A stretch of 64,000 bases of DNA from Methylomonas montana (lineage in GTDB: Bacteria; Pseudomonadota; Gammaproteobacteria; Methylococcales; Methylomonadaceae): NCBI RefSeq assembly GCF_030490285.1, contig NZ_CP129884.1, forward strand, positions 1 through 64,000. The letters run 5' to 3'. Shown here in pieces: positions 1 through 64,000 of this stretch. The translations under genes were made by a program, and so were the position numbers. The stretch's first letter is position 1. Every line of letters starts with the position of its first letter. The notes under the pieces are model-generated. The model was not told the DNA's origin. It saw nothing but the letters and a program-made list of their open reading frames with translations, and did no database searches.

Positions 1-1317
1 ATGAGTGTGATTTGGAACAACTGCCTGGCCAAGCTTGAACATGAAATTCCCAGTACCGATTTCAGTACCTGGATCAGACCGCTGCAAGCGGTGGAAACCG
101 ACAGCCAGCTGAAATTGCTCGCCCCCAATCGATTTATTATTGACCATATCAAACAGCATTTTTTTGCGGTAATCGAAGATGCGGTCAATGAATTTTCCAA
201 TGCGACACTGGCGGTGCAGTTTGAAATCGGCAGTAAAAAAGCCCCGGCCATCAAAGCGCCAACGCTGAGCAAGAGTCCGGCCCAGAAAAAGAATCAACCC
301 AATTTTTTAAACAAAGCCTTCACCTTTGAGAGCTTTGTCGAAGGTAAATCCAACCAATTGGCCAGGGCCGCTTCGGTGACGGTGTCCGAGAATATTGGCA
401 AGGTCTATAACCCCTTGTTCATCTATGGTAGTTCCGGTCTGGGCAAGACTCACTTGATGCATGCCATCGGCAACGCGGTGCTGCTAAAAAAGCCTGATGC
501 CAATATTGTCTATCTGCACTCGGAAAAGTTCGTGCAGGACATGGTTAAGGCTTTGCAACAAAACAGTATCAATCATTTTAAAGAGTACTACCGCAGCATC
601 GATATTTTGCTGATGGACGATATTCAATTTCTGGCCGGTAAGGAACGCTCGCAGGAAGAATTTTTCCACACCTTTAATAACCTGCTGGATAACAAACATC
701 AGGTGGTGCTGACCTGCGATAAATATCCCAAGGAGATAGACGGTCTGGAAGACCGCCTGAAATCGCGTTTCGGCTGGGGCCTGCCGGTGGCGATCGAACC
801 GCCGGATCTGGAAACCCGCACCGCGATCTTGATCAAGAAAGCCCAACAAGTCGGCGTCGATCTGGATCAGGAAATCGCCTTTTTCATCGCCAAGCGGATA
901 CCTTCCAATGTTAGAGACTTGGAGGGTGCGCTGCGGCGGGTAGTGGCTAACTCGCAGTTTACCGGCCGTGATATCACCTTGGAATTTACCAAGGAAGCAC
1001 TGCACGATTTGATCAGCCTACAAGACAAGTTGATCAGCATCGACAACATCCAGAAAACCGTGGCCGAATATTTCAAAATCAGAGTGGCCGATTTGTCGTC
1101 GAAAAATCGCAAGCAATCGATTACCCGGCCCAGACAGGTGGCGATGTGTTTGGCGCGGGAATTGACTTCACACAGTTATCCGGAAATCGGCGATGCTTTC
1201 GGCGGACGCGACCATACCACGGTGATCAATGCCTGCAAGCGCGTCGCGGAGTTGAAAGACGACGATGTGAAGATGGCCGAGGACTACAAAAACCTGTTGA
1301 GAACCTTGTCTCATTAA
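1..1317 (+). CDS. dnaA: Chromosomal replication initiator DnaA
   Basis: DnaA binds DnaA boxes at oriC, melts the AT-rich unwinding element and loads DnaB helicase. The 438-residue product has the full family layout: N-terminal domain I (about 1-80), a short linker, AAA+ ATPase with Walker A GSSGLGKT at 143-150 and Walker B with DD at 206-207, and a C-terminal DNA-binding domain with the signature GGRDHTT at 401-407. Length is normal for gammaproteobacteria. It is the first gene of the dnaA-dnaN-recF-gyrB cluster, and its own DnaA boxes lie just downstream, which is the usual basis for autoregulation and origin firing. Nothing is broken or unusual. Confidence 0.99.
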
Positions 1318-1506
1318 TTGCATTTAAGCTGTGGATAAATGGTGCCGAAAACCAGCCTCTTGAGTTATCCACAAATGACAAACAACATAAAATGGTCTTC
1401 GGCAACAGTATTTAATACATTCCAAGATATTGATTTAAATTAAATAAATACAGTTTTCCACAGCTTTTTGTTTACATAGTAGTAACAATATATAAAAGAT
1501 ATTTAT
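1318..1506. other. Putative oriC / DnaA-box region between dnaA and dnaN
   Basis: Two perfect DnaA boxes are visible: TGTGGATAA at 1330-1338 (reverse orientation) and TTATCCACA at 1365-1373 (forward). A one-mismatch box, TTTTCCACA, lies at 1454-1462. Between the second and third boxes, about 1405-1450, the sequence is almost pure A/T and could serve as the unwinding element. The dnaA-dnaN gap is a known origin position in many bacteria. The box cluster is small, so further boxes upstream of dnaA (outside the window) may contribute. It also serves as the dnaN promoter region. Confidence 0.7.
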
Positions 1507-2610
1507 ATGAAATTTATTATTAGCAAAGATCAAATTTTGGCGCCGCTGCAACAAATCGTCAGCGTTATCGAGAAACGCCAGACCATGCCAATACTGTCCA
1601 ATGTGTTGTTGCAAGCCAGCGACGATCAATTGGTGATGACCGGCACCGATACCGAAATACAGATTGTCGCTAAATTAAATATCGAATCGATAACGACTCT
1701 TGGTGAAATTACCGTACCGGCCAGAAAATTTCTGGATATTTGCCGCTTATTGCCGAACGGAGCTGAAATCCATTTCGAATTGCAAGACGATAAAGTCAAA
1801 CTGGTATCCGGCCGTAGCCGGTTTTCCTTGAGCACCTTGCCGGCCGAACACTACCCGGAATTCAATGAGTCCGAATTCGAGCATCATTTTTTACTCAATG
1901 CCGGTAAGTTTAAGAAAGCTTTGGATAAGACCGTGTTTTGCATGGCCAATCAGGATGTACGCTATTATCTGAACGGCTTATTGTTGAACATTAGTAATTC
2001 CAAACTCAAGCTGGTAGCGTCTGACGGCCACCGCTTGTCGATTTACGAAGACGATATCGGTCAGGCTACCGGTTACGAAGCCCGTATCATCATGCCTAGA
2101 AAGGCCGTGCAAGAGTTAAGTCGCTTGCTGGACGATGCGGATGCCGAATTGAACATCCAGTTTTCCAGCAACAACATCAGAATTTATTACAAGGATGTGG
2201 TGTTTTCCTCGAAACTGATCGACGCCAAGTTTCCTGATTTCAGTAAAGTGTTTAATCAAGCCTTTATGAGTCCGCTGTTGATTCAAAAACAGTTATTGAG
2301 GGATGCCTTAACACGGGTGGCGATTCTGTCCAACGAAAAATACAAGGGTGTAACTTTCGACATTCATGGCGATTTGTTAAAGCTCAGTACCCATAATCCG
2401 GAACACGACGAGGCCGAGGAAGAATTGATCATCGATTATCAAGGCGAGCCGCTAAGCATTTCCTTTAATTCGCAATACATGCTGGATGCGGTATCCAATC
2501 TCGATTCCGAGTTGGCGGTGTTGACGATAGCCGGCAATGCCAGCAGTTGTTTCATCGAAGAGCCGGAACAACCTTTGTTTAAATTTATCGTGATGCCGAT
2601 GCGGATGTAA
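1507..2610 (+). CDS. dnaN: DNA polymerase III beta sliding clamp
   Basis: DnaN is the ring-shaped processivity clamp that tethers DNA polymerase III and other DNA-handling proteins to the template. The 367-residue product matches the family length and begins MKFIISKDQILAPLQQIVSV, a typical beta-clamp first strand and helix. It ends in the usual C-terminal FKFIVMPMRM, which forms part of the pocket bound by clamp-binding peptides. The gene follows dnaA after 189 bp of origin-like DNA and is followed by recF only 13 bp later, so dnaN-recF are probably co-transcribed. No anomalies are visible. Confidence 0.99.
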   Translation: MKFIISKDQILAPLQQIVSVIEKRQTMPILSNVLLQASDDQLVMTGTDTEIQIVAKLNIESITTLGEITVPARKFLDICRLLPNGAEIHFELQDDKVKLVSGRSRFSLSTLPAEHYPEFNESEFEHHFLLNAGKFKKALDKTVFCMANQDVRYYLNGLLLNISNSKLKLVASDGHRLSIYEDDIGQATGYEARIIMPRKAVQELSRLLDDADAELNIQFSSNNIRIYYKDVVFSSKLIDAKFPDFSKVFNQAFMSPLLIQKQLLRDALTRVAILSNEKYKGVTFDIHGDLLKLSTHNPEHDEAEEELIIDYQGEPLSISFNSQYMLDAVSNLDSELAVLTIAGNASSCFIEEPEQPLFKFIVMPMRM

Positions 2611-2623
2611 GTCCTCCAAAGAC

Positions 2624-3697
2624 ATGACCTTGTTAAAACTGGATGTGTTGGCGGTCAGGAACATCCACACGGCAAGTATTTTGCCATCGCCCGACTTCAA
2701 TTTAATCACCGGTGCCAATGCCAGCGGTAAAAGTTCGCTGCTGGAAGCTATTTTTATTTTGGGTAGGGCGCGTTCGTTCCGTACTACCCACATCAAGCAG
2801 GCAATTTCCTTTGACCAACCGCAGTTGATTGTGTTGGCGCAAAATCGTCAGCACAACGGTTCGACCAGTACTATCGGTATCCAGATCGATAACAAACAGT
2901 GCCAGATCCGCATTGACCGGGAAGATCGGCAAAAAGCTGATTTGGCTTATGCCTTGCCGGTGCAATTGATTCATCCCAAGAGTTATCGGTTGCTCGACTC
3001 GGGCCCGCAGATTCGCCGGGAATTTTTGGATTGGGGGATTTTTAATCAGAACAAGAATTTTTTGCCGTGCTGGCGAAAATTCAATAAAGCCTTGCAGCAG
3101 CGCAATGCCTTATTGAAAAGCCGGCAAATCAAACAAATCCCGGCTTGGGATAAAGAACTGGTCGAATACGGCCAAGTAATTAAAGACTTTCGCTTAAGCT
3201 ATTTGGCGAGTTTGCAACCGGTGTTTTTGGAAATGGCTAGGCATTTCCTGAATAAGGACGATGTCGATTTGCGCTTCTCGCCTGGCTGGGACGATATGCA
3301 GCCGTTAGAGCAAGTCTTAAAAACCGATCTGGAGCGGGACATGCGCTATGGCTTTACTCATAGCGGTCCGCATCGAGCGGATTTTCACACTTATCTCAAC
3401 AAAAGATTGGCGAAGGATTATTTGTCGCGCGGGCAACAAAAGCTATTGGTGCTGGCTTTATTGCTGGCGCAAGTGACTTTATTGAATCAGGAGAGCCCAA
3501 ATGCCTGCTGTATTTTAATCGACGATCTAACCGCCGAATTGGATGCAGAGAATAGGGCAAAATTGATAAAATACCTAGCTGGTCTGAGTTGCCAGGTATT
3601 TGTCAGCAGCACAGATTTGGCAGATTTCGGCGATTTAGGCGCAATTGAAAAATATAAATGGTTTCACGTGGAACAAGGCAGCATTAAACAGTTATAA
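2624..3697 (+). CDS. recF: DNA replication and repair protein RecF
   Basis: RecF is an SMC-like ABC ATPase that, with RecO and RecR, loads RecA on gapped DNA. The 357-residue product has Walker A GANASGKS at 30-37, an ABC signature LSRGQQKL in the C-terminal half, and a Walker B segment CCILIDDLTAELD just after it. The order and spacing are typical of RecF. Start at 2624 is 13 bp after dnaN, with no strong Shine-Dalgarno, so translation may be coupled to dnaN. Its last codons contain a parS-like 16-mer (3660-3675), so the 3' end carries a second layer of information. Confidence 0.98.
   Translation: MTLLKLDVLAVRNIHTASILPSPDFNLITGANASGKSSLLEAIFILGRARSFRTTHIKQAISFDQPQLIVLAQNRQHNGSTSTIGIQIDNKQCQIRIDREDRQKADLAYALPVQLIHPKSYRLLDSGPQIRREFLDWGIFNQNKNFLPCWRKFNKALQQRNALLKSRQIKQIPAWDKELVEYGQVIKDFRLSYLASLQPVFLEMARHFLNKDDVDLRFSPGWDDMQPLEQVLKTDLERDMRYGFTHSGPHRADFHTYLNKRLAKDYLSRGQQKLLVLALLLAQVTLLNQESPNACCILIDDLTAELDAENRAKLIKYLAGLSCQVFVSSTDLADFGDLGAIEKYKWFHVEQGSIKQL
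3660..3675. promoter_or_regulatory. parS-like centromere site 1
   Basis: The 16-mer GGTTTCACGTGGAACA is centred on CACGTG and matches the ParB/Spo0J binding consensus TGTTTCACGTGAAACA at 14 of 16 positions; the GTGGAAC half also resembles the Pseudomonas variant. It sits inside the final codons of recF. An identical copy begins 38 bp downstream. Origin-proximal location is exactly where chromosomal parS sites occur. The calling is from sequence identity; ParB binding is inferred. Confidence 0.75.
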
Positions 3698-3713
3698 GGT
3701 TTCACGTGGAACA
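3698..3713. promoter_or_regulatory. parS-like centromere site 2
   Basis: This is an exact second copy of the GGTTTCACGTGGAACA 16-mer, beginning at the base after the recF stop codon. Perfect repetition of a 16-mer in two different contexts (coding and noncoding), 38 bp apart, argues for selection on the site itself. Confidence 0.78.
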
Positions 3714-3754
3714 CATAATAAATATTACAACTCCCATCACACACGATTTGTTCG

Positions 3755-6227
<2,473 letters not shown>

Positions 6228-6242
6228 CTTGTTGTTGTCAGA

Positions 6243-6294
6243 TCTCATAATTTCTTAAATTTGTCTCACAATTCTTATGTGAAATCTCAAAATT
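6243..6294. repeat. Three TCTCANAATT direct repeats at 21-bp period
   Basis: TCTCATAATT (6243-6252), TCTCACAATT (6264-6273) and TCTCAAAATT (6285-6294) start exactly 21 bp apart, two helical turns. The intervals are AT-rich. The array sits about 100 bp upstream of the HsdR relic. Equal phasing of a 9-of-10 conserved motif looks like an operator for a protein binding one DNA face. Confidence 0.6.
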
Positions 6295-6309
6295 TATTAA
6301 TGGTGGGTC

Positions 6310-6341
6310 GATGTGGTTCACGAATGTTGGTGGACCACATC
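6310..6341. repeat. Inverted repeat upstream of the HsdR relic
   Basis: GATGTGGT (6310-6317) and ACCACATC (6334-6341) are a perfect 8-bp inverted repeat around a 16-nt spacer, 50 bp before the HsdR start codon. It could be an operator or an mRNA stem. Its function is unknown. Confidence 0.45.
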
Positions 6342-6391
6342 TGATTTAGACGGCGCTGGTTAGCAGGCTTAACTTTCTTATAAGGGATTAC

Positions 6392-7411
6392 ATGAAGTTC
6401 ACTGAAGACACGCGCGTCAAGATTCCAGTCATCCTGCATTTGGTTCGCCTCGGTTACCAATACTTATCGCTGAAGGAGCAGCGGTGGGATTTGGAGTCCA
6501 ACCTTTTTCCCGATTTATTTAAAACCGCAATTGGTAAGATCAATCCCGGCGTGGCTGATGCGGATGTTGAGCGTTTGTGGGTAGATGTGAAACTCACCTT
6601 GGACAACGATGATCTGGGTCAAGCTTTTTACAGTAAGCTTACGGACCGTTCTGGTATCAGACTGATTGACTTCGAGAACTTCAATAACAATAGCTTCCAC
6701 GTTGTTACCGAGCTCACCTACCAAAACGGCGATGAAGAATTCCGGCCCGACATTACCTTGCTGATTAACGGTATGCCGTTAGTGTTTATCGAGGTAAAAA
6801 AACCCAATAACCGCGAGGGTATATTGGCGGAACGGGACCGCATCAATAAGCGCTTCCAAAATCCCAAATTCAAGCGTTTCGTTAACGTGACTCAGTTGAT
6901 GATCTTCTCCAACAACATGGAGTACGACGATACCGACGTTCAGCCCATTCAAGGGGCATTCTATGCCAGCCCGTCTTACCTGGAACCGCAATTTAATTAT
7001 TTCCGCGAAGAAGAGGTATTGAATTTGACGGCATTGCTCAAGCCCTTATCCGAGGACACAGAGTTGCATGTCCTGAAAGACAATAATCTCGAAGTCATCC
7101 GCAGCAATCCTGAATTTATCACCAATAAAGAACCAAATAGGCCAACGAATCTTATTTGCACTTCGTTGCTGAGCCGAGAGCGGTTGGCTTTCGTGTTGCG
7201 TTACGCCCTGGCCTACGTCCATGAGACCGACGGTTTGCAAAAGCATGTCATGCGTTACCCGCAGTTGTTCGCCACTAAGGCCATCGAGCGCAAGTTAAGC
7301 GAGGGCAAACGCGATAATTTCTGCCGTGCGATCATCAACAAGCTGGTGGAGTTCAGTTTCGAGCGCATCTTTACCCAGAAGTTTGACTTCTACGCCACGA
7401 TATTTGAATAG
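6392..7411 (+). pseudogene. Type I restriction subunit HsdR, N-terminal nuclease part only
   Basis: The 339-residue product matches the N-terminal part of HsdR, the translocating restriction subunit of type I systems, normally about 1000 residues. It has the HsdR_N nuclease core with the PD-(D/E)xK elements RPDITLLI and FIEVKKP near residues 125-142. Similarity runs to about residue 305 (HVMRYPQLFATKAIERKL), where family members continue into the Walker A motif (WHTQGSGKT). Here that motif and both helicase domains are missing; an unrelated or deleted tail (NFCRAIINKLVEFSFERIF) leads to a stop. No hsdM or hsdS is nearby. The best reading is a truncated relic, although a retained stand-alone nuclease domain cannot be excluded. 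Confidence 0.8.
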
Positions 7412-7428
7412 AGCAAGCAGTAGTGTCA

Positions 7429-7872
7429 TCAGCCGCAATCCGGTAGTACAAAACGTAGCGGGCGAGTCCCAATCTTTGCCCCTGTGACCGCGTCGATGGC
7501 TACCGGTTTAATATCCTCCCCCGTTTCAACATCCTGGACGCGCACCAACGGACCGCCACCGCGATACTGATGCCCCCAGGCGCCAATCATCACCAGCACC
7601 GGCAGAAAATCGCGGCCGGCGGCCGTCAACACATATTCCTCGCGCGGCGGACGCTCCGAATAGAGCCGTTTTTCCAATAATCCCTCCTCCGTTAACGTCG
7701 CCAATCGCCGGGTCAGAATCGTCGGCGCGATGCCAAGACTTTTCCGAAATTGGTCGAAACGGGTCAGGCCAATATGGGCGTCCCGCAGAATCAACAGGCT
7801 CCAGGTGTCGCCGAGAAAAGCCAGGCAGCGCGCTATCGGGCAGGGGTCGGTGCAAATATTTTTATCGTTCAT
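7429..7872 (-). CDS. HxlR-family winged-helix transcriptional regulator
   Basis: HxlR proteins are small dimeric winged-helix regulators, often sensing electrophiles or redox changes. The 147-residue product has the typical opening with clustered cysteines (CTDPCPIARCL) followed by LGDTWSLLILRDAHIGLTRF. The recognition helix region is ILTRRLATLTEEGLLEKR, and the wing is PPREEYVLTAAGRDFLPVL. It is divergent from the SDR and RND efflux genes with a 103-bp shared promoter region containing a repeated TGATAGTAACA element. That makes it the likely local regulator of the pump operon. The ligand is unknown. Confidence 0.92.
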   Translation of the reverse strand: MNDKNICTDPCPIARCLAFLGDTWSLLILRDAHIGLTRFDQFRKSLGIAPTILTRRLATLTEEGLLEKRLYSERPPREEYVLTAAGRDFLPVLVMIGAWGHQYRGGGPLVRVQDVETGEDIKPVAIDAVTGAKIGTRPLRFVLPDCG

Positions 7873-7901
7873 ACTGTTTTAGTAGTGACTTACTTTCGTT
7901 T

Positions 7902-7935
7902 TGATAGTAACATTAGTTTCAAAATGATAGTAACA
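7902..7935. promoter_or_regulatory. Direct-repeat operator candidate between hxlR and SDR
   Basis: TGATAGTAACA occurs at 7902-7912 and again at 7925-7935, 23 bp apart, in the divergent promoter region. A degenerate GTAGTGACTTAC lies just upstream (about 7882). Two identical 11-mers about two helical turns apart, next to a divergent HxlR gene, fit an HxlR dimer operator controlling both directions. Confidence 0.6.
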
Positions 7936-7975
7936 CTTAGTCGACAGACTATCCACCCCCGCAAGGAGATTTGAT

Positions 7976-8788
7976 ATGAACAATAAAGACATTGCTGTAG
8001 CCCTGATCACCGGCGCATCCTCAGGCATTGGGCTGGTAACGGCCAAGGCCCTTCAACGAGCCGGTTATCGCGTATTCGGAACCAGCCGCAAGGCTGCAAG
8101 CATAGCCGGCATCACCATGCTGACCTGCGACGTGACCGACGAAGCCTCGGTAAAGAGCATGGTAGCCGAGGTATTGAAACAGGCTGGACGTATCGATTTG
8201 TTGGTCAACAATGCCGGCGTTGGCTTGCTTGGCGCGGCGGAAGAGTCGTCCACCGCACAAGCCCAGGCCTTGTTTGACGTAAATGTCTTTGGCATCACCC
8301 GTGTGACCAATGCAGTGTTACCAACCATGCGCAGTCAAAAGCAAGGAAGGATAATCAATATCAGCTCCGTCCTCGGGCTGATCCCATCTCCTTACGGCGC
8401 GCTCTATGCCGCGACCAAGCATGCGGTTGAAGGCTATTCCGAATCGCTCGACCACGAACTGCGCACATTCGGAATTCGGGTTGTGTTGGTCGAACCAGGA
8501 TTTACCCGGACCTCGTTCGAAGAAAGCATAACAAGGCCTGATCAGCTGCTTACCGTCTATTACTCGGTGCGTGCCGGCATGGAAGTGCTCATGCGGAATG
8601 GGGTGAATGCAGGCGATGCCCCGGAGGTGGTCGCTGATACGGTGTTGAAAGCCGCGACTGCCGCAGTTCCCAGAAGGCGTTATGCCGCCGGAAAACAGGC
8701 AAGTCAGGTGCGGTTTCTGCGCCGTTTCCTCCCGGAAGCCATGGTAGACAAGAGCTTGCGCAAGTTTAACCAGCTGCCGATAGTCTGA
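7976..8788 (+). CDS. Short-chain dehydrogenase/reductase (SDR)
   Basis: A 270-residue classical SDR, an NAD(P)-dependent oxidoreductase. Visible motifs are the Rossmann glycine pattern TGASSGIG at 12-19, NNAG at 78-81 and the catalytic triad Ser131, Tyr144 and Lys148 (YAATK). A strong Shine-Dalgarno AAGGAGAT (7963-7970) supports the start. It is the first gene of a four-gene unit with an RND adaptor, pump and outer-membrane channel. SDRs paired with HxlR regulators are common in responses to reactive carbonyls or xenobiotics, so substrate reduction may complement export. The exact substrate cannot be told from the sequence. Confidence 0.92.
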   Translation: MNNKDIAVALITGASSGIGLVTAKALQRAGYRVFGTSRKAASIAGITMLTCDVTDEASVKSMVAEVLKQAGRIDLLVNNAGVGLLGAAEESSTAQAQALFDVNVFGITRVTNAVLPTMRSQKQGRIINISSVLGLIPSPYGALYAATKHAVEGYSESLDHELRTFGIRVVLVEPGFTRTSFEESITRPDQLLTVYYSVRAGMEVLMRNGVNAGDAPEVVADTVLKAATAAVPRRRYAAGKQASQVRFLRRFLPEAMVDKSLRKFNQLPIV

Positions 8789-8807
8789 ATAATGGAAGGA
8801 TAACGAC

Positions 8808-9956
8808 ATGATTCATTTATCGAAGAATTCCATGACGACTACGGGCCGGCTTCTAGTTGGGTTTCTACTGCCGCTGATGATAAGCGTCGGATGCAGCGAC
8901 CAGGACAAACCAACACCAGCAGTTTCCAGACCGCTAAAGGTGTTTCGAATCGAGGACACCACTACGGTCGGTGTTATGAGCTTTGCCGGAGAAGTCAGAG
9001 CAAGAATCGAGACGCCGTTATCCTTCCGGGTGGCCGGTAAACTGCTGGAGCGGAAAGTTGATGTTGGAGACCCAGTGCGTAAAGGCCAACTGCTGGCGAT
9101 ACTGGACGGCAACGATTACCGCCTCGCCACTCAAAGCCTTAAGGCTCAGCTGGCTTCCGCGCAGGCCGACAGCAATTTCTTGCGAGACGACCTGGCCAGA
9201 TACCGCGAGCTGCTGGCCCAGCAAGTCATCAGTCCGCCGGAGTTCGAGCGGCACGAAACGGCTTATACGACGGCGCGAGAGCGGACGGCGGCTCTGGAAG
9301 CACAATTGGGCCAAGCGCTTAACCAGCTGACCTATACCGAATTGCATGCCGACCGCGACGGCGTAGTGACGGCGTTGGCTGTCGAGGCCGGACAGGTGTT
9401 GGCTGCCGGCCAGGCCGTGATGACTCTGGCCCAGCTCGACGAAAAGGAAATCCATTTCGACGTGCCCGAGCATCGCCTGCCGGAAATCCAACGCCAACAA
9501 GTAGTTAATGTGTCGTTGTGGTCCGACGGCAATCGGCGGCTCAAGGCTAAAATTCGCGAAATCTCCTCGGCCGCGGATCCGGCCAGCCGCACCTATCGTG
9601 TCAAGGCAAGCTTGCTGGATGGCCTGGACGCCGCGCAATTAGGCATGACGGCGACCGTTCATGTCGCGGCGAACACCGCTTCCCGCATCGCCATTCCGCT
9701 TTCCGCCGTCTATACCCCGCAAAACCAGCCCGATCATCCCATGGTCTGGCTGGTTAACGAGCAGGCAGCCACCGTCAAATCCGTGCCGGTGCGGCTGGGC
9801 GAAACGCTGGCCGGTGAACGCATTGCTGTCGAAGGCCTCACCGCCGGCCAATTGCTGGTCAGCGCCGGCGTTCAGCGCCTGGCCGATGGGCAGGCTGTCC
9901 GCTTGCCGGAAGAACCGGGATTGCCTATGAATAACGGCAGCAAGGAAGGACTATGA
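8808..9956 (+). CDS. RND efflux periplasmic adaptor lipoprotein
   Basis: A 382-residue membrane-fusion protein that links an inner-membrane RND pump to an outer-membrane channel. The N-terminus has a hydrophobic stretch ending in a lipobox (LMISVGC), so it should be a lipid-anchored periplasmic protein. The barrel-sandwich (VGDPVRKGQLLAILDGNDY near 85-105) is followed by a coiled-coil hairpin (about 105-165), the second lipoyl half (LHADRDGVVTALAVEAGQVL) and beta-barrel domains. A Shine-Dalgarno GGAAGGA precedes the start. Its stop codon overlaps the pump start by 4 bp (ATGA), a sign of translational coupling. Confidence 0.93.
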   Translation: MIHLSKNSMTTTGRLLVGFLLPLMISVGCSDQDKPTPAVSRPLKVFRIEDTTTVGVMSFAGEVRARIETPLSFRVAGKLLERKVDVGDPVRKGQLLAILDGNDYRLATQSLKAQLASAQADSNFLRDDLARYRELLAQQVISPPEFERHETAYTTARERTAALEAQLGQALNQLTYTELHADRDGVVTALAVEAGQVLAAGQAVMTLAQLDEKEIHFDVPEHRLPEIQRQQVVNVSLWSDGNRRLKAKIREISSAADPASRTYRVKASLLDGLDAAQLGMTATVHVAANTASRIAIPLSAVYTPQNQPDHPMVWLVNEQAATVKSVPVRLGETLAGERIAVEGLTAGQLLVSAGVQRLADGQAVRLPEEPGLPMNNGSKEGL

Positions 9957-12900
9957 AAGAGTTCAACCTCAGCGAATGGGTGCTCAAGCATCGCTCCTTC
10001 ACCGGCTTTATGCTGGCATTGGTGGTGCTCGGCGGGATGTTCGCGTATCACATGCTGGGCCAGCAGGAAGATCCACCGTTCACGTTTCGAATCATGGTGG
10101 TTAAAACCCTCTACCCCGGCGCCACAGCACTGGAAGTGGAACAGCAGTTGACCGATAGGCTGGAAAAGAAAATCCAGGAACTGCCTAACCTGGATTACCT
10201 GCGCAGTTATTCGAAACCCGGCGAATCGGTGATTTTCGTCACCCCTCGCGAGGATACGCTGCCCAAGGACATCCCTACGCTTTGGTATCAGGTGCGCAAG
10301 AAGGTCGACGACATTCGCATGACGTTGCCGCCCGGCAGCATAGGGCCGTTTTTCAACGACGAATTCGGCGATACCTATAGCCTGATCTACGCCTTTTCCG
10401 GGGAGGGTTTTAGTTATGCCGATCTGAAGTTGGCTGCCGATTCGGTGCGCCAACAATTGTTGCGGGTCAAGGATGTCGAGAAGGTCGACCTGATCGGCGT
10501 ACAGGACGAAAAGATTTTCGTCGAGTTTTCCGACAAAAAGCTGGCCGAACTGGGCCTGGATACGGCGGCGGTTGCCCAGGCCTTGCAGGCACAGAACGGC
10601 ATGACGCCGGCCGGCACGGTATTTTCCGCGCAACGCAATCTACCGATACGCCTGACCGGCTCGTTCGACTCGGCGGACAGCGTCGCCAATATGGCGGTAC
10701 GCATCGCTAATCGCACCTTCAAGGTCAAAGATTTTGCCCAGGTGACGCGCGGCTATATCGATCCCGCGGAATTCAAGATGCGCTTCAACGGCAAACCGGC
10801 CCTCGGCCTCGGCGTGACGATGAACAAGAAAGGCAACGTGATCGACCTGGGAAAAAACCTGGAGGACACGCTGGCCGGCATCAAAAACGAATTGCCCTTA
10901 GGCATGGACGTAGAGCCGGTCGCCAATCAAGCGCATGTGGTTAAAAACCAGATGGCGGAATTCGGCCGTACTTTCTTCGAAGCCCTGGCTACCGTGTTGG
11001 TGGTGAGCTTTTTAAGCCTGGGCTGGCGCACCGGTTCCGTGGTGGCGCTGACCGTGCCGCTGGTGTTGGCAGCCACCTTGCTGGTCATGCTGCTGTGCGG
11101 CATCGATCTGCAACGTATTTCGTTAGGGGCTTTGATTCTGGCGTTGGGCTTGCTGGTGGACGATGCGATGATTGCCGTCGAGATGATGGCCCGCAAGCTG
11201 GAAGAAGGTTGGGATCGGATGCGCGCCGCGACCTATGCGTATACTGCCACGGCCTTTCCGATGCTGACCGGCACCTTGATCACCATCGCCGGTTTTTTGC
11301 CGGTGGGTTTGGCGCAATCCTCGGCCGGTGAATATACCGTGGCGATTTTTCAGGTGGTCGGCATTTCGCTGATACTGTCCTGGATAGGCGCGGTGGTGTT
11401 CACCCCCTATTTGGGATTTTTGATCCTCAAGGTGCATGCCAACGCCGACGGTCCGGTCCACGACTTGTTCGATACGCCGTTCTACAACCGATTGCGCCGC
11501 TGGGTGGATGCCTGCGTGGCGCACCGTAAGAAAGTGATTTTCGCCACGCTGGCTTTGTTCGGTCTCGGTGTCGTGGCGTTAGCCCATGTCCCCGAACAGT
11601 TCTTCCCGTTGTCCAACCGCCCGGAAGTCATCGTCGACCTGTGGCTACCGGAAGGTAGTTCCTTCGAGCAAACCGAAGCCGCCGCTAAGCGCATGGAAGA
11701 TTTACTGGCTAAGGATGAGGATGTGGAACATGTCGCCAGCTATATCGGCAGCGGCACGCCGAGATTTTTCATGCTGATCGTGCAGCAACTGGCGAATACC
11801 AATCTGGCCGAATTGGTGGTGATGACCCAGGATAATGCGGCGCGCGAACGGGTGATGCAGCACGTCCAGCAGATTCTTGAGACGGATTTCCCGGCTGTGC
11901 GCGGCCGGGTGAAGCGCCTGAATGTCGGGCCGCCGATGGATTATCCCTTGGCATTCCGGGTGCTCGGCGAAAACCCCCACATCGTGCGCGGCATTGCCGA
12001 GCGGGTAGCCGAAGTCGTGCGCAACCATCCCGGCACCGTGGATGTCAATGACGACTGGCATGATCGAATGCCTTCGTTTCGGCTGGCATTGGATCAGGAC
12101 AAGGCCCGTGCTATCGGGGTTTCGACGGCCAGCTTGTCGCAAGCCTTGCAGGCGCATTACACCGGCATCCCGGTCGGGCAATTGCGCGAGCAGGATAAAT
12201 TGATCGACATCGTCTGGCGGGCCAGTCCCGAATTGCGCACCGCCGCTGACGAATTGCCAGAGGTTGCTGTTCGCACCGCTAATGGCAAGTCGGTATCGTT
12301 GTCGCAGTTCGTCAAGTTCGAAACCGTATTCGAGGACGGCGTGCGTTGGCGGCGCAACCGTTTCCCAACCATTTCGGTGCGCGCCGACGTGGCCGACGGC
12401 AAGATGGCCCCGGACGTGGCGGCGGAAATCGTCCCGAAACTTAAACCCATACAGGATAGTCTGCCGGCCGGTTATTTCATCGAAACCGGTGGTTCCAAGG
12501 AAGATGCAGTGAACGCGCAAAAGTCTATCCTGATCTGGATTCCGCTGGTGCTGATCGTCACGCTGATCTTGTTGATGATGCAGTTGCAGAATCTGTCCAG
12601 GACTTTCATGGTGTTCAGCACCGCGCCGTTGGGCGTGATCGGCGCCGCCTTCGCCTTGCTGCTGTTCCGGGCGCCGTTCGGTTTCGTGGCCTTGCTTGGC
12701 ATTCTGGCGCTGGCCGGCATGATCATGCGCAACTCGGTGATTCTGGTGGATCAAATCGATCAGGACGAAAAGTCAGGGCTCGACACCTGGTCGGCCATTG
12801 TCGAATCGACGGTGCGACGGTTCCGGCCGATCATGTTGACCGCGGCGGCGGCCATCCTGGCGATGATACCTCTGTCGCGCAACGACTTCTTCGGCCCGCA

Positions 12901-13030
12901 GGCCATCGCCATCATGGGCGGGCTGACGGTGGCGACTGTGTTGACGGTGTTCTTCCTGCCGGCGCTGTATGCGGCTTGGTTCAGGGTGGAGCGTGCGCCG
13001 ACGGACAATACGGACGGCAGGTTAGGCTAA
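9953..13030 (+). CDS. RND multidrug efflux pump, HAE type
   Basis: A 1025-residue inner-membrane RND transporter expected to form a proton-driven trimer. It has one N-terminal TM helix, a large periplasmic porter loop, TM2-TM6, a second loop and TM8-TM12. The proton-relay signature in TM4, GLLVDDAMIAVEM, has the Asp403-Asp404 pair typical of the hydrophobic/amphiphilic (AcrB-like) subfamily. The metal exporters use a D-x5-D-x6-E pattern instead. Sequence style (GQQEDPPFTFRIMVV) resembles the acriflavin-resistance branch. It overlaps the adaptor by 4 bp and is followed by an outer-membrane factor 107 bp downstream, completing a tripartite pump under likely HxlR control. Confidence 0.95.
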   Translation: MKEFNLSEWVLKHRSFTGFMLALVVLGGMFAYHMLGQQEDPPFTFRIMVVKTLYPGATALEVEQQLTDRLEKKIQELPNLDYLRSYSKPGESVIFVTPREDTLPKDIPTLWYQVRKKVDDIRMTLPPGSIGPFFNDEFGDTYSLIYAFSGEGFSYADLKLAADSVRQQLLRVKDVEKVDLIGVQDEKIFVEFSDKKLAELGLDTAAVAQALQAQNGMTPAGTVFSAQRNLPIRLTGSFDSADSVANMAVRIANRTFKVKDFAQVTRGYIDPAEFKMRFNGKPALGLGVTMNKKGNVIDLGKNLEDTLAGIKNELPLGMDVEPVANQAHVVKNQMAEFGRTFFEALATVLVVSFLSLGWRTGSVVALTVPLVLAATLLVMLLCGIDLQRISLGALILALGLLVDDAMIAVEMMARKLEEGWDRMRAATYAYTATAFPMLTGTLITIAGFLPVGLAQSSAGEYTVAIFQVVGISLILSWIGAVVFTPYLGFLILKVHANADGPVHDLFDTPFYNRLRRWVDACVAHRKKVIFATLALFGLGVVALAHVPEQFFPLSNRPEVIVDLWLPEGSSFEQTEAAAKRMEDLLAKDEDVEHVASYIGSGTPRFFMLIVQQLANTNLAELVVMTQDNAARERVMQHVQQILETDFPAVRGRVKRLNVGPPMDYPLAFRVLGENPHIVRGIAERVAEVVRNHPGTVDVNDDWHDRMPSFRLALDQDKARAIGVSTASLSQALQAHYTGIPVGQLREQDKLIDIVWRASPELRTAADELPEVAVRTANGKSVSLSQFVKFETVFEDGVRWRRNRFPTISVRADVADGKMAPDVAAEIVPKLKPIQDSLPAGYFIETGGSKEDAVNAQKSILIWIPLVLIVTLILLMMQLQNLSRTFMVFSTAPLGVIGAAFALLLFRAPFGFVALLGILALAGMIMRNSVILVDQIDQDEKSGLDTWSAIVESTVRRFRPIMLTAAAAILAMIPLSRNDFFGPQAIAIMGGLTVATVLTVFFLPALYAAWFRVERAPTDNTDGRLG

Positions 13031-13074
13031 ATGCAATGGAGCCTTTATGCCCGCGGGTGCAACATTTTGATTTT

Positions 13075-13101
13075 GTTGGGCTTCGCTTTGCTCTGCCCAA
13101 C
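13075..13101. repeat. GTTGGGC/GCCCAAC hairpin element
   Basis: GTTGGGC (13075-13081) and GCCCAAC (13095-13101) flank a 13-nt spacer in the gap between the pump and its outer-membrane factor. This short palindromic sequence type is a common interspersed extragenic element in gammaproteobacteria. It may modulate expression between the two genes. Confidence 0.5.
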
Positions 13102-13137
13102 CTACATTTTTGGCGTATACGACCACGGAGTTTTGCA

Positions 13138-14610
13138 ATGAATTATCGATATTTAACACCGCTAACCCTTCTGTCCCTAGTTAGTCTAATCGCCTGTACG
13201 CCGACCCGCGTCGGCGACCAAGTAGCACTCAATAGCCCGGCAACATGGCAGCATGTAGCTAATGCCGAAACCGCCCAAACCACCGAAGCGGTTGACCTGA
13301 AGACTTGGTGGCAAGGTTTCAACGATCCCTTGTTGAATGAATTGATAGACAAAGCCTTGGCCGCCAACCACGATCTGAAGATCGCTACCGCTCGCGTCCG
13401 CGAAGCCAGCGCGATGGTGACCGTCGCCGAAGCGGCGCTGTACCCCAGCCTCGATTTCTCAATCTCCGGCGGGCGGGAAAAACGTATCGACCGCATCGTC
13501 GGCGTTCCCAGCGGGCAAGGCATCAAATTGATTACGCCTACCGCCGATGCGGTCAGCGGTGGACTGGCGGCGCGCTGGGAAATCGACTTGTTCGGCGGCC
13601 GGCATTTGGAAGCGGAAGCCGCCGCCGCGCAAGCCGAAGGCAATCAGGAAGGCTTACATGCGGCGCAAGTGGGTCTACTGGCTCAGGTGGCGACAAACTA
13701 TCTGGAGCTGCGCGGCGAGCAGCAACGTATCGGCATTCTGCAAAGCAATATCGACTTGCAGCGCGAACGATTAAGGACTTTGCAGGTATTTCTTAAAGCC
13801 GGGCTGGCTAACGAGGCGGATATGGCCCGTCAGCAAACCTTGCTGCAGGGCACCGAAGCTTCGCTGCCGGGACTGGCCAACGCCGAGAAAAACCTGATCC
13901 ATCGTTTGGGCGTATTGCTGGGCGAGCCGCCGGAAAGTCTGGAAAAGCGGCTAGCCGTCGTCGGTCCATTGCCGAAGCAAGCGCCGGCCATACCGAACCA
14001 GCTGCCCGCCGATTTACTCGCGCAACGTCCCGATTTGCGTTTGGCGCAAACCGAAGTCAGCGCGGCGGCGGCCAGCCTGGGTTCGGCGCGGGCCGATCTC
14101 TATCCTAAGCTGGTGCTGTCGGCCAGCGGCGGTCTCGGCGCGCTGGCAGTCGGCGGTTTTCCGAGCCTGGCCGAGACCGTTTATGCCTTGGGCTCGGGCC
14201 TTTCCGCGCCTATCTTCAACGCCGGACGCATCCGCGCTCATATTGCCGCAGCCGATGCGCGGCTGGAGCAAGTCGCGGCCGATTACGAGAAAACTTTTTT
14301 GCTGGCCCTGGAAGACGTGGAAAACGCCTTCGTCGCGCATCATTCCGCTACCGATAGCTTCAGCCGATTGACCGAAGCGGAAGCCTCGGCGGAAAAAGCT
14401 TACCGGCTGGTCGATGCATTGTATAAGCGCGGTGCGGGCAATTATCTCGCGGTTCTGGATGCCCAGCGCAGCAAACTGGCCGTCAGCGACGAACGCGCAA
14501 AAGCCGAAACAGCGGTCAGCGTGGCGATGGTGTCGCTGTACCGAGCGTTTGGTGGCGGCTGGACAATTGCTTCATCGGATCGTGGTATCGACGTGATCGG
14601 CGGCGGGTAG
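13138..14610 (+). CDS. Outer-membrane efflux lipoprotein, NodT/OprM type
   Basis: A 490-residue TolC-superfamily channel completing the tripartite pump. The start at 13138 is chosen because it follows CGGAG (13126-13130) and yields a proper lipoprotein signal: MNYRYLTPLTLLSLV followed by lipobox LIAC. In-frame codons further upstream would overlap the pump gene and bury the signal. Two OEP repeats are visible: the first includes DLKTWWQGFNDPLLNELI and the long helices to about residue 270, and the second starts near LPADLLAQRPDLRLAQTEV. This is the NodT-family layout, and the length is normal. Confidence 0.93.
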   Translation: MNYRYLTPLTLLSLVSLIACTPTRVGDQVALNSPATWQHVANAETAQTTEAVDLKTWWQGFNDPLLNELIDKALAANHDLKIATARVREASAMVTVAEAALYPSLDFSISGGREKRIDRIVGVPSGQGIKLITPTADAVSGGLAARWEIDLFGGRHLEAEAAAAQAEGNQEGLHAAQVGLLAQVATNYLELRGEQQRIGILQSNIDLQRERLRTLQVFLKAGLANEADMARQQTLLQGTEASLPGLANAEKNLIHRLGVLLGEPPESLEKRLAVVGPLPKQAPAIPNQLPADLLAQRPDLRLAQTEVSAAAASLGSARADLYPKLVLSASGGLGALAVGGFPSLAETVYALGSGLSAPIFNAGRIRAHIAAADARLEQVAADYEKTFLLALEDVENAFVAHHSATDSFSRLTEAEASAEKAYRLVDALYKRGAGNYLAVLDAQRSKLAVSDERAKAETAVSVAMVSLYRAFGGGWTIASSDRGIDVIGGG

Positions 14611-14768
14611 GATCGCACGGCAAGTACTTGGAAAAGCGATGAACGCCATCATCCTGTCGGCATTCCTAAAATCTCTGACGTTCATGCCTCCAAGCCAATT
14701 GCGATCACAGAACGTTTTAAATCATTAACTTGAGCTAATCCGAAAGGCCAAACCCGTTTATCGTGTAA

Positions 14769-16436
14769 TTACGCTAACTGATTAGTCATTGCCATAGCCT
14801 GCCCCGCGCTAACCAGCGACTCGGGGCAGTCTAGTCGGCCAGTGTGAATTTCGATGAACATCAATTGATCAGACGTAGCGGCTGTCGCCAGTGCCTCTTC
14901 AAGCTCTGCTTCGGTGTGGACATCAAAACCCATTCCACCGCCAAACACCTCTACCAGTTTGTGATATTTCCAGGGCTGGAGATCATTATAGGAATGATCG
15001 CTAATGACTCGCTCTATCGTGTAGCCGTCATTATTGATCAGAAAGATCACGGGCTTGAGATGGTTGCGAATTATCGTTGACAGATCCTGGCCGGTTACTT
15101 GAAAAGAACCATCCCCCACAAATAGCACGACCTGCCTGGCTTTTGCTGCCATAGCGGCACCTAGGGTGGCACCGATGCTGTAGCCGATAGAACCATAAAA
15201 GGTTTGCCCTATAAAGGTGACGCCTTTGGGCATTAGCAATTCGGCCGCACTAAATAGAGACACTCCCGTTTCTGCAACGACAATCGCATCGTCTTCAATA
15301 AAATGACTCATGCGATCGAAGAATCGCTTGATGGTCAGCGGTTTTTGGCCATCAGCAAAGTATTTTTCGGAACGGCGATGGACACAGCCATCGGTTGCCG
15401 ATTGAATATCCAGGGTTGCCGAATCGCGTCGGGCAAGATTTTCGGTTAGCCCAAGGATAAAATCATGGAGCGACACGTTCTCGTAAACATGATGTTTGAT
15501 CCTGACGGAACGAATGTTGACGCTGATTGTTTTCACCTCATCAAGCTCGGCGGTAAAACCACCGGTATTAAAGTCAGTGAGCAATGCCCCTAGTTGTAAT
15601 ATGCAGTCGGCAGACTCGACTCGATTTTTTACGTAATCGCGGCTCCGTTCTCCCTGATATAAACCGATGAATTGTGGGTGCTGTTCTGACAGAACGCTTT
15701 TGCCCAACATCATGGTGGTATAGGGAAATCCGGTTTTGTCGATAAAGTCGGCGAATTGTTTTTGCAGTTTAAAACGTATCAGCTCCACATCGCCGATCAC
15801 CACGGGTTTATCTGCATTTTTCAGCATCTCCGTGGCTTCGTTGATCGCCTCTTCAAGTACATCAGGATCGCTACCGAGGTCAGGCGGGAACCGGAACGCC
15901 TCAGGATAACGGCATTTCATCAATACCACATCAGCGGGAAGGCTGATATAGACTGGTTGTTGATGAGAAAGACACACCGATAGCACTCTGTCGATCTCGG
16001 CTGGCGCCATCTCAGCAGAAACCAGTTCGGTCGAGGCGGCCGTAATTTTTTCGTATATTCGCAGTGGAATCTGATAATCGCCTAAGGTGTGATGCAACAA
16101 AGGCCGATTGCGGAAATTAATCGTCGCTGGAGAGCCGGTGATCACCACTATGGGCACTCTCTCCGCGAATGCGCCCGCCACGCCGTTGATGGCACTCAGT
16201 TCACCCACGCCATACGTTGAAGAAAAAGCGCCAACACCTCGGATTCGGGCGTAGCCGTCAGCCGCATAGGCTGCGTTGAGTTCATTACAGGTACCGACAT
16301 AGGCTAGGTCGCTTTTCAAAATCTGATTGAAAAATCCCAGTACGAAGTCGCCCGGTACACCAAACAGGTGATCCACGCCTATCTCTTTCAGTCGGAATAT
16401 CAGGTAATCCGCAACGGTGATATCTGAATTGCTCAT
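14769..16436 (-). CDS. Thiamine-diphosphate 2-oxo-acid decarboxylase (pyruvate/indolepyruvate decarboxylase family)
   Basis: A 555-residue cytosolic ThDP enzyme that decarboxylates 2-oxo acids to aldehydes. It has the family's catalytic set: Asp in GVPGDF near residue 28, Glu in CNELNAAYAADGYAR near 51, the HH pair in LLHHTLG, and Glu in GYTIERV. The ThDP motif runs from GDGSFQVTGQD to INNDG. The order is PYR domain, central domain, PP domain. A Shine-Dalgarno AGGAG precedes the start. It is alone in its transcription unit, convergent with the efflux operon. True pyruvate decarboxylase is rare in bacteria, so indolepyruvate, phenylpyruvate or branched-chain 2-oxo acids are also possible substrates. 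Confidence 0.9.
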   Translation of the reverse strand: MSNSDITVADYLIFRLKEIGVDHLFGVPGDFVLGFFNQILKSDLAYVGTCNELNAAYAADGYARIRGVGAFSSTYGVGELSAINGVAGAFAERVPIVVITGSPATINFRNRPLLHHTLGDYQIPLRIYEKITAASTELVSAEMAPAEIDRVLSVCLSHQQPVYISLPADVVLMKCRYPEAFRFPPDLGSDPDVLEEAINEATEMLKNADKPVVIGDVELIRFKLQKQFADFIDKTGFPYTTMMLGKSVLSEQHPQFIGLYQGERSRDYVKNRVESADCILQLGALLTDFNTGGFTAELDEVKTISVNIRSVRIKHHVYENVSLHDFILGLTENLARRDSATLDIQSATDGCVHRRSEKYFADGQKPLTIKRFFDRMSHFIEDDAIVVAETGVSLFSAAELLMPKGVTFIGQTFYGSIGYSIGATLGAAMAAKARQVVLFVGDGSFQVTGQDLSTIIRNHLKPVIFLINNDGYTIERVISDHSYNDLQPWKYHKLVEVFGGGMGFDVHTEAELEEALATAATSDQLMFIEIHTGRLDCPESLVSAGQAMAMTNQLA

Positions 16437-16744
16437 GGTGCCGGCTCCTGATCTTGCAGCGGAAACAAGGTAAAACGGATTATGTGTGATAGATCTACTT
16501 GCTGAATGGCGCAGGCTACCTGCACACTATGATTTGGTCGGTACGGCAAAGCACATAGATAGGTTATTGCTAAATTACGTCGCGCATTTACACACGGGTC
16601 CCAGACTTCAGCCTTAGCCAGACAGTAGTCTCGAGACTATGGTTTGTCTGGATTATGCACATAGCCAATTCATCATTAATATCCTTGCGATAACGTTTTT
16701 CACCTGAACAAGAAACACTTAGGCTGTGGTCTGAAATCATTCGT
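16437..16744. other. Intergenic, no gene recognised
   Basis: This stretch lies between the decarboxylase start and the end of the DUF2171 gene, both on the minus strand. Short open frames exist but have no ribosome binding site or recognisable sequence. It should contain the decarboxylase promoter. Confidence 0.5.
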
Positions 16745-16984
16745 TTAAAGTATTGGTGAAACAGTCGACCAGTCTTGCATGGCCTTATCACCTGGACGAT
16801 CCACCTTAACCTTGCCATGCTCGGTTGAGGTTACCCAAGACAGTGGGAAGTAGTGATGCTGACCGGCTTCATCTTTTTTCAGTTTGATTGAGTTAGTGCC
16901 TTCCATATGATCGACGGTGGCAAACTGGCCATCTTCTGAGCAGACAACGGGCATATCGGGTTTGATCTGGTCGGGATTAATCAT
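16745..16984 (-). CDS. DUF2171 family protein
   Basis: A 79-residue protein with the family pattern: MINPDQIKPDMPVVCSEDGQ, then TVDHMEGTNSIKLKKDE and HHYFPLSWV. It is PRC-barrel-like in size and beta content. The family is found in many environmental bacteria as short, often tandem proteins, with no firm biochemical role. A clear Shine-Dalgarno AAGGAG lies just before the start. It stands alone in a gene-poor region next to other small stress-flavoured genes, so a general stress role is a weak inference only. Confidence 0.85.
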   Translation of the reverse strand: MINPDQIKPDMPVVCSEDGQFATVDHMEGTNSIKLKKDEAGQHHYFPLSWVTSTEHGKVKVDRPGDKAMQDWSTVSPIL

Positions 16985-17631
16985 TTTGGTTCTCCTTTTG
17001 GCTTAATTAGCCAGTCATTTTGAAATTTCTGGCTCGGTATTGTGACCTGCATGTCGCAGGGCACTCATTGAATGAATTGAAAGTTTTATTGATCCCTCTG
17101 GCTATTGCAAACTATAGAGAGATTAGTGGTTCTGATCAGTTCGGCATCCCACATTAGGTTGCTGAATTATCGTAAACAAAGAAACATGCTCGCGACCTAT
17201 CGGGGACTAAAAATCTTCGCGCCACTAACGCCGCTTCCAAAACCTTCAGCGTATGTGATTACCTTTATTGCGCAGGTTGGGTGTGCGTACCCGAGGAGAG
17301 ATTGATCGTGAAAAATACGAACTTAAAGCCCAATTGGAGAAAAACTGAGTGGGTATTATTAGGTAACTGCAATATTCATTCATCTCGCCCGCATTTGAGT
17401 TCCCCAAGTTAGCGTAAACCACACGAATAACTTTAAATAGAGCCCCTTAGTAGCCCAGACGCAATAATTCGTTACGCCTGGATGTATACATCCTTGATAT
17501 AGGCAATGCGTATTCGTCAAGAGTTTCATATCAGCAATCGATGAAAACCAAAAACAAAGACTTCCGAGTGTTGGAAGGTGAAAAGATAAAATATTCAAAA
17601 GTGGCTAGCAAAATCTATATGTGGAGACTTT
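16985..17631. other. Intergenic, nothing convincing
   Basis: About 650 bp, AT-rich, with several short open frames on both strands, none with a plausible start signal or recognisable protein features. It should include the promoter of the DUF2171 gene. The segment near 17308 (a short in-frame run reading VKNTNLKPNWRKTEW) weakly resembles part of the peptide encoded at 17632 and could be a decayed duplicate. Confidence 0.4.
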
Positions 17632-17739
17632 ATGTTAGTAACAGTACAGACAAATTATGCAAAACACGATAAATACAATACAGACTGGAGAAAACCAGGG
17701 CTGATCCGGCAGATTCCGGGGTTAATTAGTAGAGCATAA
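17632..17739 (+). CDS. Possible 35-residue peptide upstream of the 91-residue gene
   Basis: An ATG at 17632 is preceded by GTGGAGAC with good spacing and encodes 35 residues rich in basic and polar residues (NYAKHDKYNTDWRKPG in the middle). The TAA ends 2 bp before the ATG of the next gene, so the two could be translationally coupled. No family is recognised. It may be a leader peptide or a chance frame. Confidence 0.3.
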   Translation: MLVTVQTNYAKHDKYNTDWRKPGLIRQIPGLISRA

Positions 17740-17741
17740 CC

Positions 17742-18017
17742 ATGAAAACTATTATTCAAAGAATAAATGATTTAGCGGGCTATCTAGATAATACGGGTCA
17801 AAACCGGGGCGCTGCTGTCGATGTTATTTCAAAATTGCAGGAATCACATGATGACGCTTGTAAGAACGAATATTCAAAACCAGAACTGGTTGATTTGATT
17901 TTTTCCAGAAATGACTGCTTAGCCACTGAGGGAGCCGATGAATTACCAGAAAAAATGCGCGAAGACATCATAACCTTGCAGCAAGAGATTGTTGATACCT
18001 ATGGTCTCCAAGATTAA
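17742..18017 (+). CDS. Hypothetical small acidic helical protein
   Basis: A 91-residue, predominantly helical and acidic product (MKTIIQRINDLAGYLDNTGQ..., ending EIVDTYGLQD). No transmembrane segment or signal peptide is visible. I do not recognise the family. Coding appearance is reasonable: even composition and a normal amino-acid mix. The Shine-Dalgarno is weak, and the upstream 35-residue frame ending 2 bp before could provide coupling. It lies in a gene-poor stretch. Confidence 0.55.
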   Translation: MKTIIQRINDLAGYLDNTGQNRGAAVDVISKLQESHDDACKNEYSKPELVDLIFSRNDCLATEGADELPEKMREDIITLQQEIVDTYGLQD

Positions 18018-18497
18018 ATAATATTTTTATAAACCGCTCTGGGTGCGCGTTCGTCAGTTACTATTCAATAGCAAGACAGCCCCACTATCTTGCTATTCAT
18101 AGATTTTAGCCGTGTATTTTTCCCGGCTGCCATCGCATCATGCGAGTGTTCTGATACTAGCTTCTCGCTCCCACTGACGGGTCTTGGCTGCAGTGCTGAG
18201 CCGGAGCCCCCGGCGATGGTGGATAGAACAGGTGTTTTTGCTTTTTTCATCATGTATCCCCAATGGATTCAGAATGTCGACTTATGGTCGAAATATAATC
18301 CGACACCTAGAGATTGGGGGGCTGTACGGTGTACCACACTTTAATGCCCTGTTTATTCGGCTTTTTATAGAAAAATCGTCAACAATCAATATTCAAACGA
18401 CAATGTCAGAGGCTAAAACGATATCATTTAGTCGGGTATAACCAGTCGTCGTGAATGCGTCCACATTATCGGGGATTGGCATGTTCTGAGTTATAAA
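18018..18497. other. Intergenic with a perfect 10-bp inverted repeat
   Basis: AATAGCAAGA (18067-18076) and TCTTGCTATT (18088-18097) form a perfect stem with an 11-nt loop, about 50 bp after the hypothetical gene. It may act as a terminator without a T-run. Open frames on both strands across 18065-18440 overlap each other and lack recognisable features; I call no gene. Confidence 0.45.
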
Positions 18498-18689
18498 TTA
18501 CTCATCTTCGGTGCGGCTTTCAATGTTCACCACGTCACCATCCGAGGATTCAACGATGATCGTGATAGGTCTACAGCACACACTACAGTCCTCAATATAC
18601 TCCTGACGCTCTACCGAACAGTCTACTAATACTTCGATCGTTTCCCAACAGTACGGGCACTGAATGTTTGCGGTTGGTAGGTTTTGCAT
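18498..18689 (-). CDS. CPXCG-motif cysteine-rich protein
   Basis: A 63-residue protein with paired cysteine knuckles: CPYC near residue 10 and CSVCC near residue 34, with the family core ETIEVLVDCS and QEYIEDCS between them. This is the small CPXCG zinc-ribbon-like family widespread in proteobacteria, of unknown role. The fourth position is altered: CPYCWE replaces the usual CPYCGE. The start at 18689 gives the family-typical N-terminus (MQNLPTANIQCPYC) and follows AAGGA with good spacing. A longer in-frame extension to 18863 would add an unrelated hydrophobic leader and is not preferred. Confidence 0.85.
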   Translation of the reverse strand: MQNLPTANIQCPYCWETIEVLVDCSVERQEYIEDCSVCCRPITIIVESSDGDVVNIESRTEDE

Positions 18690-19269
18690 GATTTCATCCT
18701 TCGTTGGTACACCGGTTTTAAGAATTAACGAATGCGATGAGCGACGTAGACTCAACTCCAAAATAATCAAAAATATGAAGATGAATTTCATGCCACACTT
18801 CATGAAACGTTTTGATATTAGTCTTTCATTGATGTGAACTAAAATCGCCGAAGAGGTCCACAAATAACACTAGGTTATCAGCAAATCCAGCCAGTGTTCA
18901 TTTGATTAAGTGCTAAATTGAGGAATGGATTGCTCCATTGCATTGGCCAAGTGAGCAGTTATGCAGCTGTCACTGCGATCCGTGTAATAGCGAAACAATT
19001 TTCATCGGTTATTTCAGTTGAGGAACATCAATAGCAATCAATAGCGGTTTTCCCGAATATAAGGATTACCTTGTCATTGCCTGGGAGTCTGCAACCATTA
19101 AAAGGCAGAAAATAAAAAGGGTAACGCCACGCGCTGGCCTTGATTCATATACCTAATGAAGATGAGTGCTGGGGGAATAGGTCGCGGGTCGAAGTGGTGG
19201 ACGATTCCTCCCCCAGCTACATATGGCACTTGGTAAATTCTTTTGGCAAACAGCAGGAGGTCTACGGCA
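18690..19269. other. Intergenic, nothing convincing
   Basis: About 580 bp between the CPXCG gene and the flavin reductase gene. No recognisable protein on either strand. A strong Shine-Dalgarno (GGAGGT, 19257-19262) belongs to the downstream gene. Confidence 0.4.
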
Positions 19270-19812
19270 ATGAAGACGATGCCCATTGGCAAAGCATTCA
19301 CACTGATAGAACCAGGCCCAGTTGTCTTCATCACCACAAATGATGGAGAGAAGCATAACGTAATGACTATTTCCTGGACCATGGTAATGGATTTTTCGCC
19401 CAGATTAGCCATAACTACGGGTTCCTGGAACTATTCCTATAATACGCTTCGAAACTCAAGAGAATGCGCCATTGCTATTCCTACGGTGGATCTTATTGAT
19501 CAGGTCGTCGGAGTGGGGACATGTTCTGGCGCCGATACGAATAAATTTGAAAAATTCGGTTTGACCCCGCTCAAGGGAAAGCATGTTGGGGCGCCTCTGA
19601 TTAAGGAATGTCTGGCAAATATCGAATGTAGGGTTGTCGATATTGTCGAAAAGCATAACATCGTTGTCCTTGACGGTATTGAAGCCTACTTTGATGATTC
19701 ACGAAAAGAGAGGCGGACCATTCACGCAATCGGTGATGGCACCTTCGTTATGGATGGGGACAGATTGGACCGTAGGGAAATGATGCGATCGAAGCTTCAC
19801 GATGGCGTCTAA
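19270..19812 (+). CDS. Flavin reductase-like FMN-binding protein
   Basis: A 180-residue protein of the flavin reductase-like (split-barrel, FMN-binding) family. The N-terminal half reads GPVVFITTNDGEKHNVMTISWTMVMDFSPRLAITTG, the typical substrate/FMN strand pattern. NTLRNSRECAIAIPTVDLIDQVVGVG follows, and a conserved KFEKFGLTPLKGKHVGAPLI segment. Such proteins reduce free flavin or bind FMN in oxidoreductases. The start at 19270 is set by the strong GGAGGT; an in-frame ATG at 19243 would add nine unrelated residues and has no binding site. It is a single gene with no clear partner. Confidence 0.88.
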   Translation: MKTMPIGKAFTLIEPGPVVFITTNDGEKHNVMTISWTMVMDFSPRLAITTGSWNYSYNTLRNSRECAIAIPTVDLIDQVVGVGTCSGADTNKFEKFGLTPLKGKHVGAPLIKECLANIECRVVDIVEKHNIVVLDGIEAYFDDSRKERRTIHAIGDGTFVMDGDRLDRREMMRSKLHDGV

Positions 19813-20156
19813 TCCTGAAAACCTAGAGAATAAGCGTTAGCGATTTGAAATGGCCGATAGAGCGGCCGACGATATGATGATTGCCCGTTGCTGGAAGATT
19901 TCATTCTGCGTGAAACAATCGCTCTCATTTCGGTCGAGTGAATTCCAGAATGTATTGTTCATACCCGCTGCACCGGCGCCCATGGCTTTATCGAACTTCC
20001 CGAATCCCTGGAAAAATACAACCGCAAAAGTCTTGACCGAAGTAGGTGGGTAAACACCGCTGTTCACCCGCATTTCAACCGTAGCAGGCGGTTCGGGTTT
20101 TGCCGATACGTCGCGCAATGCCCGTTTTAATTCCCTTTTTAAGCGGTTCAAGCTGA
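19813..20156. other. Intergenic; doubtful minus-strand frame
   Basis: An open frame of 104 residues runs on the minus strand from a TTG at 20151 to 19837, just downstream of the 48-residue gene. It includes a TVEMRVNSGVYPPTSVK segment. No ATG, no binding site and no family recognised, so I do not call it as a gene. Confidence 0.35.
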
Positions 20157-20303
20157 CTAATCTCTAAAGAAAAAAAACCATAAAATCACACAAATCCCTC
20201 CTGGAACTCCGAGCATCCATAATATCAACGGTGGTAGTACCCTTCCTTCTACCTGGTGGCTAAAAGTCATAGCCTTACCTTTTAATTGACTTAATTTTTT
20301 CAT
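20157..20303 (-). CDS. Small membrane protein, 48 residues
   Basis: A 48-residue product starting MKKLSQLKGKAMTFSHQVEG and continuing into one hydrophobic segment (LPPLILWMLGVPGGICVILW) that ends FFFFRD. This is a basic, soluble N-terminus plus a single C-terminal membrane helix, so it is probably an inner-membrane micro-protein. A GGAGAAAGCC ribosome binding site lies directly upstream of the ATG. The VPGG break and aromatic-rich end look like a conserved proteobacterial small-protein family, but I cannot name it. It is short enough to be missed by most gene callers. Confidence 0.65.
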   Translation of the reverse strand: MKKLSQLKGKAMTFSHQVEGRVLPPLILWMLGVPGGICVILWFFFFRD

Positions 20304-20558
20304 GGCTTTCTCCAAAGAAATTTATGTTCTGGAATATTGATGACAATTTTCGTTTGGTTATGACCCGACGGTCATTAACGACAACAAGAATTGCGATACC
20401 AATCATCTGCTTTTAATCATATGCACCACAAAGCTGTCGGTCTGTACGGTATCTAACCTAATCCAGGGGTTTCCCCTCGTTCAAGTCGAAGAATTTCTGA
20501 TGATGCGACGACGTAAAAAGCAATGAAGTGAAAAACCGTCTTTAGTTTTCGCAAAGCC

Positions 20559-20690
20559 ATGATCATGAATCAACAAAACATTGGCGTGCTATTGACCGAC
20601 CGACAACGGGATGATGCCCAGAAGTTGATAGAGGCCTGGAAACCCAAACACCAGGATGATTGTGAAAGACTTGGTCAGCGGATGAAATAG
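20559..20690 (+). pseudogene. Short relic resembling the C-terminus of a Sel1/TPR-type protein
   Basis: A 43-residue frame with the core LLTDRQRDDAQKLIEAWKPK. The pattern L-T-x-x-Q-R-x-x-A-Q-x-L-x-x-x-W-K-P is typical of the last helix of Sel1-like repeat proteins. No preceding repeats are found upstream, so it would be a decayed end fragment. The evidence is weak, and it could be a chance frame. Confidence 0.3.
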
Positions 20691-20720
20691 CGCATGGTTG
20701 CTTTTTCTTTTTGCTGGGCT

Positions 20721-20914
20721 ACCGACAATCCTATCGGCGTGGATGGCGACGTAGATTTTGTAGTCCGGGTTACTAGCCATACGCGCAAAGATCTGCTCCG
20801 CGTCGTTCAGGGTAAGTGCTTGCCATCGTCAAACTCGGATTGCCCGTACAAGCAAAATACGGCGGGCAAATCGGCTTCGGTGATTTGACGGCAAATATTC
20901 GTGTTGTCAGGCAT
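20721..20914 (-). pseudogene. GNAT acetyltransferase, frameshifted and truncated
   Basis: From the ATG at 20914 the frame reads MPDNTNICRQITEADLPAVF and stops after DDGKHLP. Shifting one base continues the family sequence as LNDAEQIFARMASNPDYKIY, then RIVG at 20721. The combined reading is the N-terminal third of a GNAT N-acetyltransferase, whose acetyl-CoA motif should follow but is absent. There are thus two lesions, a frameshift near 20808 and loss of the C-terminal two thirds. It starts 5 bp after the stop codon of the PNPOx gene, so it was once the last gene of that minus-strand run. Confidence 0.7.
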
Positions 20915-20918
20915 TGCG

Positions 20919-21470
20919 TTAGTCGCTTTTTTCCAGGATGTGGGTGGCTATACCGTCGATACTGACTTGGTTGTTTTTCGTCCAATAGTCCCGTAACCCG
21001 TGTTCGCCCAGCTTCTCCGCCCAGTCCGAGAGTAATTCCCGCTCACCGGTATATGAAAAGTAGGGAACTGCCATACCGCAAGAGGTTTGCACCAAATCGA
21101 CATTGACGTCGAAAATCTGCCGGGCACCGGGTAGCGGTTTAAACCGGGCAAAAAGATCATCCCACTCCGGGTCGTACTGATGAACAACCTTCGCGGTGCC
21201 GTAAAGCCGCAGAATCAACGGGGCACCATCAAACGCACAAAACATGATGGTCATTCGCGGTGCTTGCTGTACATGAGCCGAGGTTTCGTTACCGCTACCC
21301 GTAGTGTTCAGCCAAGCAACGCGATTGGTGCTCAACACCCGTAGCGAGTCCATGCCCTTGGGCGAAATATTCACGCGACTGTCGGCGGTCGCTGTCCCGA
21401 CGAAAAATAGTTTCTGCTCGTTGATAAAGTGGATATGTTTGGCGGATAGTTCGTTAAAGCGCTTGCCCAT
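20919..21470 (-). CDS. Pyridoxamine 5'-phosphate oxidase-family FMN-binding protein
   Basis: A 183-residue split-barrel protein of the PNPOx-like family. Family features include FINEQKLFFVGTATADSRVNISPKGMDSLRVL near the N-terminus, then NETSAHVQQAPRMTIMFCAFDGAP and RLYGTAKVV, and QTSCGMAVPYF later. Members bind flavin or F420 and act as oxidoreductases of mostly unknown substrate; this branch is not the vitamin B6 enzyme PdxH. It sits in a minus-strand run of small genes, several of them damaged, but is itself intact. Confidence 0.87.
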   Translation of the reverse strand: MGKRFNELSAKHIHFINEQKLFFVGTATADSRVNISPKGMDSLRVLSTNRVAWLNTTGSGNETSAHVQQAPRMTIMFCAFDGAPLILRLYGTAKVVHQYDPEWDDLFARFKPLPGARQIFDVNVDLVQTSCGMAVPYFSYTGERELLSDWAEKLGEHGLRDYWTKNNQVSIDGIATHILEKSD

Positions 21471-21493
21471 GGCTGTCTCGCTGGTTTGAATGG

Positions 21494-21745
21494 CTAACGG
21501 TTTGGTTGGGTCATATTAGCAAAAAACGCAATGCGGCTTTTGATCTGCTCGACATCAAAAATGTAGACAGCGCCTGCTGAAACGATATGTCCGCCAAGTT
21601 TGGTCAGTTTGGCGTTAAATCCGGCTGGCCCGTCACCGCAACCCAGAATATGACTGCCAAGATCGGCCTCGCTCAGACCAAACATACCGACATATTCTGG
21701 GTACGAACGTCCCCAGGGCACGACCTTGTCGAGTGTAAAAGCCAT
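21494..21745 (-). pseudogene. Truncated SAM-dependent methyltransferase N-terminus
   Basis: An 83-residue product beginning MAFTLDKVVPWGRSYPEYVG and containing LGSHILGCGDGPAGFNAKLT, a methyltransferase motif I (GCGDGPAGF), and VDIFDVEQIKSRIA-type sequence after it. Family members are about 220-240 residues; here the remaining two thirds are replaced by a short tail (FFANMTQPNR) and a stop. It is a 5' fragment of a methyltransferase gene. No ribosome binding site is evident. Confidence 0.7.
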
Positions 21746-21780
21746 TCGATGTTCTTTAATGCTCCGGGTCTATAACCCGG

Positions 21781-22182
21781 TTATTGCTCGTCTGAATGTT
21801 TGGCAATAAATCGGCCGATGCGGCCAAGATGAGTAAAGCCGAATCCCTCCGGATATTTGAGTCCATAACCCAGCGCCCGATCAAAGCCAATGTGGGCACA
21901 CCAGATTAAACCGGCACATTGAAGTGCCGAGGACGGAACCGTAAAGCCGATCACCAGACTGACAATTGCACCGAGGTATGAGTGCGCAGTGTTATAGCTA
22001 ATGGCACCGACTTTGGCGCCGGCGAAGTAACCGAGCAAAGAAATATCGGGGACCAGGAAGTAGATTGCGAAAGTACTCCAGTCCAAGCCGAATTTTGAGT
22101 AGGCGACGCAGGCCGCAACCAAAACGCAAAATCCCTCCAATCGCAACAAAACACGAACGGCACCTGTTGTTTCACCTATCAT
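21781..22182 (-). CDS. DUF4260 membrane protein
   Basis: A 133-residue protein with three to four hydrophobic segments and the family signatures LLRLEGFCVL at the N-terminus, FLVPDISLLGYFAG, YNTAHSYLGA, and a highly conserved C-terminal HIGFDRALGYGLKYPEGFGFTHLGRIGR-type block. DUF4260 proteins are small integral membrane proteins of unknown role. The gene looks complete. Its start overlaps the end of the truncated thioesterase gene by 11 bp. Confidence 0.88.
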   Translation of the reverse strand: MIGETTGAVRVLLRLEGFCVLVAACVAYSKFGLDWSTFAIYFLVPDISLLGYFAGAKVGAISYNTAHSYLGAIVSLVIGFTVPSSALQCAGLIWCAHIGFDRALGYGLKYPEGFGFTHLGRIGRFIAKHSDEQ

Positions 22183-22483
22183 TTGGACTCCAGAAATTTC
22201 TGCATAGAAACTGATTATTTTGGGTTATCTGGCCCGACGCTGGTTTACGAAACTTGGCTTCGAGTTTTCTCACGACCGGAACAACTCCGGTTTCGTCAGC
22301 CAAGTGTTGCGAAAGAAATGCAGCGGAGCCCGCCTCGACTACTGCCAATAAAGCACTGCCATGGACGGTGCCGAGATGATTGGTGTATTGCATTTTGTCG
22401 GGAAAGCAAACCAAAAAGCCGCTATCCGGATTGGCAAGCTCCAGCCCGATAAGCCGATTGAAGGGTAATTGCGATACGTCCAA
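22172..22483 (-). pseudogene. Truncated hotdog-fold thioesterase
   Basis: A 103-residue product with the N-terminal half of a PaaI/DUF4442-type thioesterase: PFNRLIGLELANPDSGFLV, then HLGTVHGSALLAVVEAGSAAFL (hotdog central helix with the catalytic-region HGS), and VRKLEAKFRKPASGQI. After that the sequence changes to an unrelated tail, QNNQFLCRNFWSPNDR. Intact relatives carry about 40-50 more residues forming the last strands. It is probably a frameshifted or deleted gene, in the same damaged run as the methyltransferase and GNAT fragments. Confidence 0.65.
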
Positions 22484-22529
22484 GAAGTTCCTCTCTAACT
22501 ATTGCTATTCATGTCAAGCGTGTACTGTT

Positions 22530-23075
22530 TTACCGATTGGCAGTCTGCCGGATTACCTTGCCAGGTAATCTTGCCAATAGCTCCACATACGATTCTTCTA
22601 TTAGCTGATGATGATTGATGCCCAGTTTTTCCAGTAATTCATGGGCAATGGACACACCGGTTTCGCTCGACTCACATTCGCCAAGCACCACTTCCAATTC
22701 CAGAAAATCACCCAGTCCTTCGATTCTATCCAAATGTACTCGGGTTCTGCCGACCATAAACAATGTGCGGTGTTTTTGCACCCTACCGCTTTCACCATAA
22801 GCAAGCGTCAAGCTTTGCCGGAGTGTATCCGGCGATGCGGTGGGCGAAATCACATAAAAAGACTGTTTGGGACCTGCGCTGTCGGGGCGCTGATAGAAAA
22901 TCAGCTGTCCGTCATGATCGGAGAAGGCGCGAAGTTTCAGCCTGCCGTTGGGGCAAGCGAAAAAAGTATCGTCTTGGATGATTTCGATGGGCCCTTCATC
23001 GGCAATATTAATCACCAGCGGCCATAGTGATTCGACGCTGTCGATTCGTGCTTTGATTTCAATATTTCTGGCCAT
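22530..23075 (-). CDS. CYTH-domain protein (class IV adenylate cyclase-like / triphosphate tunnel enzyme)
   Basis: A 181-residue protein starting MARNIEIKARI, the CYTH opening motif (IEIKAR), with the later tunnel residues in KLRAF, LIFYQRP, LFMVGRTRVHLDRIEGLGDFLELEV. CYTH proteins bind triphosphates in a beta-barrel tunnel. Members are annotated as class IV adenylate cyclases or inorganic triphosphatases; which applies cannot be decided here. The gene is complete and lies 11 bp after a transglutaminase-like gene, so the two may form an operon. Confidence 0.88.
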   Translation of the reverse strand: MARNIEIKARIDSVESLWPLVINIADEGPIEIIQDDTFFACPNGRLKLRAFSDHDGQLIFYQRPDSAGPKQSFYVISPTASPDTLRQSLTLAYGESGRVQKHRTLFMVGRTRVHLDRIEGLGDFLELEVVLGECESSETGVSIAHELLEKLGINHHQLIEESYVELLARLPGKVIRQTANR

Positions 23076-23086
23076 ATTCGCTTCGG

Positions 23087-23674
23087 TTAGAACTTATGAT
23101 TTTGACAATCAACATCCGGCAAGTGGTTATAAACCTGCTCGACGGTTTGGTGTTCGGTTAAGGCTTTGACGACGACCGGCAAGGGTTCCGACCAAATGCC
23201 GGGTAAATCTTGTTCCAAAGGATTCACAATCGGAAACGCCAATTTCTCCAGCGGCGGGCAAAAGTCCGCGTTCACGTCGGGCTTATTGCCGCGCGCATCG
23301 ATCCGGTACCAGCCGTATTGCTGCAGGTAAACCGCATTCAAACCGTGCAGGCAAAAAGGCGCCTCGTTTCCGTCTATCGTCAGCCGCTGGTAACAAAGTC
23401 CGGCCGGAATGCCGTTGGCGCGCAACAGCGCCGCCAGCAAATGGCTTTTGGCGTAACAGTAGCCGGTGCCGTGGATTAACACCTCGGAAGCTTTGCAGGT
23501 CACCGGGTTCAGCCGGTAATCCCAGCTATGTTTGATCTCGTCGCGGACGAATTCGAAACAGCGTTTGGCGATTTCTTCCTCATCGGCGCAGCCGTCCGCC
23601 AGCTCCGCGGCCCGCGCGACGATGTTGGGATGTTGGGTATCGATATATGGACTGCTGTCGAGATATAGTTTCAT
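23087..23674 (-). CDS. Transglutaminase-like cysteine protease-fold protein
   Basis: A 195-residue transglutaminase-like protein. The catalytic Cys lies in HGTGYCYAKSHLLAALLRANGIPAG, the His in CLHGLNAVYL, and the Asp in YRIDARGNK, in the canonical Cys-His-Asp order. The N-terminal part includes RCFEFVRDEIKHSWDY. No signal peptide is seen, so it is probably cytosolic. Substrates of the bacterial family are mostly unknown; peptidase or amidase activity is plausible. It is the first gene of the minus-strand run towards 20.9 kb. Confidence 0.9.
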   Translation of the reverse strand: MKLYLDSSPYIDTQHPNIVARAAELADGCADEEEIAKRCFEFVRDEIKHSWDYRLNPVTCKASEVLIHGTGYCYAKSHLLAALLRANGIPAGLCYQRLTIDGNEAPFCLHGLNAVYLQQYGWYRIDARGNKPDVNADFCPPLEKLAFPIVNPLEQDLPGIWSEPLPVVVKALTEHQTVEQVYNHLPDVDCQNHKF

Positions 23675-24346
23675 CCGTACCTGATTTATGGCTTTATGTC
23701 GACGCCGGAATTTACCGCGTGTTCGATTGCCGCCAACACCTTACGCAGCAAAGAGACTATTTCCGGTGAAGACCTCAGTCTGCCTCGTTAATATTGGCGC
23801 TCGGTAACGTCAAGGTGATCGATACCGCTTCGATCAATCTTGCCGACATCGTAGTCAAGGTTTCCCTGGGCGCGGCATCGGCATGGTGGAGTGGCCTGGA
23901 ATAACCATTATCCACGATAATTTCCCACCGGAAAGTAAAGTCTTTCGTGCTTGCAGTGATGGCTGGCCCATGATTCTTTGCAACCTCAAGATGTTGCTTG
24001 AAACAGGTATGCCACTTCCAACATTTACTTTTTTACCGCAGTCGGCTTTCGCTTTCAATAAGCCAATGGCCAATAGTGGCATGATTGTTCAGTCGGGCAT
24101 GGCGATATATTGGCCGATAATGCCAGCGGACTGTTGCTATACCCTTCAAATGGCGCATCGTGTCAATTGGAAGATAGAACTGATACAGGCAAATTGAGTA
24201 TCATGTCGCGTGGTGTAGACAGCTTGATTTTCACAACATGGCCATTTTCAATCCAACCGATCCTAAAACAGTCATGTTAATTTCATTTACTATTGTCCCA
24301 TTTTGTTGCTGGCTTAACTATCCAAACGTCGCCAATATACAAGCAA
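23675..24346. other. Gap with an SRPBCC C-terminal relic (about 23883-24003, plus strand)
   Basis: Within this 670-bp gap a plus-strand frame reads ITIIHDNFPPESKVFRACSD followed by GWPMILCNLKMLLETGMPLP. That is the characteristic last helix of SRPBCC/AHSA1-type proteins (GWP-x-x-L-x-N-L-K-x-L-L-E-T-G). No intact N-terminal half lies upstream, so this is a gene remnant. The rest of the gap has no recognised coding sequence. Confidence 0.55.
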
Positions 24347-27154
24347 TCAGATTCCCAGTAATAATGGACTGAGTTTTTCTGCAACTTCCCAAATCGGTTT
24401 GGCAATTTCGCCAATCACAAGAGCCGCTTCTTTGATGCCTTCCAAACTGATGCTTAACCGATTATGACGCGGAGCTTCTCGTTGAGCTTCCACAACCAAG
24501 GCTTCAGCATCTCGGCCCAAGTCTTCCAAGCTTTGCGACGCTGGTACTTTATTATTTAATTCCTGAATTTCTCTTAAAAGATGAGCTAACAGCATAGTCA
24601 CTTCCTTGTTGGATTTGGATTCATCCAAGCTATTGAAACTATTTTCTATTTTTTCGGCGGCGATTATTGAGCCGTGAACTGTATTACCGTTAATGCTTAT
24701 TTTTGTCTCACTCACTTTTTTATCTCCCGCATAATAATCGCCAAAAATACTGATTCCGGCCTTAAGCTGCCCTTCTTTCGACAGAATAAGACCTAACACC
24801 TTACCAAGGTCATAACTCAAACCGGATTCAGCGATATATTCTCTTTCTCCTTTTCTAGCGAAAGCCAATAACTGTTGATATGGTGCCTTTTCGGTTCTGA
24901 ATTCCAGCGACGGTTTTGCGGTATCAATTAGTGAGGAATGCGGCAAATCCACCCATTCCCGAAAGTCCAACGCCAAATCACTAAAAATCCTTTTCATCGC
25001 ATCATACAAAACTGTAAGGTATTCCTTCGCGTCTCGACCGTATACCTGTATTACGATTAAGCGTCTGTGATAATTGGCTTCGACCAAAGCTTCGGCTTTT
25101 AAACTTCGGCTTTTGAATATACCGCCTCGCTGACTCAGTAAGTTGTCTTTGATTTCATGATGGCGACTAACGATAAACTCGCCTATTAAATTTCGTGGCA
25201 AAAAGCTACTGAAGTCAAATTCAAAACTCAAAATATCCTTGTTTTTTAATTCGGCGGGATAGCTCGACAACTCATCGGCTAATAACGCCGGAATGATCAT
25301 TTCGTTATTACTCAATGGATAGCAGAGTTTGAAGCGTTGCATGGCTCGACTGATGAATAGACATTTGTCCGCCGGGTAATTCAGCAAATGTTGGTACTCG
25401 TCCTCAACCCTGGAGCTTGCCAAAATCCGTACCATATCGGCTTCGTTGATGCGCGACTGCTTGGCATTCATTAAGGTATAAACCCCGTGAGTTAACCATC
25501 GGGGGTTCAATAAATATGCATTATGAAAGGTCTTTAATTCGTCGAAATGCAACATGACGCCGAGTTTATCGAAAATATCCACCAACCAATCCCGGTTCAA
25601 CTCGCCTTGATCACTGACCTGGTATTTATCGCACAACTGCTGGAATTCATTCTCCCCCATAAACGCATTGGTTAACGCGTTTTGTTGCAACTCCTGTAAT
25701 ACGCCACCTTGCTCAGGGGTAAATAGCATTTGATGAATACCCACTGCTTGTAATTGAACACTTAAGGCTTGCTTGAATGTTTCAAATTCGTGTCGATGCG
25801 CGGTTTTTGCCTCAGTACAGGAGACCGGATAAAAACCTTTAATATTCGGATAGTGCCGGGTCAAGTTCTCCATTTGCAGATGGATTATCGCTTCATCGGC
25901 TTTATTGGCAACTAATATCACCGGCGCGGAGTTACCGAACACCTTGACATGATCTAGCCAATATTCTGCCTGCTCGCTGCTGTTGATATCGGCTCGGGCA
26001 TTAATGACAATGATGTAAACGCATGATGAACGTAAAAAGAATTTGTGGGTGGAGTGAAACACCACTTGTCCGCCAAAGTCCCAAAAGTGGGCCTGAATAT
26101 TGGTATCCGGTACTAGCCAATCACGAATATCGATGCCGGCAGTCATAGTCTCCTTGCCTTGAATGACATCTTCGCCGTGCAATGCGCGGATCAGCGATGT
26201 TTTTCCGGACTCGCCATAACCTATGAAAATAGCGCGCACCCGATTTAATGGGGTGCTCGCGTTGGTGTTTCCTAAGTTTTTCAGATAGGCATTAACCTTT
26301 TTGGCGCCTTGTAATTTCAATTCATCCGGAATGTTGTTCCATTGCTTGCGTAATTCAATATCTATGTAGTGGCCTTTTACTATATCGTCATACCAATCCA
26401 GCCAGACTTCAAATCCAGCGTTTAGTGTTGAAACATCGGCTTTGAACTGCTCCAGCAATCTCATCCAGTCTTCCGGTATGCTTTCCGGCCACAATGGCTG
26501 CTCCAATAAGGCATTGGCTGTGATTTTGGTTAATGCCGCTAAATCTTGTCGAATGGCCAGGGTTGTTGCGTCCTGGGCAACTTTGGCAGCGTAGACACTT
26601 TCTACTGCGGTAACAGCGGAGTTTGAAGAGTAATCTCGATTACTGAAGAGTGTGAAGAAGGCTTCAACTAGTTTGTCGGATGGTTCGTTGTTGGCTGTTT
26701 TGGTTTTGTGAGTATTGACAGGATAGTAGGCGGTCCTGGCTGCAGAGTCGGCAGCTGAAGCCACGGCTGCTGCAATATCCGCTTTTGCTACATAGGCGGC
26801 TGCTTTTGCTGCGTCAGCGGCATGAGAGGCTCCGACTAGTCCGAAATTGGTCCCAGCATCGCCTATGTCGGCGATAGCGTCGGAATATTTTTCTGTGAGG
26901 GCAAACTCGATCGCCATGCCATAACAGCGCAGTATCGACAACAAATGTCTGTCTTTTTCGTTGGCTTTCCAGTATCTAAAGGATTGATCATTTGATCCGG
27001 TTAACGCGGCAAACCACGCTGTTTTGTTGGGAACAGATAATAAGGGCAAGACTCGCATTGCCGCGCGGACGGCAAATGCAACCCGTTTCTGAATCGGCAG
27101 TTCTTTTAACCTGGCTTGAATTTCAACTCTAAATTGATTTCTATCGAACATCAT
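24347..27154 (-). CDS. ROCO-family (Roc-COR) GTPase, candidate defence or signalling protein
   Basis: A 935-residue protein in three parts. Residues 1-300: helical, with an Ala-rich segment at about 110-145. Residues 305-450: a Ras-like Roc GTPase with P-loop GYGESGKTS (312-320), switch II DFGGQ (359-363) and G4 NKAD (417-420). Residues 470-790: COR dimerisation domain, opening with the COR-like LNPRWLTHGVYTLM near 549. The C-terminal 130 residues contain INGNTVHGSIIAAEKIENSF (about 823-842) and an amphipathic helical tail, like the beta-helix-plus-helix tails on bacterial NACHT, TIR and caspase-like proteins. Unlike typical ROCO proteins it shows no leucine-rich repeats and no kinase domain. 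Surroundings are gene-poor and AT-rich. Role unproven. Confidence 0.85.
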   Translation of the reverse strand: MMFDRNQFRVEIQARLKELPIQKRVAFAVRAAMRVLPLLSVPNKTAWFAALTGSNDQSFRYWKANEKDRHLLSILRCYGMAIEFALTEKYSDAIADIGDAGTNFGLVGASHAADAAKAAAYVAKADIAAAVASAADSAARTAYYPVNTHKTKTANNEPSDKLVEAFFTLFSNRDYSSNSAVTAVESVYAAKVAQDATTLAIRQDLAALTKITANALLEQPLWPESIPEDWMRLLEQFKADVSTLNAGFEVWLDWYDDIVKGHYIDIELRKQWNNIPDELKLQGAKKVNAYLKNLGNTNASTPLNRVRAIFIGYGESGKTSLIRALHGEDVIQGKETMTAGIDIRDWLVPDTNIQAHFWDFGGQVVFHSTHKFFLRSSCVYIIVINARADINSSEQAEYWLDHVKVFGNSAPVILVANKADEAIIHLQMENLTRHYPNIKGFYPVSCTEAKTAHRHEFETFKQALSVQLQAVGIHQMLFTPEQGGVLQELQQNALTNAFMGENEFQQLCDKYQVSDQGELNRDWLVDIFDKLGVMLHFDELKTFHNAYLLNPRWLTHGVYTLMNAKQSRINEADMVRILASSRVEDEYQHLLNYPADKCLFISRAMQRFKLCYPLSNNEMIIPALLADELSSYPAELKNKDILSFEFDFSSFLPRNLIGEFIVSRHHEIKDNLLSQRGGIFKSRSLKAEALVEANYHRRLIVIQVYGRDAKEYLTVLYDAMKRIFSDLALDFREWVDLPHSSLIDTAKPSLEFRTEKAPYQQLLAFARKGEREYIAESGLSYDLGKVLGLILSKEGQLKAGISIFGDYYAGDKKVSETKISINGNTVHGSIIAAEKIENSFNSLDESKSNKEVTMLLAHLLREIQELNNKVPASQSLEDLGRDAEALVVEAQREAPRHNRLSISLEGIKEAALVIGEIAKPIWEVAEKLSPLLLGI

Positions 27155-27549
27155 TCCCTCTTAACATCATCTGTTAGCCTTAACGCCGCTGCCGGTAACA
27201 ATCGGGGCGAACGGCGAAGCTTGAGCCAAAGCACCTTGTTAATTAAACAATTGTATGTTGGGTGCACAGATTAGCGGATTCAGCGCTTATAGTGCCAGAA
27301 ACAAAAGCCGATTAAGAAAATTGATAAAAGGTCGAACAAACCGGCTGGGTCGTTTCGGATATGCAGCAGTTCAATCTGGCGTTGGGGATGGGCGGGGAGG
27401 TGTGCGTAATTCCTACGTAAAAAGGCAGTTTTGGTAAATATTAAGGCTATGTTAGACAGTCGCCAGCAACCTGGTGAGAATGGTTGATAGCTGGCTATTT
27501 TCAACTTTGAAAGCGATCATGGATGACTCAAAAAACGACTTGATTAACG
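27155..27549. other. Intergenic, no gene recognised
   Basis: The gap between the ROCO start and the GGDEF stop, both on the minus strand, should hold the ROCO promoter. A short near-palindrome (CGTAATTCCTACG, about 27404-27416) is visible. Open frames on either strand lack recognisable features. Confidence 0.4.
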
Positions 27550-28578
27550 TTAAAGTGCTTTTTCAACTCGGTTCCTGCCATTTTCTTTAGCAATATAAAG
27601 CACTTTATCAGCACGTTGTAGCAAATCATTTGGAAGCTCGTTGTCTCGAAATTGTGCAACTCCGATTGATACCGTAACCTTATCGTAGTATCGACCATTG
27701 CTTTTACTTTTGATCGAACCCATCGAAATTGCATTACGAATCTGTTCTGCTATGACCCCCGCGCCTATGAGGGACGTTTGCGGCAAAATTACCGTGAATT
27801 CCTCGCCACCGAACCGTGCCGCCATATCCCTTCCTTTCAGGCAACGCTTTAGGGCTGCTCCTACGTACCGAAGCACCTTGTCTCCGACGAGATGGCCATA
27901 AGTGTCGTTAAATTTTTTAAAAAAATCGATATCTATCATCAAAATGCACAGAGGCGATTTCTGTTCCCGTGCTGAAATGACAGCCTGTTCCAACGCTGCA
28001 TCGAACGCTTTGCGATTCGGGATACCTGTCAAAGCGTCCATCATCGATTCTTCTTTGATTTTCTCCAGGTCTTTTCTTAATGATTCCACTTCGGCAAGGA
28101 CAAGAGATATTTCGGATTCAACCCGTTGCTGATTTTGCTCCATAGACCGGGTGTCATCGAGAACCTTTTGAACCTCAGATGCTACTGCGTTCAAGGGTGT
28201 TGAAGGATCCAAAATTTGGGCGAAGCGGTTAAGTGTGTGCGTATAAACGGAGAGATTGCCGCTCGACCGCTCGACCGCCCCCTGAACACTGATAATAATG
28301 TGGTGCAGTTCCTGGCGAATTTTCTCCAACGTAATGGCATCCTGACTGAAGAACTGTTGATATAAAATCCATAGCTGTTCTGCCGTTAGCTCTTCTGATT
28401 GTCCAACTAATTTATCGAGTGCAGCATTCAGTTCCTGGTTTTTACCGGCAACATAATCATAACCCACACGGTAATTGATGGGGGATGGTGCAACGTTGTG
28501 TTTGCCTAATAATGAGGTCGCCAAGCGTAAGTGCTCAAACGCTTCCTCAAAGTTATCTTGATGGTACGGATTCATCAC
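27550..28578 (-). CDS. GGDEF-domain diguanylate cyclase
   Basis: A 342-residue cytosolic protein. Residues 1-170 are helical with coiled-coil character; 175-342 form a GGDEF domain with MDALTGIPNRKAFD, MIDIDFFKKFNDTYGH and the active-site loop RFGGEEF (GGEEF variant, normally active). It should make c-di-GMP from GTP. The product-inhibition site five residues upstream reads KGRD rather than RxxD, so feedback inhibition may be lacking. No membrane segment is visible; the N-terminal part may be a sensor or a dimerisation domain. It is monocistronic and 345 bp from the divergent penicillin-acylase gene. Confidence 0.95.
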   Translation of the reverse strand: MMNPYHQDNFEEAFEHLRLATSLLGKHNVAPSPINYRVGYDYVAGKNQELNAALDKLVGQSEELTAEQLWILYQQFFSQDAITLEKIRQELHHIIISVQGAVERSSGNLSVYTHTLNRFAQILDPSTPLNAVASEVQKVLDDTRSMEQNQQRVESEISLVLAEVESLRKDLEKIKEESMMDALTGIPNRKAFDAALEQAVISAREQKSPLCILMIDIDFFKKFNDTYGHLVGDKVLRYVGAALKRCLKGRDMAARFGGEEFTVILPQTSLIGAGVIAEQIRNAISMGSIKSKSNGRYYDKVTVSIGVAQFRDNELPNDLLQRADKVLYIAKENGRNRVEKAL

Positions 28579-28923
28579 GCTCAGTGTAGTTCCTGTATGG
28601 CAATGAGATTATAGGGAGTCAGGTAAGATTTAGCATGCAATTACAAAACTGTAAAGAGTAATTCACTTTTCTATCCGCGATGAGCAATGTTTCGGCGATA
28701 GTATGTATTAACACATGGAAAGAGTTGCTACAGCAAGAAACGGTGTCGAAATTTTGCCAATTTTATTCCGAAAGAGCGTTAAAATTTTCGAGAGGCATTT
28801 TTCTAACTTACCGATGAATAAAAGCACGCGTAGTTTTGATGAATGGCAAATCCGCGCTCATTGGTGGAAAAAGTTAGCCGCTGTTCTACAAACCATGCGT
28901 ATATTTTCATTAGGAGAGTCGCG
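28579..28923. other. Divergent promoter region GGDEF / penicillin acylase
   Basis: About 345 bp between divergent genes, so it should contain both promoters. A plus-strand frame from 28715 to 28927 (70 residues, ending IFSLGESR) overlaps the next start and has no recognisable features; I do not call it. Confidence 0.4.
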
Positions 28924-31323
28924 GTGATTCTGCACAATTTCATTATATTTCCAGACCGCCTCATGCGAATGATACGAACTGCTTCCCTATCGATGTTAGT
29001 CCTGGCTTTCGTTGTCACTGGTCTCGTGTATGGGTTGATCGTAGCGTCGTTACCAGCGGAAGACGGTGAAATATCGCTGCCTGGCTTGGTGGCGAAGGCC
29101 ACCGTGCAGAGCGACGCCTTGGGTGTTCCGTCCGTCACGGCTGACAGCCGGGAGGACGCCTATCGTACCTTGGGTTATCTGCATGCCCGCGACCGTTTGT
29201 TTCAGATGGAACTGATGCGCCGCAAGAGTGCCGGCCGGTTAGCGGAACTGTTTGGTGCGTCGGCGCTGAAAGTGGATCGCAAGCAGCGCACTTATCAACT
29301 GACCAGAACCGCTCGAAATATCGTCAACGATTTACCCGCCGCGCAGCGCCAGGTATTGCAGGCTTATGTCGACGGCGTTAATGCGTATATCGACCAAGCC
29401 CGGATATTGCCGCCGGAATTTCTGGTGTTGCGTCATCAACCGGAACCTTGGCGCGCCGAGGATAGTATCCTGGTGATTCTGGGCATGTTCCAAACCTTGA
29501 ACGGCCAGGAACAGGACGAGCGCATGGTCAGCGTGATGGAACACGCGTTGCCCGCCGATTTGTTGACCTTCCTGACGCCCGACACCGACAGCTATGCCAC
29601 CGTCTTGGTCGGCGGATCGGCGTCGCGGCGTTTCAGCCAAGCCATTCCGGTTTCGTCTTTGGCGGCGTTGCCGGATGTTGGAGCAGCTTTAGCCGCGAAC
29701 AGCGTCGATGCCGAAAATGTCGTGGCTGGCTCCAATAACTGGGTGGTGGCGGGCAGTAAAACCGCCGATGGCCGGGCCATCGTCGCGAACGATATGCACC
29801 TGGGCTTGAATGTCCCCAATGTCTGGTACCGTGCCGAATTAAAGTATCAAGACCGGCATCTGTTCGGCGTGACGCTGCCCGGCGTGCCGGCCGTCGTGGT
29901 CGGCGCTAACGATGATATCGCTTGGGGCTTTACCAATGTCACAGCCGATTTGCTGGACTTGATCCGTTTGGAGATTAACCCGGACAATCCCAATAGTTAC
30001 CGCACCTCGCAAGGCTGGCAGGTGTTTGATAGCCACAGCGAAACCATACACGTCAAGGATGCGGCCGATGTCGAAATCAGCTTGCGGGATACTGTGTGGG
30101 GTCCGGTTTCCGATCAGGATTTGCTGGGCGGGCCGGTTGCGATCAAATGGACGGCGCTGGAACGGCAAGCGGTAGACCTGGGCTTGATGGAAATGGACGG
30201 CGCGCAGACCATCCGCCAGGCGATGACGGTGATGAACAATACCGGCAGCCCGCCGCAGAATGTGGTGATCGCCGATCGGGAAGGTCATATCGGTTGGACT
30301 TACATGGGGCATTTTCCGAATCGGGTTGGCTTCGACGGTTTGGCCAGCCGCTCCTGGGCCGATGGCGGCCTGGGCTGGCACGGTTTTATCCCGCCAACGG
30401 AATTGCCAAGGCTTCTGGACCCGGCCGAGGGCTTTATCGTCACGGCCAATAATCGTACCTTGGGCAGCGATTATCCGCATGTCATCGCCCACAATTGGGC
30501 GTTGGGTTATCGCGCGTTTCGCATCGCCGAATTATTACGCGAGCGTCAAAACCTTACCGAACAAGATTTATTGACCATTCAGCTGGACAGCCGCAGCGCG
30601 GTGCTGGATTTTTATCAGCAATTGGCGCTTGCTGAACTGCGTGATTTGGGCAATAAAGAAGCCGAGTTGGCGGAAATTGAACAGGTGTTGCAAGCCTGGG
30701 ACGGCTATATGCGGACCGATAGCGTTGGCGCCAGTTTTTTGAACGAGTTCAGAAAACGCTTGGCGGAAGAGGTGTTTGCGAAAGTGGTGGCCGCCTGCAA
30801 AGTGCACGATCCGGATTTTCGTTATGCCTGGCGGGAAATGGAAACGCCGCTGCGTTTATTGTTAACCCAGCGGCCGAAGGGCATGTTGAGCGCGCGTTAT
30901 CGTGACGATTGGCGGCAGATGCTTTTGGAAACCATGCGCCAAACGGCTCGCGAATTGCGCCGCCAATATCCGCAAACCCAGTTGGCGCAACTCACCTGGG
31001 GACAGACACACGCTATGACTTTGCAGCATCCTTTCAGCAAAGTCGCGTCCGTTTTCGGTGACGTGCTGGATATGCCAACGTTTGCCAGCGATGGTTGCGC
31101 CAGCGTCTGCGTCAAAGTGATGGACAGTGGTCATGGTGCCAGCGAAAGGTTGGTACTGTCGCCGGCACATCCAGAAAACGGTATTTTTCATATGCCGGGC
31201 GGACAGTCCGGGCATCCTTTTTCGCCACATTATCGCGATCAACAAATGCTCTGGCAGGACGGCATTGCCGCGCCGCTGCAAGCCGCTGCCAAACCGCATG
31301 TCTTGTCTGTTTTACCGCAATAA
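28924..31323 (+). CDS. Penicillin acylase-family (Ntn hydrolase) protein
   Basis: An N-terminal nucleophile hydrolase of the penicillin/acyl-homoserine-lactone acylase family, 799 residues from a GTG start. The GTG at 28924 is preferred over an in-frame ATG at 28843 because AGGAG (28912-28916) is well spaced before it and it leads into a membrane signal (SLSMLVLAFVVTGLVYGLIV). The autocatalytic Ser is about residue 270, in the motif GSNNWVVAGSKT; precursor cleavage there gives alpha and beta chains in the periplasm. Other family segments are present: LGYLHARDRLFQME, NDDIAWGFTNV, SPPQNVVIADREGHIGWTYMG. The substrate is not deducible: beta-lactam side chains, AHLs or other N-acyl compounds. Confidence 0.93.
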   Translation: MILHNFIIFPDRLMRMIRTASLSMLVLAFVVTGLVYGLIVASLPAEDGEISLPGLVAKATVQSDALGVPSVTADSREDAYRTLGYLHARDRLFQMELMRRKSAGRLAELFGASALKVDRKQRTYQLTRTARNIVNDLPAAQRQVLQAYVDGVNAYIDQARILPPEFLVLRHQPEPWRAEDSILVILGMFQTLNGQEQDERMVSVMEHALPADLLTFLTPDTDSYATVLVGGSASRRFSQAIPVSSLAALPDVGAALAANSVDAENVVAGSNNWVVAGSKTADGRAIVANDMHLGLNVPNVWYRAELKYQDRHLFGVTLPGVPAVVVGANDDIAWGFTNVTADLLDLIRLEINPDNPNSYRTSQGWQVFDSHSETIHVKDAADVEISLRDTVWGPVSDQDLLGGPVAIKWTALERQAVDLGLMEMDGAQTIRQAMTVMNNTGSPPQNVVIADREGHIGWTYMGHFPNRVGFDGLASRSWADGGLGWHGFIPPTELPRLLDPAEGFIVTANNRTLGSDYPHVIAHNWALGYRAFRIAELLRERQNLTEQDLLTIQLDSRSAVLDFYQQLALAELRDLGNKEAELAEIEQVLQAWDGYMRTDSVGASFLNEFRKRLAEEVFAKVVAACKVHDPDFRYAWREMETPLRLLLTQRPKGMLSARYRDDWRQMLLETMRQTARELRRQYPQTQLAQLTWGQTHAMTLQHPFSKVASVFGDVLDMPTFASDGCASVCVKVMDSGHGASERLVLSPAHPENGIFHMPGGQSGHPFSPHYRDQQMLWQDGIAAPLQAAAKPHVLSVLPQ

Positions 31324-31345
31324 ACGCCAGGCCGATTTAAAATAC

Positions 31346-31374
31346 GAGCCGTTGCCCTTGAACAGGTTCGGCTC
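31346..31374. terminator. Weak bidirectional hairpin between convergent genes
   Basis: GAGCCG (31346-31351) and CGGCTC (31369-31374) form a 6-bp inverted repeat in the 53-bp gap between the convergent penicillin-acylase and glgC genes. On the minus strand it is followed by TATTTT. A weak two-way terminator is plausible. Confidence 0.4.
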
Positions 31375-31376
31375 TA

Positions 31377-32642
31377 CTATCTGACAAAATGCAATTTTTG
31401 CCCCAACATTTCCGCGGTGACTAATACGACCCCGCCTTCGCTGACATAAAACCGTTTTTTGTCTTCCTCAAGATTTTCGCCAATCACGGTGCCGTCAGGT
31501 ACCACGCAACCTTTTTCGACAATGGCCTTGGTGATGCGGCAATGTTGGCCGATCGTGACTTGCGGCAACAGCATGCTGTCCTGGATGACTGAATACGCGT
31601 TGACGACGACATTGGAGAACACCATGGAATGCCTAACGGTTGAGCCGGAAATGACGCAGCCGCCGGAAATCATCGAGTCTATGGCTTGGCCGCGGCTCCC
31701 GTTATCGTCAAATACAAATTTGGCGGGCGGTGTTTGCTCCTGATAGGTCCATATCGGCCATGTGGTGTCGTATAAATTCAGATCCGGCTTAACGCCGATT
31801 AATTCCAAATTGGCGGCCCAATAGGCATCGATAGTCCCTACGTCGCGCCAATAACTTTGCTGGCCACTTTGTAAATCCAAAAACGGATAGGCATTGACGA
31901 TGTGATCGTCGATCACGGCAGGAATAATATCCTTCCCAAAATCATGCGTCGAATCTTTGGTTTCGGCATCTTTAATCAGTTGTTCCCATAAGAAATCGGC
32001 ATTGAAAATGTAGATACCCATCGAGGCTAATGCGGTGTCGGTACGGCCAGGCATCACCGGCGGATTTGCAGGCTTTTCAACAAAAGCCCGTACTCTGCGG
32101 TTTGCATCGACGTCCATCACCCCAAAAGCAGAAGCGTCCTTCAATGACACCTCAAGACAGCCTATGGTTAGATCGGCATTTTGTTCAATATGATCGACTA
32201 ACATGGCGGCATAATCCATTTTATAAATGTGATCGCCGGCCAGGATTAAAATGTGCTCGGGTTTGCGTGCTCTGAGAATATCGATATTCTGCAATACCGC
32301 ATCGGCGGTGCCTTGATACCAGGATGTTTCGTCGATGCGCTGTTGCGCGGGCATTAAATCGACATATTCGCCGAATTCGCCGCGCATAAAGCCCCAGCCT
32401 TTCTGAATATGCCGAATCAGCGAGTCGGCTTTATATTGCGTCAAAATGCCAATTTTGCGAATACCGGAATTCACGCAATTCGACAACGGAAAGTCGATGA
32501 TACGGAACTTGCCGCCAAACGGTACGGCAGGCTTGGCCCGCCAATCGGTCATATTCATTAACCGAGAGCCGCGGCCACCGGCCAGAATTAAAGCAATAGT
32601 ATTTTTAGTTAATTGATGGATATTGTGATGAATCACGGACAT
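31377..32642 (-). CDS. glgC: Glucose-1-phosphate adenylyltransferase
   Basis: GlgC makes ADP-glucose from glucose-1-phosphate and ATP, the committed step of bacterial glycogen synthesis; it is usually an allosteric tetramer. The 421-residue product has the nucleotidyltransferase opening LILAGGRGSRLMNMTDWRAKPAVPFGGK, the GLGTADAV-type loop (QGTADAVLQN), LAGDHIYKMDY and FVEKP. A C-terminal left-handed beta-helix follows (ISGSTVRHSMVFSNVVVNAY and next repeats). Length is normal. It is monocistronic here, near the transketolase gene on the same strand. Confidence 0.97.
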   Translation of the reverse strand: MSVIHHNIHQLTKNTIALILAGGRGSRLMNMTDWRAKPAVPFGGKFRIIDFPLSNCVNSGIRKIGILTQYKADSLIRHIQKGWGFMRGEFGEYVDLMPAQQRIDETSWYQGTADAVLQNIDILRARKPEHILILAGDHIYKMDYAAMLVDHIEQNADLTIGCLEVSLKDASAFGVMDVDANRRVRAFVEKPANPPVMPGRTDTALASMGIYIFNADFLWEQLIKDAETKDSTHDFGKDIIPAVIDDHIVNAYPFLDLQSGQQSYWRDVGTIDAYWAANLELIGVKPDLNLYDTTWPIWTYQEQTPPAKFVFDDNGSRGQAIDSMISGGCVISGSTVRHSMVFSNVVVNAYSVIQDSMLLPQVTIGQHCRITKAIVEKGCVVPDGTVIGENLEEDKKRFYVSEGGVVLVTAEMLGQKLHFVR

Positions 32643-32806
32643 AGGAGATTATTAATCAGATTTATCAGGGATTTATTCGCCATTTCGAGTCTGCAAAGCA
32701 AAAGCAGTCACTCGACGACTAATACTGCGTTATTAAATTGACACGAATCAAGATACCTGCAAACAAGGCAAATATGTCCTAAGACGGCCAATTCAAAAGT
32801 AAATGG

Positions 32807-32938
32807 TTATCCCTTGGACAACAGGGACGAATGATTTGGAAAATTGTTTTTTATAAAAATCCCAATTTCTTCTCCAAGCACGACATAAATCGCATAAGAA
32901 AAATAAAGCACGGTTAGGGTATAAATAATGGCTGACAT
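32807..32938 (-). CDS. Possible small membrane peptide, 43 residues
   Basis: A minus-strand frame of 43 residues: MSAIIYTLTVLYFSYAIYVV, then LGEEIGIFIKNNF and a polar tail. One hydrophobic helix followed by a short basic tail resembles KdpF- or CydX-sized membrane peptides, but no family is recognised. The upstream binding site is weak (AGCGAGAC). It lies between the transketolase terminator and glgC. It may be a real micro-protein or a chance frame. Confidence 0.35.
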   Translation of the reverse strand: MSAIIYTLTVLYFSYAIYVVLGEEIGIFIKNNFPNHSSLLSKG

Positions 32939-33012
32939 AGTTTGAGTCTCGCTAAGGAATCAATAGTATTATTTTTATAAATGACGCCGTCATGGTTTAT
33001 GCGAATCCAGGA

Positions 33013-33036
33013 AACCACTCACGCTAGCGAGTGGTT
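33013..33036. repeat. Inverted repeat AACCACTC...GAGTGGTT
   Basis: AACCACTC (33013-33020) and GAGTGGTT (33029-33036) form a perfect 8-bp stem with an 8-nt loop, about 50 bp beyond the transketolase stop and just after its intrinsic terminator. It may be a second hairpin of a tandem terminator. Confidence 0.5.
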
Positions 33037-33047
33037 ACGGGATGCCT

Positions 33048-33072
33048 AAAAAAACGGGCACTTCCTGTGCCC
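33048..33072 (-). terminator. Intrinsic terminator of the transketolase gene
   Basis: On the minus strand GGGCAC and GTGCCC (33067-33072 and 33056-33061) pair around a 5-nt loop, followed by a run of seven T residues (33054-33048). This hairpin plus U-tract, 15 bp after the transketolase stop, is a textbook Rho-independent terminator. Confidence 0.8.
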
Positions 33073-33086
33073 AGATTAAGGAGGAC

Positions 33087-34982
<1,896 letters not shown>

Positions 34983-35562
34983 AACTAATCTCGTGGTGAG
35001 GATATTATTTTTATAGACGCGCATCTAGTTATTGCGCTGTTATTTTTTATCACGGTATAAAACAAAAATAACTTTAAGCATTTATTAGTAAAAATACCCG
35101 TTGCTCATTGGCCACAATAATGACGTTTTTTTACAAAAGTCGTTGCTTAAATGCTGCCGTAAATTATTTTTTTATGCCGTTAGGCTGAACCTTACACCCA
35201 TTAAAACAGGCTTTGCAAGAGTTTTAAAATACCATTGAATTCGTGTAAAAATTAAAATTAAATGGATGGTCATTAAAAACCTTAGGTCATAAAAATTGGC
35301 TTTATAAAATCACAAGTTATCACGATGACCTCGCATTTTTGGAACATGGACTTTTCAAGTCGTTCGAAAAAATTCGACAATAAAATAAAAAACCTCTTGC
35401 GTAGCTTGTTTAATGTTTTACAACTTTAAGCTCGGTCTTCAAGGACTCCATTCCGCCAGTATTGGTCCGGCCTCATCTGGTAAAAGCGAAAATCCTAAGC
35501 GGCTATGTAAGGACAGGGTAAAAAATGGTCAGTAGCCGCTTAGCTTTAATTTGGAGAAAGCA
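34983..35562. other. Divergent AT-rich promoter gap, holds the cyclase leader stem
   Basis: About 580 bp, strongly AT-rich between 35040 and 35440, between divergent transketolase and cyclase-PilZ genes. No coding frame is convincing. A perfect 11-bp inverted repeat (35495-35505 with 35533-35543) is annotated separately. Confidence 0.5.
35495..35543 (+). promoter_or_regulatory. Perfect 11-bp leader stem before the cyclase gene
   Basis: CTAAGCGGCTA (35495-35505) and TAGCCGCTTAG (35533-35543) are exact inverted copies enclosing 27 nt, 10 bp before the Shine-Dalgarno GGAGAAAG (35553-35560). In the mRNA this would form a stable stem directly abutting the ribosome binding site. It could be a protein operator, translational control element or an uncharacterised riboswitch. 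I see no match to known riboswitch consensus sequences. Confidence 0.6.
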
Positions 35563-36651
35563 ATGAAAGAAAAACTTTCCCGCGATGTTGTGTCGTGGCT
35601 TCAGGAAGCAGTGGCAGTTGAGACCGGCGTGGACATTGGACCCGAATCGGCCGCAAGGCTTTACTCGGCGTTATCCGCGGCCCTGTATGCCGACGCCAAA
35701 CAGCGCCAAGCCAACACCATCCAAGAAGTGACGGTGCTTCTCACCGACCTGCGCGGATTTACCTCGATTTCCGAAGCCTATCCAGCCGAAACGATGTTGG
35801 AAGTATTGAATCTCTACTTGGCTCGGATGTGTGAAATCGCGATCCAAAACGGCGGTACAATCGACAAGTTCATGGGCGATGCCATCATGCTGTTGTTTGG
35901 CGCGCCGCAGCAAAGTGGCGACGATGCGCGCCGCGCGGTGACCTGTGCGGTGCAAATGCAGATTGCCATGGAGGAAATCAATGCCGATCTTGTCTCGAAG
36001 GGATTCCCGTTACTTTACATGGGCGCGGGGATTAACACAGGCGTCGTCACGGCCGGTCTGCTCGGTTCGGAGTTGCACTCCGAATACACCGTCATCGGCG
36101 ACGAAGTCAACATTGCCTCTCGCATCGAAGCTTTCAGTCTGCGCGGGCAAGTGCTGATTAGCGAAACTACTTTCAATCATTGCCGAGATTTCGTGGCCAC
36201 GGGCGAGCCGATGGAAGTGCATGTCAAGGGAAAGTCAAAACCGGTGCAACTTCGCGAGGTATTCGGCATTCCGGCGCTGGGTCTGGAAAATCCGCGCCGG
36301 GACGTACGCAATAGTCCGCGTGTCGAGATTATGATCCCATTCGCTTACAACGTCATAGTCGACAAGGTGATCCAATCCCCGCCCGGCCATGGCGTTGCCA
36401 TCGACATTAGCTATCAGGGCATACTCGCCGAAGTCGAATCCGGACTGAGCCAGTATGCGGATATTCTGATGGAACTCGATCTTTCCTTGCTTGGCGCTCA
36501 AAAGCACCTCATCTACGCCAAGGTATGCAATATCAGGTCGGATGAAGGGCGTTGCTTTGCAGGTATTGAATTTACCTCCTTGAACGCAGAGTCCGAACAG
36601 GCTATCCGGCGCTTTGTGCAAATGCTTATCCAAGGCAGTCCAATGAAGTAG
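35563..36651 (+). CDS. Class III nucleotide cyclase fused to a PilZ domain
   Basis: A 362-residue cytosolic protein. Residues about 60-235 form a class III adenylate/guanylate cyclase domain with VTVLLTDLRGFTSISE (first metal Asp), TIDKFMGDAIMLLFG (Lys and second metal Asp) and SEYTVIGDEVNIASRIE (purine and transition-state residues). Residues about 250-355 form a PilZ domain with an RxxxR-like RNSPR start and DISYQG, the D-x-S-x-x-G c-di-GMP motif. The start at 35563 follows GGAGAAAG; a TTG 12 bp upstream is less likely. It should make cAMP under c-di-GMP control. It is monocistronic. Confidence 0.9.
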   Translation: MKEKLSRDVVSWLQEAVAVETGVDIGPESAARLYSALSAALYADAKQRQANTIQEVTVLLTDLRGFTSISEAYPAETMLEVLNLYLARMCEIAIQNGGTIDKFMGDAIMLLFGAPQQSGDDARRAVTCAVQMQIAMEEINADLVSKGFPLLYMGAGINTGVVTAGLLGSELHSEYTVIGDEVNIASRIEAFSLRGQVLISETTFNHCRDFVATGEPMEVHVKGKSKPVQLREVFGIPALGLENPRRDVRNSPRVEIMIPFAYNVIVDKVIQSPPGHGVAIDISYQGILAEVESGLSQYADILMELDLSLLGAQKHLIYAKVCNIRSDEGRCFAGIEFTSLNAESEQAIRRFVQMLIQGSPMK

Positions 36652-36783
36652 ATGGTTAGCTAGGCGAGCCGCAAGGCTTAAAAGGGGTTTGCGGAATGCC
36701 AACGGCATTGATATTGTTGCCAACCCCATCAAGACTCTACGGATTTAGCCTTTTATGTACCATTCAGCGCCGGGAATGCGTCG

Positions 36784-37458
36784 ATGAGAATTTTACTGGT
36801 CGAAGACGATAATGTTTTGGCCGATGGGCTTTCGCGTAGTCTTGCCGATTGGGGGTTCGATGTCACGCTGGCAGTGACCGGTGCTTACGCTGACAGCGCG
36901 TTACGCACTCAGCCGTATGACCTGATCATTCTCGATTTAGGTTTGCCCGACACCGATGGGCTGGAGGTGCTGCGACAATTGCGGGCGCGAAAATCGGCTA
37001 TTCCGGTACTGATTTTGACAGCGCGGGACAGGCTTAATGATAGGGTCGGCGGCTTGGAATTGGGTGCTGACGATTACATGACTAAACCCTTCGAACTGCG
37101 GGAACTGGAAGCTCGCGTCAGGGCATTATTGCGCCGCAGTCATGGTGGCTTTGATCACAACATCACGTTTGCGCAACTGGTGATGGATACCCGCAATCAA
37201 CACATCAGCATCGCCGGCACGCCGATGGTATTGCCGCCTCGAGAATATGGCGTGCTGGAAGCCTTGTTGTTGCAAGCCGGACGGGTGGTCAGCAAAGATA
37301 ATATCGCCCAACGTCTCGCGGCCCGTTCGGAAGAATTGGCGGACAATGCCATTGAAGTCTATATCCATCGGCTACGTAAACGCCTGGAACCTTTGGGTAT
37401 TAGAATCAGAACGGTGCGTGGACTGGGTTATTTACTGGAGCGTAGCGAAGATGAATAA
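36784..37458 (+). CDS. OmpR-family response regulator
   Basis: A 224-residue two-component response regulator. The receiver domain has acidic pair EDD at 7-9, phosphorylation Asp at about 51 (LIILDLGLPDTDGLEVL), and conserved LTARD and DDYMTKPF. The C-terminal winged-helix domain has LPPREYGVLEALLLQAGRVV and VYIHRLRKRL. It closely resembles QseB/TctD/PmrA-type regulators. It overlaps the sensor kinase gene by 8 bp, so the two are co-translated, and is followed by a metal efflux operon it probably controls. GAAAGGTT repeats in front of that operon are candidate binding sites. Confidence 0.95.
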   Translation: MRILLVEDDNVLADGLSRSLADWGFDVTLAVTGAYADSALRTQPYDLIILDLGLPDTDGLEVLRQLRARKSAIPVLILTARDRLNDRVGGLELGADDYMTKPFELRELEARVRALLRRSHGGFDHNITFAQLVMDTRNQHISIAGTPMVLPPREYGVLEALLLQAGRVVSKDNIAQRLAARSEELADNAIEVYIHRLRKRLEPLGIRIRTVRGLGYLLERSEDE

Positions 37459-38836
37459 ACCGCAGAGTCTGAGAGCGCAATTGCTTTCGCGACTGACATT
37501 GCCCTTGCTCCTGGTAGTCATCGTCGATGCCGCGGTGTCTTATTTCGTGGCCTTGCATTATGCCGACCAGGCCTATGATCATTGGCTGTTGGATTCGGCG
37601 AAATCCTTGGTGCAGCAAGTCAAGGCGCACAAGGATAAAGTTACCTTCGAGTTGCCGCCAACGGCTGTTGAAGTATTCCGCTGGGACGAGATGGATAAAA
37701 CCTTTTTCAAGGTAGAATCCGAGGTCGGCGGTTTTATGGCCGGCGATAAAAGCTTACCCAGTCCGTCTATCGCCTCCTTGGTCAAGGAAGAACCTTTTTT
37801 TTCGGACGGCGAGATTCAGGGGCAAACGGTCAGAATCGTCTCGGTGTTCACCACTCCAACAGCCAGTTCCGGCGATGTGCTGATTTCGGTTGCCGAAACG
37901 CTGCACAAGCGGCATAGCATGATGAATGAAATCCTGTTGGCGGTGGTGTTGCCGCAACTGCTGCTGGTATTTATTACCTGCTTTCATCTCTGGATAGGCA
38001 TCAATCGTGGGCTGAGGCCGCTCAACGATCTGACGCAATGGATTGCTCTGCGTTCGGCCAAAGATCTCAACCCGATTTCGGATATTGGTGTTCCGCTCGA
38101 GGTACGCACATTGACGCATACGATCAACGACCTGATGCAACGGCTTGGGTCGACGTTGAACACCCAACAGCGCTTCATCGAAAACGCTGCCCATCAATTG
38201 CGCACACCTTTGGCGGGCCTCAAAGTACAGGCGGAAAGGGCACTTTACGCCGAAAATCCCGAAACCATGAAACCGGCATTGGCGCATATCAAAAACGCTG
38301 CCGATAGAGTGGCGCATCTCAGTACACAATTATTGGTGCTGGCCCGCTCGGAGTCGGCGCACAGCGCACAGGAATTCAAGTTAATCGATTTGGCCGGCCT
38401 GGCCCGACAATGTTGCATGGACTGGGTGCCAAAAGCCTTGGAACACAGCATGGAACTCGAATTTGACGCACCGGCTGCCGATGTTTACGTCACCGGCGAT
38501 GAAACCTTACTGCGGGAATTGCTCAGCAACCTACTAGACAATGCCGTTTGCTACGGCAAGCTGAATGGCCATATTAGTGTAAAAATCCAGGCTTATCCGA
38601 AGGCCGCGTTGATTGTGGAAGACGATGGCCCCGGCATTCAGGCCAACGAAGCCGACAAGATTTTCGAGCGCTTCTACCGAATTCCGGGCAGTCCCGGCGA
38701 AGGCTGCGGACTGGGCCTGGCGATTGTCAAAGAAATCGCCGATCTTCATGGTGCACGGGTCAATATCACCAGTAAGCGTCGCGGAGGCACTCGGTTTGAG
38801 ATCGCGTTCGGCGAGGTAAAAAAGCTTGTTACCTAA
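37451..38836 (+). CDS. Sensor histidine kinase
   Basis: A 461-residue inner-membrane histidine kinase, from the ATG that overlaps the regulator stop by 8 bp. Layout: TM1 (about 16-37), a periplasmic 2CSK_N-like sensor domain, TM2 (about 165-190), HAMP, then HisKA with FIENAAHQLRTPLAGLK (phospho-acceptor His) and HATPase_c with LLDNAVCY (N box), EDDGPGIQ (G1) and GCGLGLAIVKEIADLHG (G2). It resembles TctE/QseC kinases. A longer frame starting inside the regulator gene is a read-through artefact. Its genomic link to CzcBAC-type genes suggests metal sensing, by inference. Confidence 0.95.
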   Translation: MNKPQSLRAQLLSRLTLPLLLVVIVDAAVSYFVALHYADQAYDHWLLDSAKSLVQQVKAHKDKVTFELPPTAVEVFRWDEMDKTFFKVESEVGGFMAGDKSLPSPSIASLVKEEPFFSDGEIQGQTVRIVSVFTTPTASSGDVLISVAETLHKRHSMMNEILLAVVLPQLLLVFITCFHLWIGINRGLRPLNDLTQWIALRSAKDLNPISDIGVPLEVRTLTHTINDLMQRLGSTLNTQQRFIENAAHQLRTPLAGLKVQAERALYAENPETMKPALAHIKNAADRVAHLSTQLLVLARSESAHSAQEFKLIDLAGLARQCCMDWVPKALEHSMELEFDAPAADVYVTGDETLLRELLSNLLDNAVCYGKLNGHISVKIQAYPKAALIVEDDGPGIQANEADKIFERFYRIPGSPGEGCGLGLAIVKEIADLHGARVNITSKRRGGTRFEIAFGEVKKLVT

Positions 38837-38859
38837 AATTAGACGGCGGCCTTTAAGTT

Positions 38860-38878
38860 GAAAGGTTCATGAAAGGTT
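38860..38878. promoter_or_regulatory. GAAAGGTT direct repeats before the efflux operon
   Basis: GAAAGGTT occurs at 38860-38867 and 38871-38878, 11 bp apart (one helical turn), within CTTTAAGTTGAAAGGTTCATGAAAGGTTAAG-type context. It lies in the 105-bp gap before the adaptor gene. Tandem half-sites one turn apart are characteristic of OmpR-family binding sites, so this is a likely site for the response regulator encoded upstream. Confidence 0.6.
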
Positions 38879-38941
38879 AAGTGAGTAGGATGCTATGCCT
38901 ATTTGGGTACTCCTTAATCCTAGCGCTTTCATCGGACTTAC

Positions 38942-40057
38942 ATGCGTTATACCAATTTGTTTTGCCTTATCGGTTTTCTGTCCGCTTCCGGCTGCGAACA
39001 GCACAATCCGGAGTCAGAGGTTCAAACCAGCCAGCCGGAACCAGCCAAGACCAGTACGACGCGAAGCGTTTCGCTTCGCCCGGAATCGCTTCCCTATATA
39101 AAAGTCCAGGAAATTCAACCGGAAGCTTTCGCCGGCACCATTTCCGCGCCGGCCCGCGTCGATTTTCGCGCGCAAGCGGTTTCCACGGCCGGCACGGTGG
39201 TGGCCGGGCGCATTACCAAAATTCACGTTCAGATCGGCGACAGGATTAAGGCCGGTGCGCCGCTGGCGACCTTGGCTAGTGTCGCAGCCGCGCAAATGCG
39301 TTCGGATTACTCGCGCGCCGAGGCTGAGCTGGCTCGCGCGGAGGATCATCTGCGGCGGCAATTGGAAATGCAACGCACGGGTGTGGGTCTGGAAATAGAG
39401 CGGGTGGAAGCCGAAACCCAGCTTAAACAAGCGCGGACCGAACTGGAACGTAGTCGGGATTTTTTAAAGCTGCTGGGCGATGGCGCCGCTGCGGAAGTGG
39501 TGGTTCGCGCCCCTATGGATAGCATGGTGTTGAAAGCGGACGTCTCAACCGGTGCGGCGGTGGAACCGGGCGCGCCATTATTCGAATTGGGCGAACCTTC
39601 GGCCGCCTGGATCGTCGCGGATGTGTTTGAAAAGGATTTGCCCTTGGTGGAAAACGGCGCCAAAGCCGTGATTGAACTGGCCACGCTGCCGGAACCCATT
39701 CATGGCCATGTGGTGGCGGAAAGCGCGGCCATTCAGACCGAAACGCGGCGGGCGTCGGTGTTCATCGTGGCGGATGATCCGAAAATATCGCTACGGCCCG
39801 GCATGTACGCCAGGGTTGCCATCGAGGCCTCCACGCCCAACCGGATCATTCTGCCCACGGCAGCCGTGCTGATCAAGGATGGCCGGGAAACCGTGGTTTA
39901 CATTGAAACCAGCCCCGGAAAATTCGAATCTCGCCCGGTTCAGGTCGGCCAAGCCCGCGAAGGCATGACCCCGATTCTGAAAGGATTGTCCGGCGGCGAA
40001 CGCGTGGTCATCGGCGGCGCGTTGTTGCTGGATGGCGAAGCCGCGCTGCTGTTGTAG
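38942..40057 (+). CDS. Heavy-metal efflux periplasmic adaptor (CzcB/CusB family)
   Basis: A 371-residue membrane-fusion lipoprotein. The signal ends in lipobox SASGC (near residue 18), followed by a polar linker. The lipoyl half-domains are visible in GTVVAGRITKIHVQIGDRIKAGAPLATL and VRAPMDSMVLKADVSTGAAVEPG, with a long coiled-coil in between (about 110-170). It bridges the RND pump and the outer-membrane channel in the periplasm. It is first in an operon with the pump starting 11 bp downstream. Shine-Dalgarno is weak; an in-frame GTG or other start nearby cannot be fully excluded. Confidence 0.9.
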   Translation: MRYTNLFCLIGFLSASGCEQHNPESEVQTSQPEPAKTSTTRSVSLRPESLPYIKVQEIQPEAFAGTISAPARVDFRAQAVSTAGTVVAGRITKIHVQIGDRIKAGAPLATLASVAAAQMRSDYSRAEAELARAEDHLRRQLEMQRTGVGLEIERVEAETQLKQARTELERSRDFLKLLGDGAAAEVVVRAPMDSMVLKADVSTGAAVEPGAPLFELGEPSAAWIVADVFEKDLPLVENGAKAVIELATLPEPIHGHVVAESAAIQTETRRASVFIVADDPKISLRPGMYARVAIEASTPNRIILPTAAVLIKDGRETVVYIETSPGKFESRPVQVGQAREGMTPILKGLSGGERVVIGGALLLDGEAALLL

Positions 40058-40068
40058 GAGGCGAGGCC

Positions 40069-43000
40069 ATGCTGAGAATACTGATTGAATATTGCGTGCA
40101 CCGACGGGTGGCCGCCATCGTGGTGACCTGCTTGATCGCGCTGTTCGGCGTTCACGCTTATCTGGAAACGCCGATCGAGGCCTATCCGGATGTCACCAAT
40201 ACCCAGGTTACCGTGATCAGTCTGATGCCCGGTTATGCTCCGGAAGAGGTGGAGCGGCAAGTCACCGTTCCTCTCGAACGTGTGCTGAATGGTACGCCAG
40301 GCATGTTGCAAATGCGCAGCCAAAGCTTGTTCGGCCTGTCCTTGGTGACGATTACCTTCCAGGACGATGTCGACAGTTTTCATTCGCGCACCCTGATTTC
40401 CGAACGCATGTCCGGCGCCGAACTGCCGGAATCCGTTCAGCCGGTACTGGCGCCGGATTACACGCCGCTGGGGGAAATCTATAAGTTCACCGTCACCAGC
40501 GACCGCCATACGCTATACGAGCTGCGTTCCGAGATGGAATGGAACGTTTCCCGCGTGCTAAGACAAGTGCAGGGTGTCGCCGATGTGTTGACGTTTGGCG
40601 GTTACTACAAGGAAATCTATGTCGAGATCGATCCGGTCAGATTGGATTCCTTTGGCCTGACGCTGGACGAAGTCAATCAAGCCATCGCCAGCTCGAATCG
40701 CAATGTCGGCGCCGGCTTCCTGCGCCATGGCGATCAACAAATCGTGATCCGTGGCGTCGGTTATCTGAGCTCGCCGGAAGACGTGAAAAAAATCGTCTTG
40801 AAAAGCGAAGGCGGCACGCCGGTGACGGTGGGCGATGTGTCCCGGCTGGTGCAAGCCTATACGCCGCGTCAGGGATCGGTAGGCGTGGATGGTCAAAAAG
40901 AAGCGGTGGAAGGCATCGTGCTATTGCGCCGAGGCCAAAATCCTTCGCGGGTACTGGCGGACGTTCACGCAAAAGTCGAGGAACTGAATACCCGCATCCT
41001 GCCGGCCGGCATGAAGTTGGTGCCGTTCCTGGATCGCACCCAACTTGTGGACAGCACGCTGCATACCGTCTACGACAATTTGTTGCACGGTTTTCTGCTG
41101 GTGGTGGGCGTGGTATGGCTATTTCTGCGCAGTATCCGCGGCTCGTTGATTGTCGCCGCCGTGATACCGCTCTCGCTGTTGGTGGCGTTTGCCGGGTTGT
41201 ACCAGTTGGGTCTGCCCGCCAACCTGATCTCGATGGGCGCCATCGACTTCGGCATCATTCTGGATGGCGCGGTGGTGCTGGTCGAAAACGTGATTCATCA
41301 GGCCACTCACCAACATCCCAAAAACCATCGGGAAATGGTGCACCTGATCGTACGCGCGGCTTTCGACGTAGCCAAACCGACTTTCTTTGCGATGCTGATC
41401 ATCATCGCCGCGCTGCTGCCGGTGTTTACCCTGGAACGTGTCGAAGGCCGCATCTTTCGGCCGTTGGCGTTGACATACAGTTTTGCGCTGGTCGGCGGTC
41501 TGGTGTTTGCGCTGACGCTGGTGCCGGCTTTATGCGCGGCCTGGATTCAGCCTAAACACGCCATGATCGAAGAACCGCGTTTTTTGGTGACATTGCGGAA
41601 CGCCTATGGCCGGGTGCTGAGATTGGCGCTTGATCGGCGGGGCGCCACGCTGGCGGCTGCGGCCGTCCTGTTGCTGACCGCCACACTCGCGGGCGGAAAA
41701 TTGGGGAGCGAATTTCTACCGGAACTGGATGAAGGCGATGTGCATGTGTTCGTGGAAATGCCGGCCAGCATCGCGTTGGCCAAGGGCCAGGATATTTTGC
41801 TGGACATGCGCGAACGCTTGCTGCGCTTTCCGGAAGTCAAAGGGATTCTTAGCCAGCAAGGGCGCTCCGAGGATGGCACCGACAACGAAGGCGTGAATAT
41901 GAGCGAAACCTTCGTGCATCTTAAACCGCACGATCAATGGCGGCCCGGCTGGCATAAGGAAAAGTTGGTGGACGCGATGCGCGAATCCCTGCTGGCGATT
42001 CCTGGCGTGCGATTCAATTTCTCGCAACCGATCAAGGACAATGTCGAAGAGGCCGTCAGCGGCGTGCGCGGCAAGGTGGTGTTGAAGATTTACGGCACCG
42101 ATCTGGAAAAAATGCGCGATACGCTGGAACAGGCTAAAACCCGGCTAAAAGACATTCCCGGCGTCATTGATCTGGATCTGTATCGCGAATCCATCGTGCC
42201 GCAATTGCAAATCAAACTGGATCGAAACGCGTTGGCGCGGCAGGGCATTACCGTCGATGCCGCCCAGGACACCATCGAAACCGGGTTGGCCGGCAAAGTC
42301 GTCACCGAGCTTTGGCAAGACGAACGGCCGGTGCCGGTGCGGGTGATCTTGCCGATCACCGAACATAGTGATACCGAGCAAATCGCCAGCTTGGTGCTGC
42401 CGACGCCGACCGGTGCCCGGATTCCGTTGCGGGAAGTCGCCGATATGCCGACCGAACGTGGCAGAACCTCGATCGAGCGCGAAGCGAACCGCCGTTTCCT
42501 GGCGCTGAAGTTTAACGTCGAGAATCGCGACTTAGGTTCCGTGGTGCACGACGCAATGGCGGCGGTCGAAGACAAGATCGAGCTTCCCGAAGGCCATTTC
42601 CTGGTGTGGGGCGGCGAATTCGAGAACCAGCAGCGGGCGATGGGGCGTCTAGGCGTCGTGGTGCCGATAGCCGTATTGATCGTGCTCGGTTTGTTATACG
42701 CCGCGCTGCAATCGGCACGCAGCGCGATGGCGATTTTATTGTGCGCGCCGTTTGCGATGTCCGGCGGCGTATTCTTGCTGCTGGCTTCCGGCATCTCCCT
42801 GTCGGTGAGCGCGGCCATTGGTTTCATTGCGCTGTTGGGGCAGGTGTCTCTGATGGGCCTGCTGGTATTGAGCGCAACGGAAGCGCGCCGCCATCAAGGC
42901 TTATCATTGACCGAGGCCATCCTCGGCGGCGCCACCGAACGCTTACGGCCGGTGTTGATGGCGTCCATGCTGGCCTTGCTCGGCCTGTTACCGATGGCGG

Positions 43001-43176
43001 TTTCCACAGGCATCGGCAGCGAAACGCAGCAACCTTTCGCCGTGGTGATCGTCGGCGGCATGTTCACCACCTTCTTTGTGGCGATGTTGGTGCTGCCGGT
43101 CATCTATTCCTACATCACTCCCAAACGGCTGATCACGCCGGAAGAAGCCGATGAATTGTCGGAGGATTCCGTATGA
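40069..43176 (+). CDS. Heavy-metal RND efflux pump (CzcA/CusA family)
   Basis: A 1035-residue inner-membrane proton-driven metal exporter. The heavy-metal signature in TM4, AIDFGIILDGAVVLVEN, carries the essential Asp393, Asp399 and Glu406 pattern of CzcA-type divalent exporters (Zn, Co, Cd or Ni), not the CusA copper/silver form. The periplasmic docking loops and twelve TM segments are in normal order. A strong GGAGG (40058-40062) precedes the start, and the gene overlaps the outer-membrane channel by 4 bp. Metal specificity remains an inference from the motif. Confidence 0.93.
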   Translation: MLRILIEYCVHRRVAAIVVTCLIALFGVHAYLETPIEAYPDVTNTQVTVISLMPGYAPEEVERQVTVPLERVLNGTPGMLQMRSQSLFGLSLVTITFQDDVDSFHSRTLISERMSGAELPESVQPVLAPDYTPLGEIYKFTVTSDRHTLYELRSEMEWNVSRVLRQVQGVADVLTFGGYYKEIYVEIDPVRLDSFGLTLDEVNQAIASSNRNVGAGFLRHGDQQIVIRGVGYLSSPEDVKKIVLKSEGGTPVTVGDVSRLVQAYTPRQGSVGVDGQKEAVEGIVLLRRGQNPSRVLADVHAKVEELNTRILPAGMKLVPFLDRTQLVDSTLHTVYDNLLHGFLLVVGVVWLFLRSIRGSLIVAAVIPLSLLVAFAGLYQLGLPANLISMGAIDFGIILDGAVVLVENVIHQATHQHPKNHREMVHLIVRAAFDVAKPTFFAMLIIIAALLPVFTLERVEGRIFRPLALTYSFALVGGLVFALTLVPALCAAWIQPKHAMIEEPRFLVTLRNAYGRVLRLALDRRGATLAAAAVLLLTATLAGGKLGSEFLPELDEGDVHVFVEMPASIALAKGQDILLDMRERLLRFPEVKGILSQQGRSEDGTDNEGVNMSETFVHLKPHDQWRPGWHKEKLVDAMRESLLAIPGVRFNFSQPIKDNVEEAVSGVRGKVVLKIYGTDLEKMRDTLEQAKTRLKDIPGVIDLDLYRESIVPQLQIKLDRNALARQGITVDAAQDTIETGLAGKVVTELWQDERPVPVRVILPITEHSDTEQIASLVLPTPTGARIPLREVADMPTERGRTSIEREANRRFLALKFNVENRDLGSVVHDAMAAVEDKIELPEGHFLVWGGEFENQQRAMGRLGVVVPIAVLIVLGLLYAALQSARSAMAILLCAPFAMSGGVFLLLASGISLSVSAAIGFIALLGQVSLMGLLVLSATEARRHQGLSLTEAILGGATERLRPVLMASMLALLGLLPMAVSTGIGSETQQPFAVVIVGGMFTTFFVAMLVLPVIYSYITPKRLITPEEADELSEDSV

Positions 43177-44486
43177 AAAATGATTATTTGAAGAAGCGTC
43201 CCATTTTGTTGGGATTGCCGCTATTGCTTTTGTGGGGGCTTGCCGATTTTTCACCGGCTGCTGCGGACGACGCCGTTGCGCTTCCCGAAGCGGTAACCGT
43301 ACGCCAGTTGTTGGACATCACCCGAGAAAAAAGCCCTCGATACGCCGCGTTGCGACAACGTATCGAAGCGGCCAACGCCGAAGTGGTAGCGGCCGGTGTG
43401 CTGCCGAATCCCAAGATCAGCTATGGCCGCTACGACCTGCTGACGCAACACAACACCATGTATGACGGCAACGTGCAGCAACAAGTTACTTTGGAACTGC
43501 CGGTGTTGATTGCCGGGCAACACGGCGCCCGAGTCGAAGCGGCGGAAAAAAGAGTGGCAGCCACCGAGGCGGATATCGAGGCCGAATATGCCCGTTTGGT
43601 TCACAGCGTCTGGACCTTGTTCGTTAAACAACTGGCGAATCAGCAGCGGGCCGTCGTTCTCGACGAGACTGCCCATTACATGCAGCATCTCACCGAGATC
43701 GTTTCCGGACGCGCACAGGCCGGTAATGCCAGCCCTTACGATTTGCTGCGTATCGAACTGGAAGCTAAGAGCCTGCAAACCCGCTTGGAAACCGTTCGCA
43801 ACGATGTATCGGCCACGGCCGGCGAGCTAGGCGTGTTGCTGGGGCTATCCGGTTGGAAGCCGCAAGCCTTGGGGACTCTGAGTTATCTGAATGTGCCGGC
43901 CGATACCGAAAAGCTTTGGGCGGAGGCCGAACGCATGAATCCCGATCTGGAGGCTGCCCGCCGTGGGGAAGTCGCCGCGGATGCCGGCCTGGAACGCGCC
44001 CGGCGCGAACGCTGGCCGGTGCCGTCGTTTCAGGTAGGCTCGGTCTTCACCGACAAACCTTATGGCAATACCAGTTTTGCCGGCGTGTCCGTGGATTTGC
44101 CGATTTTCGACCGTGGCCAAGGCGGCATGGCGCGCGCGGCCAGCGAAAAGCAGTCGGCGCTTCTAGAGCGGGAATTGACCATGGCTCGGATTCGTAGCGG
44201 CCTGGAGCGGGCTGTCGATCTGTTGGGCCGCCGTCGCGAAACCCGCGCGAATTTTGAAAAAAATGTCGTCGAAAAACTGACCGATTTGAAGAATATGGGC
44301 GAAGCCAGCTATCGCTTGGGCAAGGGCAGTTTGTTGGAATTGCTCGATGCTTCGCGCTCCCGCACCGAAACTCGACTGACCCATCTGGATTTGATGCAAG
44401 CGGAAATAGAAGCCGAACTGGAGGCATTGCGCGAATCCGGCTTATTGATAAATACGGTTGAAACCGACGCTGTGAAAGATCGGTAG
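43173..44486 (+). CDS. Outer-membrane efflux channel (CzcC/TolC family)
   Basis: A 437-residue TolC-superfamily protein with a cleavable N-terminal signal (about residues 1-31; LLLLWGLADFSPAAA). The two OEP repeats are visible as long amphipathic helices, with ARVEAAEKRVAATEADIEAEY and GVSVDLPIFDRGQGGMARAASEKQ marking the usual strand/helix junctions. It completes the tripartite CzcBAC-like exporter. The gene order is adaptor-pump-channel rather than the usual channel-adaptor-pump. It starts at an ATGA overlap with the pump gene. Confidence 0.92.
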   Translation: MKNDYLKKRPILLGLPLLLLWGLADFSPAAADDAVALPEAVTVRQLLDITREKSPRYAALRQRIEAANAEVVAAGVLPNPKISYGRYDLLTQHNTMYDGNVQQQVTLELPVLIAGQHGARVEAAEKRVAATEADIEAEYARLVHSVWTLFVKQLANQQRAVVLDETAHYMQHLTEIVSGRAQAGNASPYDLLRIELEAKSLQTRLETVRNDVSATAGELGVLLGLSGWKPQALGTLSYLNVPADTEKLWAEAERMNPDLEAARRGEVAADAGLERARRERWPVPSFQVGSVFTDKPYGNTSFAGVSVDLPIFDRGQGGMARAASEKQSALLERELTMARIRSGLERAVDLLGRRRETRANFEKNVVEKLTDLKNMGEASYRLGKGSLLELLDASRSRTETRLTHLDLMQAEIEAELEALRESGLLINTVETDAVKDR

Positions 44487-44673
44487 TCGTTAAACCGGTG
44501 GGGCAATAACCGTCGTTCACCGATTGTGTCCGGGATGCGAGGGCCTGTTTTCTCCCCGCTGAGCTTGGCTTGGCAAAAGGCGTTGTGCGGTCCAGCCTCC
44601 GGCGTTACTATCTCTAGCCATCGGCTGTATCGCTGATCGATCCCTTTTGATGTTTCCTGTCCACGGAGGACTT

Positions 44674-45468
44674 ATGCTGGCCACCAAGCGCTACGAATAT
44701 TTAGCTATCGAGCAAATCGAATTCCACCATACCTTGACCAATCATCGAGACCTGGATCGGGCCAAGGTCGCGCACCTTGAAAAAGACATTATCGCTAACG
44801 GCTTGTTCGAGCCGTTGGTGGTGTGGGAACGCAACAGTAAGGAATATTATCTGGTTGGCGGCTTTCATCGCATGGAGGCAATTCAGGGTATCCGCCGGGC
44901 AAACCCCGGTTATTTTGATCGGGTCGATGTCAGGATCGTCACCGGCGATCCTGACGAAATCAAGGCCTTGAATCTGAAATTGAATTCCGACCGGGTCGAC
45001 ACTCGCATCACCGATTATTTCCAGACCGTGATCTATCTGAACAACGCCAATTGGTCCAAGGAACGCATCGCCGAATTTTTCGACAAAAGCGTCAGCTGGA
45101 TAGACGACATCGTTCGCTACGCGCCGTTGACCACCGAAGCGATGCGCGAAAAATTGGCGAATGGCGAATTGTCCTGGGCCAGGGCGCGGGAAATCTTGCG
45201 CAAAGCACTACAAGCGCCGGCCGGCAACGAAAAAGCCATTATCGAGAGCGAACTGTCGCGGCCGGCTCAAGCGGTCGTGAAACCCTTGCCGTTCCAAACC
45301 ACGCTCAAGCGACTGTCGAGTTCGTTGAACGCCGATCCAAAACGTACCTTCAAGGTCAGCACTCAGGATCTTTACGCGCTGGTGCTGACTCTGCGCGGCA
45401 AAAACGTCGATCAAGAAAATATCGATCGAGTGCGTAAGGCGTTTCCGATCTTGTGGGAAGAGGAATAG
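44674..45468 (+). CDS. ParB/Spo0J-like nuclease-domain protein
   Basis: A 264-residue protein with an N-terminal ParB-like (Spo0J/sulfiredoxin fold) domain. Visible elements are IEQIEFHHTLTNHRDLDRAK, then LEKDIIANGLFEPLVVWERN and VGGFHRMEAI (the GxHR-type box), followed by helical DNA-binding-like sequence (WSKERIAEFFDKSVSWIDDI). It is not adjacent to a parA and is unlike canonical chromosomal ParB in lacking the strong C-terminal dimer domain. The GGAGG at 44665-44669 sets the start; an in-frame ATG at 44647 lacks a binding site. Role unknown: gene regulation, partitioning or defence are all possible. Confidence 0.75.
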   Translation: MLATKRYEYLAIEQIEFHHTLTNHRDLDRAKVAHLEKDIIANGLFEPLVVWERNSKEYYLVGGFHRMEAIQGIRRANPGYFDRVDVRIVTGDPDEIKALNLKLNSDRVDTRITDYFQTVIYLNNANWSKERIAEFFDKSVSWIDDIVRYAPLTTEAMREKLANGELSWARAREILRKALQAPAGNEKAIIESELSRPAQAVVKPLPFQTTLKRLSSSLNADPKRTFKVSTQDLYALVLTLRGKNVDQENIDRVRKAFPILWEEE

Positions 45469-45638
45469 CCGGTTGGACGCAGCGGATTGTCACGAAGCCG
45501 TCAACTGGCTGGGGCTAAGATGCGCTGGATCTGAACATTTTTTAATTTTTGGGGTCGGAGACTTTGAATTTTGGTCGCTTGTTGGCGGGATAATCCGTAG
45601 GCAAGGAATCTCATTCCAGATGCAGTGAATTTAATAGA

Positions 45639-46634
45639 ATGAAACTCCAGTACAAGCTAATCGCCACTTTATTGGTCATTTTGCAAAGCGCTTGCATGCC
45701 CATGACCTATCCGCCCGGCGCCAAGACCAACGCCGCGCAACTGAGCGAGAATGCCTTTCTGACCGAAGACGGCGCCAGCTTGCCGTTGCGTCGTTGGTTG
45801 CCGAACCAGGAACCGCATGCGGTGATGATCGCGCTGCACGGCTTTAACGATTACAGCCGTTTCTTCGATTTACCGGGCGCTTATTTCAGTCAGCAGGGCA
45901 TTGCCTGTTTCGCTTATGACCAGCGCGGTTTCGGCGCAGCGCCGCAGCGCGGCCTGTGGGCTGGCAACGAAGCCTATGCCAAGGATTTAAAAGACTTAAC
46001 TCGCTTACTGAAACAGCGCTACCCAAAACAGCCGATTTATCTGCTCGGCGAAAGTATGGGCGGCGCGATCGTGATCACGGCGATGCAGCAAACGGATATG
46101 CCGGAGGTCGCCGGTATCATTCTGGCCGCGCCGGCCCTGTGGGCAAGATCGACCATGCCCTGGTATCAAACCAGTTTGCTGTGGACGTTGGCGCATAGCT
46201 TGCCGTGGTTGACTTTGACCGGCAGTGGCCTGGGCGTTGTGGCATCCGATAATATCGACATGCTGCGCGCCATGGGCCGCGATCCCTTGGTGATCAAGGG
46301 GACGCGAGTGGAAACGGTATATGGCCTGACCGATTTAATGGATGCGGCATATGACAGCGCTACTTCATTACACGCCAATACCCTGATGCTGTACGGCGAG
46401 AAAGACGAAGTCATCCCCAAAGAGCCGACCTACACATTCTTGCAACAAATGCTGGCGACGGACGCGGCGGAAAAAACCGTGGCCATCTATCAGCAGGGCT
46501 ATCACATGCTGCTGCGCGACGTGCAAGCCCCTACCGCCTGGAAAGACATAGTCGCCTGGATTGGTGCCAGCCCCGGCCAGCTGCCGTCGGGCGCCGATAA
46601 CCGGGCGCGGCAATTGTTGTTAACTAGTGGATAG
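45639..46634 (+). CDS. Alpha/beta-hydrolase lipoprotein (lysophospholipase-like)
   Basis: A 331-residue alpha/beta-hydrolase of the monoglyceride lipase/lysophospholipase type. The N-terminus is a lipoprotein signal ending LQSAC (Cys19), so it should be anchored to a membrane outside the cytoplasm. Catalytic set: HGF oxyanion region at about 67, nucleophile Ser139 in GESMGG (137-142), Asp in LMLYGEKDEVIP and His in GYHMLLRD. It may hydrolyse lysophospholipids or acylglycerols. It is a single gene without an obvious operon. Confidence 0.9.
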   Translation: MKLQYKLIATLLVILQSACMPMTYPPGAKTNAAQLSENAFLTEDGASLPLRRWLPNQEPHAVMIALHGFNDYSRFFDLPGAYFSQQGIACFAYDQRGFGAAPQRGLWAGNEAYAKDLKDLTRLLKQRYPKQPIYLLGESMGGAIVITAMQQTDMPEVAGIILAAPALWARSTMPWYQTSLLWTLAHSLPWLTLTGSGLGVVASDNIDMLRAMGRDPLVIKGTRVETVYGLTDLMDAAYDSATSLHANTLMLYGEKDEVIPKEPTYTFLQQMLATDAAEKTVAIYQQGYHMLLRDVQAPTAWKDIVAWIGASPGQLPSGADNRARQLLLTSG

Positions 46635-46829
46635 TCTCGCTAAGCCTGAGTGACCTAGCTGCGATGCTATGACTGGAGCGGTTTCGGGCTCAAACAAACA
46701 CCACTGTCGTGCCTGCTTGCATTTAATTCGAATTATCGCCGGTAAGCGTTATGCGGGCGATAACAACGGCAGGATTATTAATCCAAGGCCCATTATCATA
46801 AGAGTTAGTCATTACAAGGGAATATAACC

Positions 46830-47372
46830 GTGAACCGTATCGATCATATCGGCCTGATGGCCGCTTACAATACCTGGATGAACCGCAAGCTTTACGACGC
46901 GGCCGGCCGTTTAACCGAGGACGAGCTGTCGGCAAATCGGGGCGCATTTTTCGGCTCGATTATTGGCACGCTAAACCATTTAGTCGTTGCCGATACCATT
47001 TGGCTGAAGCGCTTTGCAACCCATCCGAGCTGTCACGCGGCGTTGGAGCCGATACGATCGCTCCCCAGTCCGGTCAGCCTGGATCAAATACTGTTTCCGG
47101 ATATACAACCACTGTCTGAGTATCGCAATTTGCTCGACAGTGTGATTAGCGATTGGGCCGCTTCGCTGGTCGAAGCCGATTTGGACCACGTCTTGCACTA
47201 TAACAGCATGAAGGGCATTGCTGCGGACAAACGCTTGTTCGGTTTAGTCATGCATTTTTTTAATCATCAAACTCACCATCGCGGCCAAGCGACCACGCTG
47301 CTATCGCAATTGGGTGTTGATGTGGGCGTAACCGACTTGCTGGTGCTTATCCCTGATGAGGCAGTTGCTTAA
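46830..47372 (+). CDS. DinB family protein
   Basis: A 180-residue protein of the DinB/YfiT-like four-helix bundle family. The metal-binding histidines are visible: LNHLVV near residue 50 and HFFNHQTHHRGQ near residues 140-151. In this superfamily the three His ligands bind Ni or Zn, and members include damage-inducible proteins and thiol transferases; the activity here is unknown. Its stop codon overlaps the next gene's start (TAATG), so it is coupled to the monooxygenase-like gene. Confidence 0.9.
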   Translation: MNRIDHIGLMAAYNTWMNRKLYDAAGRLTEDELSANRGAFFGSIIGTLNHLVVADTIWLKRFATHPSCHAALEPIRSLPSPVSLDQILFPDIQPLSEYRNLLDSVISDWAASLVEADLDHVLHYNSMKGIAADKRLFGLVMHFFNHQTHHRGQATTLLSQLGVDVGVTDLLVLIPDEAVA

Positions 47373-47713
47373 TGACGATCCATCCCGGATTCGCCAACAC
47401 CCCCGAACCGCCGTACTATGCGGTGATCTTTTCCTCGCTGCGGACGTCTGGCGACGAAGGCTACGCCGGCACGGCCAAGGCCATGCTCGAGCTTGCCGCC
47501 CGGCAACCTGGGTTTTTGGGCGAAGATAGCGCGCGCGGCGAAGATGGCTTTGGCATTACCGTTTCATATTGGCAGTCCTTGGAGGCGATTTCAAATTGGA
47601 AAGCCAACAGCGAACATTTGGCCGCGCAGCGGCTAGGTAAAACCCGCTGGTACGAACATTTCGAACTGCGTATCGCCAAGGTCGAGCAGACATACGGCAT
47701 GTCATCTACCTAG
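47372..47713 (+). CDS. Antibiotic biosynthesis monooxygenase-domain protein
   Basis: A 113-residue protein with the dimeric ferredoxin-like fold of the ABM family: YYAVIFSSLRTSGDEGY, MLELAARQPGFLGEDSARG, FGITVSYWQSLEAISNWKAN. Such proteins are cofactor-less oxygenases, heme-degrading enzymes or simple stress proteins. It begins at the TAATG overlap with the DinB gene and is followed by a second ABM-like gene, so the three form a likely operon. The substrate is unknown. Confidence 0.9.
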   Translation: MTIHPGFANTPEPPYYAVIFSSLRTSGDEGYAGTAKAMLELAARQPGFLGEDSARGEDGFGITVSYWQSLEAISNWKANSEHLAAQRLGKTRWYEHFELRIAKVEQTYGMSST

Positions 47714-47772
47714 CCAGTCGCGTATCGCGTTTGTCTGGGTATTGTTTTCGATTAGCAGTAATGGGAGAGTCC

Positions 47773-48054
47773 ATGCAGTATGTGTTAATTATTCACGAAG
47801 TCGAAGCCTACCCAGCCTGGAAGGCAATTTTCGACCAAGCGGCGGATATCAGAAAGAATGCCGGCGAAATCAGTTATCGATTGCTGCGCGACGCCAACGA
47901 GGCCAACAACATTGTCCATTTTTCGCAATGGTCCTCGCTGGACAGCGCGAGGCGCTTTTTCGAGTCGCCGGAGCTGGTGGAAATCAGAAAAAAGGCAGGT
48001 GTCAAGGCGCCGGCGTTTATGTATCTCCGGCAGCTTGAGCATGGCGTGCTGTAA
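47773..48054 (+). CDS. Second small ABM-like protein
   Basis: A 93-residue protein with the ABM-fold opening MQYVLIIHEVEAYPAWKAIF and the strand-helix pattern EISYRLLRDANEANNIVHFS and RRFFESPELVEIRKKAGVKAP. The start at 47773 follows GGGAG (47763-47767); an in-frame extension upstream to 47731 lacks a binding site. It lies 59 bp after the monooxygenase-like gene and could be the third gene of the operon. A strong stem-loop lies downstream. Confidence 0.8.
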   Translation: MQYVLIIHEVEAYPAWKAIFDQAADIRKNAGEISYRLLRDANEANNIVHFSQWSSLDSARRFFESPELVEIRKKAGVKAPAFMYLRQLEHGVL

Positions 48055-48105
48055 CGCGGCTTATTCGCCTTGGCAGGCTGCCGCCGACGGCGAGCCGGTT
48101 GGATA

Positions 48106-48151
48106 TTGGTTTCCAACCCCGGGGCGTTTACACCGGGGAGATGGAAACCAA
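48106..48151. terminator. Two-tier stem-loop after the DinB/ABM operon
   Basis: TTGGTTTCCA (48106-48115) pairs with TGGAAACCAA (48142-48151), a perfect 10-bp outer stem. Inside it CCCCGG (48117-48122) pairs with CCGGGG (48133-48138). It is followed by AAAA rather than T-run, so any termination function would be non-canonical. It could be a transcript-end stabiliser, or an extragenic repeat. Confidence 0.5.
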
Positions 48152-48205
48152 AAATTGCTTGCCACCCTAATCGTTTACAAGCCGAATTAAAGCGGCATTG
48201 GGATT

Positions 48206-48595
48206 TTAGTTTTTATTAAATTTATAAACGTCGCCGAACTTGCCTTTTAAGCTCATCGATTTATCGCTTTTTTCCAACAGCGAAAACACGTCGAATTTAT
48301 CGGGTCTACCTAGAATGGCAATTTTTAATTTACCGCCTTCTATTTCGTAACCGACCGGGGATTGGTCGTAAAAAGTCCCTTCGCGGGGAATATGGGTGAT
48401 GGTGACTTTGCCGTCTTTAAACGTCCAGGTATCTTCGCGTTTGATGGTTTCGGTGGTGCTGACCGATTTTTTGGTGTATTCCAGCTTCCAGCTACCTTGC
48501 ACCTCGTCATTGGATTGCAGTGGAATATCCGCCAAAGTCAGGCCGGAAAATACCGATAAGCCCAATACGATAGCGGCCAAATTTGATTTTTTCAT
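48206..48595 (-). CDS. Secreted small protein, lipocalin-like
   Basis: A 129-residue protein with a clear Sec signal (MKKSNLAAIVLGLSVFSGLTLA, cut near residue 22). The mature part reads VQGSWKLEYTKKSV, then EDTWTFKDGKVTITHIPREG and GYEIEGGKLKIAILG, an alternating beta pattern with a G-x-W near the N-terminus, suggesting a lipocalin-like barrel. A strong Shine-Dalgarno GGGGGAG precedes the start. I do not recognise a named family. It is monocistronic, convergent with the DinB operon. Confidence 0.75.
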   Translation of the reverse strand: MKKSNLAAIVLGLSVFSGLTLADIPLQSNDEVQGSWKLEYTKKSVSTTETIKREDTWTFKDGKVTITHIPREGTFYDQSPVGYEIEGGKLKIAILGRPDKFDVFSLLEKSDKSMSLKGKFGDVYKFNKN

Positions 48596-48767
48596 GACTC
48601 CCCCCTTCTTATTATTAATATCGAGAAAATCATTCTACGCTCAGGTTCGCGCAAAGTATCCTTAAATTACCCAGGCAAAATTAAGGGATCGTTGCCTGGG
48701 CGATGTCGAGCGTGGAAATGAGGCCGTCAAAAATGCCGCTACTAGGCAAACACCCGATCGCGGGCGC

Positions 48768-49415
48768 TTACTCGAACGCCAAAATCACTTCGCTTTCCAG
48801 CTTGCCGGCCTCGATCCAGGTATTGACGGCGGGGCAGGCCAACACTGTGTAGACATAAGCTTGGGCCTCGGTATTGGTGGCGAGTTGATAGCTGTGAAAA
48901 CGCAGGGCCACCGGCGCGAACATGGCATCGACGATCGTAAATCGGCCGAATAGCCAGGGGCCGTTTTGGTGATGCTGTTGGCGGTATTGTTGCCAGATTT
49001 GACCGATGCGTTCTATGTCAGGCTGCACGGCTTCGGGTAGCGGTTTGGCTGTGGGCAGCCGGCGGCAGTTCATCCCGCAGTAAGTGCGTAGCGCGGTAAA
49101 ACCGGAATGCATCTCGGCCGCCAATGAGCGAGCGGCGGCTCGTTCCGCAAAGTCTTCCGGCCAGCCTTGAGTTTGTGGAAAGCGCTCGGCCAGATATTCC
49201 AAAATCGCCAGCGAATCCCAAACCTTGAGTTCGCCGTCCAGCAATACCGGCACTTTACCGGTGGGCGAATATTGCAGCAGCTTAGGTTTGGAATCCTCGC
49301 GGTATAAAGGGATTCTGATTTCCTCAAATGCGATGTCGTGATATTTCAAAAATAACCAAGGCCGGAAAGACCAGGAAGAATAATTTTTGTTACCGATGAC
49401 TAAAGCCAGACTCAT
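48768..49415 (-). CDS. Glutathione S-transferase family protein
   Basis: A 215-residue GST. The N-terminal thioredoxin-like domain has the active-site Ser region NKNYSSWSFRPWLFL and the cis-Pro strand TGKVPVLLDGELKVWDSLAILEYLAERFP. The C-terminal all-helical domain includes GPWLFGRFTIVDAMFAP, the conserved Asp N-cap motif. It uses glutathione to conjugate or reduce electrophiles in the cytosol. A clear AAGGAG precedes the start. No operon partner. Confidence 0.93.
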   Translation of the reverse strand: MSLALVIGNKNYSSWSFRPWLFLKYHDIAFEEIRIPLYREDSKPKLLQYSPTGKVPVLLDGELKVWDSLAILEYLAERFPQTQGWPEDFAERAAARSLAAEMHSGFTALRTYCGMNCRRLPTAKPLPEAVQPDIERIGQIWQQYRQQHHQNGPWLFGRFTIVDAMFAPVALRFHSYQLATNTEAQAYVYTVLACPAVNTWIEAGKLESEVILAFE

Positions 49416-49694
49416 GAGCGGAAACTCCTTTGGAAAGCGATGTGTTTAGATAATGACTTCGTATCAATGCCGCCGCAACTAAAAAGTCAGCGGCAGCGCA
49501 TTATGGACGGTTTGGCCGCTGACTATAGCCGTATCCCACGGTAGGGTTCAAGTGCTTGTTAAGCGTTATAGCGATAATTGTCGAATCATCTTGCAGGACT
49601 GCTTTTCGATGTGGCGTTCGCAGGCTAGATAGCTAAAACGCCACGCGGCGAATAGTGCGTTTTGAAAAAGCTAGATGGTGGTAAGGCGCTTGCT
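49416..49694. other. Intergenic with an inverted repeat
   Basis: The gap upstream of the GST gene and downstream of the deaminase gene, both minus strand. GTGGCGTT (49611-49618) and AACGCCAC (49637-49644) form an 8-bp inverted repeat with an 18-nt loop, possibly the deaminase terminator. No gene is seen. Confidence 0.45.
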
Positions 49695-50144
49695 CTAGCA
49701 ACAGGCTTCGCCGATATCCTCGAACCAAATTTGCGGCGATTGTTCGATGAAGCGCCGCATCAATTCGATGCAAGCCGCGTCGTTTAACTCGACGACTTTG
49801 ACGCCGGCTTGTTTTAGCCAATCCAGATGGCCCTCGAAGTTGACCGATTCGCCGACCACCAGCGTGCCGATATTGAATTGCCGGATCAATCCGGAGCAAT
49901 ACCAGCAGGGCGCCAAAGTCGTCACCAGAATCTTGTCGCGGTAATTGGTTTGCCGGCCGGCCTTGCGGAACGCGTCGGTTTCGCCGTGTACCGAAGGGTC
50001 GTTGTCTTGCACCCGCCGATTGCGGCCACGGCCCAACAAGTTGCCATCGGCATCGAATAGGGCCGCGCCGACCGGCACGCCGCCCTCATCAAATCCGGCT
50101 TTAGCCTCGGCAAACGCCACGGCCAGCATCTCGGTATAGTTCAT
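49695..50144 (-). CDS. Nucleoside/cytosine deaminase (CDA superfamily)
   Basis: A 149-residue zinc-dependent deaminase. The catalytic motifs are VHGETDAF (HGE in place of HAE) near residue 53 and LAPCWYCSG (PCxxC) near 78. The overall form matches yeast-type cytosine deaminase/nucleoside deaminase: short, GGVPVGAALFDADGNLLGRG N-terminal strands, and a C-terminal GEACC end. It probably converts cytosine or a related base to its oxo form in pyrimidine salvage. It lies directly next to the IS110 insertion site, but the reading frame is intact. Confidence 0.9.
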   Translation of the reverse strand: MNYTEMLAVAFAEAKAGFDEGGVPVGAALFDADGNLLGRGRNRRVQDNDPSVHGETDAFRKAGRQTNYRDKILVTTLAPCWYCSGLIRQFNIGTLVVGESVNFEGHLDWLKQAGVKVVELNDAACIELMRRFIEQSPQIWFEDIGEACC

Positions 50145-50215
50145 CGCAAATCCTAAAATTGACTAAGTATGCCAAAAAATCCCCTCTCCCTCCGGGAGAG
50201 CAACTGTGTTTAGAG

Positions 50216-51338
<1,123 letters not shown>

Positions 51339-51358
51339 GGCTAGGGTGAGGGGGGAAA

Positions 51359-52228
51359 TTAGATCCAATAAGCCAGCACGATCCCGATAAACACCGCCAG
51401 CCCGAACCAGTTGTTATTCAAAAAAGCCTTGAAGCACTTGGGTTTGTCGAAATGGAAAATCAGCGTTTGCTGGTAAATTGACAGCCCGGCAGCGACGGCC
51501 AAGCCAGCGTAATACGGCCAGCTTAAATATTGCATGAAGCCAACCGTGATCAACAGACCCAGAATGATAACTTGCAGGCCGGCGGTAATTTCCCGCACCC
51601 GCTTGCCGAACAGAATCGCCGTGGATTTGACGCCGATTTTCAAATCGTCGTCGATATCCACCATCGCATACATGGTGTCGTAGACCAGCGCCCACAGCAG
51701 CACCGCCAGATACAGAATCCAGCCGACTAAGGGGATTTCGTTGGTTTGCGCGGCAAACGCCATCGGCACCGCAAAACCGAACGCCGCGCCCAAATAAGCC
51801 TGCGGCAGATGGGTAAAACGTTTCATGAACGGGTAACTGGCCGCCAGAAACGCACCGATAAACGACAAGCCGATGGTGTACCAATTCATCAGCAACACCA
51901 ATCCGAACGCAGTCAGACACAGTACGGCAAACACAATCAATGCTTCCTTAGGCTTAACCTTGCCGGCGGCGATGGGCCGCAACTTGGTTCGGTCGACATG
52001 CGGATCGAAATCCTTGTCGGCATAATCGTTGATCACGCAGCCGGCGGCGCGCATCAACACCACGCCCAACACGAAAACCGTCAACACCAGCGGGTCGGGT
52101 TTGCCATCGCCGGCAATCCACAAGGCCCACAGCGTCGGCCACAGCAATATGAAGATGCCGATAGGTTTATCGAAGCGGGCCAGGAGCCAGTATTGGTGGA
52201 GGCGGTCTTTTATGTTAATTGATGGCAT
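51359..52228 (-). CDS. ubiA: 4-hydroxybenzoate polyprenyltransferase
   Basis: UbiA prenylates 4-hydroxybenzoate, the first membrane step of ubiquinone synthesis. The 289-residue product is an integral membrane protein with about nine TM helices and the two Asp-rich motifs: NDYADKDFD at 67-75, and DTMYAMVDIDDD near 184-195, which coordinate the Mg-pyrophosphate. Length and motifs are normal. The IS110 element sits just beyond its stop codon, within an extragenic repeat, leaving the gene intact. Confidence 0.96.
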   Translation of the reverse strand: MPSINIKDRLHQYWLLARFDKPIGIFILLWPTLWALWIAGDGKPDPLVLTVFVLGVVLMRAAGCVINDYADKDFDPHVDRTKLRPIAAGKVKPKEALIVFAVLCLTAFGLVLLMNWYTIGLSFIGAFLAASYPFMKRFTHLPQAYLGAAFGFAVPMAFAAQTNEIPLVGWILYLAVLLWALVYDTMYAMVDIDDDLKIGVKSTAILFGKRVREITAGLQVIILGLLITVGFMQYLSWPYYAGLAVAAGLSIYQQTLIFHFDKPKCFKAFLNNNWFGLAVFIGIVLAYWI

Positions 52229-52380
52229 GTATTAAATCTTACTTACCGGTATTTGGATGGATAACAATGACAGTTAAAATAACAATTTTGTTGGCATTTC
52301 TGGATCATTGAATTAAACTTTACTTAAGCTGTGAACAAAATTCGGCCCCGTGCCGTGAGGGTCTGTAAAGGCTCCTATAT

Positions 52381-53271
52381 TCACGGCTTTTTCTTTTTCT
52401 GCTTCCCTTGCTCGAAGCGGGTTTCCAGTGTCAAAGGATGGATCTTGTTAAAAAACGTACCTCGTTCCGGGCCAAAATCCAGATCATGAATCTCAGCCAT
52501 TTGTGGCCATAGTAAGTTCAAATAGCGATCCTCTCTCGGCAGCTCCAAACCTGTTTCAGAATGTAAACGTACCTCGTAAATACGCTGCAGAGCCCATAGA
52601 AAATAGTCCACTGCTTGTAGACAGGCTTCGGTTCCGGGGTCCGAGACAGTAATATTCCAAACATCCGTGCCACCACGGGAAAAACCAAAATTGTCTTCGA
52701 AGTCTCGTTCAGCATGTTCGATGGCCTGGGTTAGCGCATGATTTCTATCCTTATGTCCACGCCGAGCAATACAGAGATGGTAAGCATCGGCAAGGCGGTG
52801 AAACTTTGAAAACAACGAACGAACCAACGAATCGTAAAGCGCATTAGGCTGATAGCGATAAAGGCTATCTGATAAGCGTTTGGCCGTTTCCCGCTCAAGT
52901 AAAGCTTGCTTGTCACATGCTACTGCATGAAAACGCAGTGAAGCGCCTTCGTTACGCAGTAGGCTGTAAACCCGATACCGTACCTCTGGTAAATCGTCTT
53001 TAGCATGAAAGGCGTGAGCTGTTTTTTTGCGCTCAGGCTTAAAGGATTCCACACCGGCGAAATAAGGATCGGCGAGTAGCTCCGTCTGCAAAGCCTTCAG
53101 TTTATCCGCGAGTAGCTGAGGATTTTCTACCTCAAGTTTGCCCATGATGAAATAGCGTGAGCATCCCTGTGTTCCAACTATCGGTTTGCCATGGCGCCCG
53201 CCGAACAGGGTTGGGTCGCCTGCTTCATCCACGAAAATAGACAAAACATCGGTTTCAATGGCTTGTGTCAT
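52381..53271 (-). CDS. DUF3800 protein
   Basis: A 296-residue DUF3800 protein. The characteristic N-terminal motif is IFVDEAGDPTLFGG (Asp15, Glu16), and another conserved acidic stretch, DPGTEACLQAVDYFLWALQR, lies near residue 210-230. The pattern of acidic residues on an RNase H-like fold suggests a metal-dependent nuclease, though activity is unproven. DUF3800 genes are common in defence islands. It starts in a 4-bp ATGA overlap with the methyltransferase gene, so the two are co-translated. This is the last gene of a three-gene minus-strand unit. Confidence 0.88.
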   Translation of the reverse strand: MTQAIETDVLSIFVDEAGDPTLFGGRHGKPIVGTQGCSRYFIMGKLEVENPQLLADKLKALQTELLADPYFAGVESFKPERKKTAHAFHAKDDLPEVRYRVYSLLRNEGASLRFHAVACDKQALLERETAKRLSDSLYRYQPNALYDSLVRSLFSKFHRLADAYHLCIARRGHKDRNHALTQAIEHAERDFEDNFGFSRGGTDVWNITVSDPGTEACLQAVDYFLWALQRIYEVRLHSETGLELPREDRYLNLLWPQMAEIHDLDFGPERGTFFNKIHPLTLETRFEQGKQKKKKP

Positions 53272-56200
53272 GCACTTTCCTGGGAGCTATCGGCATGGAA
53301 TGCGTCCGGCCAGCCGCCATGCTCATCAATTACGGCATCGATTTCATTCATCAACCGAATGGTTTCATGCAGGGAAACGATGATTTTTTGGTAATGAACT
53401 ATATCTTCCTCACTCAAAACACGACCTTTGCGGTCTTTTAGCCATTTTTCGCAAACCTTGTAACAACCAATATGAAAACTCCAAACTGCTTCGGGTACGT
53501 TTTCAAAACACTGGTTAGAGTTAATCCATATTGCACCGCCTTTATAGATGGGTTTTTTGGATACGCTGTTATCACCAAAACCTGAGTATTGGGTGATGAA
53601 ATGACTGACCTTATTTGATTCAAGTAAATGCAGATAAACTAGCTCATCTCCGAGTTTGGAAAGTTTTTGGAACACATCAATCGAACCAGGCAAGGGGATT
53701 CGAGGAAAATCAATTTTTAGAAATTCGGAGTAACGACTACGATAACCGGGACTAAAGAGTACTGCATAAATATATTTGAATATGTTTTCTGCACTCAGTT
53801 CAGTAGCGGACTTTTCTGGTTGCCATTCAGCAAAGGAATGACTCAGAGTCGTCCGCAGTGCACTGATAAAGTTGCCTGCAAGATTTGAATATCGCCTTGG
53901 TAAGTCAAGCAGATGGTTGTCTTCAAAATTATCTTTATTTTCTGGATTGCTATAGAGCCAAAGAGGGAAGATATAAGTACGCTCCTTTGTTTTGTTTGAA
54001 ACAAAAGAATCATCAACAACTGTATTTGCCAGAAAAGCATGGTGCCAAGGTAGTTGAGCCAACTGGCGGCAACTACATAAAGCGAGGTTATCGCCCGGCA
54101 GCATATGGCTACTTACTCTAAGTCTCCTATGAACTGCCACATTGGAGTCAAAAATCGTTATTCTTGAAGTAAATGGTCGGTAATCAATTGTTACCAAATG
54201 TTTTTTCCATTCGCCTTCTTTTAACTCACGTTTGGCTTTTTCGTAATTCCATTGGCTTTGGGTGCAAAGTTGCCAGTATTCTCGTGCGTCGGATTCGCTA
54301 CTTGTATTTAAAAATTGTTCTATTTTAAATATTGCTTCCTCTCTGCTCCAGGAAATAGCAAATTGGTCATGAGTGGTAACAACACCTGGTGCAGGATCAC
54401 CGTTTACGGCAAAAATTTTTGGCAAAGACCAACAGGCATTATATTCAACCAGAGCATGGGTATTTTGGGGACGAAACAGATGGAAAGGTTCTACAGGAGT
54501 TAGAATTTCCCAGTGCGGTGTTGGAGTATCAATATTACCCAAATTGCGATACTTAGCTTCACGTTTACCCCAGATGTCCTGGTAACGAACATCAATTTTA
54601 CTATCCGTCATTCTTAAGAAAAGGCCAATAGAAGTTCCTTGGGTAATATCGAAGACGTTTTCGTCTTTATCACCTTCAGGAGTTTTTTCCATTTTTTTAC
54701 TATTTCCATGTAAATCAACAATGCGAATTTTGGGAAAAGATGCCAATAGATGGCAACGCATTCCTTTGAAAGTTGGGTTATCCAGATATGAGTGATCGGT
54801 AATAAAGCCTAGAATACCAAGGCCAGACTCTGAAATACGCATTTCAGCTAGGCGGATAAATTTAACGTAATCGTTTTGAAGCCATTTACCTTGACCGGGC
54901 TTTTGTAGTTCTGGGTAGCCCCGTTTGTAATCGTGGATACGCTCAACGATTTCAAGTGCTTGATTATTGATCGAATGTCCCGAATAGGGAGGATTGCCAA
55001 TAACCAGTGTAAACCGTTGCTCACGTTTAACCTCATTGACCGCTTTTGACTCATGAGCCAACGCCGGAACAAACTCTTCTATTTCTGTTTGTTTTTTATC
55101 ACTTGCGGGTTCGAGTGCATTGGTTAAGAAAACTCGTGCACGTTCGTCGCTGCCGAAACGATAGCCGGTTTCAAATAGCTTCAGGCCAATTTTCATATGG
55201 GCGATGGCATAAGGAGCCATCATTAACTCATAGCCATACAAGCGAGGTAATAAATGCTTGGGTATGTAGTCATTCCAAGCCGCTTCGCGTTGTCTTTCAT
55301 TGAGCCCTTGTTTGCGCCATTTATCGTTTAGGGTACGGAAAATCAGATCAATTACTTCGACCAGAAAGGTTGCAGTGCCTGTAGCTGGGTCGAGAATGAC
55401 GACGAAAGGCGAGTCAGGATCGGTATCTTCAGGGATTTGTATTGCTGGATTAACATGCTTCATTTCCGCCCAGGTACTGGTGGAAGCCAATCCTTCCGCC
55501 AATCCGAATTCTGTTTGCAACAATTCATGCACACTGCGAACGATATACGACACCACTGGTTGCGGGGTATAGAACACGCCACGCTGTACTTTTAGCTTTT
55601 TGTTGTAGGCTGTCAGGAAATGCTCGTAAAAATGTATGACGGGATCTTCACCACGGGTGCGGTTGCCAAAATCCCGCAAGATGGCAGGTAAGTCAGTTTC
55701 TGCACCACGCAGTAGCTCTACGACATCCTGAATCCCCAGTTCGTCAAAGTCGATGCCGCCTTTGCGCCCTCCCACTTTAAGAAAGGTTTGCAGCATTTCT
55801 TTAAGGAATGGATTGGTGACCGGCACCATATCGGTGATATTTTCTGCCAGCAACACGGTGTCGTACCGCCCACCGCTTTTATCTGTCCGGGAAATTGCGG
55901 CGGTTAGCAATCCATAGGTAATAGTTTGAGCATAGGTATCGGCAAAGCTTTCTTCGGTAAGATCGTGAATCAGCGAGGTTTGAAAGGCTTTATGTAAAGT
56001 TCGCAGTGGGCCATTTTCCGCTTCTGCGGCCAACATAGTTTGGGCACGGTCGCGGATATTGCGTGCGAGTTGCGCCAGCACTTCGGCTAAGGCGTCGGCA
56101 GTGCGGATGATATGGCCAATACGATGGCGAAAGGGTTGCTGCCATTGTTTTCGCCAAGTAGTTTGATCATTTGGTTTATCCGGCCAACGTAAATGATCAT

Positions 56201-56702
56201 GCAGAACCTTATCCAGATGGTTCAATTTCAAGGGTGTGTCCGCACCATCCCAGCCCAGCACTCGCAAACTGGGTAAATCTCCGGGCTCTTGATGAAAGTG
56301 AGCAAAAGCAATTTCGCGTTGGTCGCTGTTTTCTTCGCCAAAGGCAGAAATGAATAACAAATCCTGTGTATTCCAAACTGCAGATGTACTTTTATTGGCG
56401 GAGGCACGCTTTTTAACCACCAAGTGACTGAGGATGCGGCGCAGTACCACCACAGGCAGTTTTTTGCTCTCAAACTCAACAAAGAAAATCCCCCAGGGCT
56501 GGCCGCTATATAGAGGACGTAGTTGGTGAATCTGGCTTATCTTAGCGGCATCGCTTGCTTTTATGCCTAGTTCCTCGGGCGAATATTCGAAAGTCAACTC
56601 TTCAAAGCCGTATTCCTGTAATGGCCAATCAAGTTGGTCTTCGAGATAACGGATTAAATCCTCGAAGGTACGAATGGCGCGAAGCTCAACGGTGTTGTGC
56701 AT
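53268..56702 (-). CDS. Large N6-adenine DNA methyltransferase / type ISP-like restriction-modification protein
   Basis: A 1144-residue protein. Residues about 370-640 form an N6-adenine methyltransferase: QRGVFYTPQPVVSYIVRSV at 374, SAM motif I DPATGTATFL at 438-447 (Ala where most relatives have Gly) and catalytic motif IV NPPY at about 570-573. The N-terminal 370 residues and the C-terminal 500 residues resemble the target-recognition and structural parts of type IIG/ISP enzymes. A full helicase motor is absent here; it is supplied by the preceding gene. A segment IFFVEFESKK near residue 75 might be a nuclease fragment but I do not claim it. Composition is AT-richer than the flanking ubiA and hldE genes, a sign of transfer. 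Confidence 0.85.
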   Translation of the reverse strand: MHNTVELRAIRTFEDLIRYLEDQLDWPLQEYGFEELTFEYSPEELGIKASDAAKISQIHQLRPLYSGQPWGIFFVEFESKKLPVVVLRRILSHLVVKKRASANKSTSAVWNTQDLLFISAFGEENSDQREIAFAHFHQEPGDLPSLRVLGWDGADTPLKLNHLDKVLHDHLRWPDKPNDQTTWRKQWQQPFRHRIGHIIRTADALAEVLAQLARNIRDRAQTMLAAEAENGPLRTLHKAFQTSLIHDLTEESFADTYAQTITYGLLTAAISRTDKSGGRYDTVLLAENITDMVPVTNPFLKEMLQTFLKVGGRKGGIDFDELGIQDVVELLRGAETDLPAILRDFGNRTRGEDPVIHFYEHFLTAYNKKLKVQRGVFYTPQPVVSYIVRSVHELLQTEFGLAEGLASTSTWAEMKHVNPAIQIPEDTDPDSPFVVILDPATGTATFLVEVIDLIFRTLNDKWRKQGLNERQREAAWNDYIPKHLLPRLYGYELMMAPYAIAHMKIGLKLFETGYRFGSDERARVFLTNALEPASDKKQTEIEEFVPALAHESKAVNEVKREQRFTLVIGNPPYSGHSINNQALEIVERIHDYKRGYPELQKPGQGKWLQNDYVKFIRLAEMRISESGLGILGFITDHSYLDNPTFKGMRCHLLASFPKIRIVDLHGNSKKMEKTPEGDKDENVFDITQGTSIGLFLRMTDSKIDVRYQDIWGKREAKYRNLGNIDTPTPHWEILTPVEPFHLFRPQNTHALVEYNACWSLPKIFAVNGDPAPGVVTTHDQFAISWSREEAIFKIEQFLNTSSESDAREYWQLCTQSQWNYEKAKRELKEGEWKKHLVTIDYRPFTSRITIFDSNVAVHRRLRVSSHMLPGDNLALCSCRQLAQLPWHHAFLANTVVDDSFVSNKTKERTYIFPLWLYSNPENKDNFEDNHLLDLPRRYSNLAGNFISALRTTLSHSFAEWQPEKSATELSAENIFKYIYAVLFSPGYRSRYSEFLKIDFPRIPLPGSIDVFQKLSKLGDELVYLHLLESNKVSHFITQYSGFGDNSVSKKPIYKGGAIWINSNQCFENVPEAVWSFHIGCYKVCEKWLKDRKGRVLSEEDIVHYQKIIVSLHETIRLMNEIDAVIDEHGGWPDAFHADSSQESA

Positions 56703-56751
56703 GGTGCAGTCCTAAATTTGCTTAGTATTATTGATTAGATTTGGGCAGAGG

Positions 56752-59700
56752 TTAATTCAGCTCTAGCCAGCATTTTAAAATGGGTGAAACACCCAACGGC
56801 GCTTGCAATGGCTTTAAGTAATCAACGGTAAGTTGCTTTTCCACTTTCTTACGCAACTCGGAAAGGTCTTTATGAGCAATAACGCAGTTCCTTGGCGTAT
56901 GTGGTTCCGAACGAATAAAACGGGCAATGGCTCCGGGTTCGGTTAATACGCGTTTTTGCTCTAAATCGTAGCAAACCCAGATGGTGAGACCAGCAGTGTC
57001 CGACCAACGCAAATCACCCGAATCCGTTTCTACCAATAACGAATCCGGTCTGGGAATCCGATAACAAAAAAATACGGCACGGGCGTTTAATTGTGGCACG
57101 GCTTTGCCAGAGAAAATTTTCAAGGGCATACGCGAAACTGTTGACGCAAGTTCGGGTTGATCCTTTATAAGATTGTTATATTCCAATCTGAGTTGTTCGG
57201 AATCCGATAGATTACCGTCGCATTGTTCGTTGAGTTCTTTGATTGGATCGAATTCATCATCTGGGGTCAATAGTTTGCGGCCTTCAACGCCGAGAGTGCG
57301 AGAAATAACCAAGGTTTTGCTGGTTACTCGCTGGAACAAACGTAACAACTCGTCCAGTTCATCGGGCGGTAGAAAATTCCAATAAATAATATGACCACGT
57401 TGGCCCTTTAATTCCGGATGATCTGCAAGCAATCTTGCTTCGGTATCAGGATTCATACGTCGATCTACACGGCCAATACGTTGCATCAAGCGGACTGGAT
57501 TCCAGTGTAAGTCGTAATTGATTAAACGAGTTGCGTCCTGAAGGTTTAAACCTTCTGACAATACATCGGTGGTAATTAGAATGCGAATTTCTGCTTTGCC
57601 CTCCGCCTCGAGTTCAACAGAACTGGATTCGTTGTAATAGGGGGAGAAACGACGAATAACGTCACTTCGCTGTTTTTGCGAACTACTGCCGTCTATGCGG
57701 TGAATGCCGTTGAGTTTCGCATTGATTAGCTCTTGTTCGAGATAGCGTGCAGTATCAGAAAACTCGGTAAATAGAATGACTTTTTGATTCTTTAATGCTT
57801 TATCGGTTTTGAGCAGTTTAATAAGTGCCTTGAGTTTATCGTCTCGGGCTGGCTTGACTTCTGACACCAAGCTGAGAAATTCCGCAAGCTGGTTCATATC
57901 GTCCAAGGTATCGTCCATGATAGAACTGATGTCGAACTCTTCGGCGCTGAGCTTTTCAACTGAATTCAAAATGTCTTCTGTCAGAAAATCCTCAACTTGA
58001 TCATCGTCAGGTTCATCCGGCCACAATTCAAGCTGGTGGGCTTGGACATAACCGATGATATCGGCATGTTTAATTTGCCAGCGTTCTAACCTACGTTTGT
58101 TATGGGATGATTCCGCGTGGACGGAAACCCAAGCAAAGAGTTTTTGTAGTAAACGCCAGCAGGAGCCTTCAAATGCTTTGGACGAACTCTCAAACCGCTT
58201 AAGAAAAAGAGTTCTAATCAGTGTTACAACTTGTTTTTGCCGACCTTCATCGAATGACTTAAATGCAGGATCGTCTTTATCACCCTTCCAATAAGCCAAT
58301 GGATAATAAATGCTGAGAACAAACAGTGGTTTATCTTTACTAAATGCTTTGGCCACGCTATCCAGCAACTTTCCGTAGGTGACTTTGAGGTTGTAGGCAG
58401 CCAACTTTGGGGCTTGTCGTTCCGGAAATAAGGCTTCACTTGCCCCGTGTTGCTTTTGGCTTGCTTTAACATAAGCGCGGCTACGCTGGACAACTAGTGA
58501 GTCAAAAACAATATCGCTTCTTAGCGTGTTTTCCGCGTCTAGGATTTCAGGACCGAACTCTAGTTCTAAAGGTGCATTTGTCGATTTGCCCCCAAGGATA
58601 CGCTTTTCTAGCTGTATGAAGTGAGAGCGTAAACTGTGAATGCCCAATGTTGGAGCAAAGTACTGTTCATTACCGTTAGTAAATAATTCAATCATTCTTC
58701 GAAAATCGTGGATTGAGTTATTGACCGGGGTTGCAGTAAGGAAAAAAACTTGCTTGGGACGATCACCCGAATGTAGATACTCTTGCAGTTTTCGATAGCG
58801 GGATGGCTCTTTGTCACCTTCGCCCTTGATACCAGCGTTTCGGAAGTGATGGGCTTCATCAATGATAACAACGTCGGCATCTTTCAGGGTCATGGCTAAA
58901 TCTCTGGGCCATTTGCCCTTACGTTGTAAGTCTGTGTGATTGAACAACAAAAAGTTGACGAAACCGCTGTTTAGATTGGGGAGATGACGATGAATTACTC
59001 GTTCCCATACATCTTCACGAGCCGCTTTAGGCGCGAATAACACCACGCGCTTTCCCTCTCTAGCTATCATGCGTTCTAGCAACATTAATCCGACGTAGGT
59101 TTTACCTAAACCTACACCATCACATAGAAATGCACCGTTGTTGGTATTAGCGATTTGGACTAGATTTCGATAGGCATCTTGTTGATATTTATCTAGTAAT
59201 TTAAATATTTTGGATTCCTGGGTATCCCATAAATCAGGCGTTAATTCACGTCCTTTCAAAAACTCGTCGAGAGCCTTGAACCAAATCTCAAATGGCGTGT
59301 AATCTCGGGTATGCCTTTGTAAGGTTTGTAAAATATCTGGAGTAATGTCTTCGGCTTCTTCCCAATGTCTTTCATACCAGTCTTGTAGTATTCCAACTGG
59401 GGAGCCAGTGACCTGAATATTTAGCTCAACATTGTCTGTCAGTCCGGGGTAAGTAAAGTTTGATGATCCGACCAACGCAAACGAACCGACAACAGCAGCG
59501 CGACCATGTGTGATGTAAGCTTTGGCGTGAAATTTGTCTTTTCGATAGACGCGACATTGAATTTTGCCACTGTGAATAGCATCAACAATTGCTGGGACGC
59601 CTTGTAGAAAGTCATTTTTGATCTTTTCAGTTTCAACGCTTAAATCAAGGCGTTCATGGATTTTTTTTAAGCCCTCTGTGAATGCACGTTTTGTCCGGTA

Positions 59701-59904
59701 CGAAACTTCGTCACCCATTAAGATACGAATCTTATCAACCGATTGCCATGCGTCGTTCAAGCTAAGTAACGCGCCAATTTCGAAATAGCCGGTTGCAATG
59801 TCCACCGACATGGACAATTGACACCATTCTGAAAGGTAGGAGCAAACTTTCCAGTCGGAATCGCTGTTATCGACAATGAAAAGTTCAGATGGGGAGGTCG
59901 CCAT
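56752..59904 (-). CDS. Phospholipase D-like domain fused to an SNF2 helicase
   Basis: A 1050-residue protein. Residues about 20-175 form a phospholipase D-like domain with HAK at 126-128 and GSSNF at 146-150, the HxK and Asn-containing halves of such nuclease sites. An SNF2/superfamily 2 motor follows: Walker A GVGLGKT at 263-269, DEAH at 349-352 (VVIIDEAHHF), LTATP near 388, and motif VI QRIGRVDRRM at 808-817. This is a nuclease-motor fusion in one chain, like DISARM DrmD (SNF2) joined to a DrmC-like PLD. It begins the minus-strand defence-like unit; a 49-bp gap separates it from the methyltransferase. Confidence 0.9.
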   Translation of the reverse strand: MATSPSELFIVDNSDSDWKVCSYLSEWCQLSMSVDIATGYFEIGALLSLNDAWQSVDKIRILMGDEVSYRTKRAFTEGLKKIHERLDLSVETEKIKNDFLQGVPAIVDAIHSGKIQCRVYRKDKFHAKAYITHGRAAVVGSFALVGSSNFTYPGLTDNVELNIQVTGSPVGILQDWYERHWEEAEDITPDILQTLQRHTRDYTPFEIWFKALDEFLKGRELTPDLWDTQESKIFKLLDKYQQDAYRNLVQIANTNNGAFLCDGVGLGKTYVGLMLLERMIAREGKRVVLFAPKAAREDVWERVIHRHLPNLNSGFVNFLLFNHTDLQRKGKWPRDLAMTLKDADVVIIDEAHHFRNAGIKGEGDKEPSRYRKLQEYLHSGDRPKQVFFLTATPVNNSIHDFRRMIELFTNGNEQYFAPTLGIHSLRSHFIQLEKRILGGKSTNAPLELEFGPEILDAENTLRSDIVFDSLVVQRSRAYVKASQKQHGASEALFPERQAPKLAAYNLKVTYGKLLDSVAKAFSKDKPLFVLSIYYPLAYWKGDKDDPAFKSFDEGRQKQVVTLIRTLFLKRFESSSKAFEGSCWRLLQKLFAWVSVHAESSHNKRRLERWQIKHADIIGYVQAHQLELWPDEPDDDQVEDFLTEDILNSVEKLSAEEFDISSIMDDTLDDMNQLAEFLSLVSEVKPARDDKLKALIKLLKTDKALKNQKVILFTEFSDTARYLEQELINAKLNGIHRIDGSSSQKQRSDVIRRFSPYYNESSSVELEAEGKAEIRILITTDVLSEGLNLQDATRLINYDLHWNPVRLMQRIGRVDRRMNPDTEARLLADHPELKGQRGHIIYWNFLPPDELDELLRLFQRVTSKTLVISRTLGVEGRKLLTPDDEFDPIKELNEQCDGNLSDSEQLRLEYNNLIKDQPELASTVSRMPLKIFSGKAVPQLNARAVFFCYRIPRPDSLLVETDSGDLRWSDTAGLTIWVCYDLEQKRVLTEPGAIARFIRSEPHTPRNCVIAHKDLSELRKKVEKQLTVDYLKPLQAPLGVSPILKCWLELN

Positions 59905-59964
59905 AGGTTGAGTTAAACGGTTACAAATTTGCGATTAAATGAATCTATTAAAAGAGGGTATAAC

Positions 59965-61395
59965 CTACGCTTGTGTCTTGTCTTTAATCGCCCGAATAAT
60001 CCCTGTCGTCGAATGCCCTTCGATAAACGACAAAATCTTCACCTCGCCGCCATTCGCCAGCACGCTGTCGTGGCCGGCGATGCTGGTGATGTCGGTGTAG
60101 TCGCCGCCCTTGACCAGGATGTCCGGCAATAATTGGTCGATGACTTCTTTAGGCGTGTCTTCCTCGAACGGCACCACCCAATCCACGCATTCCAGCGCCG
60201 CCAGCATCTCCATGCGATGATCCAGCTTGTTGACCGGGCGCTCCGGGCCTTTCAAGCGTTGCACGGAGGCATCGCTGTTGACCAACACCACCAAGCGGTC
60301 GCCCAGAGTTTTGGCTTGTTGCAGGTAGCGGACGTGGCCGGGATGCAGGATGTCAAAGCAGCCGTTGGTGGCGACGATTTTTTCGCCGTTTTGTTTGGCG
60401 GCGGCGCGCTCTATCAGTAATTCCGGCAAGGTGCAGACGCCTTTGTGATGCGCGCGTGGGCCTTGCAATGCAGCGGCCAACTCGTCGGTGTTGACGGTGG
60501 CGGTGCCCATCTTGCCGACCACGATGCCGGCGCCGATATTGGCCAGTTCCGTGGCTTCGGCCAGCGGTTTTTTCGCCGCCAGGCTGGCCGCCAGTACCGA
60601 GATTACCGTGTCGCCGGCGCCGGTGACGTCGAATACTTCGCGGGCGTGGGTCGGCAGATGCAAAGGTTCTTGGTTCTTGCTGAGCAGCGTCATGCCTTGT
60701 TCGCCGCGGGTCACCAATAAGGCCTCCAACTCCAGCTCGGCGAGCAGCTTGGTGCCCCGTTCGACGATTTGCTGTTGATCGGCGCAACGGCCGACCACTG
60801 CCTCAAATTCGCTGAGATTGGGGGTGATCAGAGTCGCCTGCTTGTAGACTGTAAAATCGCTGCCCTTGGGATCGACCAGCACCGGTTTCTTCAGTTGTTT
60901 CGCCAGCGCGATGAATTGTTGCACCTGGTTCAGGGTGCCTTTGCCGTAATCGGACAGCACGACGACTTGCGATTGCATCATCTCGGCATGATACAGATGC
61001 AACAGCGGGGCACTGTCGATTTGCTGAAAACCGTCTTCGAAATCCAGCCGGATCAACTGCTGATGCCGGCTCATTACCCGCAGCTTGGTGATGGTCGGGA
61101 AATTGGGCACCGGTTGAAACAGGCACAGCACGCCGGCCTTTTTCAGAATGTCTTCCAGCGCCACCGCCGCCTGGTCCTCGCCGGTGAAACCCAGCAAAGA
61201 CACTTTGGCGCCCAGCGCGGCGATATTCAAGGCCACGTTACCGGCGCCGCCGGCGCGTTGTTCGTCCTGCTTGACGTGGACCACCGGCACCGGCGCTTCC
61301 GGCGAAATACGCGAGGTGGGGCCGTGCCAATAGCGGTCCAGCATCAGGTCGCCGACCACTAGCACGCGGGCTGTCGAATAGTTGGGTAATTGCAT
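59965..61395 (-). CDS. hldE: Bifunctional heptose-7-phosphate kinase / heptose-1-phosphate adenylyltransferase
   Basis: HldE makes ADP-D-glycero-beta-D-manno-heptose for the LPS inner core. The 476-residue product is two fused enzymes. Residues 1-320 are a PfkB-type kinase with [13 protein letters not shown] at the start and DVTGAGDTV (GAGD at 259-262). Residues 335-476 are a nucleotidyltransferase with [15 protein letters not shown] (HPGH at 351-354) and a later SSTGII-type STTGIIRAI motif. It indicates a Gram-negative envelope with heptose-containing LPS. It is monocistronic and divergent from arsC. Confidence 0.97.
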
Positions 61396-61466
61396 GGCTA
61401 TGTCAGGTGTCCGTGATTCGAAGGATGCTATTATAGACGCAACCCGTTGTGATTAAGGTGTAAACC

Positions 61467-62407
<941 letters not shown>

Positions 62408-62425
62408 ACAGGGATTTCTGCTAAA

Positions 62426-63214
62426 TCAGGGTTCAAACACGCCCAGCGCTCTAAGACAGGACTTACCTAGATCGATGCGCTTGGCCGCATCGGCCGCCTG
62501 GACGATGTCGATATTCAACGCAAAACTGTATAGACGGCTGCCATTCGTCACCCATCCCACCCACCAGCCCACACCGGGGTTGGGGGCGTTTAACCAGCCG
62601 GTTTTGCCGTACAGGGTCCGGTCGCCGACTTGTTCCAGCTGAACGATCTCGCGGACTTTGGCCTGAACATCGGGAGGAAACGGTAACTCGTCCCGCGCCA
62701 GGCGGGCCAGAAAAGCGGTTTGTTCCACCGCGCTAATTTGCAACGGGCCCTCCAGCCAAAACCTGTCGACCGCATCGCCTAGTTCGGCGTTGCCGTATCC
62801 CATCGCAGTAACACCGTCGTGCATCCGCGCCAGACCAATGCGCCGGGCCAGTTCCTGATAAATCGGCACATTGGATATTTTGATGGCCTCGCGCAAGCCC
62901 ATGTCCCGCTCCCAGGTCTTGAGAAATTGCGGCTGGCCGCCGTAAGGCAGGATGTCGTCGACGCTGTCGACCGCGCCTACCGATAAGCCGATCAGGCTAT
63001 TGGCAATTTTGAACGTAGAAGCCGGGATAAAGCGCATCTCGGCGCGGCCCCGATCATGTCCGATCAAGCGCTGCGCATCGACGTCGTAGAACACGAAAGT
63101 GCCTTGTACGCCGGCCTCGCTGAACAGTTTGCCGAGCGCCGGATTGTCCTGCCAGTCGATGGCGTGAACGTGGCCGGCAAGCAATAGCATCACGGCCGCT
63201 ATAAGATGTTTCAT
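62426..63214 (-). CDS. Class D (OXA-type) beta-lactamase
   Basis: A 262-residue periplasmic serine beta-lactamase. The signal peptide ends near HVHA (about residue 18). All class D motifs are visible: catalytic Ser-x-x-Lys STFK at 66-69, S-x-V as SNV at 114-116, YGN at 140-142, FWLEG at 152-156 and KTG at 204-206. The active site is therefore complete and the enzyme should hydrolyse penicillins and oxacillin-type compounds. It is in a chromosomal context next to ordinary genes, with no integron or IS adjacent, so it is probably an intrinsic environmental OXA-type gene. It abuts the preceding VOC-family gene (1 bp apart). Confidence 0.94.
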   Translation of the reverse strand: MKHLIAAVMLLLAGHVHAIDWQDNPALGKLFSEAGVQGTFVFYDVDAQRLIGHDRGRAEMRFIPASTFKIANSLIGLSVGAVDSVDDILPYGGQPQFLKTWERDMGLREAIKISNVPIYQELARRIGLARMHDGVTAMGYGNAELGDAVDRFWLEGPLQISAVEQTAFLARLARDELPFPPDVQAKVREIVQLEQVGDRTLYGKTGWLNAPNPGVGWWVGWVTNGSRLYSFALNIDIVQAADAAKRIDLGKSCLRALGVFEP

Positions 63215-63688
63215 TTAGGATTGCTCGTAGGCTCGTATTAACGTTGCTATGTCGATTTTGGTCATTTGCATCATGGCCTGCATCACCCGTCCGGCTTTCA
63301 CCGGGTCGGGATCGCCGATCAATTCCAGCAGCACATTGGGCACGATCTGCCAGGTGACGCCGAACTGATCGTCCAGCCAGGCGCATTGATTGGTCTTCCC
63401 GCCTTCCGAAAGCTTTTCCCAATAGTGGTCGACTTCCGCTTGAGTTTCGCAGTGTACGACAAACGAAATAGCGGGCGAGAAGTTGTACATCGGGCCGCCG
63501 TTGAGCGCGGTAAATACTTGGCCGTCCAGCTCGAAACTGGCGGTCATCACACTACCTTTCGGTCCCGGCCCGGCATCGCCGTAACGGTTGATGCTCAACA
63601 CCTTCGAGTTCTTGAAAACAGAGACGTAAAAATTCATAGCCTCTTCGGCTTGATGGTCGAACCATAAAAACGGGGTGATTTTTTGCAT
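63215..63688 (-). CDS. VOC-family (PhnB-like) protein
   Basis: A 157-residue glyoxalase/bleomycin-resistance (VOC) fold protein with MQKITPFLWFDHQAEEAMNF at the start, FKNSKVLSINRYGDAGPGPKG, and GKTNQCAWLDDQFGVTWQIVP in the C-terminal half, matching the 3-demethylubiquinone/PhnB-like branch. The function of these proteins is uncertain. It lies directly upstream of the beta-lactamase with no gap, so the pair is likely co-transcribed. Confidence 0.9.
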   Translation of the reverse strand: MQKITPFLWFDHQAEEAMNFYVSVFKNSKVLSINRYGDAGPGPKGSVMTASFELDGQVFTALNGGPMYNFSPAISFVVHCETQAEVDHYWEKLSEGGKTNQCAWLDDQFGVTWQIVPNVLLELIGDPDPVKAGRVMQAMMQMTKIDIATLIRAYEQS

Positions 63689-63767
63689 GGGACAAGCTCC
63701 TGGACGGTGTTAAGAGTGGTGCCAAATTCATGGCGGGTGTGTCGTACGGCATCGACGATTCGCCGGT

Positions 63768-64000
63768 TCACAACTCGGCTAGCAACGCCGCAAGCTGGTC
63801 CGTGGCCTTGCCCCAGCCTTCGTGAAAGCCCCTCTCTTCGTGGGTTTTCCGGTCTGCCGCGCTCCAATGCAACACGCGAGCGGTGTAGCGGGTTTGTCCG
63901 CCTTCGTTCTCAAAGGTGATGATGCCGGTCATGAACGGCTTGGCGGAAGGTTCCCAGGCGCAGGTGTAGGCATCGGTAAACACCAGACGCTGGTTTTCGA
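63768..64000 (-). CDS. SRPBCC/AHSA1-family protein, 5' end cut by the window
   Basis: The C-terminal part of an SRPBCC (START-like) protein, continuing past the window edge. Visible sequence includes RLVFTDAYTCAWEPSAKPFM, a FENEGGQTRYTARVLHWS strand pair and the final helix EERGFHEGWGKATDQLAALL, typical of AHSA1 homologues. These bind hydrophobic ligands or modulate partner proteins; its role is unknown. The true start lies beyond 64000. Confidence 0.8.
   Translation of the reverse strand, partial: ENQRLVFTDAYTCAWEPSAKPFMTGIITFENEGGQTRYTARVLHWSAADRKTHEERGFHEGWGKATDQLAALLAEL

What the first reader, a model, noticed from the sequence alone, without database searches (positions are those of the whole stretch)
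52381..59904. Candidate three-gene anti-phage system: PLD-SNF2 fusion, large adenine methylase, DUF3800
Three tightly arranged minus-strand genes (49-bp gap, then a 4-bp overlap) combine a DNA motor with a PLD nuclease domain, a modification enzyme and a predicted RNase H-fold protein. They sit in AT-richer DNA between two housekeeping genes (ubiA, hldE) and near an IS110. DISARM uses separate SNF2 helicase, methylase and PLD proteins plus DrmA/DrmB; here the PLD is fused to the motor, DrmA/DrmB are absent and DUF3800 is added. I infer a restriction-like defence system with self-marking methylation.
Basis: partly seen in the sequence, partly recalled or inferred. Interest (0 to 1): 0.8.

Follow-up and report, generated by a model that had tools for sequence, protein, structure and literature searches.

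The report
Two-gene plug-in restriction-modification-like system
A methane-oxidising bacterium carries what looks like an undescribed restriction-modification system in a spot where its relatives keep other anti-virus genes: one motor-plus-DNA-cutter protein works with interchangeable DNA-marking proteins that share a common docking piece, and the third gene noticed is an optional extra.

Summary
The three genes are exactly where reported. The unit is different from the one proposed. In 61 of 61 related helicase loci with enough downstream DNA, from 16 phyla, a methylase carrying one particular N-terminal domain follows the PLD-SNF2 helicase. DUF3800 is present in only 9 of the 61. The core is therefore two genes, with DUF3800 as an optional accessory. 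The methylase is the MTase plus target-recognition half of a Type ISP/IIG enzyme (LlaGI, LlaBIII, DrdV). The PD-(D/E)xK nuclease that single-chain relatives carry at the N-terminus is replaced by a roughly 195-residue domain with no recognised family or fold. That domain also heads a second methylase family found beside the same helicase. On the helicase tree the methylase family changes 12 times (at least 10 on supported branches). The recognition domain is hypervariable (35-37% identity where the helicase is 84-88%), while the N-domain and coupler track the helicase. The cassette sits in the ubiA-hldE gap, which in sister genomes is empty or holds other defence genes. Best reading: an ATP-dependent restriction-modification-type defence, built like a Type ISP enzyme split in two with a PLD motor-nuclease. 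No activity has been tested. It is not DISARM. Verdict: new variant of a known kind.

The parts
56752..59904 (-). Core gene 1: PLD nuclease fused to SNF2-type motor (1050 aa)
   Evidence: Pfam PLDc_2, ResIII/SNF2, Helicase_C; orthologs of 50-86% identity in 80 genome contigs
59305..59808 (-). PLD nuclease domain (residues 33-200); H126, K128, S147, N149, E160 identical in 33/33 homologs
57295..59217 (-). SNF2/SF2 motor (residues 230-870); Walker A K268, DEAH 349-352, R809/R812/R815 identical in 33/33
53268..56702 (-). Core gene 2: adenine methylase with target-recognition domain (1144 aa)
   Evidence: Pfam N6_Mtase, Eco57I, Type_ISP_C; fold matches DrdV, LlaBIII, LlaGI
56118..56702 (-). N-terminal domain of the methylase (residues 1-195), shared by two methylase families; proposed dock for the motor-nuclease
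   Evidence: no PDB match at E<=0.001
55413..56117 (-). Helical coupler-like region (residues 196-430)
   Evidence: predicted helical; tracks the helicase, r 0.50
54603..55412 (-). MTase catalytic domain (residues 431-700), motif I DPATGTAT (438-445) and NPPY (570-573)
   Evidence: motifs invariant or nearly so in 27 homologs
53853..54602 (-). Hypervariable target-recognition region (residues 701-950)
   Evidence: 25-30% mean pairwise identity against 40-74% elsewhere; 35-37% against L049/L041
52381..53271 (-). Optional accessory gene: DUF3800 (296 aa), predicted RNase H-like nuclease
   Evidence: Pfam DUF3800; D15, E16, D19, D222 invariant in 10 homologs; present in 9/61 loci
59965..61395 (-). 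hldE, upstream border of the insertion hotspot
51359..52228 (-). ubiA, downstream border of the insertion hotspot

Best explanation
A two-gene, ATP-dependent restriction-modification-type defence, built like a Type ISP enzyme split into two subunits and given a different nuclease. (1) The methylase subunit binds a specific, probably asymmetric, site through its variable recognition region and methylates an adenine in host DNA. (2) On unmethylated invading DNA the same subunit recruits the PLD-SNF2 subunit through its N-terminal domain and coupler. (3) The motor then translocates, and the PLD domains, acting as a dimer, cut the DNA, probably on stalling or collision. (4) The N-terminal domain is a common plug, so different methylase-specificity modules are exchanged under one conserved motor-nuclease. 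(5) DUF3800, where present, is an optional back-up nuclease. Shown here: co-occurrence, domain make-up, intact catalytic motifs, recognition-region hypervariability, module swapping, hotspot location. Inferred: every biochemical step.
For: Helicase-based retrieval, not using the methylase, gave 61/61 loci with the N-domain methylase downstream: 50 ISP-type and 11 Eco57I/TaqI_C-type. Methylase family changes 12 times on the helicase tree, at least 10 on supported branches, as scattered as random labels. Catalytic residues of PLD, motor and MTase are invariant. Recognition region hypervariable while the rest is conserved. Distances of the N-domain and coupler correlate with the helicase (r 0.57, 0.50), MTase core 0.21, recognition region 0.07. 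Five single-chain relatives carry PD-(D/E)xK where this methylase has the N-domain. Fold: DrdV, LlaBIII, LlaGI. ubiA-hldE is a genus-wide defence hotspot. Operon neighbours elsewhere include GmrSD, AAA+DUF4276, YhcG and Schlafen-type genes, and a 59-repeat CRISPR array. Biochemical precedents: LlaGI (PMC4666363), SauUSI (PMC7913695), CglI (PMC4267653).
Against: No activity, methylation motif or phage assay. Docking rests on co-variation and shared occurrence, not on a modelled complex. Related loci often share ancestry, so the distance correlations are not independent tests. No tool could test whether the PLD cuts DNA. A BREX-like block without cleavage is not excluded.
Confidence: 0.66

Rival explanations
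1. BREX/Pgl-like exclusion: the methylase marks self and the PLD-SNF2 protein blocks phage replication without cutting at sites, or acts as an effector set off by other cues.
For: A 2026 survey describes BREX-related Type-2 systems whose effector is the same kind of HKD-SNF2 fusion alongside an N6-MTase (PMC12839542).
Against: The defining partners DUF499 and DUF3780 are absent from the three-gene cassette, and DUF499 is absent from the whole genome. The core has only two genes. The PLD residues are invariant.
Confidence: 0.17
2. A true three-gene system in which DUF3800 is an essential effector (for example an RNase H-like abortive nuclease) and the RM-like pair is its sensor.
For: 4-bp overlap with the methylase gene here; DUF3800 lies next to the methylase in six other loci; putative catalytic acidic residues are conserved. 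DUF3800 is reported to have an RNase H-like fold (PMC10910872). No other genome in a 398-genome phylum sample has this DUF3800 subfamily.
Against: Absent from 52 of 61 loci with the pair; gained or lost repeatedly.
Confidence: 0.1
3. Not defence: an epigenetic regulator or orphan modification pair that persists as a selfish element.
For: No functional test exists, and RM modules can behave as selfish elements (general knowledge).
Against: Invariant nuclease and motor residues, a defence hotspot with other defence cargo, hypervariable recognition region.
Confidence: 0.07

Closest known systems
Type ISP restriction enzymes (LlaGI, LlaBIII)
   Same: MTase plus specificity half is homologous in sequence and fold (Type_ISP_C 252 bits; phmmer; Foldseek); helicase-like motor, coupler, MTase and recognition parts all present.
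   Different: Known enzymes are single chains with an Mrr-family nuclease (PMC4666363); here motor and nuclease sit on a second protein, the nuclease is PLD-type, and the methylase has a different N-domain.
Type IIG RM enzymes such as DrdV and the single-chain relatives L023-L030
   Same: Same MTase-TRD region; single-chain relatives 34-39% identical over residues 191-1125.
   Different: The five relatives read carry their own N-terminal PD-(D/E)xK nuclease and no motor.
SauUSI (Type IV)
   Same: PLD nuclease with a helicase-like translocase in one polypeptide; motor-driven shredding (PMC7913695; the PLD family of its nuclease is from general knowledge).
   Different: Recognises methylated targets with its own TRD and has no methylase partner.
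CglI / NgoAVII / BceSIV
   Same: PLD nuclease with SF2 ATPase in an RM system; fused PLD-ATPase homologs have been noted (PMC4267653).
   Different: PLD and ATPase on separate proteins in the characterised enzymes, and cleavage at a fixed distance from the site.
BREX-related Type-2 systems
   Same: HKD(PLD)-SNF2 fusion effector with an N6-MTase (PMC12839542).
   Different: They are centred on DUF499 and almost always carry DUF3780; neither is in this cassette.
DISARM
   Same: SNF2 helicase, PLD and methylase functions; weak DrmD similarity (153 of 610 bits needed).
   Different: No DrmA/DrmB; PLD fused to the motor; methylase of a different family.

Membership tests
DISARM | DrmD-class SNF2 helicase at the family cut-off | tested here: not met
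   NCBIfam DrmD 153.5 bits against cut-off 610
DISARM | DrmA and DrmB present with PLD DrmC and methylase | tested here: not met
   The cassette holds only three genes; methylase and DUF3800 match no DrmA/DrmB model, and the helicase matches DrmA only through its helicase domain
Type ISP RM | MTase followed by Type ISP C-terminal specificity domain | tested here: met
   PF18135 E 8.9e-75; LlaBIII/LlaGI fold matches
Type ISP RM | Nuclease, motor, MTase and TRD in a single chain | tested here: not met
   Motor and nuclease on a separate protein
Type ISP RM | Mrr-family nuclease | tested here: not met
   PLD family found instead; no PD-(D/E)xK motif seen in the methylase N-domain
Type ISP RM | Translocation-dependent cleavage between head-to-head sites | not testable with these tools
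   needs biochemistry
Type IIG RM | Own nuclease domain on the MTase-TRD chain | tested here: not met
   N-terminus replaced by a different domain; relatives have PDF..EAKD-type motifs. PADLOC still scores the protein as REase_MTase_IIG at 684 bits
BREX-related Type 2 | HKD-SNF2 fusion effector | tested here: met
   PLDc_2 plus SNF2 in one protein
BREX-related Type 2 | DUF499 ATPase in the locus | tested here: not met
   No PF04465 match in the whole genome, control genome rang
CglI/NgoAVII-type RM | PLD nuclease and SF2 ATPase | tested here: met
CglI/NgoAVII-type RM | Site recognition by the nuclease protein | tested here: inconclusive
   The only hypervariable region lies in the methylase; DNA binding by the helicase was not tested
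DUF3800 proteins | Pfam DUF3800 above cut-off with conserved acidic residues | tested here: met
   35.2 bits against 21; D15, E16, D19, D222 invariant

The most novel reading that the evidence does not exclude
A separate class of restriction-modification in which one conserved PLD-SNF2 motor-nuclease is programmed by interchangeable methylase-specificity proteins of two different methylase families, all plugging in through the same previously undescribed N-terminal docking domain.
Probability: 0.42. Interest if true: 0.75.

Novelty: new variant of a known kind. Interest (0 to 1): 0.6.

Why it matters
Type ISP enzymes are single chains in which motor, nuclease and specificity cannot be exchanged freely. 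Here evolution appears to have split them and standardised the joint. If so, new specificities could be obtained by swapping a methylase, and the rules of coupling between site recognition and a translocating nuclease could be tested with separate subunits. Annotation pipelines would also need correcting: the methylase scores as a complete Type IIG or Type ISP restriction enzyme although it lacks the nuclease and motor.

Tried and rejected
DISARM membership: DrmD score far below cut-off and no DrmA/DrmB. BREX-related Type 2: no DUF499 in the genome. MTase N-domain as a nuclease: no PD-(D/E)xK motif seen, no Pfam or PHROGs family. Fold search of the N-domain alone gave no Foldseek match at E<=0.001 and VIA-align Z at most 3.8, which does not show that the fold is new. 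N-domain profile against the MTases beside distant (27% identical) plasmid PLD-helicases: no hit, though those N-termini show a faint resemblance by eye. N-domain in plasmids: none. Methylase as query in viral contigs: nothing. RNA elements near the cassette, including DUF3800 RNA motifs: none. Promoter and terminator scans: at shuffle level. Literature searches in the held open-access library found no description of this pair; subscription journals are not covered.

Full report
Three minus-strand genes lie between hldE and ubiA: a 1050-residue PLD-SNF2 protein (56752-59904), a 1144-residue adenine methylase (53268-56702) and a 296-residue DUF3800 protein (52381-53271), with a 49-bp gap and a 4-bp overlap. 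Pfam confirms the domains. The cassette is 44.5% GC against 51.9% for the rest of the window. The genome is a single 4.63-Mb contig and has a PmoA/AmoA-family gene, so the host is probably a methanotroph.

What the unit is. Helicase relatives were retrieved from one genome per species using helicase peptides only. The 80 loci kept are 50-86% identical to the window helicase and come from at least 16 phyla. Of the 61 loci with at least 3.5 kb of downstream sequence, all 61 have a methylase with the same N-terminal domain within 6 kb, usually with little or no intergenic space. In 50 it is the Type ISP-like methylase of the window. In 11 it is a different large methylase (Eco57I, MmeI_Mtase or TaqI_C-type domains) that shares only the N-terminal 190 residues or so. 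DUF3800 occurs in 9 of 61, so it is an optional accessory. Other loci carry AAA_21, AAA+DUF4276, GmrSD or Schlafen-type genes in similar positions.

The methylase. Its residues 431-1120 are the MTase plus specificity part of Type ISP and IIG enzymes: LlaBIII, LlaGI and DrdV are the top sequence and fold matches. The five single-chain relatives read from gammaproteobacterial genomes carry an N-terminal PD-(D/E)xK nuclease, with motifs such as PDF..EAKD. In the window family this is replaced by the N-domain, which has no Pfam or PHROGs match. AlphaFold predicts it with pLDDT 80 as an alpha/beta domain. Foldseek finds no match at E<=0.001 and VIA-align no Z above 3.8; that is weak evidence and does not show that the fold is new.

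Modularity. On the helicase tree the Eco57I-type partner is scattered: 12 changes for 12 loci, at least 10 forced by supported branches, the same as for shuffled labels. Fully supported sister pairs (L072/L083, L064/L067, L056/L061) have different methylase families. DUF3800 needs 6 changes for 10 carriers. Within the ISP class, residues 701-950 average 25-30% pairwise identity against 40-74% elsewhere. Against L049 and L041 the helicase motor is 84-87% identical, the N-domain 81-83% and the recognition region 35-37%. Pairwise distances of the N-domain (r 0.57) and coupler (0.50) follow the helicase; the MTase core (0.21) and recognition region (0.07) hardly or not at all. This is what a conserved dock plus exchangeable specificity would give. 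The loci are related by descent, so the correlations are indicative and not independent tests.

Rarity and spread. The N-domain was found in 1 of 397 other sampled genomes of the phylum, there too beside the helicase, and in none of 72,556 plasmids. The wider PLD-helicase family at about 27% identity is common and sits in other, multi-gene loci with methylases.

Defence context. In 36 genomes of the same genus none has the cassette at this site. Of the 20 ubiA-hldE intervals read, three are nearly empty (8-24 bp; L164, L165, L167) and most others hold alternative cargo: DndC, DndD/PbeC-like and FtsK/DndE proteins (L149, L150), NsnA/NsnB-type (L151-L153), HEC-01 (L157, L161), HEC-06/GmrSD (L158, L163), and a metallophosphatase-NACHT-LRR protein (L148) (one representative of each kind was scanned, the others are assigned by visible sequence similarity). 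This is a genus-wide defence hotspot. In contig L033 a relative follows a Cas9-like/Cas1-like operon (recognised by eye) and a CRISPR array of about 59 repeats.

Mechanism. LlaGI-type enzymes use the MTase-TRD to find unmodified sites, then translocate and cut on collision (PMC4666363). SauUSI shows that a nuclease on a helicase-like translocase shreds DNA in an ATP-driven way as a nuclease-linked dimer (PMC7913695). CglI shows PLD plus SF2 ATPase restriction (PMC4267653). The window system combines these parts. That the methylase recruits the motor through its N-domain and coupler is inferred.

Known or new. No PADLOC, NCBIfam or Pfam model describes the pair: PADLOC gives only a partial C3a139 HKD+Snf2 hit and a generic Type IIG hit. 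The nearest published architecture found is BREX-related Type 2 (PMC12839542), which needs DUF499, absent from this genome. It is filed as a new variant of ATP-dependent restriction-modification, with the possibility of a separate class.

Noticed in passing
window 52229-59964; loci L148-L167: The ubiA-hldE interval is a genus-wide defence hotspot: nearly empty in some species, Dnd/Pbe-like, Nsn, HEC-01, HEC-06/GmrSD or NACHT cargo in others.
   Followed up: yes
L149:2993-4489 and L150:2992-4488: FtsK-family protein with a weak DndE match near its N-terminus, next to DndC and DndD/PbeC-like proteins: possibly a DndE-FtsK fusion in a compact phosphorothioate-type locus.
   Followed up: partly
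L033:123-7560: A contig filed as viral carries Cas9-like and Cas1-like genes, a small Cas2-like ORF and about 59 CRISPR repeats directly upstream of a relative of this system; probably a bacterial defence island rather than a virus.
   Followed up: partly
L154, L159, L160 (422-aa ORF, e.g. L159:1589-2857): Single-gene cargo of the hotspot with no Pfam or PADLOC match: candidate unknown defence gene. The 445-aa ORF at L155:2200-3537 is likewise unmatched.
   Followed up: no
window 50216-51304: IS110-family transposase gene beyond ubiA; an identical copy of the element lies at 2512526-2513674 of the genome, suggesting recent movement.
   Followed up: partly
window 62426-63214: By eye, an ORF that looks like a class D (OXA-type) beta-lactamase; no family search was run.
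   Followed up: no
L170-L172: Distant PLD-SNF2 helicases (about 27% identical) on plasmids sit in multi-gene loci with Eco57I-type methylases and other proteins; their methylase N-termini faintly resemble the N-domain by eye, but the profile does not hit.
   Followed up: partly
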